Assembly (NCBI GenBank): GCA_902524595.1
Contig: CABZDS010000002.1
Location: 66,793 to 130,792 of the forward strand
Length of the DNA stretch: 64,000 bases
Direction of reading: 5' to 3'
DNA from: an uncultured Pelagibacteraceae bacterium
GTDB taxonomy: Bacteria > Pseudomonadota > Alphaproteobacteria > Pelagibacterales > Pelagibacteraceae
Under the pieces are notes generated by a model. That model was not told where the DNA came from, did not search any database, and saw only the letters and a list, made by a program, of their open reading frames with translations. Made by a program: the position numbers and the translations under genes. Positions 1-64,000 of the stretch are shown piece after piece; within the stretch, counting starts at the first letter, position 1, and each line of letters starts with the position of its first letter.

Positions 1-72
1 AGAATTGAAAAATTAGAAAAAAAAATTGCTGAAAAAAAAATAAAAAAAAAAACTAAACGGGCAAAGAGATAA
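1..72 (+). CDS. C-terminal tail of an unidentified protein (partial)
   Basis: An open frame runs from the window edge to a TAA at 70-72 and gives 23 residues, very rich in lysine and glutamate and ending KTKRAKR. Such basic tails are common in this A+T-rich genome and do not identify a family. If real, the gene converges on the histidine kinase gene and overlaps its last 20 bases, which matches the other convergent junctions in the window. A chance open frame cannot be excluded, because the upstream part is missing. Confidence 0.4.
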   Translation, partial: RIEKLEKKIAEKKIKKKTKRAKR

Positions 73-1366
73 TAACTTTTAATCCACCTAAACTAGACTT
101 ATCAAATTTAAGATCTCCCCCATGTGATTTTACAACATCTGATGATATAGCTAAGCCAAGACCAACACTTGACTTTGTTTCTGATCTACTTTTGTCAATC
201 TTATAAAATGGTTTCAAAACATTTTGATATTCTTTCTGTGGTATTCCTGGACCATCATCCTCTATTGAAATATTAATAGTTGACCTTCCTTTTTTTAGAT
301 ACAATTCAACATTATCAGCAAATTTTAAAGAATTATCTATTAGATTATTAATACATCTACTAATTAAATTTTTTCTTCCATCAAAATAAATGTTTTCTTT
401 TGAAAAATATTTTATATTTGGTTTCTCATACTTTTTGCATATATCTTCAAGGAGTATAGATATATCAAACGTTTCAGTTTTATCTTTTGCTCCAGATCTT
501 GCGAATTGAAGATACTCATTTAACATTTTTTCCATTTCATCAACGTCTCTTGATAGTTTTTCAACAATACTCTTGTCTTTAATCATCGCTATTTGAAGTT
601 TTATTCTTGTCAAAGGTGTTCTTAAATCGTGGCTGATACCTGACAGCATTTCAGATCTTTGATTAAGATGTCTTATTATTCTTTTTCTCATTTTGTCAAA
701 CTCTAAACCAGCTTTTCGAATTTCAAGGGCTCCCGAAGGTCTAAATTCGTCAATGTCTTCTCCTCGACCAAATCTTTCAGATGCCTCTGCAAGTTTGGTT
801 ATAGGTCTGGTTTGATTCTTTAAAAAAATTATTGCTACTGCTATCATTAATAATGCTGGCAATGTTATCCAAAGACCAAATAATCTAGCTGAACTTGTAG
901 TTAGTCTATCTCTTGGAATATAAAATTGAAAATATCCTTTTGAATATCCTATTTTTAAATCAACAACTTCTTTGAAGTTTGTTGTATCAAACCAATAGGT
1001 TAAATTTTTTTCCTTTAATTCTCTTCTTAGTGATCGATCTACTGGACTGAACCATCTTTCCGGTATTTTATTTGGCAAGATTTTATTTTTTTCATATTTA
1101 ATGTTAAAACCCAAATGTTCTTTGAATAAAATTATTATAAAATCTTTGTTCGTTTCATCGTTATCATAAGCGTCTACGAAAGTTTTGACCTCAGAAACTA
1201 ATGCTCTTGTCATTCCAGAATTTGTTTTGATCCATAGGCTATCAAAAAAAACTAACGAAATAGTGATTTGCATAACAACTATTGGAACAGCAACTATAAG
1301 TAGACCTCTATAAAAAAGTCTTTTAGGTAAAATATTTTTTATATATTTACTCAATCCATAAAACAT
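53..1366 (-). CDS. envZ: EnvZ-type sensor histidine kinase
   Basis: Membrane sensor kinase that should phosphorylate the OmpR-type regulator encoded just upstream. An N-terminal membrane helix (about residues 20-45), a periplasmic region, a second helix (about 165-185), a HAMP linker, a HisKA domain with GISHDLRTPL (phospho-His about residue 246) and a HATPase_c domain with DDGPGIP and GLGLAI boxes are visible. The frame also opens at a GTG at 1375, but I chose the ATG at 1364-1366 because GAGGTG sits at shine-dalgarno distance before it. The gene overlaps the end of the regulator gene, so the two are translationally coupled. The stimulus cannot be read from the sequence; osmotic or envelope sensing is only an analogy with EnvZ. 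Confidence 0.88.
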   Translation of the reverse strand: MFYGLSKYIKNILPKRLFYRGLLIVAVPIVVMQITISLVFFDSLWIKTNSGMTRALVSEVKTFVDAYDNDETNKDFIIILFKEHLGFNIKYEKNKILPNKIPERWFSPVDRSLRRELKEKNLTYWFDTTNFKEVVDLKIGYSKGYFQFYIPRDRLTTSSARLFGLWITLPALLMIAVAIIFLKNQTRPITKLAEASERFGRGEDIDEFRPSGALEIRKAGLEFDKMRKRIIRHLNQRSEMLSGISHDLRTPLTRIKLQIAMIKDKSIVEKLSRDVDEMEKMLNEYLQFARSGAKDKTETFDISILLEDICKKYEKPNIKYFSKENIYFDGRKNLISRCINNLIDNSLKFADNVELYLKKGRSTINISIEDDGPGIPQKEYQNVLKPFYKIDKSRSETKSSVGLGLAISSDVVKSHGGDLKFDKSSLGGLKVIISLPV

Positions 1367-2024
1367 AACCTTCACCTCTTATTGTTTGTAAATAATTCGG
1401 GCTTTTAGGGTTTTCCTCAATTTTCTTCCTAAGTCTTGTAATGATTACGTCAACAGACCTTTCTTTATCAATTTTTATAAGATTTCCAATCTCTTCTCTT
1501 TTAAAAATTTTTCCAGGAGAGTTAACCATTTTATCCAAAATAATTTTTTCTGTATTATTGATTTTTATTGATTTATCATTTTTTAAAATAAACTGCTTGT
1601 TAAGATCTATTTCAATTTTACCAAATTTAAATTTTCTCTTTGTATTTCTATATTTTGTTTTATTTAAGATATTATTAATTCTAAGTATTAATTCTTTAGG
1701 CTCAAAAGGTTTTGGAAGGTAATCGTCTGCACCAATATCTAAACCCTCTATTCTCTCCGAGGCTTCTCCTTTTGCAGTTAAAAGAATTATAGGGGTTGAA
1801 ATTTTATCTTTATTTTCCTTAGTGAACTCTAAACCACTCTTTCCTGGCATCATTATATCAAGTACTATTAAGTCAAATTTTATAATTTTAACTTTCTCAA
1901 GAGCATCTTCTGCACTATTTGAACTAGTTACAAGATAATCATTTTGCGAAAGGTATTCTTTAACTAATTCTCTTATCCCATCATCGTCATCTACAACTAA
2001 AATATGTGCTTTAAATTTTTCCAT
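1347..2024 (-). CDS. ompR: OmpR-family response regulator
   Basis: DNA-binding response regulator, 225 residues. The receiver domain (about 1-120) has the acidic pocket at D12-D15, the phospho-acceptor D56 in VLDIMMPG, T83 and K105 in LPKPFEP. The C-terminal winged helix (about 130-225) has the OmpR/PhoB pattern ending TIRGEGYVLW. It lies between a MarR gene, which it overlaps by 14 nt, and the kinase gene, which it overlaps by about 20 nt, so the three form one minus-strand operon. Targets are unknown. The ompR symbol reflects pairing with an EnvZ-like kinase; another OmpR-subfamily name is possible. Confidence 0.88.
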   Translation of the reverse strand: MEKFKAHILVVDDDDGIRELVKEYLSQNDYLVTSSNSAEDALEKVKIIKFDLIVLDIMMPGKSGLEFTKENKDKISTPIILLTAKGEASERIEGLDIGADDYLPKPFEPKELILRINNILNKTKYRNTKRKFKFGKIEIDLNKQFILKNDKSIKINNTEKIILDKMVNSPGKIFKREEIGNLIKIDKERSVDVIITRLRKKIEENPKSPNYLQTIRGEGYVLWIE

Positions 2025-2454
2025 TGATTATTTTTTTTAAAACATTGTCAAAACTAACAACCTCATTTGCTTTCGATGTGGAGAATGCTTGGTAAATTCT
2101 TTTCTTTTGAACTGAGAAAATTTCGTTAAATAATTTTTCTCCTTCCTCTGTTAAGTAAACATGCTTTATTCTGGTATCTATTTGATCTTTTTCAAATTTT
2201 ATAGCTTTTAGATTTATTAAATCTTTTAAAACTCTATTCAAACTTTGCTTTGTAACTTTCAACTTTCTTAAAAGGTCTGATATCGTAATACCCTCATATA
2301 ATGAAATTAGGTGAATAACCTTGTTATGTGCGACACCTATGGAGTATTTATTCAATACATTTTTAGCATCTGAGACTGTCTCTCTGTAGCCAAGAAATAT
2401 TTTTTCAATATATTGTTTGAGATCATTATCTTTTAAATATAAAAGTTTTTTCAT
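2011..2454 (-). CDS. MarR-family transcriptional regulator
   Basis: A 147-residue protein with a central winged helix-turn-helix (about 45-110) of MarR type: a recognition stretch with VTKQSLNRVLKDL, then a wing with DTRIKHVYLTEEGEKL. MarR proteins are usually dimeric repressors released by small ligands or oxidation; no cysteines suited to redox sensing are seen. It is the first gene of the operon with the response regulator and kinase and is divergent from ilvE, 59 nt away. It could therefore control its own operon, ilvE, or both; this is inferred from position only. Confidence 0.8.
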   Translation of the reverse strand: MKKLLYLKDNDLKQYIEKIFLGYRETVSDAKNVLNKYSIGVAHNKVIHLISLYEGITISDLLRKLKVTKQSLNRVLKDLINLKAIKFEKDQIDTRIKHVYLTEEGEKLFNEIFSVQKKRIYQAFSTSKANEVVSFDNVLKKIINGKI

Positions 2455-2513
2455 ATTGGTAAGTTATATTGACATATTATATATACAAATATATTTTTTT
2501 ATAAAATTAAATA

Positions 2514-3395
2514 ATGATACCTTTTGATAAACGATCAGGAAAAATTTGGTACAATAATGAGCTTGTTGAATGGCAAGATGCAAAATGCCATGTAATCAGT
2601 CATGGACTTCATTATGCAAGTCTAGTTTTCGAAGGAGAAAGAGTATATGACGGAGAAATATTTAAGCTAGAAGAGCATACAGATAGATTATTTTATTCTG
2701 CAAAAAGATTAGACATTATTATTCCTTATACAAAAGATGAAATAAATGAAGCTTCAAAAAAAATTGTAGCGGTTCAGAATATTCAAAATGGATATGTTAG
2801 ACCTTTTGTGTGGAGAGGAAGTGAGATGATGGGAGTGTCTGCACAGAAAACTTCAATTAATGTAGCAATAGCTACTTGGGAGTGGCCTGCATATTTTGAT
2901 CCAAAATTAAAAGCTGAAGGAATAAGATTAAATATTTCTAAATGGCGAAGACCAGCTCCAAACACTATTCCTTGGGATGCAAAAGCAGCAGGATTGTATA
3001 TGATTTGCACTCTTTCAAAACACGAAGCTGAACAACAAGGGTATTCCGAGTCATTAATGTTAGACTTTGAAGGGAACGTTGCAGAAGGAACAAGTGCTAA
3101 TATTTTTTTTAAAGACAAAAATAATGAATTACATACTCCGATACCAGATTCCTTTTTAAATGGTATTACAAGACAAGCTGTAATTGAACTAGCCAAATCA
3201 AAAAATATTAAAGTTCATGAAAGAAAAATTTCTCCAGATGAACTAGGTAATTTTGATGGATGTTTCTTAACTGGCACAGCAGCTGAAATAACACCTGTTG
3301 CAAGTATAGCAGATCATAAATACAAAATTTGTGATGTTATTTTAGGATTATCTAAAAGTTTTGATCAGTTAGTTAGACAAAAAAAAGCTGCCTAA
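2514..3395 (+). CDS. ilvE: Branched-chain amino acid aminotransferase
   Basis: PLP-dependent class IV aminotransferase (293 residues) for the last step of Val, Leu and Ile synthesis, and the reverse step in degradation. The fold-IV hallmarks are seen: GLHYASLVFEGERVY near residues 31-45, the Schiff-base lysine K157 in PWDAKAAG, and E191 in GNVAEGTSANIFF, which contacts the cofactor. Length fits bacterial IlvE. It is divergent from the MarR gene and convergent with pgsA, whose stop overlaps its own by 4 nt. A TTGACA at 2469-2474 may be a -35 element, but no convincing -10 follows. D-amino acid aminotransferase or aminodeoxychorismate lyase are less likely given the length and motifs. Confidence 0.88.
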   Translation: MIPFDKRSGKIWYNNELVEWQDAKCHVISHGLHYASLVFEGERVYDGEIFKLEEHTDRLFYSAKRLDIIIPYTKDEINEASKKIVAVQNIQNGYVRPFVWRGSEMMGVSAQKTSINVAIATWEWPAYFDPKLKAEGIRLNISKWRRPAPNTIPWDAKAAGLYMICTLSKHEAEQQGYSESLMLDFEGNVAEGTSANIFFKDKNNELHTPIPDSFLNGITRQAVIELAKSKNIKVHERKISPDELGNFDGCFLTGTAAEITPVASIADHKYKICDVILGLSKSFDQLVRQKKAA

Positions 3396-3976
3396 TCCTT
3401 ATTATCTTCAGATATTGCATGGTCTATTCCTTTTCTAAGGTAATCATATCCAGTATAAAGTGTTAAAAACGCTGATAGCCATAAAATAATAATGCCAATT
3501 GTTTGAGCATTATAATCTTGAAAATTAATTAATTTATTTCCAGTTTCTCCAGTCAAAAGTATTGCTATAGAAAACATCTGTAAGAATGTTTTAAGTTTTG
3601 CTAAATTAGAAACAGGAAGCTTTATTTTCCCTTTAGCTAGAAACTCTCTTAATCCTGAAATTAGTATTTCCCTTGTAAGAATTATAATAGCTGCAATAAC
3701 TTCGTAATTTTTTATTGTTTGGTCCATAACTAATAAAATTAATGCAGTTGCAACAATAATTTTATCTGCAATAGGATCTAAAAGTTCACCAAGTTTAGAC
3801 TCTTCTTTAAACATCCTCGCCAAAAGGCCGTCTAAAAAATCTGTAAATGAGGCAATTAAAAAAAGAGCAAATGGAATAACGTCTCCATAAAATCCTGGAA
3901 GGTAGAACGTAAAGACAAATATTGGAACAATTATTATTCGTCCAATTGTTAAATAATTTGGTATTTTAAATTTCAT
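3392..3976 (-). CDS. pgsA: CDP-diacylglycerol--glycerol-3-phosphate 3-phosphatidyltransferase
   Basis: Integral membrane enzyme that makes phosphatidylglycerophosphate, the committed step to phosphatidylglycerol and cardiolipin. The complete CDP-alcohol phosphotransferase signature is visible: D49-G50, A53-R54, G63, D67 and D71, in DFLDGLLAR...[10 protein letters not shown]. About five hydrophobic helices fit the 194-residue length. It is the last gene of the minus-strand uvrB...uvrC run, with its start overlapping the uvrC stop by 4 nt. A uvrC-pgsA pairing is common in Proteobacteria and supports the call. Confidence 0.9.
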
Positions 3977-5838
3977 TCGTGAAAGAAGTTATATATTTTT
4001 TTTGCAACTTTTTCTTCAACTCCATCAACTGATTTTATTTCATCTAAACTAGCTGACTCCACAGCTCTAGCTGAACCAAAATGATTTAATAACGCTCTTT
4101 TTCTTACAGATCCGATACCTTCTATTTGATCCAACAAGGACCTGCTTATACCTTTTTTCCTCTTTGCTCTATGAGCACTTATAGCAAATCTATGTGCTTC
4201 ATCTCTTAGTCTCTGTAGAAAAAATAGGGTGGGGTCATTTCTTTCAAATTTATAGTCTTTGCCATTATGAAAAAAAGTTTCATTACCACTGTTTCTAAAT
4301 TTACCTTTTGCAATAGCAATTATTGGTATTTCGTTAAGACCCAAATCATTCATAACTTCTCTCGCAGATGAATATTGACCTTTTCCTCCATCTATTAAAA
4401 CAAGATCAGGAAATGATAAAAAGTTACCCTTTTCTTGAATGGCACGCTTGAATCTTCTTTCAATTACCTCTCTTATCATTCCATAGTCATCTTGTTTAAA
4501 CTTTTCAGTTTTTATATTAAATTTTCTATACCTTTTTTTTATAAAACCTTCGTCACCATATGTAATCAAAGCTCCAACACTATTTGTTCCTTGAATATGG
4601 CTATTATCATAAACTTCAACTAAACTTATACTGTTATCTATTTTAAATTTCTTTCCAATTTCATCTAATAAACTTCTATTATTTTGGCTTTCATATAATT
4701 TTCTATTTAAGCTATTCTTTGCATTTTTTATTGCTAAATTTATTACTCTTAATTTTGATCCCTTTTTTGCTGTAGAAATATTTATTTGCTTCCCTTCTTT
4801 AATAGATAAAGTTTTTTCTATTAGCTTTCTTTCTTTAATATCTTCACTAATTATAATCGAGCTAGGCACAGCTTTGTTTTCATAAAATTGAGAAACAAAT
4901 GAATTTAATATTTCTTTTAAATTCTCGTCTGGGTCATGTTTGGGGAAAAAAGATTGATTACCCCAATTTTGTTTTGATCTATAAAAAAAAACCTGAATGC
5001 AAGTTTTGCCAGATTCTTTATAACCTGCTATTACATCTGCCTCGATTAAATTTGCTTCACTAATTGTTAATGAAGATTGAATTATATTTAAGGATTTAAT
5101 CTTATCTCTAATTATTGCAGCTTTTTCAAAATCAAGTTCCTCACTAGCCGTTTCCATTTGTTCAGAAAGCGTTTTTTGAATTTTTCTAGACTTACCTTTG
5201 CTTAAAAATTCATCTGCAGCTTCAACTAATTTTCCATAGTCTTCTTTACTCACTTTTCCTCCACATGGACCTGAGCATCTTTTTAAAAAATAATTAAAAC
5301 AAGTTTTATCACCTGCATCTACTTGTTTGTCAGTACAAGATCTTAATAAAAATATTCTTTGAATAGTTTTAATTGCCATATTAACTGCAAGCGAGCTTGC
5401 AAAAGGGCCATAATATTTTCCTGGTCTATTTTTGGCACCTCTGTGCCTCTCTATTCTTGGAAATTCATGGTCAGATATAAAAATATATGGAAAAGATTTA
5501 TCATCTTTTAACAATATATTGAATTTTGGTTTAAATTTTTTTATTAAGTTAGCCTCTAGAAGTAAGGCCTCGCTTTCATTAGATGTGGTAGTTACTTCAA
5601 GCTTTCTAGTTTGAGCCAACATTCTTTCAGTCCTTATGATATGATTTTTTTCAGACACATAACTTTTTAATCTATTAGGAAGGTTTTTTGCTTTACCCAC
5701 ATACAAAATCTCATTATTCGAGTTTAGCATTCTATATACACCTGGTAATTTTGGTATTAATGGTAGCTCTTTTTTTATTATTTCTTTACCTTGATCAGGG
5801 CTCAACATGACTTCTTTTTTTTGAAATTTGAATTCCAA
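3973..5838 (-). CDS. uvrC: Excinuclease ABC subunit C
   Basis: Nuclease of nucleotide excision repair that cuts on both sides of a lesion after UvrB loading. Domains in order: GIY-YIG nuclease (PGVYRML near 32-38, YVGKAKNL near 46-53), a cysteine-bearing region with [15 protein letters not shown], a UVR motif near 205-240, the RNase H-like C-terminal nuclease with [17 protein letters not shown] and [10 protein letters not shown], and tandem helix-hairpin-helix motifs ([16 protein letters not shown]). Length, 621 residues, is normal. An internal Met at residue 11 (5808) is an alternative start that would shorten the 26-nt overlap with the folB-like gene. It is expressed in the same run as uvrB. 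Confidence 0.95.
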
Positions 5839-6220
5839 CAGAACTACAGTCTTTCATGATTTCCAATTTTTCAATTTGGAGAGATATTTTATCTATTCTT
5901 TTATCTTTAAAAAGTTCATCAAAGACGTCTTCTGCTAAAGTTTCTAAAAAATTGTAATGTTTATTTTTTACTAATTTTTTTATCAATCTTACAATTTTGG
6001 CATAATTCACTATTGATTTAATATCTTTATCATTTGAGGGTTGTTTATCTTGATAATTTACTTCTAAATTAAATTTTACTTTTTGAGTTTTTTCTTTTTC
6101 AAAATCAAAATAACCAAGTTTTAAATCTAACACTAATTCTTTGATTAAAACCTTCTTCTCATAATTAAATAGGCTTTTATTTTTATCTAATTTAACAATC
6201 TTCAAATTATTTTTTTTCAT
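5795..6220 (-). CDS. folB: Dihydroneopterin aldolase-like protein
   Basis: A 141-residue protein of the FolB/FolX tunnelling fold, which releases glycolaldehyde from 7,8-dihydroneopterin in folate synthesis or epimerises related pterins. An N-terminal extension of about 20 residues precedes the domain, which begins near [18 protein letters not shown]. The central [13 protein letters not shown]...[15 protein letters not shown] segment and the C-terminal pattern with VGIQISKKR match FolB. It overlaps the SDR gene by 4 nt and the uvrC start by 26 nt. The adjacent SDR has pteridine reductase hallmarks, which supports a pterin role. The sequence is diverged, so FolX-like activity is possible. Confidence 0.75.
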
Positions 6221-6972
6221 TCCTTACCACCCATTATGTCTGGAGTTTGCCAGCTCAAGTTTTGACCACTATCAATTGCAATAACTTGACCAGTAATAGA
6301 TCTATTTTTAATAAAAAAGTCTACAGCATTGCAGATTTCTTGAACATCCGTCTGTTTTTTAAGAGGTGTTGCCATGTATTGCTTTTTAAAATGTTTGTCA
6401 GACTGTCTTTTATTTTTAATAGTTGGACCTGGAGCTATTCCATTCACTCTAATATTTGGGGCAAGACTCATGGCGCTAGTTTTGGTTAAAGTGTAAAGAC
6501 CAGTTTTACTTAATGTATATGAAAAAAAATATGGTGTTAATTTAAATATTCTTTGATCAATTATATTAATAATATTATTGTTTTTACCTTTAGCGTTTTT
6601 AGTAAAACCCTTTGATAATAAAGCTGGCGCTTTTAAATTCGCTTTTATATGGCTTTCCCAACTTTTTGTTGTGAAATTTTCAAGTTTATCGTTCTCGAAT
6701 AATGAAGCATTATTAATTAAACAATCAAAATACTTCAACTTTGATTTTGAAAACTTTAACATTTTCTCAATCTCTTTTTCTTTAGTCAAATCTGCTTTTA
6801 CCAAATAAATTTTTGTACCACTTTTATTTAAATCTTTTTTAAGACTCTCTGCTTTAGACTTAGATTTGTTATAATGGATAACAATTTCAATATTTGGTCC
6901 AGATAATTTTTTAGCTATCGCAGCCCCCATTCGAGTTGCTGCTCCAGTAATTATTATCTTCCGTGCTTCCAT
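6217..6972 (-). CDS. Pteridine reductase-type short-chain dehydrogenase (FolM/PTR1-like)
   Basis: NAD(P)-dependent SDR of 251 residues. The cofactor motif is TGAATRMG (9-16), i.e. TGxxxRxG rather than the usual SDR TGxxxGxG. The catalytic set is D139 (in NIIDQRI), Y152 and K156 (YTLSK), with Asp where most SDRs have Ser and with the D-to-Y spacing of 13. As I recall, both traits mark the pteridine reductases PTR1 and FolM. With the folB-like gene next to it, reduction of dihydromonapterin, dihydrofolate or a related pterin is the likely role. It overlaps uvrB by 19 nt and the folB-like gene by 4 nt. Substrate is inferred; a general SDR function is not excluded. Confidence 0.72.
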
Positions 6973-9128
6973 TTTTTATCTCTTTTTTTTGTGACTCTTG
7001 TACCAGGCATACCTAGTGTTGATCTACCTTTAGGATAAATTTTATTTTTAACATCGTACTGTCTAATTTTGGGGTTTAAAGTAATTTCTAATTCAGTACT
7101 TTGAAGTTTTCTCATCTCATCTCTAATTTTAGCGGCTTCCTCAAATTCCAGATTAGATGCAGCTTCTTTCATCTTTTTGTCTAATCCTTTTAAATGTTTT
7201 TTAAGGTTACCGCCAATATTGGAACCTTCGCTTATTTTGACGTAATCTTTCTCGTAAACACTTTCTAAAATATCGCTTATTTCTTTTTTTACAGATTTAG
7301 CGTCGATTTTATTTTTCTTATTGTACTCTAATTGAATCTTTCTTCTTCTCTCAGTTTCTTTAATTGCTTTCTTTATACTTTTTGTTTCCTTATCGGCATA
7401 GAGAATGACTTTTCCATCTACGTTTCTTGCGGCTCTTCCTATTGTTTGAATTAGTGAAGTTTCTGATCGCAAAAATCCCTCCTTATCAGCATCTAGTATT
7501 CCAACTAATGCACATTCTGGAATATCTAAACCTTCTCTTAACAAATTTATTCCAACTAGAACATCAAATACACCCATTCTAAGATCTCTCATAATCTCTA
7601 TTCTCTCAAGTGTATCTATATCAGAATGAAGGTATCTTACCTTTATCCCATTTTCATGAAGATACTCGGTTAAATCCTCTGCCATTTTTTTTGTAAGTGT
7701 TGTAACCAAAACTCTATAATTATTTTCAACTACTTTTTTACATTCATACATAAGGTCATCTACTTGATTTTTAGCTGGTCTAATCTCAACTGGTGGATCA
7801 ATTAAGCCTGTAGGTCTTATGACTTGATCAATAAACTTACCTTTAGTCTGTTCCAACTCCCACGGGCCGGGAGTTGCTGAAACAAATACGGTTTGTGTTC
7901 TCATCAAATCCCACTCTTCAAATTTTAAAGGTCTGTTATCCATGCAAGACGGCAATCTAAAACCATACTCAGCCAATGTACTTTTTCGAGATCTATCTCC
8001 CTTAAACATCCCATTAAGTTGAGGTACTGTAACGTGAGACTCATCTACAAAAACTAATGTGTTATCAGGAAAATATTCAAAAAGGGTAGGTGGCGGCTCT
8101 CCTGGTTTTCTACCAGATAAAAATCTTGAGTAATTTTCAATTCCTGCACAAGATCCAGTTGCCTCAATCATTTCTAAATCAAATTTAGTTCTCTCCTCTA
8201 ATCGTTGCGCCTCTAATAACTTGTTTTCTGCTTTGTGTTTTTTTAAAGTTTCCTCTAATTCTTTTCTTATTTTTATAATTGCTTGTTCTACAGTTGGCTT
8301 AGGAGTGATGTAATGAGAATTAGCATAAACTTTTACTAGACTAAGATCTCTAACTTGATCTCCCGTCAAAGGATCAAATTCTTCAATATTTTCAAGTTTA
8401 TCACCAAATAAACTTAGTCTCCATGCTCTATCCTCTAAATGAGATGGAAATATTTCCAAATATTCTCCCCTTGCCCTAAATGTTCCTCTAAAAAAATTTT
8501 GATCATTTCTCTTGTACTGAAGAGCAACAAGAGATTTTATTATTTGTTCTCTATTATATTCATAATTTTTCTGAAGAGTTAAAGTCATTTTGCTGTAAGC
8601 TTCAACTGATCCCAAACCATAAATACAAGAAACACTTGCAACTATTAAAACATCGTCTCTTTCAAGAAGAGATCTTGTTGCCGAGTGTCTCATTCTATCA
8701 ATCTGCTCGTTTATAGAAGCTTCTTTTTCGATGTAAGTATCTGATCTTGGCACGTAAGCTTCTGGAGTGTAATAATCATAGTAAGATACAAAATACTCAA
8801 CAGCATTATCCGGAAAAAAAGTTTTCATCTCACCGTAAAGTTGAGCTGCCAAAGTTTTATTTGGGGCCAATATTAATGCTGGTCTGTTCGTAGATTCTAT
8901 AACTTTTGCCATTGTAAAAGTTTTTCCAGATCCAGTTACTCCTAATAATACTTGATTAAACTCGTTTTTTTTAGCTCCTTGGACAAGCCTTTTAATTGCA
9001 TCTGGCTGGTCACCAGCCGGGGTAAAATCTGACTTTATTTTAAATTTTTTTCCACCTTCAAGTTTTCCACCGATTTTTGGGTTTTTGCTCTGAATGTCTG
9101 TAATTAGGTCTTGATAAGTATTCTCCAT
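6954..9128 (-). CDS. uvrB: Excinuclease ABC subunit B
   Basis: DNA helicase-like damage verifier of nucleotide excision repair. Walker A GVTGSGKT lies near residues 63-70, the beta-hairpin region with [12 protein letters not shown] near 116-127, the DEAD-type box VDESHVT near 363-369, helicase motif [11 protein letters not shown] near 565-573, and a C-terminal UVR motif (about 650-685) that binds UvrC. Length is 724 residues plus a basic tail, which is typical. It is the first gene of a minus-strand run that continues through the SDR, folB-like gene, uvrC and pgsA, so UvrB and UvrC are probably co-expressed. It is divergent from aspC with only 36 nt between starts. Confidence 0.96.
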
Positions 9129-9143
9129 ATATTAAACAACGTA

Positions 9144-9166
9144 ATTGAATAATTTCATAATTCAAT
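9144..9166. promoter_or_regulatory. Inverted repeat between uvrB and aspC starts
   Basis: Perfect 7-bp arms ATTGAAT (9144-9150) and ATTCAAT (9160-9166) are separated by 9 nt. The second arm includes the first two bases of the aspC ATG, and the repeat takes up most of the 36-nt gap between the divergent starts. It could be an operator or an mRNA hairpin at the aspC start. In such A+T-rich DNA it could also be chance. Confidence 0.25.
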
Positions 9167-10352
9167 GAGCATAATATCTAATAATTTAAAAAGAATTAAA
9201 CCATCCCCGACTATTGCAGTTACTCAAAAGGCAAGAGAATTAAGAGCTGCAGGAAAAGATGTAGTTGGACTTGGGGCTGGGGAACCAGATTTTGATACTC
9301 CTATCAATGTAAAAAATGCAGCCATTAAAGCAATAAGAGACGGAGATACAAAGTATACTGCAGTTGATGGAACTCCAGCATTAAAAAAAGCAATTTTAAA
9401 AAAATTTAAAAGAGAAAATAAACTAAATTATAAACTAGAGGAAATCACAGTTGGAACTGGAGGAAAACAAGTTCTTTACAACACTTTTATGGCAACTTTA
9501 AATAAAGGAGATGAGGTTATTATTCCTGCGCCATTCTGGGTTTCATATCCAGATATGGTTCTCCTAGCAGGTGGAAAACCTAAAATAGTAAAATGTGATG
9601 AAAAAGACGGATTTAAAATTAAACCTGCAAAATTAAAAGCTGCAATTACAAAAAGAACGAAATGGATAATCCTTAATTCTCCATCTAATCCAACTGGATC
9701 TGGATACAGCAAATCAGAAATTCAAAAATTAGCAAAGGTTTTGATAAAAAATAAAAATGTTCACATTTTGAGTGATGATATTTATGAGCATGTTAAATAT
9801 GATAATTTTAAATTTTTTACTATCGCTCAAATTTCAAAATTAAAATCTCGAACATTAACAATGAATGGGGTGAGCAAATCATATGCAATGACTGGTTGGA
9901 GAATTGGTTATGCAGCTGGACCAAAAGAAATAATTTCTGCAATTAGAAAAATTCAATCTCAGTCAACTTCAAACCCGTCATCAATTAGTCAAGCAGCAGC
10001 TGTTGAAGCTTTGAATGGCAAACAAGAATTTATTAAGAAAAGAGCAAAATCATTTAAAGAAAGAAGAGATTTTGTTGTCAAAAGTTTAAATAATATTGAT
10101 GGTATTAGCTGTTTAAAACCTAATGGTGCATTTTATGTATTTCCGAATTGTAAAAAACTTCTTAATAAAAGAACTAAACTTAAAAAAGATACCGATTTTG
10201 TCCAGAAACTCTTAGAAAAACAAAATGTTGCTGCAGTTCAAGGCTCAGCTTTTGGTTTAGATGGATATTTTAGAATTTCATATGCTACTTCAATGGCAAA
10301 ACTTAAAATAGCAATGGCTAGAATTAAAAAGTTTTGTGAGGATTTAGGATAA
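9165..10352 (+). CDS. aspC: Aspartate/prephenate-type aminotransferase (class I, subgroup I-beta)
   Basis: PLP-dependent aminotransferase, 395 residues, swapping amino groups between aspartate (or glutamate, or prephenate) and 2-oxo acids. Visible features: GAGEPDFDTP near 38-46, NSPSNPTG at 171-178, D204 and Y207 in SDDIYEH, the Schiff-base lysine K238 in GVSKSYAMTGWRIGY, and the carboxylate-binding arginine in YFRISYA near the C-terminus. The motif style fits the alphaproteobacterial I-beta enzymes, some of which also act on prephenate. It is a single gene between divergent uvrB and convergent psiE-like, with 2 nt between stops. Confidence 0.88.
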   Translation: MSIISNNLKRIKPSPTIAVTQKARELRAAGKDVVGLGAGEPDFDTPINVKNAAIKAIRDGDTKYTAVDGTPALKKAILKKFKRENKLNYKLEEITVGTGGKQVLYNTFMATLNKGDEVIIPAPFWVSYPDMVLLAGGKPKIVKCDEKDGFKIKPAKLKAAITKRTKWIILNSPSNPTGSGYSKSEIQKLAKVLIKNKNVHILSDDIYEHVKYDNFKFFTIAQISKLKSRTLTMNGVSKSYAMTGWRIGYAAGPKEIISAIRKIQSQSTSNPSSISQAAAVEALNGKQEFIKKRAKSFKERRDFVVKSLNNIDGISCLKPNGAFYVFPNCKKLLNKRTKLKKDTDFVQKLLEKQNVAAVQGSAFGLDGYFRISYATSMAKLKIAMARIKKFCEDLG

Positions 10353-10354
10353 AT

Positions 10355-10729
10355 CTATTTTTTTTTATTTAGTCCAATTAGAGAGGAATTTCTAAATCTT
10401 AAAATTACAATTGCTAAAGCAATTAAAACAATTGCACCAGCTTCGTATAGTAATATCTCTGGATTTAGAGATTTGCCCTGCAAAATAATAAATCTAGCAA
10501 GTGCAGTAATAGCAATAAATAATGGCAAAGTAATTTGAATTGATTGACTCTCCCAAAATACTCTTACCATCGCAAGAACTTCAAGATAAAGAAAAAGTAA
10601 AAGTAAATCAGCTAAAGTAACTCTCTGCACAAGTATCATCTGGTACATTTCTTGCCCAAAAGCAATGACCGTACTAACTAAAATGATAACTAATGCTACA
10701 AGCTGGATTTGCTTTACAATATTTTCCAT
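10355..10729 (-). CDS. PsiE-like small membrane protein
   Basis: A 124-residue protein with four hydrophobic helices and a basic end (IGLNKKK). The pattern LVQRVTLADLLLLFLYLEVLAMVRVFW and the later LFIAITALARFIIL resemble the PsiE family (phosphate-starvation-inducible E), whose biochemical function is unknown. It is the last gene of the run trxB - reductase - 4-TM protein - this gene, 10 nt after its neighbour. No Pho-box-like repeat was found upstream of this run, so phosphate control is not supported here. Confidence 0.65.
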   Translation of the reverse strand: MENIVKQIQLVALVIILVSTVIAFGQEMYQMILVQRVTLADLLLLFLYLEVLAMVRVFWESQSIQITLPLFIAITALARFIILQGKSLNPEILLYEAGAIVLIALAIVILRFRNSSLIGLNKKK

Positions 10730-10739
10730 TAAGAATCTC

Positions 10740-11159
10740 TTATAAATTAAAATAACTTTTTATTCTAGGCTGAAATAACAAATAAATCGCCGATATATGA
10801 ATTATTGAGTTAAGAGTAAGCACAGATTTCACACCAAAATCATTTAAACCTAATTCTGGAATTGGTTCATATGGAACTAAAATACTAGTTGTTATGGCCT
10901 CATATAAATCAAATAAACCAACAAAGTTCCAAGCTAATAAAATACCCCAAAGTACTGCAGATGGTTTTTTATAAATAAAGTAAACTAAAAATAAAGCAGT
11001 TATTCCAATTATAAAATCACCAGTCAAAGATACAATCCACTCGTATGGTGCTGCTCTCTCATTTTCTGTGATTGTCCAAAATAAAATTAAACTTGAACCA
11101 ATAGCCCTGAATGACATCCAGCCAGTTGCAAACATAATCCACTTTATTCCTTTTGTCAT
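10740..11159 (-). CDS. Four-helix membrane protein of unknown function
   Basis: I do not recognise this 139-residue protein. Four hydrophobic segments can be seen, around residues 5-28, 43-64, 67-88 and 112-132, with a loop of EPIPELGLNDFG before the last. No catalytic motif stands out. It starts 1 nt before the end of the preceding reductase gene's stop region and is followed after 10 nt by the PsiE-like gene, so it is very probably co-transcribed with trxB and the reductase. A membrane partner for those genes is a guess. Confidence 0.6.
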   Translation of the reverse strand: MTKGIKWIMFATGWMSFRAIGSSLILFWTITENERAAPYEWIVSLTGDFIIGITALFLVYFIYKKPSAVLWGILLAWNFVGLFDLYEAITTSILVPYEPIPELGLNDFGVKSVLTLNSIIHISAIYLLFQPRIKSYFNL

Positions 11160-11160
11160 A

Positions 11161-12180
11161 TTATACTAATCCAAGTCTAACTACTGATTTTGCTGCATCC
11201 TCAATACATCCTCTTGCTGGCTGAAATTTAAATCCCAATAAATCTTCAGCATACGAAGCATCAGTTTGCATTTGTATCCCTAAATCTGGAACCATCATTT
11301 TTGCACTCGTATCCAGATGACTAATTATTCTCACTAAAAAGTTTGGCAACACTCTTTTTGGAAGTTTTTTTGAATATTTAGGTAATACTTCAGCCATAAT
11401 ATTAGAAAAATCTATCATTCTTTTGACCTCAGAGCCAATTATTAGTCGTCTTCCACCAACATCTGGTCTTGTTAAAGAATTGATGTGAGCTTTCACTACA
11501 TCTTTCATATCCGAGACTAAAATACTAAAATCCGGAGCACCTGGATATTTACCTTCTAGAAATAATTTAACATAACTTATCGAAGTTTTTTCTTTAATAT
11601 CTAAAGCGTCTCCAAAGACACCTCCAGGACATATACATACCAACTTATTCTTTAAACCTTTATTCTCCATAAATTCCCAAGCTGCCTTTTCAGCCTTGAT
11701 TTTTGAAACAAAGTAATCATTACAACCTTTCCAATTAGCATCACTCCAATCATTTTCACCAAATGTATATGGATTTGTCCTATTAGGTTTTCTAAACATT
11801 GTTGCAATTGAAGAAGTTTTAATAATACGTTCAACTCCCGCATTAACAGCAGCTTTTAAAACTCTTATAGTTCCATCTTTAGCTGTTGGAACAAGACTTT
11901 CACGATCTCTAGAGGTCTTTAAAGGGAAAGGAGAAGCCACATGCATTACATACTTACAGCCTTTTAATGCCTCATCCCAACCTTCGTCTTTCAAAAGATC
12001 TAATTCGGCAAATGATAATTTATCAATTGATGCATATTCATTTATGGTTTTCTTTGTTTGCTCTATTAAACCAGAATCTCTAACAGTACCTAAAACTTTA
12101 TATCCCGATTTTAATAATTCAATCGCAGTGTGTTTAGCGATCCATCCACTTATACCCGTTAACAATACTGTTTCATTCAT
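11161..12180 (-). CDS. NAD(P)-dependent epimerase/dihydroflavonol reductase-like protein
   Basis: Extended short-chain dehydrogenase of 339 residues. It has an N-terminal nucleotide motif TGISGWIAKH near residues 8-17, a VMHVASPFPL segment typical of the DFR/cinnamoyl-CoA reductase/3-beta-HSD branch, and the active-site pair in NDYFVSKIKAEK (YxxxK). The family reduces aldehydes, ketones or CoA thioesters with NADPH; the substrate cannot be deduced. The start codon follows the trxB stop directly, with no spacer. Co-transcription with thioredoxin reductase and two small membrane proteins gives no obvious pathway. Confidence 0.75.
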   Translation of the reverse strand: MNETVLLTGISGWIAKHTAIELLKSGYKVLGTVRDSGLIEQTKKTINEYASIDKLSFAELDLLKDEGWDEALKGCKYVMHVASPFPLKTSRDRESLVPTAKDGTIRVLKAAVNAGVERIIKTSSIATMFRKPNRTNPYTFGENDWSDANWKGCNDYFVSKIKAEKAAWEFMENKGLKNKLVCICPGGVFGDALDIKEKTSISYVKLFLEGKYPGAPDFSILVSDMKDVVKAHINSLTRPDVGGRRLIIGSEVKRMIDFSNIMAEVLPKYSKKLPKRVLPNFLVRIISHLDTSAKMMVPDLGIQMQTDASYAEDLLGFKFQPARGCIEDAAKSVVRLGLV

Positions 12181-13125
12181 TTATTCGGATAAATGTTTTT
12201 CAGCCTCTAATGCTGCCATACATCCCATACCAGCTGCTGTAACTGCCTGTCTAAATACTTTATCTTTCACATCACCAGCAGCAAAAACTCCTGGTATATT
12301 TGTTTCCGTAGACTCTGGTTTTGTTATTAAATAACCCTCATTATCCATTTCTAGTTGGTCTTTAAATAATGAGGTTGCTGGATCATGCCCTATAGCTATG
12401 AACAATCCATCAATTTTTAGTTCGTCTATTTTATTTGTTTTAACATTTTTAATTTTTAATCCAGTTACATTTTTAGGATCATTATCCCCAATAACTTCAT
12501 CAACAACAGAGTCCCAAATTATGTCAATTTTTTTATTTTCCATTAATTTCTTTTGAAGTAATTTTTCTGCTCTTAGACTATCTCTTCTGTGAATAAGCTG
12601 AACTTTTGAAGCAAATTTTGTTAAAAACATAGCTTCTTCGACAGCAGCATTTCCACCTCCAACAACTGCTACAGTTTTGTCTTTAAAGAAAAATCCATCA
12701 CATGTTGCACATGCAGATACACCAAAACCTCTAAAGCTTTGTTCTGAATCAATATTTAACCATCTTGCTTGAGCTCCTGTTGATATAATGATTGAGTCTG
12801 CTTCATAAATTTGGCCGCTATCTCCAATAGCTTTAAATGGCTTAGATTTTAAGTCCACTGATGCAATATGATCTTGAATCATTTCAGTCCCAACTACTTC
12901 TGCCTGACCTTTCATTTGATCCATAAGCCATGGCCCTTGTATTACATCTTTAAATCCAGGAAAATTTTCAACATCAGTTGTTGTTGTTAATTGGCCACCA
13001 GGTTCCATACCATGAACTAATATTGGTTTTAACATTGCTCTTGCAGCATAAATTGCTGCTGTATATCCAGCGGGACCTGACCCAATTATTAACACTTTTG
13101 TGTGTTTAGTTGGATTTTCACTCAT
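12181..13125 (-). CDS. trxB: Thioredoxin-disulfide reductase
   Basis: NADPH-dependent flavoenzyme that keeps thioredoxin reduced in the cytoplasm. FAD motif GSGPAG lies at 15-20, the redox-active pair C139-A-T-C142 in SACATCDG, the NADPH motif GGGNAA at 156-161, and the C-terminal FAD segment PGVFAAGDVKD. Length 314 is typical. It heads a minus-strand run of four genes and is divergent from the ELM1-like gene with just 21 nt between start codons. The window has a second TrxB-like protein at 62272-63288, but that one lacks the CxxC pair, so this is the true TrxB. Confidence 0.95.
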   Translation of the reverse strand: MSENPTKHTKVLIIGSGPAGYTAAIYAARAMLKPILVHGMEPGGQLTTTTDVENFPGFKDVIQGPWLMDQMKGQAEVVGTEMIQDHIASVDLKSKPFKAIGDSGQIYEADSIIISTGAQARWLNIDSEQSFRGFGVSACATCDGFFFKDKTVAVVGGGNAAVEEAMFLTKFASKVQLIHRRDSLRAEKLLQKKLMENKKIDIIWDSVVDEVIGDNDPKNVTGLKIKNVKTNKIDELKIDGLFIAIGHDPATSLFKDQLEMDNEGYLITKPESTETNIPGVFAAGDVKDKVFRQAVTAAGMGCMAALEAEKHLSE

Positions 13126-13146
13126 ATGAAAGCTATATAATGATTA

Positions 13147-14094
13147 ATGACTAAATTGAAAGGTATATTATTAACAGAAGGTATGCATGGGATGATTAGC
13201 CAAGTAGAAGGTTTGGCTAAAGCTTTAGATATAAATTATTCTCACCATACAGTTGAAACAAAAGGTTTCTGGAAAGTTATACCAACAAAATTCACTCCAA
13301 TATCCGACTCAGTTTTTAAAAAAATTGAATGCGAAGATGTTGATTTAATAATTTCATGTGGGAGAAAAAGTATTATTCCATCATTATTCTTAAAAAAAAA
13401 TTCAAAGAAAAAAATATTTAACATTCATATTCAAAACCCAAAGATAAAACTAGATAATTTTGATCTAGTTGTAGTGCCTGAGCACGATAACCTTGATGGA
13501 CATAATGTAATAAAAACAAAAGGAGCTATTCATTATTTAACAAGTGAAGAAATTGAAAAAGACAAAGAATATTTATTTAGTATTTCAAGCAAATTGCAGG
13601 ATAAAAATATAATTTCATTAATAATTGGTGGTCCTACCCAGTATTATGATTATTCAGATAGAAATATCCAAGAAATTTTTTCAAAAGTGAATTATTTGGT
13701 TAAAGAAAATAATCTTAATTTAGTAGTCATCCCCTCTATTAGAACTCCAAAGGGAACTATAGAACATGCAAAAATATATTTTGGAAATGATCATTTAGTA
13801 TTAGATGGTGTTGATAAAAAAGCTTATTTAAGTGCTCTTTCACAATCAAAACATTTGGTTATTACTTGCGATTCAAGCTCAATGATTTCTGAGGCAGCTC
13901 TAACAGGAAAACCAATTTATATTGCCACTATTCCACCTAAAAAAAATGATAAAAGATTTAAAAATTTTAGAAAATTATTTCAAGAAATGAAAATTGTTAG
14001 AGAATTAGGAGAAAAATTAGAAAATTGGAACTATGAAAAATTAGATGAAACGAATAGAGTAGCAAATATCATTAAAGATAAAATTCAATTATAA
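13147..14094 (+). CDS. ELM1-like protein (DUF1022 family)
   Basis: A 315-residue protein similar to the mitochondrial fission ELM1/DUF1022 family, which has a two-domain glycosyltransferase-B-like layout. Features are the N-terminal LLTEGMHGMISQVEGLAKAL, ISCGRKSIIPSLFL, IGGPTQYYDYS in the second half, and the CDSSSMISEAALTGKPIYI segment that resembles the nucleotide-sugar site of GT-B enzymes. Bacterial members have no established activity that I know of. Its stop overlaps the start of the 2OG oxygenase-like gene by 1 nt (TAATG), so the two are coupled. Confidence 0.7.
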   Translation: MTKLKGILLTEGMHGMISQVEGLAKALDINYSHHTVETKGFWKVIPTKFTPISDSVFKKIECEDVDLIISCGRKSIIPSLFLKKNSKKKIFNIHIQNPKIKLDNFDLVVVPEHDNLDGHNVIKTKGAIHYLTSEEIEKDKEYLFSISSKLQDKNIISLIIGGPTQYYDYSDRNIQEIFSKVNYLVKENNLNLVVIPSIRTPKGTIEHAKIYFGNDHLVLDGVDKKAYLSALSQSKHLVITCDSSSMISEAALTGKPIYIATIPPKKNDKRFKNFRKLFQEMKIVRELGEKLENWNYEKLDETNRVANIIKDKIQL

Positions 14095-14756
14095 TGGCAT
14101 TTTTAAATTCAATATTAAATAATTCGTCAAATCACAAAACTCCTTTTGAACATTGGGAATTAAATCAACCATTAACTGACGGCCAAGTTCAGGAAATTGT
14201 AAACGCTGATATAGCTAATCCGATAGAACATAATTTAAACTATGATGGCACAAGAGCAATTGATGGGGGCGAAGGCAAGTTTAGAGAAGGTATATCAGAC
14301 GGAGGCAAAGCATTAAAATTTAGATGTTTTGTTACAAAAGAAAATTCAAATCAATTTCCTAATCTTGTTGAATTTATTAAAGAACTTCAGAATCCATCAA
14401 CTCACAAAAAAATTTCTGAAATGATAAATAAAGATCTTTCTAATTCATATGTAAGAGTTGAGGTTATATGTGATAGAAAAGGTTTCTGGTTAAAACCACA
14501 TTGCGATATTAAAGAGAAACTGATGTCCTGTTTATTGTTCGTAAACAAACATAATGAAAAAGAAGATTTAGGAACAGATTTTTATGATGAAAATCTAAAA
14601 CTAGCAAAAACTGTTCCTTACAAGGATAATTATGGATATTTCTTTTCAAGTGGCCCTAACACTTGGCATGGTATGGAAAAAAAAGAAATAGCAAAAGAGA
14701 GAAGATGTCTTCAAGTAAATTATGTTACATTTGAGACAGATTGGAAAGTTAGTTAA
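14094..14756 (+). CDS. 2-oxoglutarate/Fe(II) dioxygenase-like protein
   Basis: A 220-residue protein with a plausible iron-binding facial triad: H136-x-D138 in KPHCDIKEK and H192 in NTWHGME, followed by R203/R204 in ERRCLQVNYV, which would bind 2-oxoglutarate. The order and spacing match the double-stranded beta-helix hydroxylases. The residues after the HxD (LMSCLLFVN) and the GYFFSSGPNTWHG segment fit the fold. The substrate is unknown. It is translationally coupled to the ELM1-like gene, and its stop lies 2 nt from the convergent carB stop. A non-catalytic cupin-like protein is less likely as all ligands are present. Confidence 0.68.
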   Translation: MAFLNSILNNSSNHKTPFEHWELNQPLTDGQVQEIVNADIANPIEHNLNYDGTRAIDGGEGKFREGISDGGKALKFRCFVTKENSNQFPNLVEFIKELQNPSTHKKISEMINKDLSNSYVRVEVICDRKGFWLKPHCDIKEKLMSCLLFVNKHNEKEDLGTDFYDENLKLAKTVPYKDNYGYFFSSGPNTWHGMEKKEIAKERRCLQVNYVTFETDWKVS

Positions 14757-14758
14757 AA

Positions 14759-17700
14759 TTAATTATCTTGCAAAGATTTAACTCTTAACTTTGATGTTTT
14801 TAAAGATTTAATTGCTTCTAAGAATGAATAGGCTGTAGACATATTTGTACAATAAGGAATTTTGTTTGCAAGGGTTCCTCTTCTCAATGCTCTAGCATCA
14901 CTAATTCTGTGCTCAGAGTTTCCACCTCCAGTATTTATTACCAAAGATATTTTTTTTGAATTTAAAACATCAACTATGTGTGGTCTACCACTGCTCACTT
15001 TATTAATTTTTTTACATTTCATTCCATTTTGATTTAAAATTTCAGAAGTTCCTTTTGTTGCAGAAAGTGTAAATCCAAGTTTAATTAATCTTTGAGCAAC
15101 ACCTATTATTTCTTGTTTATGCGAGTCTTTTACCGATAAGAATGCCATTCCTTTAGTTGGCAATGAATTTGAAGAAGCGATTTGACTTTTGGCAACTGCC
15201 ATTCCAAAATCATCATCAAAACCCATTACTTCACCAGTAGACTTCATTTCAGGACCAAGCAACAAATCACTATCTGGAAATTTATTAAATGGAAATACCG
15301 CTTCTTTAACAGCAAATTTTTTATTGGTTTTATATTTTAACTTATATTTGCTTAACTTTTCTCCAGACATTATTCTTGATGCAATTTTTGCAAGCGGAAT
15401 ACCATTTGCCTTTGAAACAAAGGGAACAGTTCTGCTTGCTCTAGGATTGACTTCAATTACGAAAATCTCATCATTTTTAATTGCGAATTGAATATTTAAA
15501 AATCCTTTAACTTTTAAAGCTAAAGCCAATTTTCTTGTTTGTATTTTAAGTTCTCTTAAAAGGTTTGCTTTTATTGATACTGGAGGTAAGCAACATGCTG
15601 AGTCTCCAGAATGAATTCCGGCTTCTTCAATATGTTGCATTATTCCAGCAACATAAACATCTTTTCCGTCAGAAATTGCATCTACATCTACTTCCATTGC
15701 ACTATCAATAAATTTGTCAATTAAGATTGGATTTTGCTCCGATGCTTTGAAGGCTTCATTAATAAATTGTTTTAATTGGCTTTTGTCATGAACAATCTCC
15801 ATAGCTCTTCCTCCCAAAACATAAGAAGGTCTTACAACTACAGGCAATCCAATTTTTTCAGCAACATTAATAGCTTGATCAAATTTGTAGGCTATTCCGC
15901 TTTCAGCTTGTTTTAATTTAAGCTTAATAAGCAACTCTCTAAATCTGTTTCTATCCTCTGCAAGATCAATCGATTTATATTGTGTCCCTAAAATAGGTAA
16001 TTTATTTTCATCTAAAAATTTAGCTAATTTGATAGGAGTTTGGCCTCCAAATTGTGCAATAATCCCAATTAGATTTCCTTTTGATTTTTCTTTTAAAATT
16101 ATATTCTCAACATACTCTTCAATTAAAGGTTCAAAGTATAATCTATCACTTGTATCATAATCTGTAGAAACAGTTTCCGGGTTACAATTTATCATTATTG
16201 TTTCAAAACCTGCTTCTTTTAAAGAAAAGCTAGCCTGACAACAGCAGTAATCAAACTCTATACCTTGACCAATTCTATTTGGTCCTCCACCTAAAATTAT
16301 TATTTTCTTTTTATTGCTTGGCTCAGCTTCGCATTCAGTTTTAATAGAAAAATTTCTTTGATACGTAGAATACATATAAGGTGTGAAAGATTTGAATTCA
16401 GCAGCACAGGTATCAACTTTCTTAAAAACAGGCATAACTTTTAGCCCTTTTCTTCTTGATTTGACAATTGTTTCTTTTTGACCAGTTAATTGTGAGATTT
16501 TTTTATCAGAAAAGCCTATCGATTTTATTCTATTAAATTCCTCAAAACTTTTGGGCAGCCCTTTGAAATTTAACATTTTTTCTTCCTCAACTATTTCCTT
16601 AATTTGATATAAAAACCATGGATCTACTTTTGATAATTTATATATAACATCTAAAGAAATTTTTTTTCTAAAAGCTTCAGCAATTAATAGTAATTTATTT
16701 GGAATATTGATTTTTAAATTTTTCAAAATCTCTTTTTTTGTGTAATTAAAAATATTGTCTAATCCAGAAAAACCAGTTTCAAGTGAAACTAGAGCTTTTT
16801 GAAAAGATTCTTTGAAATTTCTGCCAATTGCCATTGCTTCACCAACCGATCTCATGGATGTGCCTAAAATTGCCTCTGTGTCAGAAAATTTTTCAAACGT
16901 AAACCTTGGAATTTTTGTTACAATATAATCGATTGTTGGTTCAAAAGAAGCTGGTGTTACTTTTGTTATTTCATTTTGTAGTTCATCAAGAGTATAACCA
17001 ACTGCTAATTTTGCGGCCACTTTTGCTATTGGAAAGCCAGTTGCTTTAGAGGCTAATGCAGATGATCTTGAAACTCTGGGGTTCATTTCAATAATTACCA
17101 TTCTTCCATTTTTTGGATTTATGGCAAATTGAACGTTTGAACCTCCTGTCTCAACACCTATTTTTCTTAAACAAGCAATAGATGCATTTCTCATTACTTG
17201 ATACTCTTTATCCGTCAATGTTAATGCTGGAGCTATTGTAACAGAATCACCAGTATGAGTTCCCATTGGATCAACATTTTCTATTGAACAAATAATTATA
17301 CAATTGTCGTTTCTATCTCTAACGACCTCCATCTCAAATTCTTTCCAACCATCTAAACATTCTTCAACTAAAACCTGATTTTGAGGAGACTCGTTTATTC
17401 CTTCTTTAACAATCTTAAAAAAATCTTTTTTTGTTCTAGCAATTCCTCCACCCAATCCACCCAAAGTAAATGAAGGTCTAATAATTGCAGGAAGACCAAT
17501 TTTATTTAAACATTTTTTTGCGTTTGAAAATTTGTTAAGAATTTCTGATTTTGGTAAATCAATACCAATATAAGACATATTCTTTCTAAATTTTTTTCTG
17601 TCCTCAGCATTTGCTATTGCTTTCGAGTTTGCTCCAATAAGTTCAATTTTATACTTTTTAAGCAAACCAATTTTTTCTGCATTAATTGCAAGATTTAATG

Positions 17701-17983
17701 CTGTTTGACCACCCATTGTAGGTAAAATAGCATCTGGCCTTTCTTTTTTGATAACTTCCTCTAGCACTTCCAAAGATATTGGTTCGATATAAGTTTTATC
17801 GGCAACACCAGGATCAGTCATTATAGTTGCTGGATTTGAGTTGATTAATATTACTTTATAACCCTCATCTTTTAAAGCTTTGCAGGCCTGTGTTCCCGAA
17901 TAATCAAATTCACAAGCTTGACCAATAATAATTGGACCAGCTCCAATAACTAAAATTTTTTTAATGTCTTTTCTTTTTGGCAT
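14759..17983 (-). CDS. carB: Carbamoyl-phosphate synthase large subunit
   Basis: Makes carbamoyl phosphate from bicarbonate, ammonia (channelled from CarA) and two ATP, for pyrimidine and arginine synthesis. Two duplicated ATP-grasp halves are clear: [17 protein letters not shown] near 15-31 and [16 protein letters not shown] in the second half, with [11 protein letters not shown] and [13 protein letters not shown] loops and paired metal-binding segments [14 protein letters not shown] and [14 protein letters not shown]. The C-terminal MGS-like regulatory domain ([15 protein letters not shown]) is present. Length, 1074 residues, is normal. Its start overlaps the end of carA by 23 nt. Confidence 0.97.
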
Positions 17984-19154
17984 ATTTTTTTATGTCTTTA
18001 ATAAATTTACTAAATAAATATTTACTATCTTGTGGTCCGGGATTAGCTTCAGGATGATATTGAACTGAGAAAACTGGTTTATTTTTCAATCTTATTCCCT
18101 CTATAGAATTGTCAAATAATGATAGGTGAGTTATTTCTGTATTGTTTTTTAAACTTTCTTTAACAACCTCAAATCCATGATTTTGACTTGTAATTTCAAC
18201 TTTCTTTGTAATTAAATTTTTTACCGGATGATTTGCACCTCTATGTCCTAACTTCATTTTTTTGGTTTTTGCATCTAATGCTAAAGCTAAAATTTGATGA
18301 CCCAAACATATTCCAAATAAAGGAATATTTTTTTTAATTAAATTTTTTATTACATTAATTGCATACTTTCCTGTTGCTGCTGGATCACCAGGACCGTTAG
18401 ACAAAAAAATCCCATGAGGCTCTAGATTAAGTATATTATTTGCATTTTCTCTACATGAAACAACTTTAACTTCACAATCAAAGTCAGAGAAATATCTAAG
18501 TATATTTTTTTTAATTCCATAATCTATTGCAACTACCCTAAATTTTTTCTTTTTATTTTTCTCATAACCTTTAGTTTTTTTCCAAGTTTTATGTCCTTTC
18601 CAAATATATGTTATGTTAGTTGTGACCTCTTGCGCTAAATCCATTCCGCTTAAACCAGGCCATTTAATTGATTTATTTATTAGTTTATTGACATTAAATT
18701 TACCATTTTTATTGTTTGATATTGTTCCTTTTGGAGCACCCTTATCTCTAATAAAATTTGTTAAACTTCTTGTATCAAGACCAGTTATGCCTACTATTTT
18801 ATTTTTTCTAAGCCATATATCTAAATTCTGAAGAGATCTATAATTAGATGGACTTGTTATTTCTGAATTAAAAATAACACCTCTAGTCCATATTTTATCG
18901 GACTCTAAGTCCTCTTCATTAGTTCCCACATTGCCAATATGAGGAAATGTAAAATTTATTATCTGACCAGCATAAGATGGGTCAGATATAATTTCTTGAT
19001 AACCAGTTAATGAGGTATTAAAGCATAGTTCGCCAGTTGCCTCTCCTTTATATCCTAGTCCGATACCTTTAAAGACTGATTTATTTTCGAGAACTAAAAT
19101 AGCTGTGTTAAAATTTGAGAGATGTGAAGATTTGTTTTTTTGTTTTAAAGTCAA
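17961..19154 (-). CDS. carA: Carbamoyl-phosphate synthase small (glutaminase) subunit
   Basis: Class I glutamine amidotransferase that feeds ammonia to CarB. The N-terminal CarA domain ([21 protein letters not shown]) and the C-terminal GATase domain with nucleophile C283 in FGICLGHQ, then [12 protein letters not shown] holding the catalytic His and Glu, are visible. The frame begins at TTG (19152-19154) directly after an in-frame stop, and no ATG lies before the conserved [12 protein letters not shown], so TTG is the best start. Length 397 fits. It is the first gene of carA-carB and is divergent from the yqeY gene, with about 104 nt between them holding no clear attenuator. Confidence 0.95.
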
Positions 19155-19276
19155 TTACAACTCATAAGTTAAAGGTTAATACAATAAAACCTATTTATCC
19201 GCAACAGATCTATAATAATTTTTTTAAAATACAATTTTTCTTTTGAACAATTTTATCTATGAAGTACATTCCAAAT

Positions 19277-19738
19277 ATGACGATGAGAGATAAAATAGAT
19301 AATGATTACAAAAATGCTTTAAAATCTAAAGATAAAAATAAGATATCAACTTATAGGTTAATTTTGTCAGGAATTAAGGACTTAGATATTAACAATAGGT
19401 CTGGTCCAAATAAAAAAGATACAAATGATGAAGATATAAAAAAACTATTGAAGAAAATGATTAAACAAAGGTCCGAATCAATTGAAATATACAAAAAAAA
19501 TAACAGATCAGATTTATTAGAAATTGAGAAAGGAGAGCTCGATATTTTATCAGAGTATCTACCTAAGCAGTTATCAGAAGCTGATACAGAAAAAATTTGT
19601 AAAGAAATTATAAAAAATTCTGGAGCCTCATCATTAAAAGATATGGGAAAAGTGATGGGTGAATTAAAAAAAAATCATGCAGATACAATTGATTTTTCAA
19701 AAGCAGGTCAAATTATTAAAAATTTACTAAACGGCTAA
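19277..19738 (+). CDS. YqeY/GatB C-terminal-like domain protein
   Basis: Cytoplasmic protein of the YqeY family, with the helical domain also found at the C-terminus of GatB. Conserved points are MRDKIDNDYKNALKSKDK at the start, RSESIEIYKKNNRSDLLEIEKGELDILSEYLP (given here in outline) in the middle, and LKDMGKVMGELKK near the end. The frame is open from an ATG at 19259, but family members begin at MxxRDKI, so I prefer the ATG at 19277. The stop overlaps the dnaG ATG by 1 nt. A role in tRNA-dependent amidation is often suggested for the domain but not shown here. Confidence 0.82.
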   Translation: MTMRDKIDNDYKNALKSKDKNKISTYRLILSGIKDLDINNRSGPNKKDTNDEDIKKLLKKMIKQRSESIEIYKKNNRSDLLEIEKGELDILSEYLPKQLSEADTEKICKEIIKNSGASSLKDMGKVMGELKKNHADTIDFSKAGQIIKNLLNG

Positions 19739-21513
19739 TGAAATATCCAAAGGAATATTTAGACGAAATTAAAACTAGATTAAAAGTTTCAACAGTTGTC
19801 TCTAAAACTGTTAAACTAAAAAAAAGAGGTAAAGAGTTTGTTGGTCTATCTCCATTTAAAACAGAGAAGACTCCATCATTTACAGTTAATGATGAAAAAG
19901 AATTTTATCATTGTTTTAGTACAAGTGAGCATGGAAATATTTTTGACTTTGTAATGAAAACTCAAAATCTTAGATTTGGTGAAGCAGTCAAAATGCTCTC
20001 AAATCTTGCAGGGATGCAACCTTATACATTTTCAAAACAAGATATGGAAAGAGAGAATAAATGGAAAATATATAAATCTATAAATCAGAATTTTTCTAAA
20101 TTTTATGAAAATGAGTTATTTAAAAATGAAAAATCAGTTAAAGCGAAAAATTATCTTAAAGAAAGGGGACTGTCTGGTGTTGAGGTTAAAAACTTTAATC
20201 TTGGTTTTGTAACAGAGGATTTAGATTATTATGAAGTTTTAAAAAAGGATTTTGATGAAGAAACTATTAAAGATACAGGCCTATTTTATTTTGATGATAA
20301 GAAAAAAAAATATGTATCAAGATTCAGAAACAGAATAATTTTTCCAATAAATAATATATCAGGGGATATTATAGGTTTTGGTGGAAGAATTATAGATGAT
20401 AATAAAAATTTAGCTAAATATATTAATTCCCCTGAAACCCCTTTTTTTAAGAAAGGATCAAATATATATAATCTTGATAAAGCAAGAAAATTATCAAATA
20501 AATTAGAAGATGTATATTTAGTTGAAGGATACATGGATGTTATTGGTTTATCAAAAAATGGAATAGAAAATACTGTCGCAAACTTAGGAACCGCTTTAAC
20601 AAGCAAACAGATACAAATTTTAAACCAATTCTATAATCATATCATTATATGCTTTGATGGTGATCAAAGTGGTTATAAAGCTGCATTAAGAGCTGCAGAA
20701 AATATTATTGATGAATTAAAACCTGATAAAAAAATTTCATTTCTTCTTTTGGAAAATAATCTAGATCCAGATAATTATGTAAATAAATTTGGCAAAGAAA
20801 AGTTTTTAGAATTTTCAGAGCAAAAATCTATACCTATACATAAATTTATATTCGAACATTATATCAGTTTGACAACTGAAAGCCCTAGTTCAAAAGCTAT
20901 TTTCGAAAAAAAACTTAGAGAAATTGCATCAAACATTAAAGACAGTTTTGTAAAAAAATATACTCTGGAATATTTTCTTGAAAAAGTTTCTGAGTTAACA
21001 CCAAATATAAATTCGAAATTTAGCAAAAAATACGTGAAATCCCCAAAATCTCTTGCTAAGACTAAAAGTTATTATAATGAAACAAAATCATTGAAATCTT
21101 TTGAAATTAAAGAATTCTCATTTTTATATACATTACTTGCAAAATCAAAATTAATTCATGAAAACTTTCACTTAATTGAAAATGTAAAATTATATAGTGA
21201 CGAAAATAAACAATTATTTGCTGAAATTTTAAATCAGTCAGAAAATTTATTTAATCTAGACGTTAAAAAGTTAAATGTAGATAAAAATCTTATTAGTAGA
21301 GTCATGAATTATGCTTCGGTTAAACATATAATTTCAAAAAATTTGAATGATGACCAAAAAATATTAGAAATTTTTACTGAAATTATTCAAGATCTTAAAA
21401 ATTATGAGTTAGAGCAAAGACTATCCGAGTTAGAATCAAAGTTTTCAAAGGATATGAGTGAGAACACATTTAATGAGATAAAAGAGCTCAAAAAACAACA
21501 AAAAATCAACTAA
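19738..21513 (+). CDS. dnaG: DNA primase with a degenerate zinc-binding domain
   Basis: Makes RNA primers at the replication fork. The N-terminal zinc-ribbon region is recognisable (LSPFKTEKTPSF...FYHCF), but of the CHCC ligands only C59 remains: the other positions are S38, K41 and T62. The catalytic core is intact, with the basic motif YINSPETPFFKKG, TOPRIM acidic residues in VEGYMD and FDGDQSG, and the LDPDNYV segment. A diverged helical C-terminal domain for DnaB binding follows. At 591 residues it is of ordinary length. It sits between yqeY (1-nt overlap) and rpoD, the usual primase-sigma factor arrangement. Confidence 0.94.
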   Translation: MKYPKEYLDEIKTRLKVSTVVSKTVKLKKRGKEFVGLSPFKTEKTPSFTVNDEKEFYHCFSTSEHGNIFDFVMKTQNLRFGEAVKMLSNLAGMQPYTFSKQDMERENKWKIYKSINQNFSKFYENELFKNEKSVKAKNYLKERGLSGVEVKNFNLGFVTEDLDYYEVLKKDFDEETIKDTGLFYFDDKKKKYVSRFRNRIIFPINNISGDIIGFGGRIIDDNKNLAKYINSPETPFFKKGSNIYNLDKARKLSNKLEDVYLVEGYMDVIGLSKNGIENTVANLGTALTSKQIQILNQFYNHIIICFDGDQSGYKAALRAAENIIDELKPDKKISFLLLENNLDPDNYVNKFGKEKFLEFSEQKSIPIHKFIFEHYISLTTESPSSKAIFEKKLREIASNIKDSFVKKYTLEYFLEKVSELTPNINSKFSKKYVKSPKSLAKTKSYYNETKSLKSFEIKEFSFLYTLLAKSKLIHENFHLIENVKLYSDENKQLFAEILNQSENLFNLDVKKLNVDKNLISRVMNYASVKHIISKNLNDDQKILEIFTEIIQDLKNYELEQRLSELESKFSKDMSENTFNEIKELKKQQKIN

Positions 21514-21578
21514 AAATAAAAAAAATCACGTAGATTTTTTCATATTAGACATTATATAAGTCCTTCAAACTAATTACT

Positions 21579-23402
21579 GTGGAACGAATAATTACTAAAT
21601 CATTTGCAAGATTAATGGGTCGAGGTATCCATCGTGGGTTTATCACCCATGAAGAGCTAAATAAATCACTCGGTAAGAGAAATTTATCAAGTGAAAATTT
21701 GGCACAAGCATTTATCCATATACTTGATGAAAATATAGTCTTAGTCGAAAAAAAATCTGACTATAAAGTTTTAAGAAAAAAAGATGCTTCCTCAAAAGAT
21801 GAGGGAAAAACCATAGAAAAAAGTGACGACCCAATTAGAATGTATTTGAGGGAAATGGGTGGGGTTGAATTGTTATCTAGAGAAGGAGAGATAGCAATTG
21901 CAAAAAGAATTGAGGCAGGCAAAGATGTAATGCTAAATGCTTTATCCCAAAGTCCTATTACTGCACAACAATTTTTTGATTGGGATATCAAATTACAAAG
22001 TGATGAAATTTTGGTTAGAGAAATAATTGATATAGATACAAATTATATGGACGATGATGATAACAGTAATGGGTCTAAAAAAAAACAAGAGGAAGATCAA
22101 TCACAAGAAGAAACTAATAACTCAGAAGAAGACGAATTTAACCCTACTTTAGCTGCAATGGAGACAGAGATTAAGCCAAAGGTATTGCAAACTGTCCATA
22201 ATCTAACAAAAGATTATAACAAATTAATTAAATACCAAAAAGAAAAATTGGATTGCGTACTTTTAGCAAAAAAATTTTCATCGTCAAAAGAAAAAAATTA
22301 TCAAAAAATAGTTGAGGATATTTTAGAAAATATAAAATCCCTTCAGTTATCTCCATCTGTTTTGGAGGAATTAGTTCAAAAACATTATGCAGAAAATAAA
22401 AAAATAGTATCATTAGAAGGAAATTTATTAAGATTAGCTTTAAATTCAAAGATTTCACGTGATGAATTTATTAAATTTTATATTGGTAACGAGATTAATC
22501 CAAATCTTAAAGAATTTTTAGACACGAATGAAGTTTGGAAAAAATTTTTTCAAAAAAATAAAAATGAATTTAAAAATATAAGAGATAGGTTAGTTGAAAT
22601 AAGTAACAAACTTGGAATTTCGGTTACAGAATATAAAAAAATGGTTAGTCGTATCCAAAAAGGAGAAAAAGAGTCAAGAATTGCAAAAAAAGAAATGGTT
22701 GAGGCAAATTTAAGATTAGTCATTTCAATAGCGAAAAAATATACTAATAGAGGTCTTCAGTTTCTTGATCTAATCCAAGAAGGAAACATAGGTTTAATGA
22801 AGGCAGTTGATAAGTTTGAGTACAGGAGAGGATATAAATTTTCTACTTATGCAACTTGGTGGATAAGGCAGGCAATCACTAGATCAATAGCAGACCAAGC
22901 AAGAACAATTAGGATTCCTGTTCATATGATTGAAACAATTAATAAAATTGTAAGAACGCAGAGATTAATTTTAAGTGAGTTTGGAAGAGAAGCTACGCCA
23001 GAAGAACTAGCTAAAAAATTAAGAATGCCTCTTGAAAAAGTTAGGAAAGTTTTAAAAATATCAAAAGAGCCTGTATCTCTTGAAAAGCCTGTTGGCGACG
23101 AAGAAGATAGTAGTCTTGGAGATTTTATAGAAGATACAAAAGCCTTAGCTCCATTAGAACAAGCAATAAAATCTAATTTAAGTGAAGCAACAACCAAAAT
23201 TTTATCAACACTTACACCTAGAGAAGAAAGGGTCTTAAGAATGAGGTTTGGTGTAGGAATGAATACAGATCATACATTAGAAGAAGTGGGATTACAGTTT
23301 TCTGTAACTAGAGAGAGAATTAGGCAAATTGAGGCAAAAGCCCTAAGAAAATTAAAACACCCAAGTAGATCAAAACAACTAAAAAGTTTTCTAGAAAGCT
23401 AG
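21579..23402 (+). CDS. rpoD: RNA polymerase primary sigma factor (sigma70)
   Basis: Directs transcription of most genes. Region 1.1 is at the N-terminus, an acidic stretch rich in D/E/S/N around 155-185 leads into the non-conserved region, and the core is clear: region 2 with [23 protein letters not shown] and [15 protein letters not shown] (shown in outline), region 3, and region 4 ending in [25 protein letters not shown]. The only fitting start is GTG at 21579-21581. At 607 residues it is typical of alphaproteobacterial RpoD. Its stop is the TAG at 23400-23402, whose last G is also nucleotide 1 of the downstream tRNA-Val. Confidence 0.96.
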
Positions 23403-23476
23403 GGCCGTTAGCTCAATAGTAGAGTACTGCATTGACATTGCAGGGGTAGTTGGAGCGTAACCAACACGGCCCACCA
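23402..23476 (+). tRNA. tRNA-Val (anticodon GAC), atypical D- and T-loops
   Basis: A full cloverleaf of 75 nt with encoded CCA. Stems: acceptor GGGCCGT/ACGGCCC (perfect), D stem GCTC/GAGT (one G-T), anticodon stem CTGCA/TGCAG (perfect) with loop TTGACAT, and T stem GTTGG/CCAAC (perfect). The anticodon GAC reads valine GTC and GTT codons. The D-loop AATAGTA has a single G instead of GG, and the T-loop AGCGTAA replaces the near-universal TTCRANY; C56 and a purine at 57 remain. Nucleotide 1 is the final G of the rpoD stop codon, so it must be cut from rpoD mRNA unless an internal promoter is used. Confidence 0.85.
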
Positions 23477-23504
23477 TTTTTAAATTTATATAATTATTAT
23501 TTTT

Positions 23505-24329
23505 TTAAATATTTGATTTGACCGATATTGATCTAGTTAGAAAAATAGAATGCCAAAGAAAATAATTATAAATTAAAAGCTCTTGTAATTCGGAGAATCT
23601 GACATAATTCAATGAAATAAAGTTTAAAAAAAATTGAAATAAATCATATTTTTCAAAACCGTCATTTTTAAATATAAATAACTTTGAATTATCTATTAGA
23701 TCAAATTTATTTATAATAAGATCTGGTATTGACAAAAATAAAATTAAAATACTCAAATTAAATAATTTATCACTTGGCTTAATAAAAAAAGCAAAATCAG
23801 ATTTATTTTTTAAATTTATCAATTTTAGTATTGGTATAGATAAAGTACACCACAATATTATAAAGGCTCTTGGAATTTCATTAAATATATTAGATGTATT
23901 ATGGAGATTAAATTCTTCTTGTTTATTAAAAAACATACTATTTTTATCTAAAAAAAATTCTGGACTATCGAATTTTATTAAATTTTGCCCCCAACTAATT
24001 TCTTCAAAACCAATATAAAATAAACCAAGAAATTGAAATATTATGAGTATATTAATTATTTTCGAATATTTTTTTTTTAAGATTAGATTTAATAAAAAAT
24101 ATAATGTTGAAAAAATTATTAGTACTTGAACAGTTTCTACTAAACCATTCTCATTCCAAACAATTGGATTAAATCCATTATTTCCTGTTCCAAGAGTGAA
24201 AAAATAAATTTTAGGGAAAATTAGGTTTAATCCCCAACCCAGACTGTAATCAAATGAATACAAAAGTAAAAAAAATAAAAAAGTGAAAAAAATTTTATTA
24301 TAGACAGCAAATTGTAAATAAAGTTTCAT
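23505..24329 (-). CDS. Multi-pass membrane protein with EEISWGQ...NLHN motifs
   Basis: A 274-residue protein, unknown to me by name, with about six to seven hydrophobic segments. Between the third and fourth lies a polar block with GFEEISWGQNL and, about 35 residues later, EEFNLHNTSNIFN. I recall a similar glutamate-tryptophan-histidine pair in uncharacterised membrane proteins of other marine bacteria and cyanobacteria. Clustered Glu, Asp, His and Asn between membrane helices would suit an active site or metal site facing the periplasm, but this is inference. The gene lies alone between the two tRNA genes, opposite in strand. Confidence 0.68.
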   Translation of the reverse strand: MKLYLQFAVYNKIFFTFLFFLLLYSFDYSLGWGLNLIFPKIYFFTLGTGNNGFNPIVWNENGLVETVQVLIIFSTLYFLLNLILKKKYSKIINILIIFQFLGLFYIGFEEISWGQNLIKFDSPEFFLDKNSMFFNKQEEFNLHNTSNIFNEIPRAFIILWCTLSIPILKLINLKNKSDFAFFIKPSDKLFNLSILILFLSIPDLIINKFDLIDNSKLFIFKNDGFEKYDLFQFFLNFISLNYVRFSELQELLIYNYFLWHSIFLTRSISVKSNI

Positions 24330-24400
24330 ATACGCGTGAAATTCAAATTTATATAATTATTTAAACAAATATTTATAAGATAATCACCACAATTCTTATC

Positions 24401-24429
24401 TTGATCACGAATTAAAAACGAAGTAAAAC
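24401..24429 (+). promoter_or_regulatory. Candidate sigma70 promoter for tRNA-Ile2
   Basis: TTGATC (24401-24406) and TAAAAC (24424-24429) are separated by 17 nt. Transcription would begin about 24436, some 8 nt before the mature tRNA 5' end. The spacing is ideal, but both boxes deviate from consensus. Confidence 0.4.
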
Positions 24430-24443
24430 CTACAAAATCTTAA

Positions 24444-24520
24444 GGGCCTGTAGCTCAGTTGGTTAGAGCAGTACACTCATAATGTATTGGTCCCAGGTTC
24501 GAGTCCTGGCGGGCCCACCA
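24444..24520 (+). tRNA. tRNA-Ile2 (anticodon CAU, expected lysidine at the wobble base)
   Basis: A standard 77-nt tRNA with encoded CCA: acceptor GGGCCTG/CGGGCCC, D-loop AGTTGGTTA, anticodon loop CTCATAA and T-loop TTCGAGT. A CAT anticodon could be Met or Ile2. The acceptor stem has C4-G69 and C5-G68, known determinants for the lysidine synthetase TilS, and resembles E. coli ileX more than its elongator tRNA-Met. I therefore call Ile2, reading ATA, a common codon in so A+T-rich a genome. Its normal elbow loops contrast with the tRNA-Val 1 kb upstream. Confidence 0.85.
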
Positions 24521-24589
24521 TGAATTCAAATAAATTTAGAGGAAATTTACAATAAAGCATGATACTTATTAAAAATTCTAATTTAAATT

Positions 24590-25045
24590 ATGTTTCTTAA
24601 ATTAAAAATTAAACCCAAAATATCATATTACATTTCAATATTTGTTTCTTTCATAATATTATGTCACTTTGCATATAAAGGTATTATTGCATATTTAATC
24701 CATCGAGAGTTATATGGTGGAGGATTCGACACATTGGTTCTCTTAAGAGCCTCTATCTCAGGAATAATGTTGCTTTTAATTCTTTTATTCATTCAATTTA
24801 TAAAAATTCCTGATTTAAAAAGCCATCGTACAATTTTAAGAGGTGTTTTCATTGGATGGGTAAGTGTTTTTATAATTCTGATTTTTGTGAACCTGAGTTC
24901 AATTTATTTTATTTTATTAACCGCATTTGTATCTTCCCTTTCTCTATTAACTTTATTTAGTTTAGAGGAACAAATAAAGGAGGAAAAAAATAGTCTCACT
25001 GAGAAAGAAATATATTTACTTCAGCAACTTGCAAAAAAAAAATAG
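24590..25045 (+). CDS. Four-helix membrane protein of unknown function
   Basis: I do not recognise this 151-residue protein. Hydrophobic segments lie around 15-35, 50-68, 82-103 and 105-125, and a charged, probably cytoplasmic, coiled-coil tail (EEQIKEEKNSLTEKEIYLLQQL) ends it. A short motif ELYGGGFDT lies in the first loop. It comes just after tRNA-Ile2 and just before the CIA30-like gene, with 7 nt or an overlap depending on the start used there, so the two are probably one transcript. Confidence 0.6.
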   Translation: MFLKLKIKPKISYYISIFVSFIILCHFAYKGIIAYLIHRELYGGGFDTLVLLRASISGIMLLLILLFIQFIKIPDLKSHRTILRGVFIGWVSVFIILIFVNLSSIYFILLTAFVSSLSLLTLFSLEEQIKEEKNSLTEKEIYLLQQLAKKK

Positions 25046-25052
25046 TACATTT

Positions 25053-25613
25053 TTGAAAAAGATTATAATTTTCGTTATTATTGTATTATGTAAAAATTAT
25101 AGTTTTGCTGAAATAATGATTTTAGATCAATTGAAAAATCCAAAATTAACAAATCAATTACAACAATGGAATTTTATTACTGATCAAGTCATGGGAGGAG
25201 CATCCACAGGTAAATTTAAAGTTGAGGAGATAGATGGAGTTAAATGTTATAGAATGACAGGCAACATATCCACAAAAAATAATGGTGGATTTATCCAAAT
25301 ACGAGCAAAATTATTCCCTGTAATTAATACTAAGGAGTACAAAGGTGTATACATAAAAATTTATGGTAACGAAAAAAAATATAACTTACATTTAAGAACT
25401 GGACTAACTTTTGCTCCTTGGCAATATTATAGTTTTACTTTCTATTCAAAAAAAAATTGGAAAATAATCAAAGCTCCATTTAGTGAATTTAAAAAATCTA
25501 ATTTTTATCAGCCAAAAAGTATTTTAGGACAAAATATAAAATTTATAGGTTTAGTTGCTGGTTTTGACGATTTTAAATCTGATATCTGTCTATCCGAGAT
25601 TGGTTTTTATTAA
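25053..25613 (+). CDS. CIA30-like exported protein
   Basis: A protein with an N-terminal signal peptide (KKIIIFVIIVLC...SFAE) followed by one CIA30-type beta-sandwich domain. The marker motif WNFITDQVMGGASTGKF is close to the family's W..V.D.vMGG.S.g pattern. CIA30 proteins assist respiratory complex I assembly in mitochondria; bacterial exported members have no proven role. The frame opens at a TTG at 25029, but the in-frame TTG at 25053 gives a clean Met-Lys-Lys signal peptide, so I use it. The stop lies 1 nt from the convergent mlaC-like stop. Confidence 0.72.
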   Translation: MKKIIIFVIIVLCKNYSFAEIMILDQLKNPKLTNQLQQWNFITDQVMGGASTGKFKVEEIDGVKCYRMTGNISTKNNGGFIQIRAKLFPVINTKEYKGVYIKIYGNEKKYNLHLRTGLTFAPWQYYSFTFYSKKNWKIIKAPFSEFKKSNFYQPKSILGQNIKFIGLVAGFDDFKSDICLSEIGFY

Positions 25614-25614
25614 A

Positions 25615-26205
25615 TTATTTAATTAAAAATTCTTCCAAAGTTTTAAACAGTGCATTAATATCACCATCATTATTTTGAATTACAGAATTAAATTCTTCTT
25701 TTTGTGTTCTGGCTAGACTCAAACCTTCAACTATTAAATCTCTAATTAAAGGTCTTTCGGGATTTTTAGTGTATATTCTCCAATCAATTTTAACTTGCGG
25801 TCTTTTAGATGTTGCTTCAAGTAAGCTATTAACGATCGTATATTTATCATTAATTTTTTTTTGTGAAATCACATTGATTTTTGGGTTTGTATAATCAACC
25901 AACCTGCTTGAAAAGCTTTTTAAGAAGTAACTTCTAAATAGTCTTTTATATTTTGATTTTTGGTTGTCATCAATTTGCTTTCTATATTTACCTAGTGTAT
26001 ACATTCCAATACCATTAATATCTACACTTCTTTCGGCTATAGCATTCAACTTAATAATTTTTGACTCCACTGGATCTTCACTTGATAATATTAAAGCTGC
26101 TTCATCGACAATTTCATTTATAAGAGCACTTGGATCTTTGGAAAACGAATTATTATTTAAACTGAATAATATAAAAAAAAATAAGAAATACTTTATTAAT
26201 TTCAT
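25615..26205 (-). CDS. mlaC: MlaC-like periplasmic phospholipid-binding protein
   Basis: A 196-residue exported protein with signal peptide (YFLFFFILFSLNNNSFS) and the Ttg2/MlaC domain. Features are the FLKSFSSRLVDY segment and the C-terminal WRIYTKNPERPLIRDLIVEGLSLARTQKEEF (outlined), where I-V-EG-SL-x-Q/R-EF is a family hallmark. MlaC carries phospholipids between the outer-membrane MlaA complex and the inner-membrane MlaFEDB transporter. The gene follows mlaA by 10 nt on the same strand. MlaB, D, E and F are not in the window. Confidence 0.85.
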   Translation of the reverse strand: MKLIKYFLFFFILFSLNNNSFSKDPSALINEIVDEAALILSSEDPVESKIIKLNAIAERSVDINGIGMYTLGKYRKQIDDNQKSKYKRLFRSYFLKSFSSRLVDYTNPKINVISQKKINDKYTIVNSLLEATSKRPQVKIDWRIYTKNPERPLIRDLIVEGLSLARTQKEEFNSVIQNNDGDINALFKTLEEFLIK

Positions 26206-26215
26206 TATTTAGTAC

Positions 26216-27016
26216 TTATTGATTATCTAACTCTTCCCAATCATCATCACTGAGAGTTTCTGTTGTTTTGTTTATATTACCAATTTTCCTTTTTCTATCT
26301 TGAATATACAGACTTCTAACTGATGCATACAGATCAACTGAATTTTTTTCTAAATTATCAAATGACTCAATATTTTTAGCTCTAAAATCTATACCAGACA
26401 TAAGTCTTGATGCATAATAATCTCTTTCTGAAAAATGCTTTGTGTCATTGACTACTGTAACATTATACCAAGCATCTCCACCAAAAATATTTACTAATGA
26501 ACCAATCGAGTCTCTAACTGTAGTTGGTCCTAGCACTGGAAGAACAAAATAACATCCTTCTCCAGCTCCCCAGACACCAAGAGTTTGTCCATAATCTTCT
26601 TTATCTTTTTTTTCTAAACCGTAATACGAAGCGACATCGAATATGCCAGCAATACCTAGTGTTGAATTAATTAAAAATCTTGCAGAATTTATACTTGCAT
26701 CTTTGAATTGACCTTGGAGTACATTATTTGGAATAGTAACAACATTATTCAAATTGCCCAATGCGTTGCTTGTTCCAGATCTAATTGGTTGTGGGAACAT
26801 TCTGTAACCTTTAGCTAAAGGTTTAAATATAATTTTATCTAGTACTTGATTGAAACCAAAAATTCCTCTATTGACATTTTCAAAACAATCAACCACTTGA
26901 GTATTTCCATTTTTATTTTTTTCTTTGAGTTTTAGGACTCCATCGTCTCCTGCAAAGCAAAATGTACTAAATAATGAAAATAAAAAAATAATAAATACTG
27001 AAAGTGACTTATTCAT
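26216..27016 (-). CDS. mlaA: MlaA/VacJ-like outer-membrane lipid asymmetry protein
   Basis: A 266-residue exported protein of the MlaA/VacJ family, which removes misplaced phospholipids from the outer leaflet of the outer membrane. Diagnostic stretches are VNRGIFGFNQVLDKIIFKPLAKGY, LGNLNNVVTIPNNVLQG, the LINSTLGIAGIFDVA segment and LGVWGAGEGCYFVLPVLGPTTVRD (all outlined). A signal peptide ending FCFA is present. A Cys lies nearby, but the residues before it (STF) do not make a normal lipobox, although MlaA is usually a lipoprotein. It is the first gene of the mlaA-mlaC pair. Confidence 0.88.
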   Translation of the reverse strand: MNKSLSVFIIFLFSLFSTFCFAGDDGVLKLKEKNKNGNTQVVDCFENVNRGIFGFNQVLDKIIFKPLAKGYRMFPQPIRSGTSNALGNLNNVVTIPNNVLQGQFKDASINSARFLINSTLGIAGIFDVASYYGLEKKDKEDYGQTLGVWGAGEGCYFVLPVLGPTTVRDSIGSLVNIFGGDAWYNVTVVNDTKHFSERDYYASRLMSGIDFRAKNIESFDNLEKNSVDLYASVRSLYIQDRKRKIGNINKTTETLSDDDWEELDNQ

Positions 27017-27068
27017 AAATGTCTTATATTATAATACATAGCAATATAAAGATAAAATGTCATAATTT

Positions 27069-27788
27069 ATGCCAAAAAATGTTGAAAAATTGTCTTTAAA
27101 TTACTCTCCTAATTTTGATTTAGAAAAAAGAAGAAGATCTAGAGTAAAATACTTAATATTTCATTACACCGGCATGAAGAGTGAAAAAAAAGCCATAAAA
27201 AAACTTTTGAACGAAAATTCAAAAGTAAGTTGTCATTACTTTATTAAAAGAAATGGTCAGATTATACAAATGGTTCCTGATCTTTATGTAGCGTGGCATG
27301 CAGGTATCTCATTTTGGAAAAAAGATAAATCGTTAAATTCTAAATCTATCGGAATAGAATTATCAAATCCTGGACATAAAAATAATTATCAAAATTTTCC
27401 AGAAAAACAAATTCGATCTCTAATTTACATTTCTAAATATTTAAAAAAAAAATATAATATTAATAAGAAAAATGTTTTGGGTCATTCTGATATTGCTCCG
27501 CTTCGAAAGATAGATCCAGGTGAAAAGTTTCCCTGGAAATTGCTAGCAAAAAAAAAAATTTCTGTTTGGCATAACCTTGATAAAAAAAAATTAGTCAAGT
27601 CAAGAAATATAAAAATATTAAACACTAGTAAATTTTATAAGTATTTATTTAAATTTGGATATATGAAAACAGAAAAAAATTTTGAAAAAATAAAATTATT
27701 AAAAAATTTCCAAAGAAGATTCAGACCAAATTTAATAAACAATTTTGTTGATGAAGAATGTTATAAAATTATAAAATCCTTAATCTAG
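27069..27788 (+). CDS. N-acetylmuramoyl-L-alanine amidase (AmpD/AmiD type)
   Basis: Zinc amidase of the amidase_2 family that cuts the bond between N-acetylmuramic acid and the stem peptide. Zinc-ligand regions are FHYTGM near residues 36-41 and GHSDIAPLRKIDPG around 138-151; VAWHAG and SIGIELSNPG also match. A C-terminal helical segment (FQRRFRPN...DEECYKII) resembles a small peptidoglycan-binding domain, as in AmiD. No signal peptide is visible, so a cytoplasmic recycling role as in AmpD is likely. It is divergent from mlaA and lies just upstream of rnpB. Confidence 0.85.
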   Translation: MPKNVEKLSLNYSPNFDLEKRRRSRVKYLIFHYTGMKSEKKAIKKLLNENSKVSCHYFIKRNGQIIQMVPDLYVAWHAGISFWKKDKSLNSKSIGIELSNPGHKNNYQNFPEKQIRSLIYISKYLKKKYNINKKNVLGHSDIAPLRKIDPGEKFPWKLLAKKKISVWHNLDKKKLVKSRNIKILNTSKFYKYLFKFGYMKTEKNFEKIKLLKNFQRRFRPNLINNFVDEECYKIIKSLI

Positions 27789-27803
27789 CTTGTTAATTAA
27801 TAG

Positions 27804-27831
27804 TTGAAATTTAAAAAAATAATAATAATTT
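27804..27831 (+). promoter_or_regulatory. Candidate sigma70 promoter for rnpB
   Basis: TTGAAA (27804-27809) and TAATTT (27826-27831) are spaced by 16 nt. The expected start is about 27838, exactly where the P1 helix of RNase P RNA begins. Confidence 0.45.
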
Positions 27832-27837
27832 GTTTAA

Positions 27838-28194
27838 GCCAGATAAATGACTTATCACTTTAATTTAATTAAAGAGGAAAGTCCGGGCTCTACAAAGACA
27901 CAGTGCCAGTTAACTGCTGGCGGGGGAAACCCTAGGGAGAGTGCCACAGAAAATAAACCGCCTTATCAAGGCAAGGGTGAAAAGGTGCGGTAAGAGCGCA
28001 CCGGCTAAGTTGGCAACAACTAGCGCATGGAAAACCCCACTGGGAGCAAGACTGAGTAGAGATGACATTGTTAGAAATAACTAAAAGCAGTCTTTGGCTA
28101 GTCATCGGGGTTAGTTGCTTGAGCTTTAAAGTAATTTAAAGCCTAGATAAATGATAAGTTTAAAAGACAGAACCCGGCTTATAGTTTATCTGGC
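27838..28194 (+). ncRNA. rnpB: RNase P RNA (bacterial type A)
   Basis: Catalytic RNA of RNase P, which forms the 5' ends of tRNAs. The ends pair as helix P1: GCCAGATAAA at 27838-27847 with TTTATCTGGC at 28185-28194. The universal cores are present: GAGGAAAGTCCGGGCT from 27874, GGTAAGAGCGCACCG in the middle, and AGACAGAACCCGGCTTATAG from 28165. About 357 nt is typical of type A RNAs in this group. Mature ends are estimated from P1. Confidence 0.95.
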
Positions 28195-28258
28195 AATTAA
28201 TTAAAATTTATCCAAAATTTCAAAAAATTTTTACAACATATCAATAAAATATTAACTA

Positions 28259-28287
28259 TTGACGCTTACACACAAAACCCATAATAT
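28259..28287 (+). promoter_or_regulatory. Sigma70 promoter of the dcw cluster
   Basis: TTGACG (28259-28264) and TAATAT (28282-28287) with an ideal 17-nt spacer. Transcription would begin near 28294, about 28 nt before the mraZ ATG. It is the best promoter-like sequence I found in the window, and its -10 box is flanked by MraZ-type repeats. No later clear promoter was found until after ligA, although internal ones cannot be excluded. Confidence 0.7.
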
Positions 28288-28302
28288 CCCATAAATACCC
28301 AA
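28278..28302 (-). promoter_or_regulatory. MraZ operator: three TGGGN repeats with 5-nt spacers
   Basis: CCCA occurs at 28278, 28288 and 28298, exactly 10 nt apart. On the minus strand this reads TGGGN-N5-TGGGN-N5-TGGGN, the MraZ binding pattern described in E. coli. The first repeat lies directly before the -10 box and the second directly after it, so bound MraZ should block transcription of mraZ and the following genes. Confidence 0.75.
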
Positions 28303-28318
28303 ATATAGGATATTATGG
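28279..28318. repeat. Inverted repeat between promoter and mraZ start
   Basis: CCATAATATCC (28279-28289) and GGATATTATGG (28308-28318) are perfect 11-nt inverted arms, with an 18-nt centre that contains the third MraZ repeat. The right arm ends 3 nt before the mraZ ATG, where a ribosome-binding site would be. As the left arm spans the -10 box, only part would be in the transcript, so a DNA-level role is more likely than an RNA hairpin. Confidence 0.5.
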
Positions 28319-28321
28319 TTT

Positions 28322-28777
28322 ATGTTTTTATCAACCTACGAAAACAAATTAGACAAAAAAGGAAGAGTTTCAGTGCCTGCATCATATAGGTCATATTTAT
28401 CAAACATCGGCTATAATGGAATAATTTGTTATCCATCGTTCAACAATATTTGTATTGAAGCATGGCCACAAGATAGAATTGAAAAAATAACAAATGCAAT
28501 AGACTCGTTAAATCCATTTGAAGAAAAGAAAGATTTTTTTGCAACTTCTATATTGTCAGAAAGTATAAATTTACAGTTTGATAGTGAGGGTAGAGTTCAA
28601 ATAACTCCAAAATTATTAAAACATGCAAAAATCAAAAGTAGCATGTTATTTGTTGGCCAAGGTAAAACATTTCAAATATGGGAGCCAATATTTTTTGAAA
28701 AATTTAGGGCAAAAGCAAAAAAAAAATCAAATATTAATAGGGCAAGTCTTAAATGGGAAAAACAATTTAATAACTAA
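28322..28777 (+). CDS. mraZ: Transcriptional regulator MraZ
   Basis: A 151-residue DNA-binding protein with two AbrB-like MraZ repeats. Each has the conserved DxxxR motif: DKKGR at about 11-15 and DSEGR in the second half. MraZ forms ring oligomers and represses its own dcw promoter through TGGGN repeats, which are present just upstream. No Shine-Dalgarno is visible before the ATG and the predicted leader is about 28 nt. By contrast, ftsZ, which follows 12 nt later, has a strong ribosome-binding site. Confidence 0.93.
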   Translation: MFLSTYENKLDKKGRVSVPASYRSYLSNIGYNGIICYPSFNNICIEAWPQDRIEKITNAIDSLNPFEEKKDFFATSILSESINLQFDSEGRVQITPKLLKHAKIKSSMLFVGQGKTFQIWEPIFFEKFRAKAKKKSNINRASLKWEKQFNN

Positions 28778-28789
28778 AAGGGGAGAAAA

Positions 28790-30238
28790 ATGACAATAAA
28801 CTTTAAAACACCAGATATAAAGGAACTAAAACCAAGAATTCTTGTATTAGGAGTAGGAGGCGCAGGAGGCAATGCAATAAACGGTATGATTGATGCAGGC
28901 CTTCAAGGAGTAGAGTTTATTGCAGTAAATACAGACGCTCAAGATTTAAGATTAAGCAGAGCACAAAATAAAATTCAGATGGGTTTAAATCTTACTAAGG
29001 GATTAGGCGCAGGAGCAAAATTAGATATTGGACAAGCTGCTGCCGACGAGTCTTTGAATGAAATTGTGAATATATTACAAGGCGCAAATATGGTTTTCAT
29101 AACTGCTGGAATGGGTGGTGGAACTGGAACAGGATCTGCGCATGTTATAGCTAGAGCTGCAAAAGAATTAAATATTTTAACAGTTGGAGTTATTACCCTT
29201 CCGTTTCTTTATGAGGGACCATCAAGAATGAGAAAAGCTCAACAAGGTTTAGAAGAACTTAGAAAACATGTTGATACGATAATAGTTGTTCCAAACCAGA
29301 ATTTATTCAAAATTGCTAGTGAGCAAACTACATTTGAAGAATCTTTTGAACTATCAAATGATGTTTTGCTTCATGGTGTTCAAAGTATAACAGATTTAAT
29401 GGTGAGACCTGGCTTAATAAATTTAGACTTTGCTGATGTTGAAACTGTTATGAGTTCTATGGGTAAAGCTATGATGGGAACTGGTCAGGCTGAAGGCGAA
29501 GGAAGAGCTGTTAAAGCTGCAGAATCAGCAATTAATAATCCATTAATTGATGATTATTCTTTAAAAGGTGCAAAAGGACTTTTAGTTAATATAACTGGAG
29601 GTAAAGATTTAAAATTATTTGAAGTTGATGAAGCAGTAAATAAAGTTAGAGCAGAAGTTGATCCTGAAGCTGAATTAATAATTGGGGCAATTACAGATGA
29701 AAGTTTGGATGGGTTAATGCGAGTTTCGATAGTTGCTACAGCTTTAGATGGCCAACAACCCGAGCCTAAGTCCGTTATTAATATGGTTCATAGGATACAA
29801 AATAGAAACCCAGGTTACTCAGAATTCACAAATTCTGGCTCTACCCAATCATTTGCTTTCACGAATAGTAATAATTCGATCATTACTAATGGTGCAAATG
29901 CTCTTAAAATAGAAGAAGAACTAAAAAATGAAGAATTGAGTTCTAAAAGCATAGATAGAAATGATGCAAATGAGTCATCAAGCACTATTAACAGTGAAGC
30001 TCTAGAGCAAACTGAAACACCTGTAGCTTATTCAGTAAATTCTGAATTTGAAAGTAATATCGATGAGCAAGTGCCTGAAAATAATGGCTTGGAGAATTTT
30101 GAGTTGAGTGAAGATGATGCTCCTGAATTATTTAATTCTGATGCTAATGAGGAGGTATCAAATTCGTCAGAAGAAATAATTTCTGAGGAAGAGGAAGATT
30201 TAGAAATTCCAGCATTTTTGAGAAGACAAAAGAATTAA
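28790..30238 (+). CDS. ftsZ: Cell division protein FtsZ
   Basis: Tubulin-like GTPase that forms the division ring. The nucleotide site has [12 protein letters not shown] near 22-33 and GGGTGTGSA near 109-117; the T7 loop is [10 protein letters not shown]. After a variable acidic linker the protein ends with EIPAFLRRQ, the conserved peptide for FtsA and other membrane anchors. At 482 residues it is long because of this linker. Strong ribosome-binding site AAGGGGAG at 28778-28785. Its place between mraZ and rsmH is unusual; ftsZ normally follows ftsA, where this genome has lpxC instead. Confidence 0.96.
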
Positions 30239-30256
30239 TGGTCTTCAAAAAAATAA

Positions 30257-31249
30257 ATGAATGCCACCATAAATCTGGAAAAACATTTTCCAGTATTACT
30301 AAACGAATTAGTTAGTATTATTTCCCCTCTTTATGGTGGCACATTTATCGATTGTACATTTGGCGCAGGGGGTTATTCAAAAAAGATATTAGAGAATAAC
30401 TTAAATAATATAATAGCAATAGATAGAGATAATTCTGTCAGTAGTATAGCTAATCAATTCCACACAAAGTATAAAAAAAGATTTAAATTTTATAACAAAA
30501 AATTTTCGGATATAGATCAAATAGAGGAAGATAATATTAAAGCAATTATTTTTGATCTGGGATATTCGTTAAATCAGATTTCTGATCTAAATAGAGGTAT
30601 ATCTTTTAATAGTAAAGGCAAACTAGACATGAGAATGGGATTAAATGATTTTTCTTGTGATGAAGTAATTTCAAAAATGAGCCAACAAAGTCTTTTTAAA
30701 ATTTTCAAGTATTTTGGCGATGAAAAATATTCAAAACCAATATCAAAAAAAATAGTACAATTAAGAAAAAATAAAAAAATTAAAACTGAAAATTTAGTAG
30801 AAATCATTGAGGGTGTAAAAAAAAAGAATAGTGGAAAAAATAAATCCACTAAAGTTTTTCAAGCTCTTAGAATCTTTATAAATAAAGAGATAACTGAGCT
30901 AATAAACGGTTTAATAAAAGCATACAATATTTTGCCTATTGGTGGAGTAATAGCAGTTGTTACCTTTCATTCGATTGAAGATAAAATAGTAAAGTTTTTT
31001 TTTAAAGAATATTCAGAAATCAAGAATTCCTCCAGATATTTACCAAAAAGTATCCCCGCAAAAAAATATTTTAGTTTAACTAAAAAAAAACCAATAATAC
31101 CGTCATCTAGCGAAGTTAAAATAAATCCTCCTTCAAGATCAGCAAAACTTAGATTTGCTTATAAATTAGAAAGCGGGTGTGATTTTAAAAAATTTATTAA
31201 TCATTTTAATTATTTAAAAGAGATAGAAAATTTGAATTTCAATGTTTAA
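30257..31249 (+). CDS. rsmH: 16S rRNA m4C1402 methyltransferase RsmH
   Basis: SAM-dependent methyltransferase (formerly MraW), 330 residues, acting on C1402 of 16S rRNA. The SAM site has DCTFGAGGYSKKIL near residues 31-45. Typical segments are IIFDLGYSLNQISDLNRGISF (outlined), GKLDMRMG, the inserted helical domain with KVFQALRIFINKE, and GGVIAVVTFHSIEDKIVK near 230-247. It is the usual gene between mraZ and ftsL, here separated from mraZ by ftsZ. It overlaps ftsL by 8 nt. Confidence 0.93.
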   Translation: MNATINLEKHFPVLLNELVSIISPLYGGTFIDCTFGAGGYSKKILENNLNNIIAIDRDNSVSSIANQFHTKYKKRFKFYNKKFSDIDQIEEDNIKAIIFDLGYSLNQISDLNRGISFNSKGKLDMRMGLNDFSCDEVISKMSQQSLFKIFKYFGDEKYSKPISKKIVQLRKNKKIKTENLVEIIEGVKKKNSGKNKSTKVFQALRIFINKEITELINGLIKAYNILPIGGVIAVVTFHSIEDKIVKFFFKEYSEIKNSSRYLPKSIPAKKYFSLTKKKPIIPSSSEVKINPPSRSAKLRFAYKLESGCDFKKFINHFNYLKEIENLNFNV

Positions 31250-31514
31250 AAAAACACTTTTATTTATTCCAATTATTATACTTATTATTTCAACAACATT
31301 TACAAAAAATTCTACAAAAAAACTAGATAAAAAAATTTTTGAAACTCAAGAAGACATAAGAGCTTTAAATGATATTTATGAGTTAGTTTTACTAGATTAT
31401 AATTATCTTACATCGCCAAATAAATTAATGGAGTATTCCAAAATTTATTTTGAAAAAGAATTAAAAAAAAAAAAGATTACAGATTTAAAAACTTTTATAT
31501 TTAAAAATGAATAA
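31242..31514 (+). CDS. ftsL: FtsL-like small divisome protein
   Basis: A 90-residue single-pass membrane protein: hydrophobic helix at about 4-20, then a charged, likely helical periplasmic part with EDIRALNDIYELVLLDYNYL and LTSPNKLMEYS, which resembles the end of the FtsL coiled coil. FtsL bridges FtsB/FtsQ and the FtsW-FtsI synthase. Sequence similarity in this family is low; the call rests on size, topology and position between rsmH and ftsI, overlapping both by 8 nt. Confidence 0.75.
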   Translation: MFKKTLLFIPIIILIISTTFTKNSTKKLDKKIFETQEDIRALNDIYELVLLDYNYLTSPNKLMEYSKIYFEKELKKKKITDLKTFIFKNE

Positions 31515-33138
31515 TATAGAGGAAAATTTTAAATTTGAAGCAATTAGATCAAATTTAAAAATATCTTTTGAACGTATATCATTTATTTTCTTTATATTTT
31601 TTATAATTACAATAATTTTTACGACTAAAACTATCTATTTAGGATTTAAGAAAACAAACCAAACTCAAACTGTAAAAGAAAAAGAGAAATATAGAGCATC
31701 TATTATGGATAGAAATGGAAATATTATTGCTAAAACTGTGCGTGTGACTAATTTGGGTATAAATCCAAATCAACTAATTGACAAAGAAAAATTATTAATT
31801 TCTCTAAAATTAATATTTCCTAACAAGAATTTTGAAAATGAAATCAATGGAAAAAAGTTTTTTTATATCAAAAAGAAAATATCTCCAGCAAAACTTGAAA
31901 AAATAAAATTACTGGGAGAAAAATCGTTCAAAGAGGAAGAAAACATTGCTCGTGTTTATCCTAACGGTAATCTTTTCAGTCATATATTGGGACAGATTGA
32001 TACAGATAACAATGGTGTGTCTGGTATAGAAAAATCTTTTGACTATGAATTAACAACTTCAAACAAGCCATTAAAGCTTTCTTTAGATACTGAAATACAA
32101 TATTTGATAAGAGAGGAATTGATTAAATTTCAAGAAATTTTTAATAGTTATGGAAGTACAGCTATTTTAATGAATGTTAACAGTGGAGAGATTTTATCAA
32201 TGGTTTCTATACCAGATTTTGATTTAAATAAAAGAGAAGATATTTCTGATAAAAAATTTATAAACAGATCCACAAAAGGTGTCTATGAACTTGGATCAGT
32301 TTTTAAAACCTTTACATTGGCTGCTGGACTTCAACAAAATGTTATTAAAAAAAATACCCTTTTTAAAAATTTACCAAAAAAAATAAAATGTGCAGGAAGG
32401 CCAATCTCTGAATATGATATGGATATTCCATCTAGTCTTACTGCTGAAGAAATATTAATTAGATCTGGAAATATTGGTTCAATCAAAATTGCTCAGAAAG
32501 TCGGGTTAGAAAATTTTAAAGATTTTCTAGAAAATTTAGATTTATTAAATAAAATACAATTTGATATAGAGGAAGTTGGAAATCCAATTCCGTTTAAATG
32601 GGGAAAATGTAAATTAGCTACTTCAGCATATGGTCATGGAATAACAACCACACCACTTCAACTTGCAAAAGCCTATGCAATAATTGCAAATGGCGGATAT
32701 AAAATAAAACCAACTTTAATTAAAAAAGAGAAAATTTTAAAAAAAGGTGAGCAAATAATAACACAAGAAAATTCGAATAAAATTAACGAAATATTGAGAA
32801 AAATTGTAACTTCCGAACAGGGCACTGCTAATTTAGCAAATATTGCTGGTTATGAAATTGCTGGAAAAACAGGAACAGCTCAAAAATCTATAAAGGGTAA
32901 ATATTCTAAAAAAAAAATAAATACTTTTGCATCAATTTTTCCAATATCTTCTCCAAAATATGTTTTAATTGTTTTGTTAGATGAACCAAAATTGAGTGAA
33001 ACTTATATTTATGAATATAATGATGGTAAAAAAAGGAAGATAATAGGCACACCTTTTAATACTGCAGGCTGGACTTCAGTTGAGGTTGCCAAAAATATAA
33101 TTGAAAAAATAGGGCCTATTTTAGCCATAAATTATTAA
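31507..33138 (+). CDS. ftsI: Peptidoglycan D,D-transpeptidase FtsI (PBP3)
   Basis: Divisome transpeptidase that cross-links septal peptidoglycan. N-terminal membrane helix (about 25-47), a pedestal domain with RASIMDRNGNIIAKT, and the penicillin-binding domain with nucleophile S264 in GSVFK, the SGN motif in RSGNIGS and the KTGTAQ motif. Length 543 fits class B PBPs. It overlaps ftsL by 8 nt and is followed after 11 nt by the murE-murF fusion gene. Confidence 0.93.
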   Translation: MNNIEENFKFEAIRSNLKISFERISFIFFIFFIITIIFTTKTIYLGFKKTNQTQTVKEKEKYRASIMDRNGNIIAKTVRVTNLGINPNQLIDKEKLLISLKLIFPNKNFENEINGKKFFYIKKKISPAKLEKIKLLGEKSFKEEENIARVYPNGNLFSHILGQIDTDNNGVSGIEKSFDYELTTSNKPLKLSLDTEIQYLIREELIKFQEIFNSYGSTAILMNVNSGEILSMVSIPDFDLNKREDISDKKFINRSTKGVYELGSVFKTFTLAAGLQQNVIKKNTLFKNLPKKIKCAGRPISEYDMDIPSSLTAEEILIRSGNIGSIKIAQKVGLENFKDFLENLDLLNKIQFDIEEVGNPIPFKWGKCKLATSAYGHGITTTPLQLAKAYAIIANGGYKIKPTLIKKEKILKKGEQIITQENSNKINEILRKIVTSEQGTANLANIAGYEIAGKTGTAQKSIKGKYSKKKINTFASIFPISSPKYVLIVLLDEPKLSETYIYEYNDGKKRKIIGTPFNTAGWTSVEVAKNIIEKIGPILAINY

Positions 33139-33149
33139 GAAATTTCATA

Positions 33150-35978
33150 ATGATATTAAAAAGTTTTTTTAAAAATCTTAAAAAAGATTTTAATAATAAA
33201 AGTTTTAATGGATTTGAATTTAATTCAAAAAAAATAAAAAAAAATTATATTTTTTTTGCCATTCAAGGTAGTAAATTTAATGGAAATAATTTCATAAATG
33301 ATGCTATAATAAGAGGAGCTCGAATAATTGTATCAAATAAGTTTAAAACTGGAATCAATAAAGGTGTATTATATATAAAAGTAAGCGATCCTAGATTAGC
33401 CTTATCAAATTTTGCAAATAAATATTATAAAAAAAAACCAAATAATATAATTGCTGTAACAGGGACTAATGGCAAATCGTCTATAGTCAATTTTTATTAC
33501 CAGATATTAAAACTTAATAAAAAAAGAGTAGCCTCAATTGGAACTTTGGGTGTCAAATCTAATGGTTTTAGCTTAAAACTTAATAATACAACTGTTGATG
33601 TTATTACAATTAATAAATTACTTGCAAATTTAAAGAATAAAAAAATTGAAAATGTAATTTTAGAAGCATCAAGTCATGGTCTGCATCAAAAAAGACTACA
33701 TGGTATTAAATTTAGCACATCCATATTCACTAATTTGAGCAGAGATCATTTAGATTATCACAAAAATTATAAAAATTATTTAAATTCAAAATTAATTTTA
33801 TTTAATGAGTTGACTAAGAAAAATGGAAATTTGATATTTGATACTGATTTAAAATACGCACATACTTTTCAAAAAATAGCCAAAAGAAAAAAATTAAATT
33901 TATTAAACATTGGTACATCAGATAGTCATTTAAAAATTAATTCAATTAAAATTTTAAATAATTACCAACATATAAAGTTTACTTTTCAAAATAAGGAATA
34001 CCAATTTAAAACAAGGCTAATTGGAAAAATACAAATTAAGAATTTGATGATGGCTGTTGCAGCAGCAATTAAAAGCAATCTAAAAATTGATGATATTATT
34101 AAAAAACTTAAGTATATTAAACCTGCCAAAGGAAGGCTCGAGATAATCGGAACAACCAAAGATAATTCAATTTTTATTTTAGACTATGCTCATACTCCAG
34201 AGGCTCTTAAAACTAGTATAGAAAATATCAAGGAACAATTTAGTTTAAGAAAAATTAATATTGTATTTGGATGTGGCGGTGAAAGAGACAAAGAAAAAAG
34301 ACCAATAATGGGTAAAATTGCTAACAAACTATGTAATTATATTTATCTTACAGACGATAATCCTAGAAATGAAAATCCAGAAAATATCAGAGCAAGTATT
34401 AAGAAATCAATTTTACCATCTAAAATGATTGAAATACCATCAAGAAAATTAGCTATAAAAAAAGCAATTTTAAATAGTAAGTCTGATGAAATTTTAATTA
34501 TTGCAGGAAAAGGACATGAAAACACTCAAGAATATATTAACAAAAATAAATTTTCTGACAAAGACAATATTAGAAAATCAATAATTTTAAAAAATAGATT
34601 TTTATCTAATGATTGGAAATTAAATATACTTAAAGAAATTATAAATAACAAAAAATTAGATAGAATAAAAAATTTAAAAATTAGTACTAATTCGAAAGAA
34701 CAGAATAAAGGTAAAATTTTCCTTGGAATTAAGGGTAAATCTCTGAATGGAAATGATTTTGCAGACGAAGCTCTAAAAAATGGAGCGAAATTAGCAATAC
34801 TTCAAAATAACAAAAAAAATAGTAAAAAAAAGATTAATGTTAAAAGTACTTTAAAATTATTAATTAAATTTTCACAAAAGATAAGAATTTCTTCTAATGC
34901 ATCTCAAGTTGCAATTACTGGATCTTCAGGCAAAACTTCGCTGAAAGAATTGTTAGGACAATGTCTTCAAAAAAATTATTCAACAAAATTTTCAAAAAAT
35001 TCATTCAATAATAAATTTGGCTTGCCGATTTCTTTAATAAATTTAAATAAGGATACGACTTATGGAATATTTGAAATTGGAATGGATAAAAAGGGAGAAA
35101 TAGACTATTTATCAAAAATAATTAGGCCAGATGTTGGAGTTATTACAAATATTAGTTATGCTCATGTCAAAAATTTTAAATCTTTATTAGATATAGCTAA
35201 AGCTAAATCAGAGATTATTTTTAATATAAGAGAAAATGGCACAATTGTATTGAATAAAGATGATAAATTTTTTGATTTTTTTTCAAACTTAGCAAATAAA
35301 AAAAATTTAAATATTATTTCTTTCGGTAAACATAAAAATTCTAATATTAGATTATATAAAATAAGAAAATTTAAAAAATTTTATATAATTTATATTAATG
35401 TAGATTCTAAACTTTATAATTTTAAAATTAATAATAATTTATTACCTTATTTAAATAATATTTTGGCTTCCATAGCAGTTTGTAAAAGTTTAGATATTAC
35501 TAATGAAATAAAAAGTAACTTTTTTTCGAATTATAAAATACCAAGTGGTAGAGGAAATATAAAAAAATTCACTGTAGGATCTAAAAAGGTTAACATAATA
35601 GATGAAAGTTACAATTCAAATCCATTATCTCTGAATTTCTCAATTAAGAAATTTGATAATTTAAAAGTAAATCCAAATAAAAAATTTATGCTACTAGGCG
35701 ATATGTTAGAATTAGGAAAATTTTCAAAAAAACTCCATATTGAAGCTGCAAAAGATATAAATAATGCAAAGTTCAAAAAGCTGTTTGTTTATGGGAAAAA
35801 TATTATAGAAACATTTAACAAAATTAGAACACAAAAAAGAGGAAAAATACTTAAATCAACCAGTGAAATTCTTAATATAATAAAAAATGATTTAAATAAT
35901 GGTGATTTTTTAATGATAAAGGGATCAAATTCTACAGGACTTAACCAAATAACTAAATATATTGGATCAAAATCTTAA
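33150..35978 (+). CDS. murEF: Fused MurE-MurF ligase
   Basis: One 942-residue chain with two Mur ligases. Residues 1 to about 480 are MurE (UDP-MurNAc-L-Ala-D-Glu:meso-DAP ligase): ATP loop VTGTNGKSS near 105, the carbamylated-lysine/His region ASSHGLHQKRLHG, and DDNPRNENP, the DNPR motif for meso-diaminopimelate. From about 485 to 942 it is MurF (D-Ala-D-Ala adding): N-terminal domain with IFLGIKGKSLNGNDFA, ATP loop ITGSSGKTS near 590, and the end FLMIKGSNSTGLNQI. There is no stop or start at the junction, so the fusion is genuine within this read. The pair would catalyse two consecutive steps. It overlaps mraY by 1 nt. Confidence 0.93.
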   Translation: MILKSFFKNLKKDFNNKSFNGFEFNSKKIKKNYIFFAIQGSKFNGNNFINDAIIRGARIIVSNKFKTGINKGVLYIKVSDPRLALSNFANKYYKKKPNNIIAVTGTNGKSSIVNFYYQILKLNKKRVASIGTLGVKSNGFSLKLNNTTVDVITINKLLANLKNKKIENVILEASSHGLHQKRLHGIKFSTSIFTNLSRDHLDYHKNYKNYLNSKLILFNELTKKNGNLIFDTDLKYAHTFQKIAKRKKLNLLNIGTSDSHLKINSIKILNNYQHIKFTFQNKEYQFKTRLIGKIQIKNLMMAVAAAIKSNLKIDDIIKKLKYIKPAKGRLEIIGTTKDNSIFILDYAHTPEALKTSIENIKEQFSLRKINIVFGCGGERDKEKRPIMGKIANKLCNYIYLTDDNPRNENPENIRASIKKSILPSKMIEIPSRKLAIKKAILNSKSDEILIIAGKGHENTQEYINKNKFSDKDNIRKSIILKNRFLSNDWKLNILKEIINNKKLDRIKNLKISTNSKEQNKGKIFLGIKGKSLNGNDFADEALKNGAKLAILQNNKKNSKKKINVKSTLKLLIKFSQKIRISSNASQVAITGSSGKTSLKELLGQCLQKNYSTKFSKNSFNNKFGLPISLINLNKDTTYGIFEIGMDKKGEIDYLSKIIRPDVGVITNISYAHVKNFKSLLDIAKAKSEIIFNIRENGTIVLNKDDKFFDFFSNLANKKNLNIISFGKHKNSNIRLYKIRKFKKFYIIYINVDSKLYNFKINNNLLPYLNNILASIAVCKSLDITNEIKSNFFSNYKIPSGRGNIKKFTVGSKKVNIIDESYNSNPLSLNFSIKKFDNLKVNPNKKFMLLGDMLELGKFSKKLHIEAAKDINNAKFKKLFVYGKNIIETFNKIRTQKRGKILKSTSEILNIIKNDLNNGDFLMIKGSNSTGLNQITKYIGSKS

Positions 35979-37063
35979 TGTTATTTGAACTTTTTTCAAT
36001 CTTTGTAGATCATTTCAGTTTTTTGAATGTTTTTAAATATTTAACAGTAAGAACTGGACTTTCTATGTTTACAGCTATGGTTGTTGTTTTTTTAGTTGGA
36101 AACCCATTAATTAATTTTTTTTCTTCAAAACAAATTCATAATCCAATTAGAGAAGATGGACCCAGTGGTCATATAATTAGAAAAATAGGAACACCCACAA
36201 TGGGAGGGCTAATAATATTGCTAGGTGTTTTTTCAGGAGTATTACTATGGGGAGATCTAACAAATCCATATAATTGGTTTCTAATATTTATCGCAGCATC
36301 TTTTGGATTACTAGGAGCTTACGATGATTATAAAAAAATTAAGTTAAAAAGTTCTCATGGAATTTCTTCTAAACTTAAGTTCTCTCTACAAATTATTTTA
36401 GCTTTGATTGGTATTTTTATACTTTATATCACAAGTAATTCTGATCAAATATATAATCTATATTTTCCTTTTTTCAAAAACTTAGTAATCAACCTTGGAT
36501 GGTTTTTTATACCTTTTTATATGTTCATATTAGTTGGAGCTTCAAATGCAGTTAATTTAACGGATGGTTTGGACGGATTAGCAACGGTCCCTGTTATGTT
36601 AGTCGCTGCTTGTTTTGCATTTATTAGCTATGTTTCTGGTAACATAATTTTTTCAGATTATCTTCAGATTGCATATATAGAGGGTGTTGGAGAAGCTTCA
36701 ATTTTTTGTGGATCAATAATTGGAGCTTGCTTAGGATTCTTATGGTTTAATGCACCACCAGCAAAAATTTTTATGGGAGATACTGGATCTTTATCTTTAG
36801 GTGGTTCACTGGGAGCAGTTGGTATAATAACTAAACACGAAATTGTGTTAGCAATAACAGGTGGATTGTTTGTTTTGGAAGCTGTTTCTGTAATTGTTCA
36901 AGTGATTTCCTATAAATTGACCGGTAAAAGAATATTTAGAATGGCTCCAATACACCATCATTTTGAAAAAAAAGGATGGCCAGAGTCAACAGTTGTAATT
37001 AGGTTTTGGATAATTTCAATTATTTTAGCCATGATAGGATTAGCCACTTTGAAACTTAGATAA
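35978..37063 (+). CDS. mraY: Phospho-MurNAc-pentapeptide transferase MraY
   Basis: Polytopic membrane enzyme that transfers phospho-MurNAc-pentapeptide to undecaprenyl phosphate, forming lipid I. About ten helices are seen. Active-site motifs are PTMGGL near 72-77, YDDYKKI, NAVNLTDGLDGLA near 189-201, MGDTGSLSLGG near 267-277 and the cytoplasmic APIHHHFEKKGWPE loop. At 361 residues it is a standard length. It overlaps murEF and murD by 1 nt each (TAATG junctions). Confidence 0.95.
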   Translation: MLFELFSIFVDHFSFLNVFKYLTVRTGLSMFTAMVVVFLVGNPLINFFSSKQIHNPIREDGPSGHIIRKIGTPTMGGLIILLGVFSGVLLWGDLTNPYNWFLIFIAASFGLLGAYDDYKKIKLKSSHGISSKLKFSLQIILALIGIFILYITSNSDQIYNLYFPFFKNLVINLGWFFIPFYMFILVGASNAVNLTDGLDGLATVPVMLVAACFAFISYVSGNIIFSDYLQIAYIEGVGEASIFCGSIIGACLGFLWFNAPPAKIFMGDTGSLSLGGSLGAVGIITKHEIVLAITGGLFVLEAVSVIVQVISYKLTGKRIFRMAPIHHHFEKKGWPESTVVIRFWIISIILAMIGLATLKLR

Positions 37064-38352
37064 TGAAATCAAAAAATGAAAATTTAAGTAAAAATTTTTT
37101 AATTTATGGCTTTGGAAAATCTGGAACTTCTTCATTAAAATTTTTAAAACAGAAAAATAAATGTTTTATTTTTGATGATGATAAAAAAAAAATAAATAGT
37201 AAATTTAAGAGATTTTTTATTTCTAAATCAAAATTATCAAATAATAATTTTGATTATATAGTTATAAGTCCTGGTATTAATATAAATAGATGTCAATTAT
37301 CTAATTATTTAAAGAAGAACCAAAAAAAAGTTATTACTGATTTAGACATTTTTTATAAATTTTACCCTGAGGTTTTGACAATTACGATCACTGGTACAAA
37401 TGGAAAATCAACTACAAGTAAGTTGCTGTATGATATTTTAAAGAGTCAAAATTATGATGTTAGATTGACTGGAAATATTGGAAACCCTATTTTAGAGGAA
37501 AAAAAAGTTACCAGAAATACCATTTTTGTTGTAGAGGCTTCTTCTTATCAACTAGCTTATAGTAAATATTTCAAATCAAAATTTTCTATAATCATTAATA
37601 TTTCCCCTGATCATTTAGAAAGGCATAATACAATGAAGAATTATGTATTATCAAAATTAAAATGTGTGTTAAGACAAAACGAAAATGATATATCAATAAT
37701 AACAAACACTAATTTATTGAAAGACTTATTAAGATCTAAAAATATAAAATCTAAAATAATATATGTAAGTAAAAATAAGTATGCATATTTAAAAAATAAA
37801 TTAAATAATGATAATTTTAAAAATTCTGCAAACTTTCAAAATTTAAATTTCTTATTTGAGTTATCGAAACATATGAAGCTTAATTTAAAAACTGTAATAA
37901 AAACTATTAATAAATTTAAACCTCTGAAATTTAGACAAGAATTAATCTACAAATCAAAATACTTAAAAATTATAAACGATTCTAAATCAACAACATTATC
38001 TTCAACTATTCCGTTTTTAGAAACTAATGAAAAAATTTTTTGGATTTTAGGAGGGCAATTTAAAAAAGGCGATAAATTCAATTTAAAGAAAAAGTATTAT
38101 AAAAATTTGGAGGCATACATATATGGAAGAGATAGATATATTTTTTTTAGACTATTTAAAAATAAATTTAAAGTTAAATTATCAAAAAATTTAAATAATA
38201 CTCTTAAATTAATCCCTAGGTTTAATAATGTAAAAACAAAAGTTACAGTTTTATTTAGTCCCTCTGCTGCATCTTTTGACCAATATAAAAATTTTGAAGA
38301 TAGAGGCAGAGAATTTAATATGTTAATTAAAAGATATTTACCAATTCAATGA
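37063..38352 (+). CDS. murD: UDP-MurNAc-L-alanine--D-glutamate ligase
   Basis: Cytoplasmic Mur ligase that adds D-Glu to UDP-MurNAc-L-Ala. The N-terminal Rossmann segment (IYGFGKSGTSSLKFL), the ATP loop TITGTNGKSTTSK near 108-120, EASSYQL, and the ligase-wide ISPDHLERH motif are clear. At 429 residues it is slightly short. The C-terminal part has the expected FSPSAASFDQYKNFEDRG stretch. It overlaps ftsW by 4 nt (ATGA). Confidence 0.93.
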   Translation: MKSKNENLSKNFLIYGFGKSGTSSLKFLKQKNKCFIFDDDKKKINSKFKRFFISKSKLSNNNFDYIVISPGININRCQLSNYLKKNQKKVITDLDIFYKFYPEVLTITITGTNGKSTTSKLLYDILKSQNYDVRLTGNIGNPILEEKKVTRNTIFVVEASSYQLAYSKYFKSKFSIIINISPDHLERHNTMKNYVLSKLKCVLRQNENDISIITNTNLLKDLLRSKNIKSKIIYVSKNKYAYLKNKLNNDNFKNSANFQNLNFLFELSKHMKLNLKTVIKTINKFKPLKFRQELIYKSKYLKIINDSKSTTLSSTIPFLETNEKIFWILGGQFKKGDKFNLKKKYYKNLEAYIYGRDRYIFFRLFKNKFKVKLSKNLNNTLKLIPRFNNVKTKVTVLFSPSAASFDQYKNFEDRGREFNMLIKRYLPIQ

Positions 38353-39458
38353 ATAAATATTTTGATACATTATATGATTGGTGGAAGAATATTGATAAAA
38401 CAATTTTTTTGATAATAAGTCTATTATTTTCTTTAGGTTTATTTTTCTCTTTTGTCTCAACTTCAATCATTGCATCAGATAAATTAAATACAAATTCTTA
38501 TTATTTTTTTTTAAAACATTTAATTTTTGTTAGTATAGGAATATTTCTAATTTTTGTTTTATCTCTGCTTGATCAAAAAATTTTATTAAATATATCAATC
38601 ATATTGTTTATTTTCACTTTCATTACTTTATTCTTAGTCCCATTAATTGGAGTCGAGGTCAATGGATCAAAGAGATGGTTAGATATTGGCTCATTACCCA
38701 GGTTTCAGCCAATTGAAATTTTAAAACCTTTTTTTATTATTGTTATTTCATTAATAATATCACTTGAAAATAAAAACCTTTATCTTAAATATCTATTGAG
38801 TTCAGTTGCTTTGATTCCAATTATTATCTTACTTTTATCTCAACCAGACTTAGGTCAAACATTATTAATAATCTTTGTTTGGCTGGCTATCATTTTTGTT
38901 TCAGGAATAAATTTATTTCTTTTTGCAATTTCATTATCAGCAGTTAGTTTTTTAACTCTGTTTTTAGTCTTTTTAGTGCCTAAATTTTCATACATAAAAA
39001 TAAGATTAAAGTCATTTTTAGATACTTCAAGTGGAAATAATTACCAGGCTGACAAAGCAAGTGATGCTATATCCAATGGAGGTTTTTTTGGAAAAGGAAT
39101 AGGAGAAGGAACTTTAAATTCAAAAATACCAGAAGCTCACACAGATTACATAATTTCTGTGATCGCTGAAGAATTTGGAGTAATAATTTTAATTGGTATA
39201 ATACTACTTTATTTAGTTTTTTCTTATAGAGTTTTAAAGAAAATAAATTTTACAAAAAATAATAATTTTAAACTTATATTGGTTGGAAGTATTTCAATAA
39301 TACTTTTACAAACATTCATACATATTGGTGTTAATATTAGATTGCTTCCAACTACAGGTATGACTATGCCGTTTATTAGTTATGGTGGCTCCTCAATTGT
39401 TGGAACATCAATTTTAACTGGAATAATATTAAATTTAACGAAGAGAAAATTAAATTAG
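38349..39458 (+). CDS. ftsW: Peptidoglycan glycosyltransferase FtsW (SEDS family)
   Basis: Membrane glycan polymerase of the divisome, working with FtsI. Ten hydrophobic helices and SEDS motifs are seen: KRWLDIGSLPRFQPIEILKP (outlined), QPDLGQT near 173-179, AHTDYIISVIAEEFG near 245-259 and TTGMTMPFISYGGSS near the end. At 369 residues it is standard. Its position between murD and murG is the canonical one, favouring FtsW over RodA. Confidence 0.93.
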   Translation: MNKYFDTLYDWWKNIDKTIFLIISLLFSLGLFFSFVSTSIIASDKLNTNSYYFFLKHLIFVSIGIFLIFVLSLLDQKILLNISIILFIFTFITLFLVPLIGVEVNGSKRWLDIGSLPRFQPIEILKPFFIIVISLIISLENKNLYLKYLLSSVALIPIIILLLSQPDLGQTLLIIFVWLAIIFVSGINLFLFAISLSAVSFLTLFLVFLVPKFSYIKIRLKSFLDTSSGNNYQADKASDAISNGGFFGKGIGEGTLNSKIPEAHTDYIISVIAEEFGVIILIGIILLYLVFSYRVLKKINFTKNNNFKLILVGSISIILLQTFIHIGVNIRLLPTTGMTMPFISYGGSSIVGTSILTGIILNLTKRKLN

Positions 39459-39459
39459 T

Positions 39460-40536
39460 GTGAAAAATATTCTTATAGTTACAGGTGGATCAGGTGGGCA
39501 TGTTGTGCCATCAACTACTTTTTTTGATCATTTAAAAAATAAATTTTCTGTAAATATAGTATCTGATTTGAGAGGTAGTAAATTTATTGACAGCAAAAAG
39601 TTTAATTACGAATTAATAGATGTACCTAATTTATTTCTAAACCTTTATTTATTCCCAATAAATATCTTTAAGTATTTTTTAAATTTTTTTCAATCTATTA
39701 GTTATATTAAAAAAAAAAAAACCGATATTTTAATTAGCACAGGTGGATATATGACATTCCCATTTTGTCTAGCTGCATTTATATTAAAAAAAAAAATTTT
39801 CTTGTTTGAACCTAATAGTGTGTTGGGTAGATCTAACCGATTTGCTTTAAAATTTTCAACAAAAATTATTTGCTATGATGAAAATTTAAAAAATTTTCCA
39901 ACAAAATACGAATCGAAAAAAATTGTTATTGAACCTATTTTAAGAAAAGAGTTATATAATTTAGAAAAAAATTCAATTAATCCAAAAAAAGATATAAAAA
40001 AAATCCTTATTATAGGCGGAAGTCAAGGAGCATCGTTTTTTGATGAAAATATCACAGATTTGATTGTTGAAATTTCAAAAAAACAAAAGTTAGAAGTTAC
40101 TCAGCAAATATCAAATAAGAACAATTTACCTTCAATAAAAAATAAATATGACAAATTAAATATATCCCATAAACTTATTGAATTTACTAATAATAGTTAT
40201 GATCTTTACAATGGTATAGATTTAGCAATTACCAGAGGCGGAGCAAGTACATTATGTGAACTTTCATTTTTAAATATACCATTTGTTTCAATACCTCTCC
40301 CATCTGCAAAAGATAATCATCAATTCTATAACTCAGAATATTACTATAAAAAAAATTGTTGCTGGTTAATAAATCAGAGTAAAATTGAAAACGATAAATT
40401 TATAAAAATGATTTTTGAAATATTTAACAATTTTCAAAATTACGATGAAAAAATTAAAAATCTTGAGAAAATTACTAAAAAATATACTTGGAATAGTATA
40501 AATAATAAGATCATAGAAATTATAGATGAAAATTAA
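39460..40536 (+). CDS. murG: UDP-GlcNAc transferase MurG
   Basis: Peripheral inner-membrane GT-B glycosyltransferase that converts lipid I to lipid II. The N-terminal glycine motif TGGSGGH lies near residues 8-14, a second in IIGGSQGASFFDEN near 184-197, and the donor-site segment ITRGGASTLCEL with LPSAKDNHQFYN follows. The start is GTG at 39460-39462, just after the ftsW stop. Length 358 is typical. It overlaps murC by 11 nt. Confidence 0.93.
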   Translation: MKNILIVTGGSGGHVVPSTTFFDHLKNKFSVNIVSDLRGSKFIDSKKFNYELIDVPNLFLNLYLFPINIFKYFLNFFQSISYIKKKKTDILISTGGYMTFPFCLAAFILKKKIFLFEPNSVLGRSNRFALKFSTKIICYDENLKNFPTKYESKKIVIEPILRKELYNLEKNSINPKKDIKKILIIGGSQGASFFDENITDLIVEISKKQKLEVTQQISNKNNLPSIKNKYDKLNISHKLIEFTNNSYDLYNGIDLAITRGGASTLCELSFLNIPFVSIPLPSAKDNHQFYNSEYYYKKNCCWLINQSKIENDKFIKMIFEIFNNFQNYDEKIKNLEKITKKYTWNSINNKIIEIIDEN

Positions 40537-41908
40537 TATTGGAAAAACTGAACTAATTCATTTTGTTGGTATTGGTGGTATTGGAATGAGTGGTTTGGCA
40601 TTAATAATGGATAGTTTAGGATTTAAAATACAAGGAAGTGATATTTCCAACAATAAAAATCTCAATTTACTGAGAAAGAGAAAAATTCCAATTTATTTAA
40701 AGCATAGTAAGCAAAATATAAAAAATTGCACCGTATTAGTAATTTCATCGGCGATAAAAAAAACAAATCCAGAATATAAGCACGCAAAAAAATCGAACTT
40801 GCCTATCTATAAAAGAGGAGAATTATTAGGTCATATAGTTTCTTTAATGAAAAATATTGTTGTTACTGGATCGCATGGCAAAACAACAACAACATCAATT
40901 TTGTCAAACATTTTAAATTATGCAAAACTAGATCCTACGATAATAAACGGAGGTGTTTTGAATTCAATAGGAAGTTCAGCAAAATTAGGAAAAAGTGACT
41001 GGAGTTTAGTTGAGTCAGATGAGTCAGATGGTAGTTTTCTACAAATACCTTTTAATTACTCGATAATAACTAATATTGATAACGAACATTTGGATTACTA
41101 CAAAACTATGAAAAATTTAAAAAAAAAGTTTATAGAATTTATTGATAAGACCCCCTCATTTGGAAAAGCTTTTTTGTGTTTAGACGATAATAATATAAAA
41201 AGTATTTTACCAAAACTTAAAAATAATAATTATTATACATATGGTTTAAATAAGAAATCAAATTTTCATATTTATAATGTAGTTCAGAGTAAAAGCTATT
41301 CAAAATTTAATATTAGAATTGAAATACCTGGTAAGACAAAAATTATAAAAAATATCTCTATACCCTTGTTAGGCTTGCATAATATAAAGAATGCAACATC
41401 TGCATTAGCAGTAGCATTTTCAATTGGTATATCAGACAAAATAATAAAATTAGGCCTAAAAAAATTCAATGGAGTACAGAGAAGATTTAATTTCTTATTT
41501 AAAATTAATAAAGTACCATTTTTTGACGATTATGCTCATCATCCGACTGAAATTTCATCTGTATTAGATGGTGTTAGCAAAGTATACAATAAAGAGGAAA
41601 TAGTTTGTATTTTCCAACCTCATAGAATTTCAAGAGTAAAAAATTTAAAATATGAATTTTCCAAATGCTTTAAAAATGCAAATACAATTTTACTTTGCCC
41701 TATTTATAAAGCAAGTGAGACTATAAAACTAGGATTTTCATATAATTCATTTGCAAAATTAATTGCAACTAACTCTAAAGTTAATTTAATAATGCTTAAA
41801 AATGAAATAGATTTAAAAAAAATTGTCAAAAATATATCATTTGGAAATAAAATTTTCATTGCTATGGGAGCTGGATCTATAACAAATTGGGTAAGAAATC
41901 TTAATTAA
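40526..41908 (+). CDS. murC: UDP-MurNAc--L-alanine ligase
   Basis: First of the Mur ligases, adding L-Ala to UDP-MurNAc. The UDP-binding motif GIGGIGMSGLA lies near 16-26, the ATP loop VTGSHGKTTTTS near 112-123, with EADE-type residues in VESDESDGSFL, NIDNEHLDYY and the C-terminal DDYAHHPTEI. Length 460. It is next to murB, which makes its substrate. Confidence 0.94.
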   Translation: MKINIGKTELIHFVGIGGIGMSGLALIMDSLGFKIQGSDISNNKNLNLLRKRKIPIYLKHSKQNIKNCTVLVISSAIKKTNPEYKHAKKSNLPIYKRGELLGHIVSLMKNIVVTGSHGKTTTTSILSNILNYAKLDPTIINGGVLNSIGSSAKLGKSDWSLVESDESDGSFLQIPFNYSIITNIDNEHLDYYKTMKNLKKKFIEFIDKTPSFGKAFLCLDDNNIKSILPKLKNNNYYTYGLNKKSNFHIYNVVQSKSYSKFNIRIEIPGKTKIIKNISIPLLGLHNIKNATSALAVAFSIGISDKIIKLGLKKFNGVQRRFNFLFKINKVPFFDDYAHHPTEISSVLDGVSKVYNKEEIVCIFQPHRISRVKNLKYEFSKCFKNANTILLCPIYKASETIKLGFSYNSFAKLIATNSKVNLIMLKNEIDLKKIVKNISFGNKIFIAMGAGSITNWVRNLN

Positions 41909-41909
41909 T

Positions 41910-42818
41910 ATGGAATTAAAAGATATAGAAAATTTTAAAAATAAATTTGATGCAGATCTACTTTTTAATATTGATATAAAAAAGTTTAATTGGTTTAATA
42001 TAGGCGGTAAATCAAAAATTTTTTTCAAGCCAAAAAATCTTACAGAGTTAAAGGAATTTCTTAAATTATATAATAATAGAGGGAAAATGTTTATATTAGG
42101 CAAGGGTTCAAATGTATTATTTAAAGATAATATTTATGAAGGTGTAATAATTAAACTTAGTAATAATTTTAGCACATTATCTAAACTAAAACCCGATACT
42201 ATAATAGCAGGCTCAGCTTGCTCACAAAAAAAACTTTCAGAATATGCCCTGGAAAATGGAATAAGTGGTTTTGAGTTTATGTACTGTATTCCTGGTTCAG
42301 TTGGAGGTGGCCTTAAAATGAATTCTGGCTGTTTTGGTGCAGAATTTAAAGATAAATTAATTTCACTCCAATGTATTGATATAAATGGAAATATTAAAGT
42401 CATTCCATCTAATAAAATTAAATTTAAATATAGAAAAATAGAATTAAACCAAGATTTAATTTTTTTAAGTGCTACATTTAAAGGTAATTTATTGAATAAA
42501 AATGAAATAAAAAAGTTAATGGATGAACTTTCCATTAAAAAAAATAATTCTCAACCATCAAAAATTAAAACTGGAGGAAGTACTTTTAAAAATCCAATTG
42601 ACCAAACCAAAAAAAAAGCCTGGGAACTTATAAAAGAATCGGTTCCAGAAAACATTAATTTTGGAGATGCTTGTATATCAACTAAACATTCAAATTTTTT
42701 TGTTAATAAAAATAATGCATCGTTTGATGAAATGAATTCATTAATCAATTTTGTAAAAAAAAATGTAAAAGATAAAACTGGTATCAATATTAATTTAGAA
42801 ATTAAAATTATAGGATAA
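41910..42818 (+). CDS. murB: UDP-N-acetylenolpyruvoylglucosamine reductase
   Basis: FAD- and NADPH-dependent reductase that produces UDP-MurNAc. FAD-domain motifs NWFNIGGKSKIF near 29-40, LGKGSNVLFKDN near 61-72 and PGSVGGGLKMNSGCFG near 128-143 are present. The catalytic Ser is in GGSTFKNP, and a final Glu in LEIKIIG. The short 302-residue length without the extra C-terminal loop fits the type II enzyme. It overlaps ddl by 1 nt. Confidence 0.93.
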   Translation: MELKDIENFKNKFDADLLFNIDIKKFNWFNIGGKSKIFFKPKNLTELKEFLKLYNNRGKMFILGKGSNVLFKDNIYEGVIIKLSNNFSTLSKLKPDTIIAGSACSQKKLSEYALENGISGFEFMYCIPGSVGGGLKMNSGCFGAEFKDKLISLQCIDINGNIKVIPSNKIKFKYRKIELNQDLIFLSATFKGNLLNKNEIKKLMDELSIKKNNSQPSKIKTGGSTFKNPIDQTKKKAWELIKESVPENINFGDACISTKHSNFFVNKNNASFDEMNSLINFVKKNVKDKTGININLEIKIIG

Positions 42819-43738
42819 TGAAAAAAATTCTAATTTTAGCTGGTGGTTATTCAAAAGAAAAAGAAATTAGCTTAAGAACTGCCAAGAGCGTTTATTCTGA
42901 ATTAAAAAAGGATAAAAGTTATAATATTAAAGTTGTAAATCCTGATGGGAAATTTATCGAAGTATTAAGAAGGTTTAAGCCAAATTTAGTATTAAATTTG
43001 CTACATGGAAGATATGGAGAAGACGGATATATCCAAGCAATTTTAGAATCAGAAAAAGTAAAATATACTCACTCGGGTGTATTATCGTCGTCTTTAGCAA
43101 TAGATAAGGATTTATCAAAAAGAATTTTTATAAAAAATAATATTTTGACACCTAAGTATCTGAAATTCTCTTACAGAAATAATAAAAATAAATCGAAATT
43201 AATAAATAGTTTACAAAAAAAAATTGGATTTCCTCTAGTTGTGAAACCTCTGAATGAAGGTTCTAGTGTAAATGTTTTTATATGCAAAAAAAAAAATGTT
43301 TTGAAGATACTGAAAAAATTAAATGATTACGGTGAAGTTTTATTGGAGAAATATATACCAGGAAGAGAAATACAAGTAGCTATTTTAGCAGATAAAGTGC
43401 TTGGAGCAATTGAGCTTAGACCAAAAAGAAAATTTTATGATTATGAAGCAAAGTATAATCCAAAAGCTAAAACTGAACATATAATACCTGTGAAACTTAC
43501 AAAAAAGCAATATAGAAGTGTTACCAAGGTAGCTTTAAAAGCCCACAAATTATTAAAATGTAGGGGAGTATCTAGATCTGATTTTAGATTTTCTAAAAAT
43601 GAATTTTATCTACTTGAAACTAATACACAACCTGGCATGACATCCCTTTCTCTTGTACCAGAAATTGCAAAATTTAATAACATTACTTTCAAAAATTTGA
43701 TAAAAAAAATTTTGAGAGATGCTTCTACAAATAAATAA
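42818..43738 (+). CDS. ddl: D-alanine--D-alanine ligase
   Basis: ATP-grasp enzyme that makes the D-Ala-D-Ala dipeptide used by MurF. N-terminal LAGGYSKEKEISLRTA, the HGRYGEDGYIQA segment near 66-77, KPLNEGSSVNVF near 141-152, and the metal-binding end LLETNTQPGMTSLSLVPE are all typical. Length is 306. Lipid II with a D-Ala-D-Ala terminus is therefore expected. It overlaps ftsQ by 20 nt, so that ftsQ starts inside it. Confidence 0.94.
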   Translation: MKKILILAGGYSKEKEISLRTAKSVYSELKKDKSYNIKVVNPDGKFIEVLRRFKPNLVLNLLHGRYGEDGYIQAILESEKVKYTHSGVLSSSLAIDKDLSKRIFIKNNILTPKYLKFSYRNNKNKSKLINSLQKKIGFPLVVKPLNEGSSVNVFICKKKNVLKILKKLNDYGEVLLEKYIPGREIQVAILADKVLGAIELRPKRKFYDYEAKYNPKAKTEHIIPVKLTKKQYRSVTKVALKAHKLLKCRGVSRSDFRFSKNEFYLLETNTQPGMTSLSLVPEIAKFNNITFKNLIKKILRDASTNK

Positions 43739-44408
43739 AATTAAAATTTATACATATATATTAGCATTTATATTTTTAACTACCATTTCAAATATAAATT
43801 TTCATAGACTAATAAAAGAGAAATTTTTAATAAACAATATTCGTATTAAAACAAATAAACTAAAAACTGATAATAAAATTTTAGATAAATTAAAACTTTT
43901 ACAAAATACCAATATTTTATCTCTACAAAAACCTGATATATTATTTATTTTAAATGAATTTAAATTTCTAGAGAACATTAGGATAAAAAAAATATATCCA
44001 TCTACTCTTGTCTTTCAAGCAAATGAAACACTCATTTTAGCAACAACTTTTATAAATCAAAAAAAGTATTATGTTGGAAATAATGGAGCATTTATTTCTC
44101 CGAAATATTTACAAATTAAAAAAAAATTACCTATAATTTTTGGAAATTTTGAGACTCAAGATTTTTTATTTTTGATTAATTTAATGAAAAAAAATAATGT
44201 AAATTATCAAAAAATAAATAAGTACTATTATCATAAAAGTAAAAGATGGGATTTGTACTTTGATAATAATATTCAGGTAAAGTTACCAAATAATAATATT
44301 ATTAATGCTATAGAAATATATAAAAATTTTTTAAATAATAATCCTGAAAAGTCTAATCTAATAATTGATTTAAGAGTTAACAATAGAATTATCTTAACTA
44401 ATGAGTAA
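43719..44408 (+). CDS. ftsQ: FtsQ-like divisome protein
   Basis: A 229-residue single-pass membrane protein: helix at about 11-26, then a POTRA-like domain (KFLINNIRIKTNKLKTDNK...FLENIRIKKIYPSTLVFQANE, outlined) and a beta domain with YYVGNNGAFISP and the end LIIDLRVNNRIIL. The R-x-K-x-x-P-x-x-L pattern matches the FtsQ/DivIB POTRA end. FtsQ links early and late divisome parts. Identity is low, but position between ddl and ftsA is canonical. Confidence 0.82.
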   Translation: MLLQINKIKIYTYILAFIFLTTISNINFHRLIKEKFLINNIRIKTNKLKTDNKILDKLKLLQNTNILSLQKPDILFILNEFKFLENIRIKKIYPSTLVFQANETLILATTFINQKKYYVGNNGAFISPKYLQIKKKLPIIFGNFETQDFLFLINLMKKNNVNYQKINKYYYHKSKRWDLYFDNNIQVKLPNNNIINAIEIYKNFLNNNPEKSNLIIDLRVNNRIILTNE

Positions 44409-45561
44409 AGAAAAATTTTTAAACATTTTAGATTTAGGAAACTCTAAGATTAGATTTACTGTATTTAATAAAAAGTATGAGAAAAGTTTTTCAGAAAATA
44501 TCTTAGTTAATTATGAAAATGACTACTCAAATCATTTCAATGAAATTAACAAAATAATAAAACAAGCTGAAAAAAAAATATCATCACACATTGAAAATAT
44601 TGTATTAATAACCGACTCAAAAAGCTCTTTTTCTATAGACTTATCATTTTCAAAAACTCTAGATAAGAAAGAGGATATAAAAGTTGTTTATAATAATATT
44701 TTAAAAGAAGCTAATCACCTAATTGGCTCTAACTATCAAAATTATACAATATTACATACAATTTTAAATAAATGCATTATTGATGGCAAAATCTTCAATA
44801 CATTGCCCAACATAAAAAATATAAAAAATATTAAATTTGATTTTAAATTTGTATGTTTACCTAAAAATCTTATTAATAATTTAAAAAATAAATTTATTGA
44901 AAGTAACATTAATATTACAAGTATATTTTGTACTAGTTATGTTAAAACTTTATTTTATTTAAATAAATTAAATTTAAAAAATGTTTCTTTTTTAGAGATG
45001 GGATGGGATAGAACCACATTTTTAAGTTTTAAAAATGGAATATTAATCTCTTTTTTTTCTATACCAATCGGTGGATCTCATATAACAAAAGACATTTCAA
45101 AAATTTTTAAGATTACTATTGATAATGCTGAAAAGATAAAACAAATATTTTGTAAATCTAACACAGAATTTTCTTATGAAAATGAAAAAAATATCAGTAA
45201 ACTTGTTTTTACAGAATTAATTCAAAAAAATATTTCAATTAATCTATTAAAAAAAGTAATACTCTACAGAATACAAGAAATAATTGATCTTATTTATATT
45301 AAATCTGACAATAAAATTACAAAGATTATAGGTAAAGAAAGCAAACTTTTTTTAATTGGTAAAGGATCTTCACTATTCAATAATAATTCATTTTATATTG
45401 AAGACAAATTTGAGTTTAGTTCTTTAAATTTTTATAATGAGTCAGATTTTGACATATGTAAGTCTGGACTAGTGTATTATCTTAACAATTATATAGTTTT
45501 GGATTCGAGTCACAAAAAGCTTGGTATATTTGAAAAATTTTTCAATTTATTTTCAAAATAA
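44401..45561 (+). CDS. ftsA: FtsA-like cell division actin homologue
   Basis: A diverged actin-fold protein of 386 residues that should tether FtsZ to the membrane. The phosphate-1 motif is ILDLGNSKIRF near 9-19, and the second phosphate loop is around FLEMGWDRTTFLSF, less glycine-rich than usual. The C-terminus, KLGIFEKFFNLFSK, is an amphipathic basic-hydrophobic helix like the membrane-targeting sequence of FtsA. It overlaps ftsQ by 8 nt. Instead of ftsZ, lpxC follows after about 60 nt. Confidence 0.85.
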   Translation: MSKEKFLNILDLGNSKIRFTVFNKKYEKSFSENILVNYENDYSNHFNEINKIIKQAEKKISSHIENIVLITDSKSSFSIDLSFSKTLDKKEDIKVVYNNILKEANHLIGSNYQNYTILHTILNKCIIDGKIFNTLPNIKNIKNIKFDFKFVCLPKNLINNLKNKFIESNINITSIFCTSYVKTLFYLNKLNLKNVSFLEMGWDRTTFLSFKNGILISFFSIPIGGSHITKDISKIFKITIDNAEKIKQIFCKSNTEFSYENEKNISKLVFTELIQKNISINLLKKVILYRIQEIIDLIYIKSDNKITKIIGKESKLFLIGKGSSLFNNNSFYIEDKFEFSSLNFYNESDFDICKSGLVYYLNNYIVLDSSHKKLGIFEKFFNLFSK

Positions 45562-45623
45562 CCGTATTTTCTTGTAACATTTCTTGAGTATTTTAGTTTA
45601 TTAATATTTTATATAAAAACGAT

Positions 45624-46544
45624 GTGTCTATTCTTACTCAAAAAACAATATCAAAAAAAATATCTTTAAGAGGTATTGGTATTCATTCTGGAAAAAAAGC
45701 AAACTTGAATATTTTACCTGGAATGCCGAACACCGGCATAGTCTTTAAAAGAGTTGACTTAAAAAATAACAATTTAGTATATCCATTGTACAATAATGTA
45801 GTTGATACAACATTATGCACAACCATATCTAACTATAATGGTGTAAAAGTATCAACAATAGAACATTTAATGGGAGCACTTTATGGCATTGGAGTTGACA
45901 ATGCTGTCATAGAAATAGATACACAGGAAATGCCAATAATGGATGGCTCAGCAAAAATATTTGTTGAACAAATTAATAATGTAGGATTAAAATTTAGTGA
46001 CAGCCCAATCAAAATAATTAAGATAAACAAACTTGTAAGTTTAAAGGAAGATAAAAAATTTATATCTATTGATAAATCTAATATAAGTGGAGATATAGAT
46101 TTTGAAATAAAATATAAAAACCAAATTATTCAAAACCAAAAAAACAAAATAAATGTATTTGAGGACAAATTAGATAATATATTTAATTCAAGAACTTTCT
46201 GCTTATACGAGGATATTGAAAAATTAAAAAAACTTAATCTAGGTAAAGGTGGAAGTCTTGACAATGCAGTGGTTATCAAAGAAAATGAAATATTAAATCC
46301 AGATGGTTTGCGAAATAAGTTAGAATTCGTAAACCATAAAATTCTTGATTGTATGGGTGATCTATTTTTGTCTGGATATAAGATAATAGGATCACTTAAA
46401 TGTTCACAAGGTGGCCATAATTTAACCAATAAATTATTAAGAAAAGTTTTTAGTGATAAAAATAATTTTTCTTTAATTGAAATTAAAGGAAAGCAATTAC
46501 CGCATTCATTTGCCAATTATCATAACTTAAAGTCAATAGCTTAA
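45624..46544 (+). CDS. lpxC: UDP-3-O-acyl-N-acetylglucosamine deacetylase
   Basis: Zinc deacetylase, the committed step of lipid A synthesis. Zinc ligands are in STIEHLMGALYG (His near 77), and in FVNHKILDCMGDLFLSG (His and Asp near 235-240); a catalytic His is in SQGGHNLTNKLLRK. EMPIMDGSA is also typical. The start is GTG at 45624-45626; an overlapping ATG at 45622 is out of frame. Length 306. It shows that lipid A is made. The gap of about 60 nt before it has no clear promoter. Confidence 0.94.
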   Translation: MSILTQKTISKKISLRGIGIHSGKKANLNILPGMPNTGIVFKRVDLKNNNLVYPLYNNVVDTTLCTTISNYNGVKVSTIEHLMGALYGIGVDNAVIEIDTQEMPIMDGSAKIFVEQINNVGLKFSDSPIKIIKINKLVSLKEDKKFISIDKSNISGDIDFEIKYKNQIIQNQKNKINVFEDKLDNIFNSRTFCLYEDIEKLKKLNLGKGGSLDNAVVIKENEILNPDGLRNKLEFVNHKILDCMGDLFLSGYKIIGSLKCSQGGHNLTNKLLRKVFSDKNNFSLIEIKGKQLPHSFANYHNLKSIA

Positions 46545-46581
46545 AAGTTACAATTTCAAATTTATTTGATAAAATAAATTA

Positions 46582-47415
46582 ATGATCTTCAAGTATAAAA
46601 TTTGTTTTTTTATTATATTTATTCTTATTTTTTCATGCTCAAAAAAAGAGGATAAAGTTACTGTCCTTAAAGAGAAAAATTTAGAAACACAGATGATAGA
46701 AGTTTATAATCAAGCCATTGAAGAGTTTGAAAAGGGTGATGTAATTTATGCTGCAAAAAAATTTAGTGAAGTTGAATTATTATATCCACAATCTATATGG
46801 GCTTCTAGGGCAGTATTGATGTCTGCATATGGTCATTTTTCTCAAGGTTATTATAGTTACGCAATAAATGATCTTGAAAGGTTTTTTGTAAAATATAAAA
46901 ACCATTCACAATCAGACTATGCTTATTATTTATTGGCATTATGTCATTACAATCAAATTGTTGATGAGAAAAAAGATTTTAATGAAATAAATAAATCTAG
47001 AAAATATTTTGAATTAATTATTGATAACTATCCAAACACAGATTATGCTTTAGATTCAAAGTTTAAACTAGAGCTAATTTTAGAACTGATGGCATCTAAA
47101 GAAATGTATTTAGCAAGATATTATACTGATAGAGAAAAATGGATCCCAGCAATTAATAGATTTAAAATTATAATAAAAGAATATGAAACAACTATTTACG
47201 TTGAGGAAGCTCTTCACAGGCTCGTTGAATTACATTATAAGTTAGGATTAATTGATGAAGCCAAAAAATATGCTTCTTTATTGGGTTATAATTATCAATC
47301 AAGTCAATGGTACGAGGCTAGTTACAAAATTTTAAACAAAAACTATGAGCCAACTAATCTAAAAAGTAATAAAAATGATAACTTAATAAAAAAATTTAAA
47401 AAACTTTTTAAATAA
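46582..47415 (+). CDS. bamD: Outer-membrane assembly lipoprotein BamD
   Basis: Outer-membrane lipoprotein of the BAM complex that inserts beta-barrel proteins. A lipoprotein signal with IFSC (C19) is followed by TPR repeats (e.g. YNQAIEEFEKGDVIYAAKKFSEVELLYP in outline, then further A-x-x-Y repeats). Length 277 is typical, and the lpxC-bamD order is common in Alphaproteobacteria. In relatives recN often follows; here ligA follows after 12 nt. Confidence 0.9.
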   Translation: MIFKYKICFFIIFILIFSCSKKEDKVTVLKEKNLETQMIEVYNQAIEEFEKGDVIYAAKKFSEVELLYPQSIWASRAVLMSAYGHFSQGYYSYAINDLERFFVKYKNHSQSDYAYYLLALCHYNQIVDEKKDFNEINKSRKYFELIIDNYPNTDYALDSKFKLELILELMASKEMYLARYYTDREKWIPAINRFKIIIKEYETTIYVEEALHRLVELHYKLGLIDEAKKYASLLGYNYQSSQWYEASYKILNKNYEPTNLKSNKNDNLIKKFKKLFK

Positions 47416-47427
47416 TCACTAAAAAAA

Positions 47428-49443
47428 ATGTTCAAAAAAGAAGATGTAAAAAATAAATATGATTTAAAAATTAAAGAATATAACAAACATAATAAACTAT
47501 ATTACGAAGATAGCTTACCAATTATATCTGATAGAGAATTTGACAAGCTTAAAGCTGAAATATTAAATTTAGAGAAAAATTATACTTTTCTGACAAACAT
47601 AAAATCTCCATCAAATTCAGTTGGTTTTTATCCATCGAAAAAATTTGAAAAATTTAAGCATAAGGTGCAAATGTTATCTTTATCTAATGCATTTGATACA
47701 GATGATCTAATAAATTTTGAAAAAAAAATACTTAATTATCTTAATAAAAAAATTCCTTTAGAATATAGTGTGGAACCTAAAATTGATGGCATATCTGCAT
47801 CTCTAACATATTTAAATGGTAAATTGGCTTACGGAGTTTCACGAGGTGATGGTAAAGAAGGTGAACTAATAACTAATAATCTTAAAACCATAAAAGATAT
47901 TCCTCACATAATTAAAAATAGCACTATTCCAAAAGAAATAGAAATTAGAGGAGAGGTTTTTATTGAAAAAAAAGACTTTGAAAAATTAAAAGGTAAATTT
48001 GCCAATCCAAGAAACGCCGCTTCAGGTACACTTAGACAAAAAGATTCAAAAGAAACCGGCAAAATTCCACTTAAATTTATTGCTTATACTTTTGGATTTT
48101 CAAGTGAAGATAAATTTAAAAAACAATCTGATTTTTTAAAAGAGTTAAAGTCATGGGGTTTTTTAATTAGTGAATATAATAAAATTTTCAAAAGTATTGA
48201 TGGCTTAGTAAATTTTCACCGTCAATTTGAAGAAAAAAGATTTGATTTAAAGTATGATGTTGATGGACTTGTCTATAAGATAAATAGTATACAATTGCAA
48301 AAAAGATTAGGTTTTACCTCAAATGCACCTAGGTGGGCAATTGCACACAAATTTTCTGCAGATCATGCTTACTCAGAAGTATTAAATATAGATATCCAAG
48401 TTGGTAGAACAGGAGCATTAACACCAGTAGCCAAAGTTAAACCAGTAAATATTGGAGGAGTTGTTGTATCTAATGCAACTCTTCATAATGAAGACGAAAT
48501 ACTGAGGAAAGATATAAGAATTGGAGACACTGTAAAAATTGAAAGAGCAGGTGATGTAATTCCTCATGTTATAGAAGTAGATTTAAGAAGAAGAAAAAAA
48601 AAATTGAACAAATTTTTGTTTCCGACAAAATGCCCGTCTTGTGGATCAAAGACAGAAAAAGAATATAATAAAACTACAAAAAAATTTGATGCAGTTCGTA
48701 GATGTACTAATGAAGGATTTACTTGTGAGAAAATTGCAATTGAAAAAATCAAACATTTTATATCTAAGGATGCAATAAATATAGATGGCTTAGGTAAAAA
48801 AGTTGTTGAAAAATTTTGGGATTTAAATTTAATAAAATTCCCTCAAGATATTTATAATTTAAATTATAAAAAAATATCGTCTCTTGATGGATGGGGATCT
48901 CAATCAGTTTCAAATCTTAAATATTCTATAGAAAATTCTAAAAAAGTTGCATTAGATAAATTTATTTTTTCACTGGGTATAAGACATATTGGAATTGAGA
49001 ATGCAAAAATTATTGCAGATTTTATAAAAAATATTAGAAATTTTTTAAATTATGTTAAAAATAATAAAATAAATCAATTTATAAATATAGATGGTATCGG
49101 CGAAACACAAATTAAATCTTTAGAAAAGTTTTTTCAAAATAGAATAAATATAAAAGTTGTAGAAGAATTAATTGAAATTTTAAATGTTAAAGATAGCAAT
49201 CTAAAAAAAAATGGAAAATTAAAAAATCAAACATTTATGTTTACTGGTAAGTTGCAAAATATAAGTAGAGCTGAAGCTAAAAGTTTAATCGAGGAAAATT
49301 CAGGAAGTATTGTTAGTAGTGTAAATAAAAAATTAGACTACTTAATAATTGGTGAAAAGCCAACTAATAGTAAAGTGGAACAAGCTAAAAGTTTAGGTAT
49401 TAAAATAATTACACAAAAAGAATGGTCAGATTTACTATATTAG
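47428..49443 (+). CDS. ligA: NAD-dependent DNA ligase
   Basis: Seals nicks in replication and repair. Ia domain (YYEDSLPIISDREFDKL near 25-41), adenylation site K118 in VEPKIDG, OB fold with QVGRTGALTPVA, a four-Cys zinc finger (CPSCGSK...RRCTNEGFTC), helix-hairpin-helix repeats, and a C-terminal BRCT domain (FMFTGKLQNISRAEAK). Length 671. It appears to be the last gene of the dcw-led run and converges on the pepP-like gene, overlapping it by 9 nt. Confidence 0.96.
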   Translation: MFKKEDVKNKYDLKIKEYNKHNKLYYEDSLPIISDREFDKLKAEILNLEKNYTFLTNIKSPSNSVGFYPSKKFEKFKHKVQMLSLSNAFDTDDLINFEKKILNYLNKKIPLEYSVEPKIDGISASLTYLNGKLAYGVSRGDGKEGELITNNLKTIKDIPHIIKNSTIPKEIEIRGEVFIEKKDFEKLKGKFANPRNAASGTLRQKDSKETGKIPLKFIAYTFGFSSEDKFKKQSDFLKELKSWGFLISEYNKIFKSIDGLVNFHRQFEEKRFDLKYDVDGLVYKINSIQLQKRLGFTSNAPRWAIAHKFSADHAYSEVLNIDIQVGRTGALTPVAKVKPVNIGGVVVSNATLHNEDEILRKDIRIGDTVKIERAGDVIPHVIEVDLRRRKKKLNKFLFPTKCPSCGSKTEKEYNKTTKKFDAVRRCTNEGFTCEKIAIEKIKHFISKDAINIDGLGKKVVEKFWDLNLIKFPQDIYNLNYKKISSLDGWGSQSVSNLKYSIENSKKVALDKFIFSLGIRHIGIENAKIIADFIKNIRNFLNYVKNNKINQFINIDGIGETQIKSLEKFFQNRINIKVVEELIEILNVKDSNLKKNGKLKNQTFMFTGKLQNISRAEAKSLIEENSGSIVSSVNKKLDYLIIGEKPTNSKVEQAKSLGIKIITQKEWSDLLY

Positions 49444-51126
49444 TTTAGCAAACCATTTTCGTTCGTTATTATTTAAATAAGGAGATATTTTTGAGTAGGC
49501 CTCTAAATGGTATGTAAAAATATAATCTTTTTCAAACTTATTTAAAAGTTTTTCTTCAATTAAATCCTTTTCATATGGTACCCAAGTAAGGTTTTTCAAG
49601 CATGGACTTTTATTTTTTTCATCAACGTAAACTAAATTTTCTATTCTAATTCCAAAATTATTTTCTAAATAATAACCTGGCTCATTGCTAATTATCATAC
49701 CTTTTTGAAGTTTTATAAAGTTATTTTTAGATATACTTTGTGGTCCCTCATGCACATTCATAAAAAATCCAACTCCATGTCCGGTTCCATGTCTATAATC
49801 TAAATTGACTAAATTTAAACTTTTTCTAGCTAGTTTATCTAAATTATTTCCATTTTGAACTTTATCAATTTTAGCTGTAACCACAGCTATATGACCTTTC
49901 AAAACTCTTGTATAAATCTCTTTAATTTTTTTATTAGGTTTATTGAAAGCAATTGTTCTAGTAACATCTGTTGTACCCCACTTATAATGACCCCCTGAGT
50001 CTACTAATAAAAGATGGTTTTTATTTAATTTACGATTTGACTTTTTATTTGATCTATAATGAATAATTGCACCGTTTGGACCTGATCCAGCTATAGTCTC
50101 AAAACTAGGAAATAAAAAGTTCTTACTTTTTCTCCTGAAACTTTCTAATTTTTTCTCAACTTTTATTTCATCTAAGTGACTTATATTTGAGTTTTTAATC
50201 CAATGTAAAAATTTAGTGACTGCTACACCGTCCTTAATATGTGTATTAATCATATTTTTAATCTCAGTACTATTTTTAATCGATTTTAAAATATAAATGG
50301 GATCAATCCTTTTTTCTATTTTAAATTTAGAATTTATTAAATTTTCATTAAGGATGGAGCAGGTTTTACTATCTATGCAAAAAGAATTTCCTTTTAAAGA
50401 ATTTAAAACTTGAAAAAATTTTTCTTTCTCAAAAAAAACAATTTTTTTATTCAAAATTTTTTTTTTTACATTTTTTAATTTTTTTATGTTTCCAAAAATA
50501 AAAATTTTATTATTTTTAGTTAAAATTGCTTGAAAGTTAGCTACTGGTGAATTTGGTAAATCTTTTCCCCTTATATTCAATAACCAACAAACATTTTCAT
50601 TTGAACTAATAAATAAATTATCTATTTTTTCGTAATTAATAATTTTAACTAATCTTTTAATTTTATTATTAGAGCTTTCACCAGTAATCGAACTATCTAT
50701 CGAGTAAACTAAATTATCTTTATTTACAGTTTCAATTCGACCCTTAAATAAACTAAAATTAATAGGAATTAAGTTACAAGAGCTACCAAAATATAATTCT
50801 AATATATCTTTTGTGAATAATTTTGGATCAAATCCAATATTTTTAAAATAATAATTTATTAAAATATCTTTTGGCCATTTATATGGTATTTCATGGATAA
50901 TAAATCTTTTTCCTGATTGTTTTTTAGCTTGAATTATATATCGACCATCTACAAATAAATGATTAGAGTTTTTTAAAATAAGAATAAAACCTGCTGATCC
51001 TGTAAAATTTGCAACTATTTTAAGTTTATTTATTCTAGAATATTCAGTAAAAAATTCATCATTCTTTGGAATTACATATCCATCAAGATTATTCGAAACA
51101 ATAAAATTTTTAAATTTATTTATCAT
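49435..51126 (-). CDS. pepP: Xaa-Pro aminopeptidase (M24B family)
   Basis: Metallopeptidase that removes an N-terminal residue preceding proline. The C-terminal pita-bread domain carries the five metal ligands: two Asp in LLLVDSGGHYKWGTTDVTRT, His in GHGVGFFMNVHEGP, and two Glu in ISNEPGYYLENNFGIRIENL. The two preceding creatinase-like N-terminal domains make the 563-residue, three-domain form also known from eukaryotic XPNPEP1 and many Alphaproteobacteria. It begins within the end of uvrD (11-nt overlap). Confidence 0.9.
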   Translation of the reverse strand: MINKFKNFIVSNNLDGYVIPKNDEFFTEYSRINKLKIVANFTGSAGFILILKNSNHLFVDGRYIIQAKKQSGKRFIIHEIPYKWPKDILINYYFKNIGFDPKLFTKDILELYFGSSCNLIPINFSLFKGRIETVNKDNLVYSIDSSITGESSNNKIKRLVKIINYEKIDNLFISSNENVCWLLNIRGKDLPNSPVANFQAILTKNNKIFIFGNIKKLKNVKKKILNKKIVFFEKEKFFQVLNSLKGNSFCIDSKTCSILNENLINSKFKIEKRIDPIYILKSIKNSTEIKNMINTHIKDGVAVTKFLHWIKNSNISHLDEIKVEKKLESFRRKSKNFLFPSFETIAGSGPNGAIIHYRSNKKSNRKLNKNHLLLVDSGGHYKWGTTDVTRTIAFNKPNKKIKEIYTRVLKGHIAVVTAKIDKVQNGNNLDKLARKSLNLVNLDYRHGTGHGVGFFMNVHEGPQSISKNNFIKLQKGMIISNEPGYYLENNFGIRIENLVYVDEKNKSPCLKNLTWVPYEKDLIEEKLLNKFEKDYIFTYHLEAYSKISPYLNNNERKWFAKLI

Positions 51127-53146
51127 TTAATTTTTTTTGAAATCTTAACCATCCTGGACTTCTAATCTCATTTTCAAATTCCATATCTTGATTAAATTCA
51201 AAATCATTTTCTTCTTTGTCTGTAAAACTATTATTTTTTTTAATATACTCATCGGGTAATTCATCAACAAATCTTGAAGCTATGCTATCAATCCAATCTC
51301 CTTGATAAAATCTGTTCAAAGAGAAAGAAATTTTAGCAATTTTCTTTGCTCTCGTAATTCCAACATATGCAAGTCTTCTTTCTTCTTCCAAACCACTTTC
51401 ACCCTTTTCTTCAATACTTTTTTGATGTGGAAACAATCCTTCTTCCCAACCCGGTAAATATACAACATTAAATTCCAATCCCTTAGACGCATGCAAAGTC
51501 ATTAAATTAACTTTTTCACTTTCCCAATCCTGGTCAAGTGAAGTAGCTAGAGCAACATGTTCTAAAAAACTTTCTAAGTTATCAAAATCTTTCATCGCAT
51601 TTAATAATTCTTTAATATTTTCTAATCTACTTTCATTTTCTAAATTTTTATTACTTTTTAACATTTCGCTATATCCAGACTCATCCAAAACAGTTTGCAA
51701 GAGTTTGTTATGATTAATTTTTTTCTTAAGTTCATATCTCCATTTATCTAATAAGTTTAATAATGAATTTAAACCAATCTTTGTTTTGGGTTTAATTTTG
51801 TTTAATTCTATTAATTTTCTTGAAGCTATTTCCATAGAAAAATTATTTTTTTTTGCAAATTCCATGATCATTTTAATTGTAGTATCTCCGATTGATCTTT
51901 TTGGGACATTTACAATTCTCTCAAATGATAGATCATCGAGTGGCTGAGATATACATCTTAAATATGAAACACAGTCTTTTATCTCTGCTCTTTCATAGAA
52001 TTTAATACCTCCTATTATTCTATATGGAATTCCAACCTTTAAAAATCTTTCCTCGAATTCTCTAGTTTGAAAAATAGCTCTTACCAATATTGCAATTTCA
52101 TTTAGGGAGTTATTTTTTTTAAAATTTTCTATTGTTGAACTTATTTCAATAGCTTCATCTTTTACATTTCTAAAACAATCTAAAGTTACAAGTTCCCCAA
52201 CTTCTTCGTTGGTATATAATGTTTTTCCAACTCTATTCTGATTGTTCTCAATCAATTTTGAGGCAACATTTAAAATATTTTGAGTAGATCTATAATTTTT
52301 TTCTAGTCTAATTATTTTTGTATTTTTATAAATTTTATCAAATTCTAAGAAATTTTTAATTTCTGCCCCTCTCCAGCTATATATAGATTGATCATCATCT
52401 CCAACACAACATAAATTTTTGTTATCAGCAGATAAATATTTAAGCCACTCGCTTTGTATAAAATTGGTATCTTGGTATTCATCAACTAAAATATATTTAA
52501 ATTTTTTTGAATAAATTGAAACTATATCTTTATTATTTTTAAAAATTTTAACTGTATGTAAAATTAAATCACTGAAATCTGCAGAATTTAAATCAATAAG
52601 TTTTTGTTGATAAATTTTATATATATTTAAGAAATTTTTTTCTAAATTATCTTTCTTTTTTGTTATTACATCTTCAGGATAAAATCCTTTATTTTTCCAT
52701 TTGTCTATCACAGCCAATATATATTTTGGAGATATTTTTTTAATATCTATATCTTCTGCTTTGCAAATATTTTTGATTAATCTTATTTGGTCTTCTTGAT
52801 CAATAATTGTAAAATTTGACTTTAATTCAGCTGCTTCAGCATGTTTCCTGAGAATTTTTGAACTAATAGAATGAAACGTTCCTAGCCATGGTAATCCAGT
52901 AGCTTCTTTTCTAAGAAGTTTAGAAACTCTAATTTGCATTTCTTTTGCAGCCTTATTTGTAAAAGTAACCGCGAGTATTTGGCTAGAAAAAGCCTTATGA
53001 CTTCTTATTATGTGCGTTATCCTAGAAGTAAGAACTTTAGTTTTACCCGAGCCGGCTCCAGCAACTATTAGGAGTGGGCCATCAAGAGATAATACTGCTT
53101 CTTGTTGCTTTTCATTTAAATTTAACAAATAATCAGATTTTAACAT
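51116..53146 (-). CDS. uvrD: UvrD/PcrA-type DNA helicase
   Basis: Superfamily 1A 3'-5' helicase for excision and mismatch repair. Q motif LNEKQQEAV near 11-19, Walker A GAGSGKTKV near 31-39, Walker B VDEYQDTN near 219-226, motif III GDDDQSIYSWRGA, motif IV with LEKNYRSTQNIL, motif V LMTLHASKGLEF and motif VI ERRLAYVGITRAKK are all present. At 676 residues it lacks a long C-terminal tail. It is divergent from the AsmA-like gene with 30 nt between starts. Confidence 0.94.
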   Translation of the reverse strand: MLKSDYLLNLNEKQQEAVLSLDGPLLIVAGAGSGKTKVLTSRITHIIRSHKAFSSQILAVTFTNKAAKEMQIRVSKLLRKEATGLPWLGTFHSISSKILRKHAEAAELKSNFTIIDQEDQIRLIKNICKAEDIDIKKISPKYILAVIDKWKNKGFYPEDVITKKKDNLEKNFLNIYKIYQQKLIDLNSADFSDLILHTVKIFKNNKDIVSIYSKKFKYILVDEYQDTNFIQSEWLKYLSADNKNLCCVGDDDQSIYSWRGAEIKNFLEFDKIYKNTKIIRLEKNYRSTQNILNVASKLIENNQNRVGKTLYTNEEVGELVTLDCFRNVKDEAIEISSTIENFKKNNSLNEIAILVRAIFQTREFEERFLKVGIPYRIIGGIKFYERAEIKDCVSYLRCISQPLDDLSFERIVNVPKRSIGDTTIKMIMEFAKKNNFSMEIASRKLIELNKIKPKTKIGLNSLLNLLDKWRYELKKKINHNKLLQTVLDESGYSEMLKSNKNLENESRLENIKELLNAMKDFDNLESFLEHVALATSLDQDWESEKVNLMTLHASKGLEFNVVYLPGWEEGLFPHQKSIEEKGESGLEEERRLAYVGITRAKKIAKISFSLNRFYQGDWIDSIASRFVDELPDEYIKKNNSFTDKEENDFEFNQDMEFENEIRSPGWLRFQKKLNDK

Positions 53147-53176
53147 TTTTTTTACTGTATAAGTCTTATTATTTTA

Positions 53177-54544
53177 ATGAATAAAATTAAGCAAAATAAA
53201 GTTACGTTCATTTTAATTCTATCATCAATTGTAATAATTTTTTCATCATTAACTATTTTATCTTTACCAGTTTTATTTAATTATAAAAGCAAAGTTACAA
53301 ATATTGAAAAAAATTTTTACAATAATTTTAAAATTTATCTCAATTCAACTGGAAAAATTTCATATAAGCCATTTCCAAAACCACATCTATTGATAGAAAA
53401 TGCCTCACTAAATCTATCAAAATTACAAAAAAATAAAGACCTAATTAATACTTCAAATTTAAAAATTTTTCTTTCTTTAAGAAACATATATCTGCATGAC
53501 TTTAAAAAATTAATATCAACAGAAATTTCTGATACAAACTTAGATTTAAAAATGTCCGATATCAGGGATTTTAGGAATCACTTATATCTTAAAGTTAATA
53601 AACCAATAAATTTTAAAAACTGTAAAATTTTTATAAAAAATAAAAATGATGATGTAATAATAATTTCTACAATTAAAGAGATTTCTTATAAAATCAAAAA
53701 TAAAGTAAAAACTAAATATTTTATTGTTAATGGGCAAGTCTTTGGATTAAATTTTAAATCTGAATGGAAGAGAAGTTATGAAACACCAAAAAGTAGTTTT
53801 CATAATGTAGATATATTTAATCCAAAGATTGAAATGAAAAATATTTTTGTGTTTGAAAATAAAAAAAATTTTAAAGGAAATAGTAAAATAAATTATTTAC
53901 AGGAAAAATTAGAATATGAATTTAATTTTAATAATAATGAAATTCTAATTTCTTCTCCCAATTATAAAAAAACAAATTTTAATTTAGAAAGCAAGATTTC
54001 ATTAAACCCTTTTTACTTTGATGGAATTTTTACTATAAAAAATAAGAAAATTGAAAAAATTATAGATAATATTTTATTAAATTTATTCTTATACGATGAA
54101 GAATATCTTAGCAATTTCAATGGAAAATTAAAAATTAAATTCAATAGTTTAAACAATAAATTAATAAAAAATGGATCGCTAGAATTTTTATTTAATCAAA
54201 AAAAAATAAATTTAATTAATGCTAATTTTTTCTTAAACCAAATTGGTAATATTAATTCTGATATATACTTTGTTAAGGATGAAGGAGAAATTAAATTTAT
54301 ATCAACCAACGAACTGAAAATAGAAAACCACATCGAATTTGCTAAAGCTTTTCAAGTTGGTTCAAATAAAGTAAAAAATATAAAACAAATAAATTTTAAT
54401 TTAGAAAAAAATGTTGAGGATACAAATTATGTTATTAATAATGTAAAAATTAACAATAAAGAAATTGAGAACAAGTTAGATAAACCTTTTTTGATAAAAA
54501 ATATTCAAAATTTAAGATCATATATAAGAAATGTTATTAATTAA
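53177..54544 (+). CDS. AsmA-like membrane-anchored protein
   Basis: A 455-residue protein with one N-terminal helix (about 10-33), then beta-rich periplasmic sequence with many Asn, Lys and Ile. The start, with KISYKPFPKPHLLIENASLNL, resembles the N-terminal AsmA domain (small Ile/Phe-Pro-rich turn, then IENVSL-type strand), and repeated short strands follow. AsmA-like proteins are proposed to move phospholipids between membranes. Identity is weak; it may only be a lineage-specific envelope protein. Its stop overlaps that of fumC by 4 nt. Confidence 0.55.
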   Translation: MNKIKQNKVTFILILSSIVIIFSSLTILSLPVLFNYKSKVTNIEKNFYNNFKIYLNSTGKISYKPFPKPHLLIENASLNLSKLQKNKDLINTSNLKIFLSLRNIYLHDFKKLISTEISDTNLDLKMSDIRDFRNHLYLKVNKPINFKNCKIFIKNKNDDVIIISTIKEISYKIKNKVKTKYFIVNGQVFGLNFKSEWKRSYETPKSSFHNVDIFNPKIEMKNIFVFENKKNFKGNSKINYLQEKLEYEFNFNNNEILISSPNYKKTNFNLESKISLNPFYFDGIFTIKNKKIEKIIDNILLNLFLYDEEYLSNFNGKLKIKFNSLNNKLIKNGSLEFLFNQKKINLINANFFLNQIGNINSDIYFVKDEGEIKFISTNELKIENHIEFAKAFQVGSNKVKNIKQINFNLEKNVEDTNYVINNVKINNKEIENKLDKPFLIKNIQNLRSYIRNVIN

Positions 54545-55929
54545 TTTGGACCAATCATTTTTAGGGGATTTACTATTATGTCATATTCTTTTTCATTAAC
54601 TAAACCTGATCTAACTGCCTCGTCTTTAAGTTTCTTTCCATTTTTTAAAGCTCTTTTCGCAATTTTTGCAGCATTATCATATCCTATTTTAGGAGCTAAA
54701 GCTGTTACAAGCATTAATGAATTGTCTAAATGTTCTTTGATTTTTTTTTTGTTGGCTCTTATTCCTTTAACGCAGTATAAACTGAAGTTTTTCACGCTAT
54801 CTCCCAAAATATCAATTGATTGTAAAATATTATAAGCTATCAAAGGTTTAAATACATTAAGTTCAAAATGACCGTGGGTACCTGCAACAGTTATTCCAGT
54901 ATGGTTTCCTATAACTTTTGCACAAACCATAGTAACAGCCTCGCACTGAGTTGGGTTAACCTTGCCCGGCATAATTGAGGACCCAGGCTCATTTTCTGGT
55001 AACATTAACTCCCCATAACCAGCTCTTGGCCCAGATCCCAAAAATCTAATATCATTTGAAATTTTCATCAGTGCTACTGCACATGAATTTAATGATCCTG
55101 AAAAATTTACAATTGCATCATGCGCCGCCAACTCAGAAAATTTATTAGGCGCTGGTTTAAAATTAATATTACAAAATTTTCCTATCTCTTTTATAATTTT
55201 TTTATCAAAGTTTTTTTTTGAATTTATTCCTGTTCCAACTGCTGTTCCACCTTGAGCTAAAAAGTAAATATCTCCTAAACAATACTTAATTCGATCTAAA
55301 CTTTTTTTTATCTGTTCACAATATCCAGAAAATTCTTGACCGAGTGATAATGGTGTAGCATCTTGTAGATGCGTTCTTCCAATTTTTACAATTTTTTTAA
55401 ATTCTTTGCTTTTTTTCCTTAATGATATTTCTAATAATTTTAAATTTGGTAAAAGTTTATTTATAGTCTCTGTCGCAACAGAAATATGCATTGCTGATGG
55501 AAATACGTCATTAGTAGACTGAGATTTGTTAACATGATCATTGGGGTGAACTGGTTTTTTTGATCCTTTTTTTCCTTTTAGTATTTCTATAGCTCTATTT
55601 GCTATTACTTCATTAACGTTCATATTGGTTTGAGTACCAGAGCCTGTTTGCCAGACTTTTAATGGAAAATTATTAATCATTTTTCCATTAATAACCTCAT
55701 TAGATGCTTTTATAATAGCTCTAGCAATTTTTGGTGATATTAACTTATCTTTTTGGTGTACAATTGCTGCACTTCTCTTAATAATTGCAATAGATCTTAT
55801 TATTGATGATGGAACCAATATTTTGCCAATATTAAAAAATTTTTTTGATCTTTGAGTAGATGCACCCCAATATTTATCATTCGGCACATTAATACCACCT
55901 ATGCTATCAAATTCTTTTCTTGTTTTCAT
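54541..55929 (-). CDS. fumC: Fumarate hydratase, class II
   Basis: Iron-independent fumarase of the TCA cycle. Superfamily signatures are clear: SGTQTNMNVNEV near 99-110, the HPNDHVNKSQSTND segment near 127-140, GRTHLQDATPLSLGQE near 185-200 and GSSIMPGKVNPTQCE near 317-331 (the flexible catalytic loop). Length 462. Aspartase and other family members differ at the TQTNMN and NKSQSTND segments, so fumarase is favoured. It is divergent from the MazG-like gene, 61 nt away. Confidence 0.94.
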   Translation of the reverse strand: MKTRKEFDSIGGINVPNDKYWGASTQRSKKFFNIGKILVPSSIIRSIAIIKRSAAIVHQKDKLISPKIARAIIKASNEVINGKMINNFPLKVWQTGSGTQTNMNVNEVIANRAIEILKGKKGSKKPVHPNDHVNKSQSTNDVFPSAMHISVATETINKLLPNLKLLEISLRKKSKEFKKIVKIGRTHLQDATPLSLGQEFSGYCEQIKKSLDRIKYCLGDIYFLAQGGTAVGTGINSKKNFDKKIIKEIGKFCNINFKPAPNKFSELAAHDAIVNFSGSLNSCAVALMKISNDIRFLGSGPRAGYGELMLPENEPGSSIMPGKVNPTQCEAVTMVCAKVIGNHTGITVAGTHGHFELNVFKPLIAYNILQSIDILGDSVKNFSLYCVKGIRANKKKIKEHLDNSLMLVTALAPKIGYDNAAKIAKRALKNGKKLKDEAVRSGLVNEKEYDIIVNPLKMIGPN

Positions 55930-55990
55930 TTATTTGAATAAATAACTAAATAATTTATATACTAGTTTTTATTAATCTTACAGGAGTAAA

Positions 55991-56362
55991 ATGACAAATT
56001 TTCAAAAAGTAAAAAAATTTATGGAGACTTTTGGTCAAGAAGTAAAATCAAGACCATCTTTTAGCTCTGAAAAAATCAATGAACTAAGATACAATTTAAT
56101 TAAAGAGGAATTAGAAGAGTTTAGACAAGCGTTAGATAATAATAATCTTTTAGAAACAGCTGATGCTTTAACAGATATATTGTATGTTACATATGGGGCA
56201 GGACATGCATTTGGAATTGATTTAGATTCTTGCTTTCAGGAAGTTCAAAACTCTAATATGAGTAAGTTAGGAAATAATGGAAAACCTATTTTTAATGATC
56301 AGGGCAAAGTTATGAAAGGTCCAAATTATTTTAAACCAGATTTGTCTAAATTTATTAAGTAA
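55991..56362 (+). CDS. MazG-like nucleotide pyrophosphohydrolase
   Basis: A 123-residue all-alpha NTP pyrophosphatase of the MazG/HisE superfamily. Metal-binding residues are in EELEEFRQAL near 40-49 and ETADALTDILYVTYG near 57-71 (the ExxE...ExxD pattern). A C-terminal segment with SNMSKLG and GKVMKGPNYFKPDL matches a phage- and bacterium-borne MazG-like group. It probably hydrolyses non-canonical or excess nucleotides. AGGAG at 55982-55986 is a good ribosome-binding site. Confidence 0.82.
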   Translation: MTNFQKVKKFMETFGQEVKSRPSFSSEKINELRYNLIKEELEEFRQALDNNNLLETADALTDILYVTYGAGHAFGIDLDSCFQEVQNSNMSKLGNNGKPIFNDQGKVMKGPNYFKPDLSKFIK

Positions 56363-57269
56363 TTTGTAGCCAATCAGGTTTCTTGATTTTAACTTTAGCA
56401 GAACCACAATTAAAAGTTTTGTCAAAATCAAATTTTTCATTCTTTACTTTGATAAGAGCATAGGGATAATTATCATTTATTAATATTTTTCCTATTTCAT
56501 CTTTCTCAACTGATATGATATCGTTATCTAAATTTCCTTCTATAACTTCAATTGGTAGAAGACGTTTATTTAATTTATCTTTTAACTTAATTCTGGCAGT
56601 ATTTTCTTGGCCTACGTAACAACCTTTTTTAAAATCTATTGCATTTAATTCATCAAAGTTACATTCAATACCAAAAAGTTTATTTTGAAGTTTTTCAGTA
56701 TTATTTTGTGGGATACCGATCTCATGACACAATTTGTAATATTCATTTTTATCTGCACTTTGAAGCCCAAGTTTTTTTAATGATAAATATAATTTTTCTA
56801 AATTAGTTACTATTCTTGCGCCAAGCTCTATATTTCTAGGATCTAAAAAAATACTATCCTCTCTAAATTTAATTGTGCAACCCGCAGTAGAACTTGAATT
56901 TTCCATGTCCAAAAATCTTTTTTTACTAATAACTGCAATGACAAATTCATTGCTTAAATTTAAAATTTCTATTTTTGATCTAAGTTTGTATAAATTTAAT
57001 TGATTAAATAAATTATCAATATTTTTTTTTTCACAATCTAAAAAATATCCAGACTTATGTTTTAATATATTGAAGTCATACAAATATTTTCCTTGTGGAG
57101 TAAGTAAAGCAGAATAACATGAATTTTTTTCATCTACTTTGTTAATATTATTTGTAACTATATTTTGTAGAAATTCTTTACAGTCTTCACCTGAGACATA
57201 CAAAAGTCCTCTGTCCTCTAAGATATAAACATTATTTTTTTTCATGATTGATTGGTTCACAATATTCAT
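56355..57269 (-). CDS. ygfZ: YgfZ/GcvT-like folate-binding Fe-S maintenance protein
   Basis: Folate-binding protein (IBA57-like) that helps maintain certain [4Fe-4S] enzymes. The signature KGCYVGQENTARIK (family K-G-C-[YF]-x-G-Q-E) lies near residue 218, with its cysteine present. The N-terminal LYVSGEDCKEFLQNIVTNNI and YSALLTPQGKYLYDF are also typical. The frame opens at 57269, but an in-frame ATG at 57245 (MKKNNVYILEDRGL) is equally good and leaves more space to the divergent pyrC. It converges with the MazG-like gene, with 8 nt of overlap. Confidence 0.86.
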   Translation of the reverse strand: MNIVNQSIMKKNNVYILEDRGLLYVSGEDCKEFLQNIVTNNINKVDEKNSCYSALLTPQGKYLYDFNILKHKSGYFLDCEKKNIDNLFNQLNLYKLRSKIEILNLSNEFVIAVISKKRFLDMENSSSTAGCTIKFREDSIFLDPRNIELGARIVTNLEKLYLSLKKLGLQSADKNEYYKLCHEIGIPQNNTEKLQNKLFGIECNFDELNAIDFKKGCYVGQENTARIKLKDKLNKRLLPIEVIEGNLDNDIISVEKDEIGKILINDNYPYALIKVKNEKFDFDKTFNCGSAKVKIKKPDWLQIT

Positions 57270-57288
57270 ATAATAACGATTTCATAAA

Positions 57289-58599
57289 ATGTTAGATCTT
57301 ATTATAAAAAATGGAGAGTGTTATATCGACGGAAAAATTACTAAGACTAATATTGGAATTCGGAATGGAAAAATCTCAATAATTGGTGATTTAAATAATG
57401 AACAAAGCAAAGGTACTATTAATGCAAGCGATTTAATAGTTTTACCTGGTTGCATGGATACTCAAGTTCATTTCCGTGAGCCCGGATCAACTGATGCAGA
57501 GGACTTACATACTGGAAGTAAAGCAGCTATTGCTGGTGGTATAACAAGTGTTTTTGAGATGCCAAATACAAATCCCCCAACAGCAAATATGAAAGAATTT
57601 AATAATAAGCTAAATCTTTCAAAAAATAGGATGTATTCAAATTATGCTTTTTATTTTGGAGCAACTTCAGATAATTCCTCCGATTTGGCAAAGCTTAAAG
57701 GTTTAGAAGGATGTTGTGGAGTAAAGCTTTTCGCAGGTTCCTCAACTGGAAATCTTTTAGTTGATAAAGAAGAAGATATTGAAAAAGTATTTCAAAATAC
57801 TTCAAAAATAGTTGCGGTACATTCTGAAGATGAGGAAATAATTAATTTAAGAAAAAAGTTAATTGAAAAAGGCAATGTTCATACTCATCCTGTATGGAGG
57901 AATGAAGAATGTGCAATGTCATCTACAAGAAGGATTGTTAGGATTGCGAAAAGACTTAATAAAAAAGCACATATATTGCATGTTACAACAAAAGAAGAAG
58001 TAGATTTCCTTTCACAAAATAAAGGAAACATAACTTTTGAAATTACTCCACAACATCTAACAATATATGCACCAGATTGTTATGACAAACTTGGAACCTT
58101 TGCGCAGATGAACCCTCCTTTGAGAGACAAGCCTCATTATGATAGATTGTGGTACGCTATTCGAAATAATTATAACGATACTATTGGTTCAGACCATGCA
58201 CCACATTTAAAAGAAAATAAATTAAAAGAATATCCTCAATCACCATCTGGTATGCCAGGTGTTCAAACTTTACTACCCGTCATGCTCAACCATGTTAATG
58301 ACAATAAACTTTCATTAGATCAACTCATTAAACTTCTTTGTGAAAATCCAGTTTCTGTATTTGGTATTAAAAATAAAGGTTTTATCAAAAAAGATTATGA
58401 TGCTGATTTTACAATAATAGATATGAATAGAACTATAGAAATTAAAAATAAAAATATTCATAGCAAGTGTGGATGGAGCCCATTTGATGGTTATAAATTT
58501 AAAGGATCGCCAGTTTATACAATTATTAATGGGGATATAAAAATGAAAGAAGATGAAATTTTAGGAGACCCATCTGGTAAACCAATTCTTTTTGATTGA
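57289..58599 (+). CDS. pyrC: Dihydroorotase (class I type)
   Basis: Zinc amidohydrolase of pyrimidine synthesis, closing carbamoyl aspartate to dihydroorotate. Metal residues seen: H61 in DTQVHFREPG, K146 (carbamylated) in GVKLFAGSS, H178 in VAVHSEDE, H231 in ILHVTT and D302 in GSDHAPH. The first His of the usual HxH is Q59; from memory other alphaproteobacterial dihydroorotases also have DTQVHFREPG. Length 436. It begins 19 nt from the divergent ygfZ frame start. Confidence 0.9.
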   Translation: MLDLIIKNGECYIDGKITKTNIGIRNGKISIIGDLNNEQSKGTINASDLIVLPGCMDTQVHFREPGSTDAEDLHTGSKAAIAGGITSVFEMPNTNPPTANMKEFNNKLNLSKNRMYSNYAFYFGATSDNSSDLAKLKGLEGCCGVKLFAGSSTGNLLVDKEEDIEKVFQNTSKIVAVHSEDEEIINLRKKLIEKGNVHTHPVWRNEECAMSSTRRIVRIAKRLNKKAHILHVTTKEEVDFLSQNKGNITFEITPQHLTIYAPDCYDKLGTFAQMNPPLRDKPHYDRLWYAIRNNYNDTIGSDHAPHLKENKLKEYPQSPSGMPGVQTLLPVMLNHVNDNKLSLDQLIKLLCENPVSVFGIKNKGFIKKDYDADFTIIDMNRTIEIKNKNIHSKCGWSPFDGYKFKGSPVYTIINGDIKMKEDEILGDPSGKPILFD

Positions 58600-58600
58600 T

Positions 58601-58933
58601 TTATATAGTTTTACTTGAATACATATTTACAAGTGTTACTCCAACAACGATTAGAAACATACCCAATATAGCCTGCCAACTTAAAGATTGCTTAAAAAAA
58701 ATATAGCCTAATATTGCAATAGTGAAAATCCCAAGACCGCTCCATGTTCCATAAACAATTGCTATAGGTAGTTTGTCAACGACAAACGTAAGTAAATAAA
58801 AAGCTGATAAATAAAATCCAGCTAAAAATACAGTTGGTGTTACTTTTGTAAAGTTTTGAGTAACAGGAAGAAGCATTGTTCCACAAACTTCACAGATAAT
58901 TGCACCTACTAAAAAAAGATATGTCTTAAGCAT
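58601..58933 (-). CDS. Small multidrug resistance (SMR) family transporter
   Basis: A 110-residue protein with four tight helices. The family's membrane-embedded glutamate is E15 in GAIICEVCGTMLL, and the third-fourth helix boundary has AIVYGTWSGLGIF, like the AYAIW.G.G motif of EmrE. SMR proteins exchange protons for cationic compounds or small metabolites. It overlaps the prpE stop by 1 nt and is therefore coupled to it, which makes a role linked to organic acid metabolism or metabolite export imaginable. The substrate is unknown. Confidence 0.8.
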   Translation of the reverse strand: MLKTYLFLVGAIICEVCGTMLLPVTQNFTKVTPTVFLAGFYLSAFYLLTFVVDKLPIAIVYGTWSGLGIFTIAILGYIFFKQSLSWQAILGMFLIVVGVTLVNMYSSKTI

Positions 58934-60828
58934 TATTTTAAAATATTACTATTTGTTAAGTCTTCTTTGATCTCATCAAGTATAGCAGGATCATCAATTG
59001 TCGCGGGCATTTTATATTCTTCTTTGTCAGCAATTTTTCTAATTGTTCCTCTCAAAACTTTTCCAGATCTTGTTTTTGGTAATCTTTTAACAACAATCGC
59101 TATTTTAAAAGCTGCAACAGGTCCAACTTTATCTCTAACCATTTGCACGCATTCCTTTGAAATAGTCTCATTATCCTTTGAAACTCCTGCTTTTAGAGCA
59201 ATTAAACCGATTGGTAATTGTCCTTTCAGCTGATCTTTTATTCCTATCACTGCACATTCAGCAACAGACTGATGTTCAGATAAAACCTCTTCTATTGCAC
59301 CAGTTGAAAGTCTATGACCTGCAACATTTATTATGTCATCTGTTCTAGACATAATCCAAATATATCCATCATCATCAATATGCCCTGCATCATAAGTTTG
59401 ATAGTAGCCATTATAATTTGACATATAATTTTCTTTATATCTTTCGTCTGCATTCCATAAAGTTGGAAAAGTACCTGGAGGAAGTGGAAGTTTAACCACA
59501 ATATCTCCCATTTCATTTGGTTTAGCAATTGTTTGATCAGGTTTAATTATTTTTACATCATAACCTGGGACTGCTTTGCAAGCAGATCCATATTTTGTTT
59601 CTTGCATTTCGATTCCAGTACAATTTGAACTTATTGCCCAACTTGTTTCAGTTTGCCACCAATGATCAATTACAGGAATTTTCAATAAATTCTCAGCCCA
59701 TTTAATAGTATCGGGGTCTGCTCTTTCACCAGCTAAAAATAATGACTCAAATGAACTTAAGTCATATTTAGAAAAAAACTTACCTTCTGGATCTTCTTTC
59801 TTTATTGCCCTAAATGCTGTTGGAGCTGTAAACAAAGATTTGATTTTATATTCTGATATTATTCTCCAAAATACCCCAGCATCAGGAGTTCCCACAGGTT
59901 TGCCCTCAAATAAAAGAGTAGTACAACCTTTGAATAATGGAGCATAGACAATATAGGAATGTCCTACTATCCAACCAATATCACTTGCTGACCACCAAAC
60001 ATCGTCTTGATCAATGTTATAAATATTTTTCATAGTCCATTTTAAAGCTACAATGTGACCACCAATATCTCGAACAATTCCCTTTGGAATACCTGTTGTC
60101 CCTGAAGTATAAAGGATATAAGCGTAATCATTTGCACCCATCTCAACACAATCTTTGTCATTTGCTTCATTTAGTGCTTCATCCCAACTTATTTCTAATG
60201 GTTTATTTAATTTTACTTTGTGACCTTTTCTTTGAAATAATATTACTTTTTCAACTTGGTGTTTTGCTAATTTTAAAGCCCCATTTACAAGTGGTCTATA
60301 CTCAACTGTTCTTCCAGGCTCAAATCCACATGATGATGTGATTAAAATTTTTGCTTTACTATCATCAATTCTACTAGCCAGTTCATTTGACGCAAAACCA
60401 CCGAATACAACAGAGTGAATTGCTCCAATTCTCCCACACGCGAGCATCGCCACTACTGCTTCTGGTATCATTGGCATATAAATTATTATACGATCTCCTT
60501 TTTTAACTCCTTGCTTATCTAGGGCTCCTGCAAATTTTGAAACTTTCTCTTTTAATTCTTTGAAAGTGAACTTTCCCTTAATTCCTGTTATAGGGCTGTC
60601 ATAGATTAAAGCTGTTTTATCACCCCTTCCTTGATCAATGTGAAGGTCTAAAGCGTTGTAGCATGTATTTGTTACACCATCTTCAAACCACTTATAGAAA
60701 GGTGGATTGTCTTTATTTAAAATTTTAGTTGGTTTTTTGAACCAAAACACATCTTCAGAAATTTTCTGCCAAAATTCCTCAGGATTTTTAAGTGAATCGT
60801 TATATATTTCTTTGTAATTTCTTATCAT
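58933..60828 (-). CDS. prpE: Propionyl-CoA synthetase (PrpE-type acyl-CoA ligase)
   Basis: AMP-forming acyl-CoA ligase, 631 residues. ATP loop YTSGTTGIPKG near 241-251, WWQTETSWAI near 393-402, and the acetylatable lysine in RLPKTRSGKVLRGT near 592. SCGFEPGRTVEYRPLVNGAL (outlined) and LPLPPGTFPTLWNADERYK are typical of propionyl-CoA synthetases and ACSS3 rather than Acs. It would activate propionate, possibly acetate too. It is divergent from the proteorhodopsin gene across a 214-nt region and is followed by the SMR gene. Confidence 0.87.
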   Translation of the reverse strand: MIRNYKEIYNDSLKNPEEFWQKISEDVFWFKKPTKILNKDNPPFYKWFEDGVTNTCYNALDLHIDQGRGDKTALIYDSPITGIKGKFTFKELKEKVSKFAGALDKQGVKKGDRIIIYMPMIPEAVVAMLACGRIGAIHSVVFGGFASNELASRIDDSKAKILITSSCGFEPGRTVEYRPLVNGALKLAKHQVEKVILFQRKGHKVKLNKPLEISWDEALNEANDKDCVEMGANDYAYILYTSGTTGIPKGIVRDIGGHIVALKWTMKNIYNIDQDDVWWSASDIGWIVGHSYIVYAPLFKGCTTLLFEGKPVGTPDAGVFWRIISEYKIKSLFTAPTAFRAIKKEDPEGKFFSKYDLSSFESLFLAGERADPDTIKWAENLLKIPVIDHWWQTETSWAISSNCTGIEMQETKYGSACKAVPGYDVKIIKPDQTIAKPNEMGDIVVKLPLPPGTFPTLWNADERYKENYMSNYNGYYQTYDAGHIDDDGYIWIMSRTDDIINVAGHRLSTGAIEEVLSEHQSVAECAVIGIKDQLKGQLPIGLIALKAGVSKDNETISKECVQMVRDKVGPVAAFKIAIVVKRLPKTRSGKVLRGTIRKIADKEEYKMPATIDDPAILDEIKEDLTNSNILK

Positions 60829-60866
60829 TTTGATTTGCTTTTTGAGCTCATTTTTCCATTGAATTT

Positions 60867-60882
60867 ATGCAACAGGTTGTAT
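60867..60882. promoter_or_regulatory. Near-palindrome upstream of prpE
   Basis: ATGCAACAGGTTGTAT is a 16-bp imperfect palindrome (one G-T position and the central pair deviate), about 39 nt before the prpE start codon. Position and symmetry suit a repressor or activator site, but no matching second copy was found. Confidence 0.25.
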
Positions 60883-60973
60883 TTAATTTTAAAAAGTAAG
60901 TAAAATCAACACTTATAACGCGGCAAAAAGCCTTCAACAAACGAGATTAATTTGATATTAAGCCCATAACTTT

Positions 60974-61036
60974 GGATAAACCCATGAGGTTTGTCCGTAG
61001 TTTAAATTTAAACTAAAAAAAACTAACGAGAGGGAG
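60974..61036 (+). promoter_or_regulatory. Proteorhodopsin leader: hairpin, palindrome and strong ribosome-binding site
   Basis: Three elements precede the proteorhodopsin ATG. A 9-bp stem GGATAAACC (60974-60982) pairs with GGTTTGTCC (60988-60996) around a CATGA loop. An 18-bp perfect palindrome TAGTTTAAATTTAAACTA spans 60998-61015. A Shine-Dalgarno AGAGGGAG lies at 61029-61036. A weak promoter-like TTGATA (60952) with GATAAA (60975) would place the start within the hairpin, so the true promoter may be further up. Confidence 0.4.
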
Positions 61037-61042
61037 TTTTTT

Positions 61043-61816
61043 ATGAAAAAACTTAAAATGTTTGCATTAGCAGCAGTGGCTTTATTTGGTCTTACTGGTG
61101 CAGCAAACGCAGCAACTGCTATGTTAGCTTCTGACGACTTTGTTGGGATTTCCTTTTGGGTAATCGCGATGGGTATGGCAGCAGCTACAGTATTCTTCTT
61201 CATGGAAAGAAATACTGTTGCAGCAGGCTGGAAAACTTCAGTAACAGTAGCTGGTCTTGTAACTGGTGTTGCATTCATTCACTACATGTACATGAGAGAT
61301 GTATGGGTAATGACTGGAGATTCTCCAACAGTATATAGATATATTGATTGGTTAATCACTGTACCATTACAGATGATCGAGTTTTACTTAATTCTAGCAG
61401 CAGTTAAGAAAATCCCAGGAGCAATCTTCTGGAGATTATTAATTGGTTCGCTTGTGATGTTAATTGGTGGATACTTAGGAGAAGCAGGTTACATCAATGC
61501 TATGCTTGGTTTCATAGTCGGTATGGCTGGATGGATCTACATCTTGTATGAAGTATTCTCTGGTGAAGCTGGAAAAATTGCAGCTAAAACTGGAAACAAG
61601 CCATTAGCAACTGCATGGGGTGCTATGAGAATGATCGTAACAATCGGTTGGGCTATTTACCCATTAGGTTACATTTTTGGTTACCTAGTAGGTGGAGTAG
61701 ACGCTAACTCATTGAACGTCATTTACAACTTAGCAGACTTCATCAACAAAATTGCTTTTGGTCTAGTAATCTGGTCAGCAGCAGTTTCACAAGGTGGAGC
61801 GAGAGCTAGAGGCTAA
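61043..61816 (+). CDS. Proteorhodopsin, blue-absorbing type
   Basis: Seven-helix retinal protein, a light-driven outward proton pump in the inner membrane. Signal peptide 1-23, cut after ANA. Key residues (this chain / usual numbering): proton acceptor D102 (D97), its partner H80 (H75), donor E113 (E108) and retinal lysine K236 (K231). The tuning site in TVPLQ is Q110 (Q105), which gives blue absorption. Codon use is richer in G and C than its neighbours, as in highly expressed genes. It has a strong ribosome-binding site and its own terminator. No retinal synthesis gene is in the window. Confidence 0.97.
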   Translation: MKKLKMFALAAVALFGLTGAANAATAMLASDDFVGISFWVIAMGMAAATVFFFMERNTVAAGWKTSVTVAGLVTGVAFIHYMYMRDVWVMTGDSPTVYRYIDWLITVPLQMIEFYLILAAVKKIPGAIFWRLLIGSLVMLIGGYLGEAGYINAMLGFIVGMAGWIYILYEVFSGEAGKIAAKTGNKPLATAWGAMRMIVTIGWAIYPLGYIFGYLVGGVDANSLNVIYNLADFINKIAFGLVIWSAAVSQGGARARG

Positions 61817-61837
61817 ATAATTAGCTTTTAATATTTA

Positions 61838-61878
61838 AAAAGGCGGGTATGCCGAAACATGCCTGCCTTTTTTTTTGT
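61838..61878 (+). terminator. Intrinsic terminator after proteorhodopsin
   Basis: An 11-bp stem (AGGCGGGTATG at 61841-61851 with CATGCCTGCCT at 61858-61868, two G-T pairs), a 6-nt loop CCGAAA, and a run of T from 61868. It is the only strong GC-rich hairpin with a T tract that I found in the window. Confidence 0.9.
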
Positions 61879-61948
61879 TCAAATAAAATATTAAGTTTCA
61901 AAAATTTGCCGCAGTCGCAAATTAGTTTATAAGAATTATTTATTTAAT

Positions 61949-62272
61949 ATGGCAAAAATCAAATATATAGAATTTAATGGCACGGAACATGAGGCTGATG
62001 TTACTAACGGTCTAAGTGTGATGGAAGGTGCTATACAAAATGATATTCCAGGCATAGATGCAGATTGTGGAGGTGGAATGTCCTGTGCAACTTGCCATGT
62101 ATATATTAACGATGATGAATGGTTCAAAAAATTGCCTGAGAAAGAAATGGGCGAAGACGATATGTTAGATCAAGCTTTTGAACCCAAATATAACAGTAGG
62201 TTAAGTTGTCAATTAATCGTTTCAGATGATTTAGATGGTTTAACTGTGCATATGCCGGAGAAGCAAGTTTAA
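61949..62272 (+). CDS. [2Fe-2S] ferredoxin (adrenodoxin/ISC type)
   Basis: Small electron carrier, 107 residues. Cluster ligands C40, C46, C49 (DCGGGMSCATCHVY) and C87 (LSCQL) have the spacing of vertebrate-type ferredoxins. It overlaps the start of the ferredoxin reductase-like gene by 1 nt, strongly suggesting that the two form an electron-transfer pair. The proteorhodopsin terminator separates it from that gene, with about 70 nt before its start. Confidence 0.92.
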   Translation: MAKIKYIEFNGTEHEADVTNGLSVMEGAIQNDIPGIDADCGGGMSCATCHVYINDDEWFKKLPEKEMGEDDMLDQAFEPKYNSRLSCQLIVSDDLDGLTVHMPEKQV

Positions 62273-63288
62273 TGATTAAAACAGATGTAGTAATTATTGG
62301 AGCAGGACCCACAGGTTTATTCTGTGCACATCAATTAGGGATCATCGGATTAAAATGTGAAATTGTAGACAACCTAGATAAAATTGGAGGACAATGTATT
62401 GAACTTTATCCTGATAAACCAATTTATGATATTCCTGCAGTTCCTATATGTACAGGAGAAGAACTTACAAACAATTTAATTGAACAAATTAAACCATTTA
62501 AATTTAATTTTCACTTAAGTGATAGAGTTCAAGAATTAAAAAATGAAAAAAATAAATGGTTAGTTAAAACTTTAAATGGTAAAGAATTTGAAACACCTAA
62601 TATTATTATTGCAGGAGGTGTAGGTTCTTTTGAACCAAGGAAATTTCCAACAAAAAGTGCCGAAAAGTATGACGGAAAATCAGTATTATATTCAATAAAA
62701 GATAAAACTATATTTAAAGATAAATCAGTAGTTATATTTGGAGGCGGAGACAGTGCACTTGATTGGGCTATAGAATTATCTAATTCATCTAAGGTAACTC
62801 TTGTACACAGAAGAGATGAGTTCAGAGGTGTGCCTGCAAGTGTTCAAAAAATAAAAGAATTAAGTGATAATAAAACTATTGATTTAATTACCAAATATTC
62901 AATTAAAGATGTTAATGGTAATGGCTCATTAGAAAGTGTAGAAATAAAAAGTGAGACAGGCGAAAGCAAAATTATTAAAGCTGATTATGTTTTAGGTTTT
63001 TTTGGATTAATCATGCAATTAGGACCAATTGCTGATTGGGGTCTAAATTTAAATAAAAAAACAATTCCAGTTAACACAGAAAATTTTGAAACAAATAAAA
63101 AAGGAATATTTGCAATTGGCGATATCTGTACTTATCCAGGCAAATTAAAGTTAATACTTTCAGGTTTTCATGAGGGAGCTTTAGCTGCAAGAGGTTGCTT
63201 TAAATATGCAAGACCTGATGAAAAATATAGATTTGAATTTACAACTGCATCCAGCACTATCAAAGATAGACTGGGTGTTAAAGAATGA
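62272..63288 (+). CDS. Ferredoxin-NADP reductase, thioredoxin reductase-like type
   Basis: Flavoprotein of 338 residues with FAD motif IGAGPTGLFCAHQLG near 9-23, NADPH motif FGGGDSALDWA near 154-164, and GIFAIGDICTYPGK near 276-289. It has the TrxB fold but no CxxC redox pair, as in the YumC-type ferredoxin-NADP reductases, which also have a short C-terminal extension. The coupled ferredoxin gene supports this call. Its stop overlaps the GST start by 4 nt. Confidence 0.87.
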   Translation: MIKTDVVIIGAGPTGLFCAHQLGIIGLKCEIVDNLDKIGGQCIELYPDKPIYDIPAVPICTGEELTNNLIEQIKPFKFNFHLSDRVQELKNEKNKWLVKTLNGKEFETPNIIIAGGVGSFEPRKFPTKSAEKYDGKSVLYSIKDKTIFKDKSVVIFGGGDSALDWAIELSNSSKVTLVHRRDEFRGVPASVQKIKELSDNKTIDLITKYSIKDVNGNGSLESVEIKSETGESKIIKADYVLGFFGLIMQLGPIADWGLNLNKKTIPVNTENFETNKKGIFAIGDICTYPGKLKLILSGFHEGALAARGCFKYARPDEKYRFEFTTASSTIKDRLGVKE

Positions 63289-63908
63289 TCGAACTCTTTA
63301 CTGCTGATACTCCCAATGGGTGGAAAATTAGCATTATGCTTGAGGAAATTGATTTTAAATACAAACTTACTAAAGTTAATCTTAGTGGTGATCAATTTAA
63401 ACCAGAATTTAAAAAAATAAGTCCATTTAATAAAATACCTGTAATTATAGATCATGAAAATAATAAGACTGTATTCGAGTCTGGAGTTATCTTAATGTAT
63501 TTGGGCGAGAAAAGTAAAAAACTCTATCCTGAAGCAGATAGGTTAGAGATAAATCAGTGGTTGATGGCTCAAATGGCCATTGTTGGTCCAATGATAGGCC
63601 AGCATCATCAGTTTCACTATTATCATCAAGGAAAAAGTGAGTGGGGTGAAGAAAGATACTTCAAAATTACAAGAAAGATTTATGAAGATCTTGAGGCTAG
63701 ATTGGCTCAAAGTAAGTTTTTAGCAAATGATAAATACTCTATTGCTGATATTGCTACATGGTCATGGATTGCAAGACACAAAAGACATGATATTGGATTA
63801 AATAATTTTGAAAACTTGTCTAGGTGGTTTGTTGAAATTGCTAAACGTCCAGCTGTAGCAAAAGGGTTTAAAGCACTAAATAAAGATGCTGAAATAGATT
63901 TTCCTTAA
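63285..63908 (+). CDS. Glutathione S-transferase, YfcG/YghU (nu) type
   Basis: A 207-residue GST: thioredoxin-like N-terminal domain with TADTPNGWKISIMLEE near 5-20, cis-Pro in NKIPVI near 50-55 and ESGVILMYLGE near 67-77, then a helical C-terminal domain with SIADIATWSWIARH. TPNGxK-type N-termini mark the nu class, which acts as glutathione-linked disulfide or peroxide reductase more than as a transferase. It is the third gene of the ferredoxin - reductase - GST run and converges with dksA with a 4-nt overlap. Confidence 0.88.
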   Translation: MIELFTADTPNGWKISIMLEEIDFKYKLTKVNLSGDQFKPEFKKISPFNKIPVIIDHENNKTVFESGVILMYLGEKSKKLYPEADRLEINQWLMAQMAIVGPMIGQHHQFHYYHQGKSEWGEERYFKITRKIYEDLEARLAQSKFLANDKYSIADIATWSWIARHKRHDIGLNNFENLSRWFVEIAKRPAVAKGFKALNKDAEIDFP

Positions 63909-64000
63909 TCGTCAGCGTAAACTTTTTCGTCTTTTTCGTGTTTTTCTTGAGCTGCAATGCAAAGAGTTGCAACTGGTCTTGCCATTAATCTTTTTAAACC
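63905..64000 (-). CDS. dksA: DksA-like RNA polymerase regulator (C-terminal part only)
   Basis: The last 31 codons of a minus-strand gene that continues past the window edge. The visible residues, with LKRLMARPVATLCIAAQEKHE and an acidic end VYADD, match the C-terminal zinc-finger end of DksA, which works with ppGpp on RNA polymerase. Only one Cys (TLCIAA) of the usual C-x2-C pair is left here; the first pair lies outside the window. Too little is present to judge the whole protein. Confidence 0.75.
   Translation of the reverse strand, partial: GLKRLMARPVATLCIAAQEKHEKDEKVYADD

Follow-up and report, generated by a model that had tools for sequence, protein, structure and literature searches.

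The elbow of canonical tRNAs is held together by contacts between the D- and T-loops: G18-Psi55, G19-C56 and T54-A58 (PMC4810234; PMC7912444). In the parts of the literature drawn on here, tRNAPyl and the type II tRNAs of mammalian mitochondria are described as lacking G18, G19 and TPsiC, and are working tRNAs without the usual 18-55 contact, while in tRNASec base 16 of the D-loop also touches base 59 of the T-loop, C16/C59 in E. coli and U16/U59 in eukaryotes (PMC7609411). Mitochondrial tRNAs whose loose elbows are read by synthetases (PMC7033119) are a different case. A tRNA-Gly isoacceptor of Staphylococcus aureus, as described in the portion of the paper used here, is a bacterial tRNA with non-standard features that is favored for a non-ribosomal task (PMC4810233).

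The locus described here, a tRNA-Val(GAC) gene of an uncultured member of the Pelagibacteraceae, belongs to a set of SAR11 tRNAs that share with the canonical design the cloverleaf, a 7-base T-loop, G19 and C56, a purine at 57, and normal stems and anticodon arm, but have A18/G55 and, in one of two forms, also A54/T58, A60 and a paired 16-59. tRNAPyl and the mitochondrial type II tRNAs, by contrast, lose G19/C56 too and use other contacts, whereas the SAR11 cloverleaf is standard and G19/C56 are retained. The contact reported in tRNASec indicates that a 16-59 geometry is possible; that tRNA keeps the canonical loop contacts, however, whereas the SAR11 16-59 bases are Watson-Crick, co-vary, and occur in ordinary tRNAs with a short variable loop (PMC7609411, in part). 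The staphylococcal tRNA-Gly is likened by its description rather than by details of its loops, and differs in that the SAR11 change recurs in sole decoding tRNAs (PMC4810233). In the open-licence literature, nothing was found on such an elbow in SAR11 or on A18-G55. Suppressor tRNAs with altered D- and T-loops were reportedly selected by the Steinberg group, who are said to have described a “purine trap” at 18-55 and alternative combinations at both 18-55 and 54-58; those selections are laboratory-made, while the SAR11 A18/G55 is natural and recurrent. SAR11 bacteria are very abundant in the ocean. A study of SAR11 tRNA signatures, the consulted parts of which make no mention of G18, the elbow, the T-loop or position 55, discarded sequences whose secondary structure was unusual (PMC3937112).

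The tRNA-Val gene and its setting

The DNA analyzed (the window) is a stretch of 64,000 nucleotides. Its tRNA-Val(GAC) gene quite probably encodes a working elongator tRNA with an alternative elbow, in which A18/G55 would replace the G18/Psi55 contact and the outer G19-C56 pair would be retained. The features concerned are listed below, with Sprinzl numbering of the loops as assigned in this analysis.

21579..23402, + strand: rpoD (sigma factor RpoD); its stop codon ends on the first base of the tRNA
23402..23476, + strand: tRNA-Val(GAC) with encoded CCA and altered elbow (type II, defined below), from ARAGORN, Rfam RF00005 and the R1 model
23415..23421, + strand: D-loop AATAGTA, read against canonical Val(GAC) loops as A14 A15 T16 A18 G19 T20 A21; A18 replaces G18 and G19 is retained
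23417, + strand: base 16 (T), which co-varies with base 59 in comparisons
23418, + strand: base 18 (A); by comparison, A18 occurs only with G55 across 250 distinct tRNAs
23432..23438, + strand: anticodon loop TTGACAT with anticodon GAC, identical in every listed type II Val copy compared
23454..23460, + strand: T-loop AGCGTAA, read as A54 G55 C56 G57 T58 A59 A60 (canonical TTCRANY)
23455, + strand: base 55 (G), by comparison the Psi55 position of other tRNAs
23459, + strand: base 59 (A), on comparative grounds the partner of base 16 in a proposed tertiary pair

ARAGORN calls tRNA-Val(gac) exactly at 23402-23476 with CCA encoded, and the same interval scores 53.6 bits against the Rfam tRNA family (RF00005; gathering score 29), placing it within that family. 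With the R1 model the score in the window's own genome is 103.3 bits, the window sequence having been part of model building. All 21 stem pairs form, one of them a G-U in the D-stem: 7/7 in the acceptor (GGGCCGT/ACGGCCC), 4/4 in the D-stem (GCTC/GAGT), and 5/5 in each of the anticodon and T-stems. The variable loop is GGGTA, and the tRNA carries A73 along with its GAC anticodon. A preliminary description of this DNA had reported the paired stems with one wobble, the encoded CCA, the normal anticodon loop, the two unusual loop sequences, and standard loops in the neighboring tRNA at 24444-24520 (anticodon CAT), and was accurate in all of these; its naming of that neighbor as tRNA-Ile2 rather than Met is putative. 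It overlooked the joint change at 18/55, the co-variation of 16/59, and the same elbow in other tRNAs, some of them sole decoders.

Among the contacts that define a canonical elbow, bases suited to G19-C56 are present and would presumably pair, while positions 18 and 55, normally G with U or Psi, are A and G, and positions 54 and 58, normally T and A, are A and T. Position 48 is A, so that with A15 the usual 15-48 pair is changed too. The other 26 of the 27 ARAGORN tRNAs in the window and the examined stretches of its own genome have canonical loops, and Phe and His are both canonical there; Rfam adds a 28th match, to a truncated copy of tRNA-Met. Neither a second Val(GAC) nor a Val(TAC) was found in this genome, which is 88% complete, so that it cannot decide the matter alone.

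The tRNA starts at the third base of the rpoD stop codon, and RNase P would therefore cut right where the rpoD reading frame ends; across 16 loci the distance between rpoD and the tRNA differs by a few bases. A gene for a bacterial class A RNase P RNA (27839-28197; 289 bits) lies 4.4 kb downstream of the altered tRNA. Truncated 5' copies of tRNA-Met(CAT), which resemble an insertion scar, lie 1.7 to 3.8 kb upstream of the intact gene at G000:C8:15385-15455 (L050) and G003:C1:838387-838444 (L301).

Coupled positions in the D- and T-loops

Two forms of the altered elbow are distinguished here: type I has A18/G55 with T54 and A58 retained, and type II also has A54/T58, A60 and a paired 16-59. Among 250 distinct tRNAs, with base 18 counted from the fourth D-loop base, 217 have G18/T55, 33 have A18/G55 (20 Val, 9 Phe, 3 His and 1 Tyr), and none is mixed; the loci were partly picked with A18/G55 queries, so the altered share is biased and is not a frequency, a bias that does not explain the zero count of mixed types. 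A decayed copy with T56, in genome G157, lies outside this count. The preliminary description had proposed that a G19-C56 contact could survive, and both bases are indeed retained in 33/33 distinct altered tRNAs, in which they would still be able to pair. With the inner contact swapped and the outer G19/C56 face retained, the change is a coherent one. Its further suggestion, that A54/T58 takes the place of T54-A58, holds for 19/19 distinct type II Val and breaks down in one His variant (L384), where A18 occurs with G54/G58; the 54-58 combination is thus not strictly A-T.

In 19/19 distinct type II Val and 2/2 distinct type II His, the 16/59 combination is T-A or A-T. None of the 11 distinct type I tRNAs listed has a Watson-Crick combination there, and among canonical tRNAs the proportion is only 4/39 for Val(GAC) and 36/180 for those with D-loops of 7-9 bases. 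On a maximum-likelihood tree built without the 16/59 columns, Fitch reconstruction gives 4 coupled switches of the 16/59 state (2-5 over 60 bootstraps), with a mean of 6.5 and a minimum of 2 in shuffles, trees of 70 columns being weak. One pair of copies (L275 and L176) differs, outside the acceptor stem, only at bases 16 and 59. Bases 26/44 also co-vary in Val (A-G or G-A), as expected of a normal tRNA core.

In the mechanism proposed, A18 and G55 would take over the part that G18 and Psi55 usually play in joining the D- and T-loops, and the outer G19-C56 pair, which is recognized by other molecules, would stay. In tRNA-Val the reverse-Hoogsteen 54-58 pair would go from T-A to A-T, and an extra 16-59 contact, T-A or A-T, would be added. 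The altered tRNA-Val would be charged with valine and would read GUC and GUU.

Another possibility is a different geometry, an antiparallel kissing helix in which D-loop bases 16-18-19 meet T-loop bases 59-58-56, with A18 paired to T58 and not to G55. The pairs that this needs (T16-A59 or A16-T59, A18-T58, G19-C56) would all be of Watson-Crick type in type II Val. In type I tRNAs (Phe, Tyr, one Val and one His), however, A18/G55 occurs with A58, so the 18/55 change is possible without T58, and the His variant L384 has A18 with G58; this arrangement is accordingly considered unlikely.

Conservation, distribution and probable exchange between altered and canonical forms

When 397 genomes of the family were searched with the altered tRNA-Val, 181 gave a match, a figure that takes in tRNA-Lys hits in other genera. 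In the window's own genus (g1), 144 of 151 genomes match and 7 do not, and at least 65 of the 151 sampled have exactly the same 75 bases; these counts were made by hand from the search table and the loci read, about half of the 144 were not compared base by base, and no fewer than five canonical copies and one fragment are among the 144. The 65 comprise 30 loci checked in full, 32 matches at 100% over the whole tRNA, and G284, G003 and G035. Genomes G131, G222 and G338 of this genus gave no match even at E 10. Five named Pelagibacteraceae genomes (single-cell or metagenome) also carry the altered tRNA-Val. A comparison with the tRNA-Val(GAC) genes of other SAR11 genomes had been recommended by the preliminary description.

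In diverged copies (genera g1, g3, g4, g10 and g12) the loops are retained, apart from the 16/59 exchange and single changes, which occur in three Val copies (L165, L180, L181), and the stems are compensated. Across 14 distinct copies, both members differ between copies in 13 of the 22 named pairs, the proposed 16-59 included, while 99.7% of cells remain paired.

In genus g4 the intact altered form is present in 12 of 169 genomes and a decayed copy in one, with five more genomes at threshold having canonical loops; in genus g3 it is present in 2 of 23, and one g3 genome (G092) has an intermediate Val in which A18 and G55 occur with T54 and A58 retained. Of 289 genomes sampled across the class, G000 and G003 alone exceed 100 bits, the next best scoring 76 bits; 25 of the 28 other loci were readable, and all 25 are canonical, as are all 11 loci from the 14 genomes searched in the order's second family. 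In most canonical Val(GAC) genes of alphaproteobacteria the D-loop is AGYGGTA, the variable loop GGGTC and the T-loop TTCRANY.

Canonical Val(GAC) is also found in five g1 genomes, in four of them (G300, G109, G350 and G105) downstream of rpoD and in the fifth (G268) adjoining a tRNA with anticodon CAT. Only the T-arm, the D-loop and base 48 distinguish the G300 gene from that of the window. On an rpoD tree of 61 rows, computed from roughly the final 1260 bases of the gene (L055 dropped as too short), canonical copies are scattered or nested among altered ones, the labels needing 7 changes vs 19.4 in shuffles; in this labeling L057 is scored canonical though ARAGORN finds no tRNA-Val there, and L060 is scored as having none though a canonical copy lies further downstream. 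The scatter is read as several replacements, which fits one shared role for the two forms.

Fragments of the 3' part of tRNA-Val occur at about 1211-1266 of L177 (G051) and about 2870-2915 of L179 (G182), adjoining genes that resemble, on reading of their translations, a glycosyltransferase and an asparagine synthase. These neighborhoods have the look of surface-polysaccharide regions, as if tRNA-Val marked the edge of a variable island. Spread by viruses was considered and rejected: the exact pattern of the altered tRNA has no match in viral contigs, a set from which records near the window were possibly excluded.

It is conceivable that mobile elements drive the change: the 3' half would be swapped when an element integrates at the tRNA gene or moves from one genus to another, and the D-loop would follow. 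Such 3' fragments beside polysaccharide-like genes would be in keeping with this, as would the Val sequence that the g12 genomes G023 and G048 share with the g1 genomes G026 and G294, and the occurrence of type II Val copies at several genomic sites. This would account for spread, but not for the coupled changes at 18/55 and 16/59 or for their presence in Phe, His and Tyr, and the viral contigs, with the reservation just given, hold no copy; as the driving cause, mobile elements seem improbable.

Other altered tRNAs and a probable role in translation

A18/G55 occurs in Val(GAC), Phe(GAA), His(GTG) and Tyr(GTA). The Phe tRNAs of G003 and G027 and the Tyr tRNA of G040 are type I, with T54 and A58 retained, as are one Val and one His; in genome G005, no A18/G55 is present among the tRNAs found. 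The Phe search gave some match in 370 of 394 genomes, and 32 loci were read. Seven Phe D-loops are AGGAGTA, with G15-G16 and then A18, and the Phe gene of G003 is identical in at least 41 g1 genomes (G003 included) among the matches listed.

In the 30 loci around an altered Phe gene (L356-L385), the nearby His gene is type II in 18 (one a variant, with T-loop GGCAGAA), type I in one and canonical in 10, with no His found nearby in the remaining locus. The 18 type II His genes were missed by ARAGORN and found by a stem scan, so genomes of this kind may be annotated as being without tRNA-His.

The most informative genome is G003, a single contig, 99% complete, with 33 Rfam tRNA matches: 31 ARAGORN calls, one His that ARAGORN missed (L290), and one truncated Met. 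Phe (A18/G55), His (AATAGTA/AGCGTAA) and Val(GAC) are each represented there by one gene, altered in all three cases, and no other His or Phe gene is present among the tRNAs found; the His gene (L290:4960-5037), with the full type II elbow, scores 50.6 bits with Rfam and is not called by ARAGORN. Since a complete genome thus has no His or Phe gene found other than an altered one, the A18/G55 elbow very likely functions in translation, so far as gene content can indicate.

The T-arm GTAGG-AGCGTAA-CCTAC is identical in some Val and His tRNAs, which could be explained by gene conversion and would lower the number of independent origins. There is at least one origin per isoacceptor, unless gene conversion moved loops between genes.

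For tRNA-Val itself the case is less direct. G003, G040, G005 and G027 each have a canonical Val(TAC), so Val(GAC) may be dispensable; no normal Val(GAC) was found among the tRNAs of G003, G040 and G027, of which only the G003 list covers all 20 amino acids, those of G040 and G027 being without an Ala or Ile call. A specialized tRNA-Val acting outside translation is therefore imaginable, kept off the ribosome or EF-Tu by its elbow, with a precedent in the cell-wall tRNA-Gly of staphylococci as far as that source was drawn on (PMC4810233). Val(GAC) could be spared for such a task in the four genomes with canonical Val(TAC). In the complete G003 genome, however, the sole His gene found has the same elbow and the sole Phe gene found has its 18/55 half, and canonical Val(GAC) replaces the altered gene at the same site in related species, as fits one shared role; a function outside translation is thus improbable.

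A decaying or non-functional gene, or a sequencing or assembly error, can be dismissed: although one decayed copy is known, in G157 (L164/L281), with mismatched acceptor and T-stems and T56, at least 65 genomes share the identical 75 bases, the five named genomes carry the altered form as well, and across species the stems are compensated and the loops nearly fixed, so that the uncompensated mismatches and poor conservation of a decayed gene are not what is seen. The preliminary description had favored selection on a functional, altered tRNA over decay. This view is supported by the identical copies in many species, the compensated stems and the nearly fixed loops, and further by the same-site exchange with canonical copies and by the lack of a second Val(GAC) among the tRNAs found in G003, G040 and G027.

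TruB

Psi55 is made by TruB. A single TruB profile, whose control matched in 14/14, found no TruB in 17 genomes tested from three genera (0/10 g1, 0/5 g4 and 0/2 g2): G003, G004, G018, G027, G036, G044, G001, G015 and nine other g1 genomes. It found TruB in 15/15 others (2/2 g12, 1/1 g5, 2/2 g9, 5/5 of family f2 and 5/5 other alphaproteobacteria). Loss of Psi55 may have loosened the constraint on the elbow, an always unmodified U55 being perhaps easier to give up, and the absence of TruB in g1, g2 and g4 may thus have eased the swap. TruB loss is neither required nor sufficient: G040, of g12, has TruB and yet has altered Val and Tyr, and the window's genome, with no TruB match, has only one altered tRNA among 27.

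Implications

The preferred reading is an alternative elbow in a working tRNA. By this account the A18/G55 swap would have arisen repeatedly in SAR11 tRNAs (Val, Phe, His and Tyr), including sole decoders of their codons. The broader proposal, toward which we lean, is that SAR11 evolved a second self-consistent elbow more than once: a coupled change from G18-Psi55 to A18-G55 in four or more isoacceptors, sole decoders among them, with a Val/His redesign that adds 16-59. Loss of TruB would have opened the way, and G19-C56 would still let the ribosome, RNase P and other partners read the tRNA.

One consequence is practical: genomes with type II tRNA-His can look His-tRNA-deficient under ARAGORN. 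More generally, G18-Psi55 is among the most conserved of tRNA tertiary contacts, and here a natural, recurrent and apparently functional substitute is found in free-living bacteria. Such an elbow is a direct test of what the elbow needs and of why Psi55 and TruB persist elsewhere, and also of how two coupled bases cross a fitness valley. For SAR11, the recurrent A18/G55 swap suggests a second working design of the tRNA elbow.
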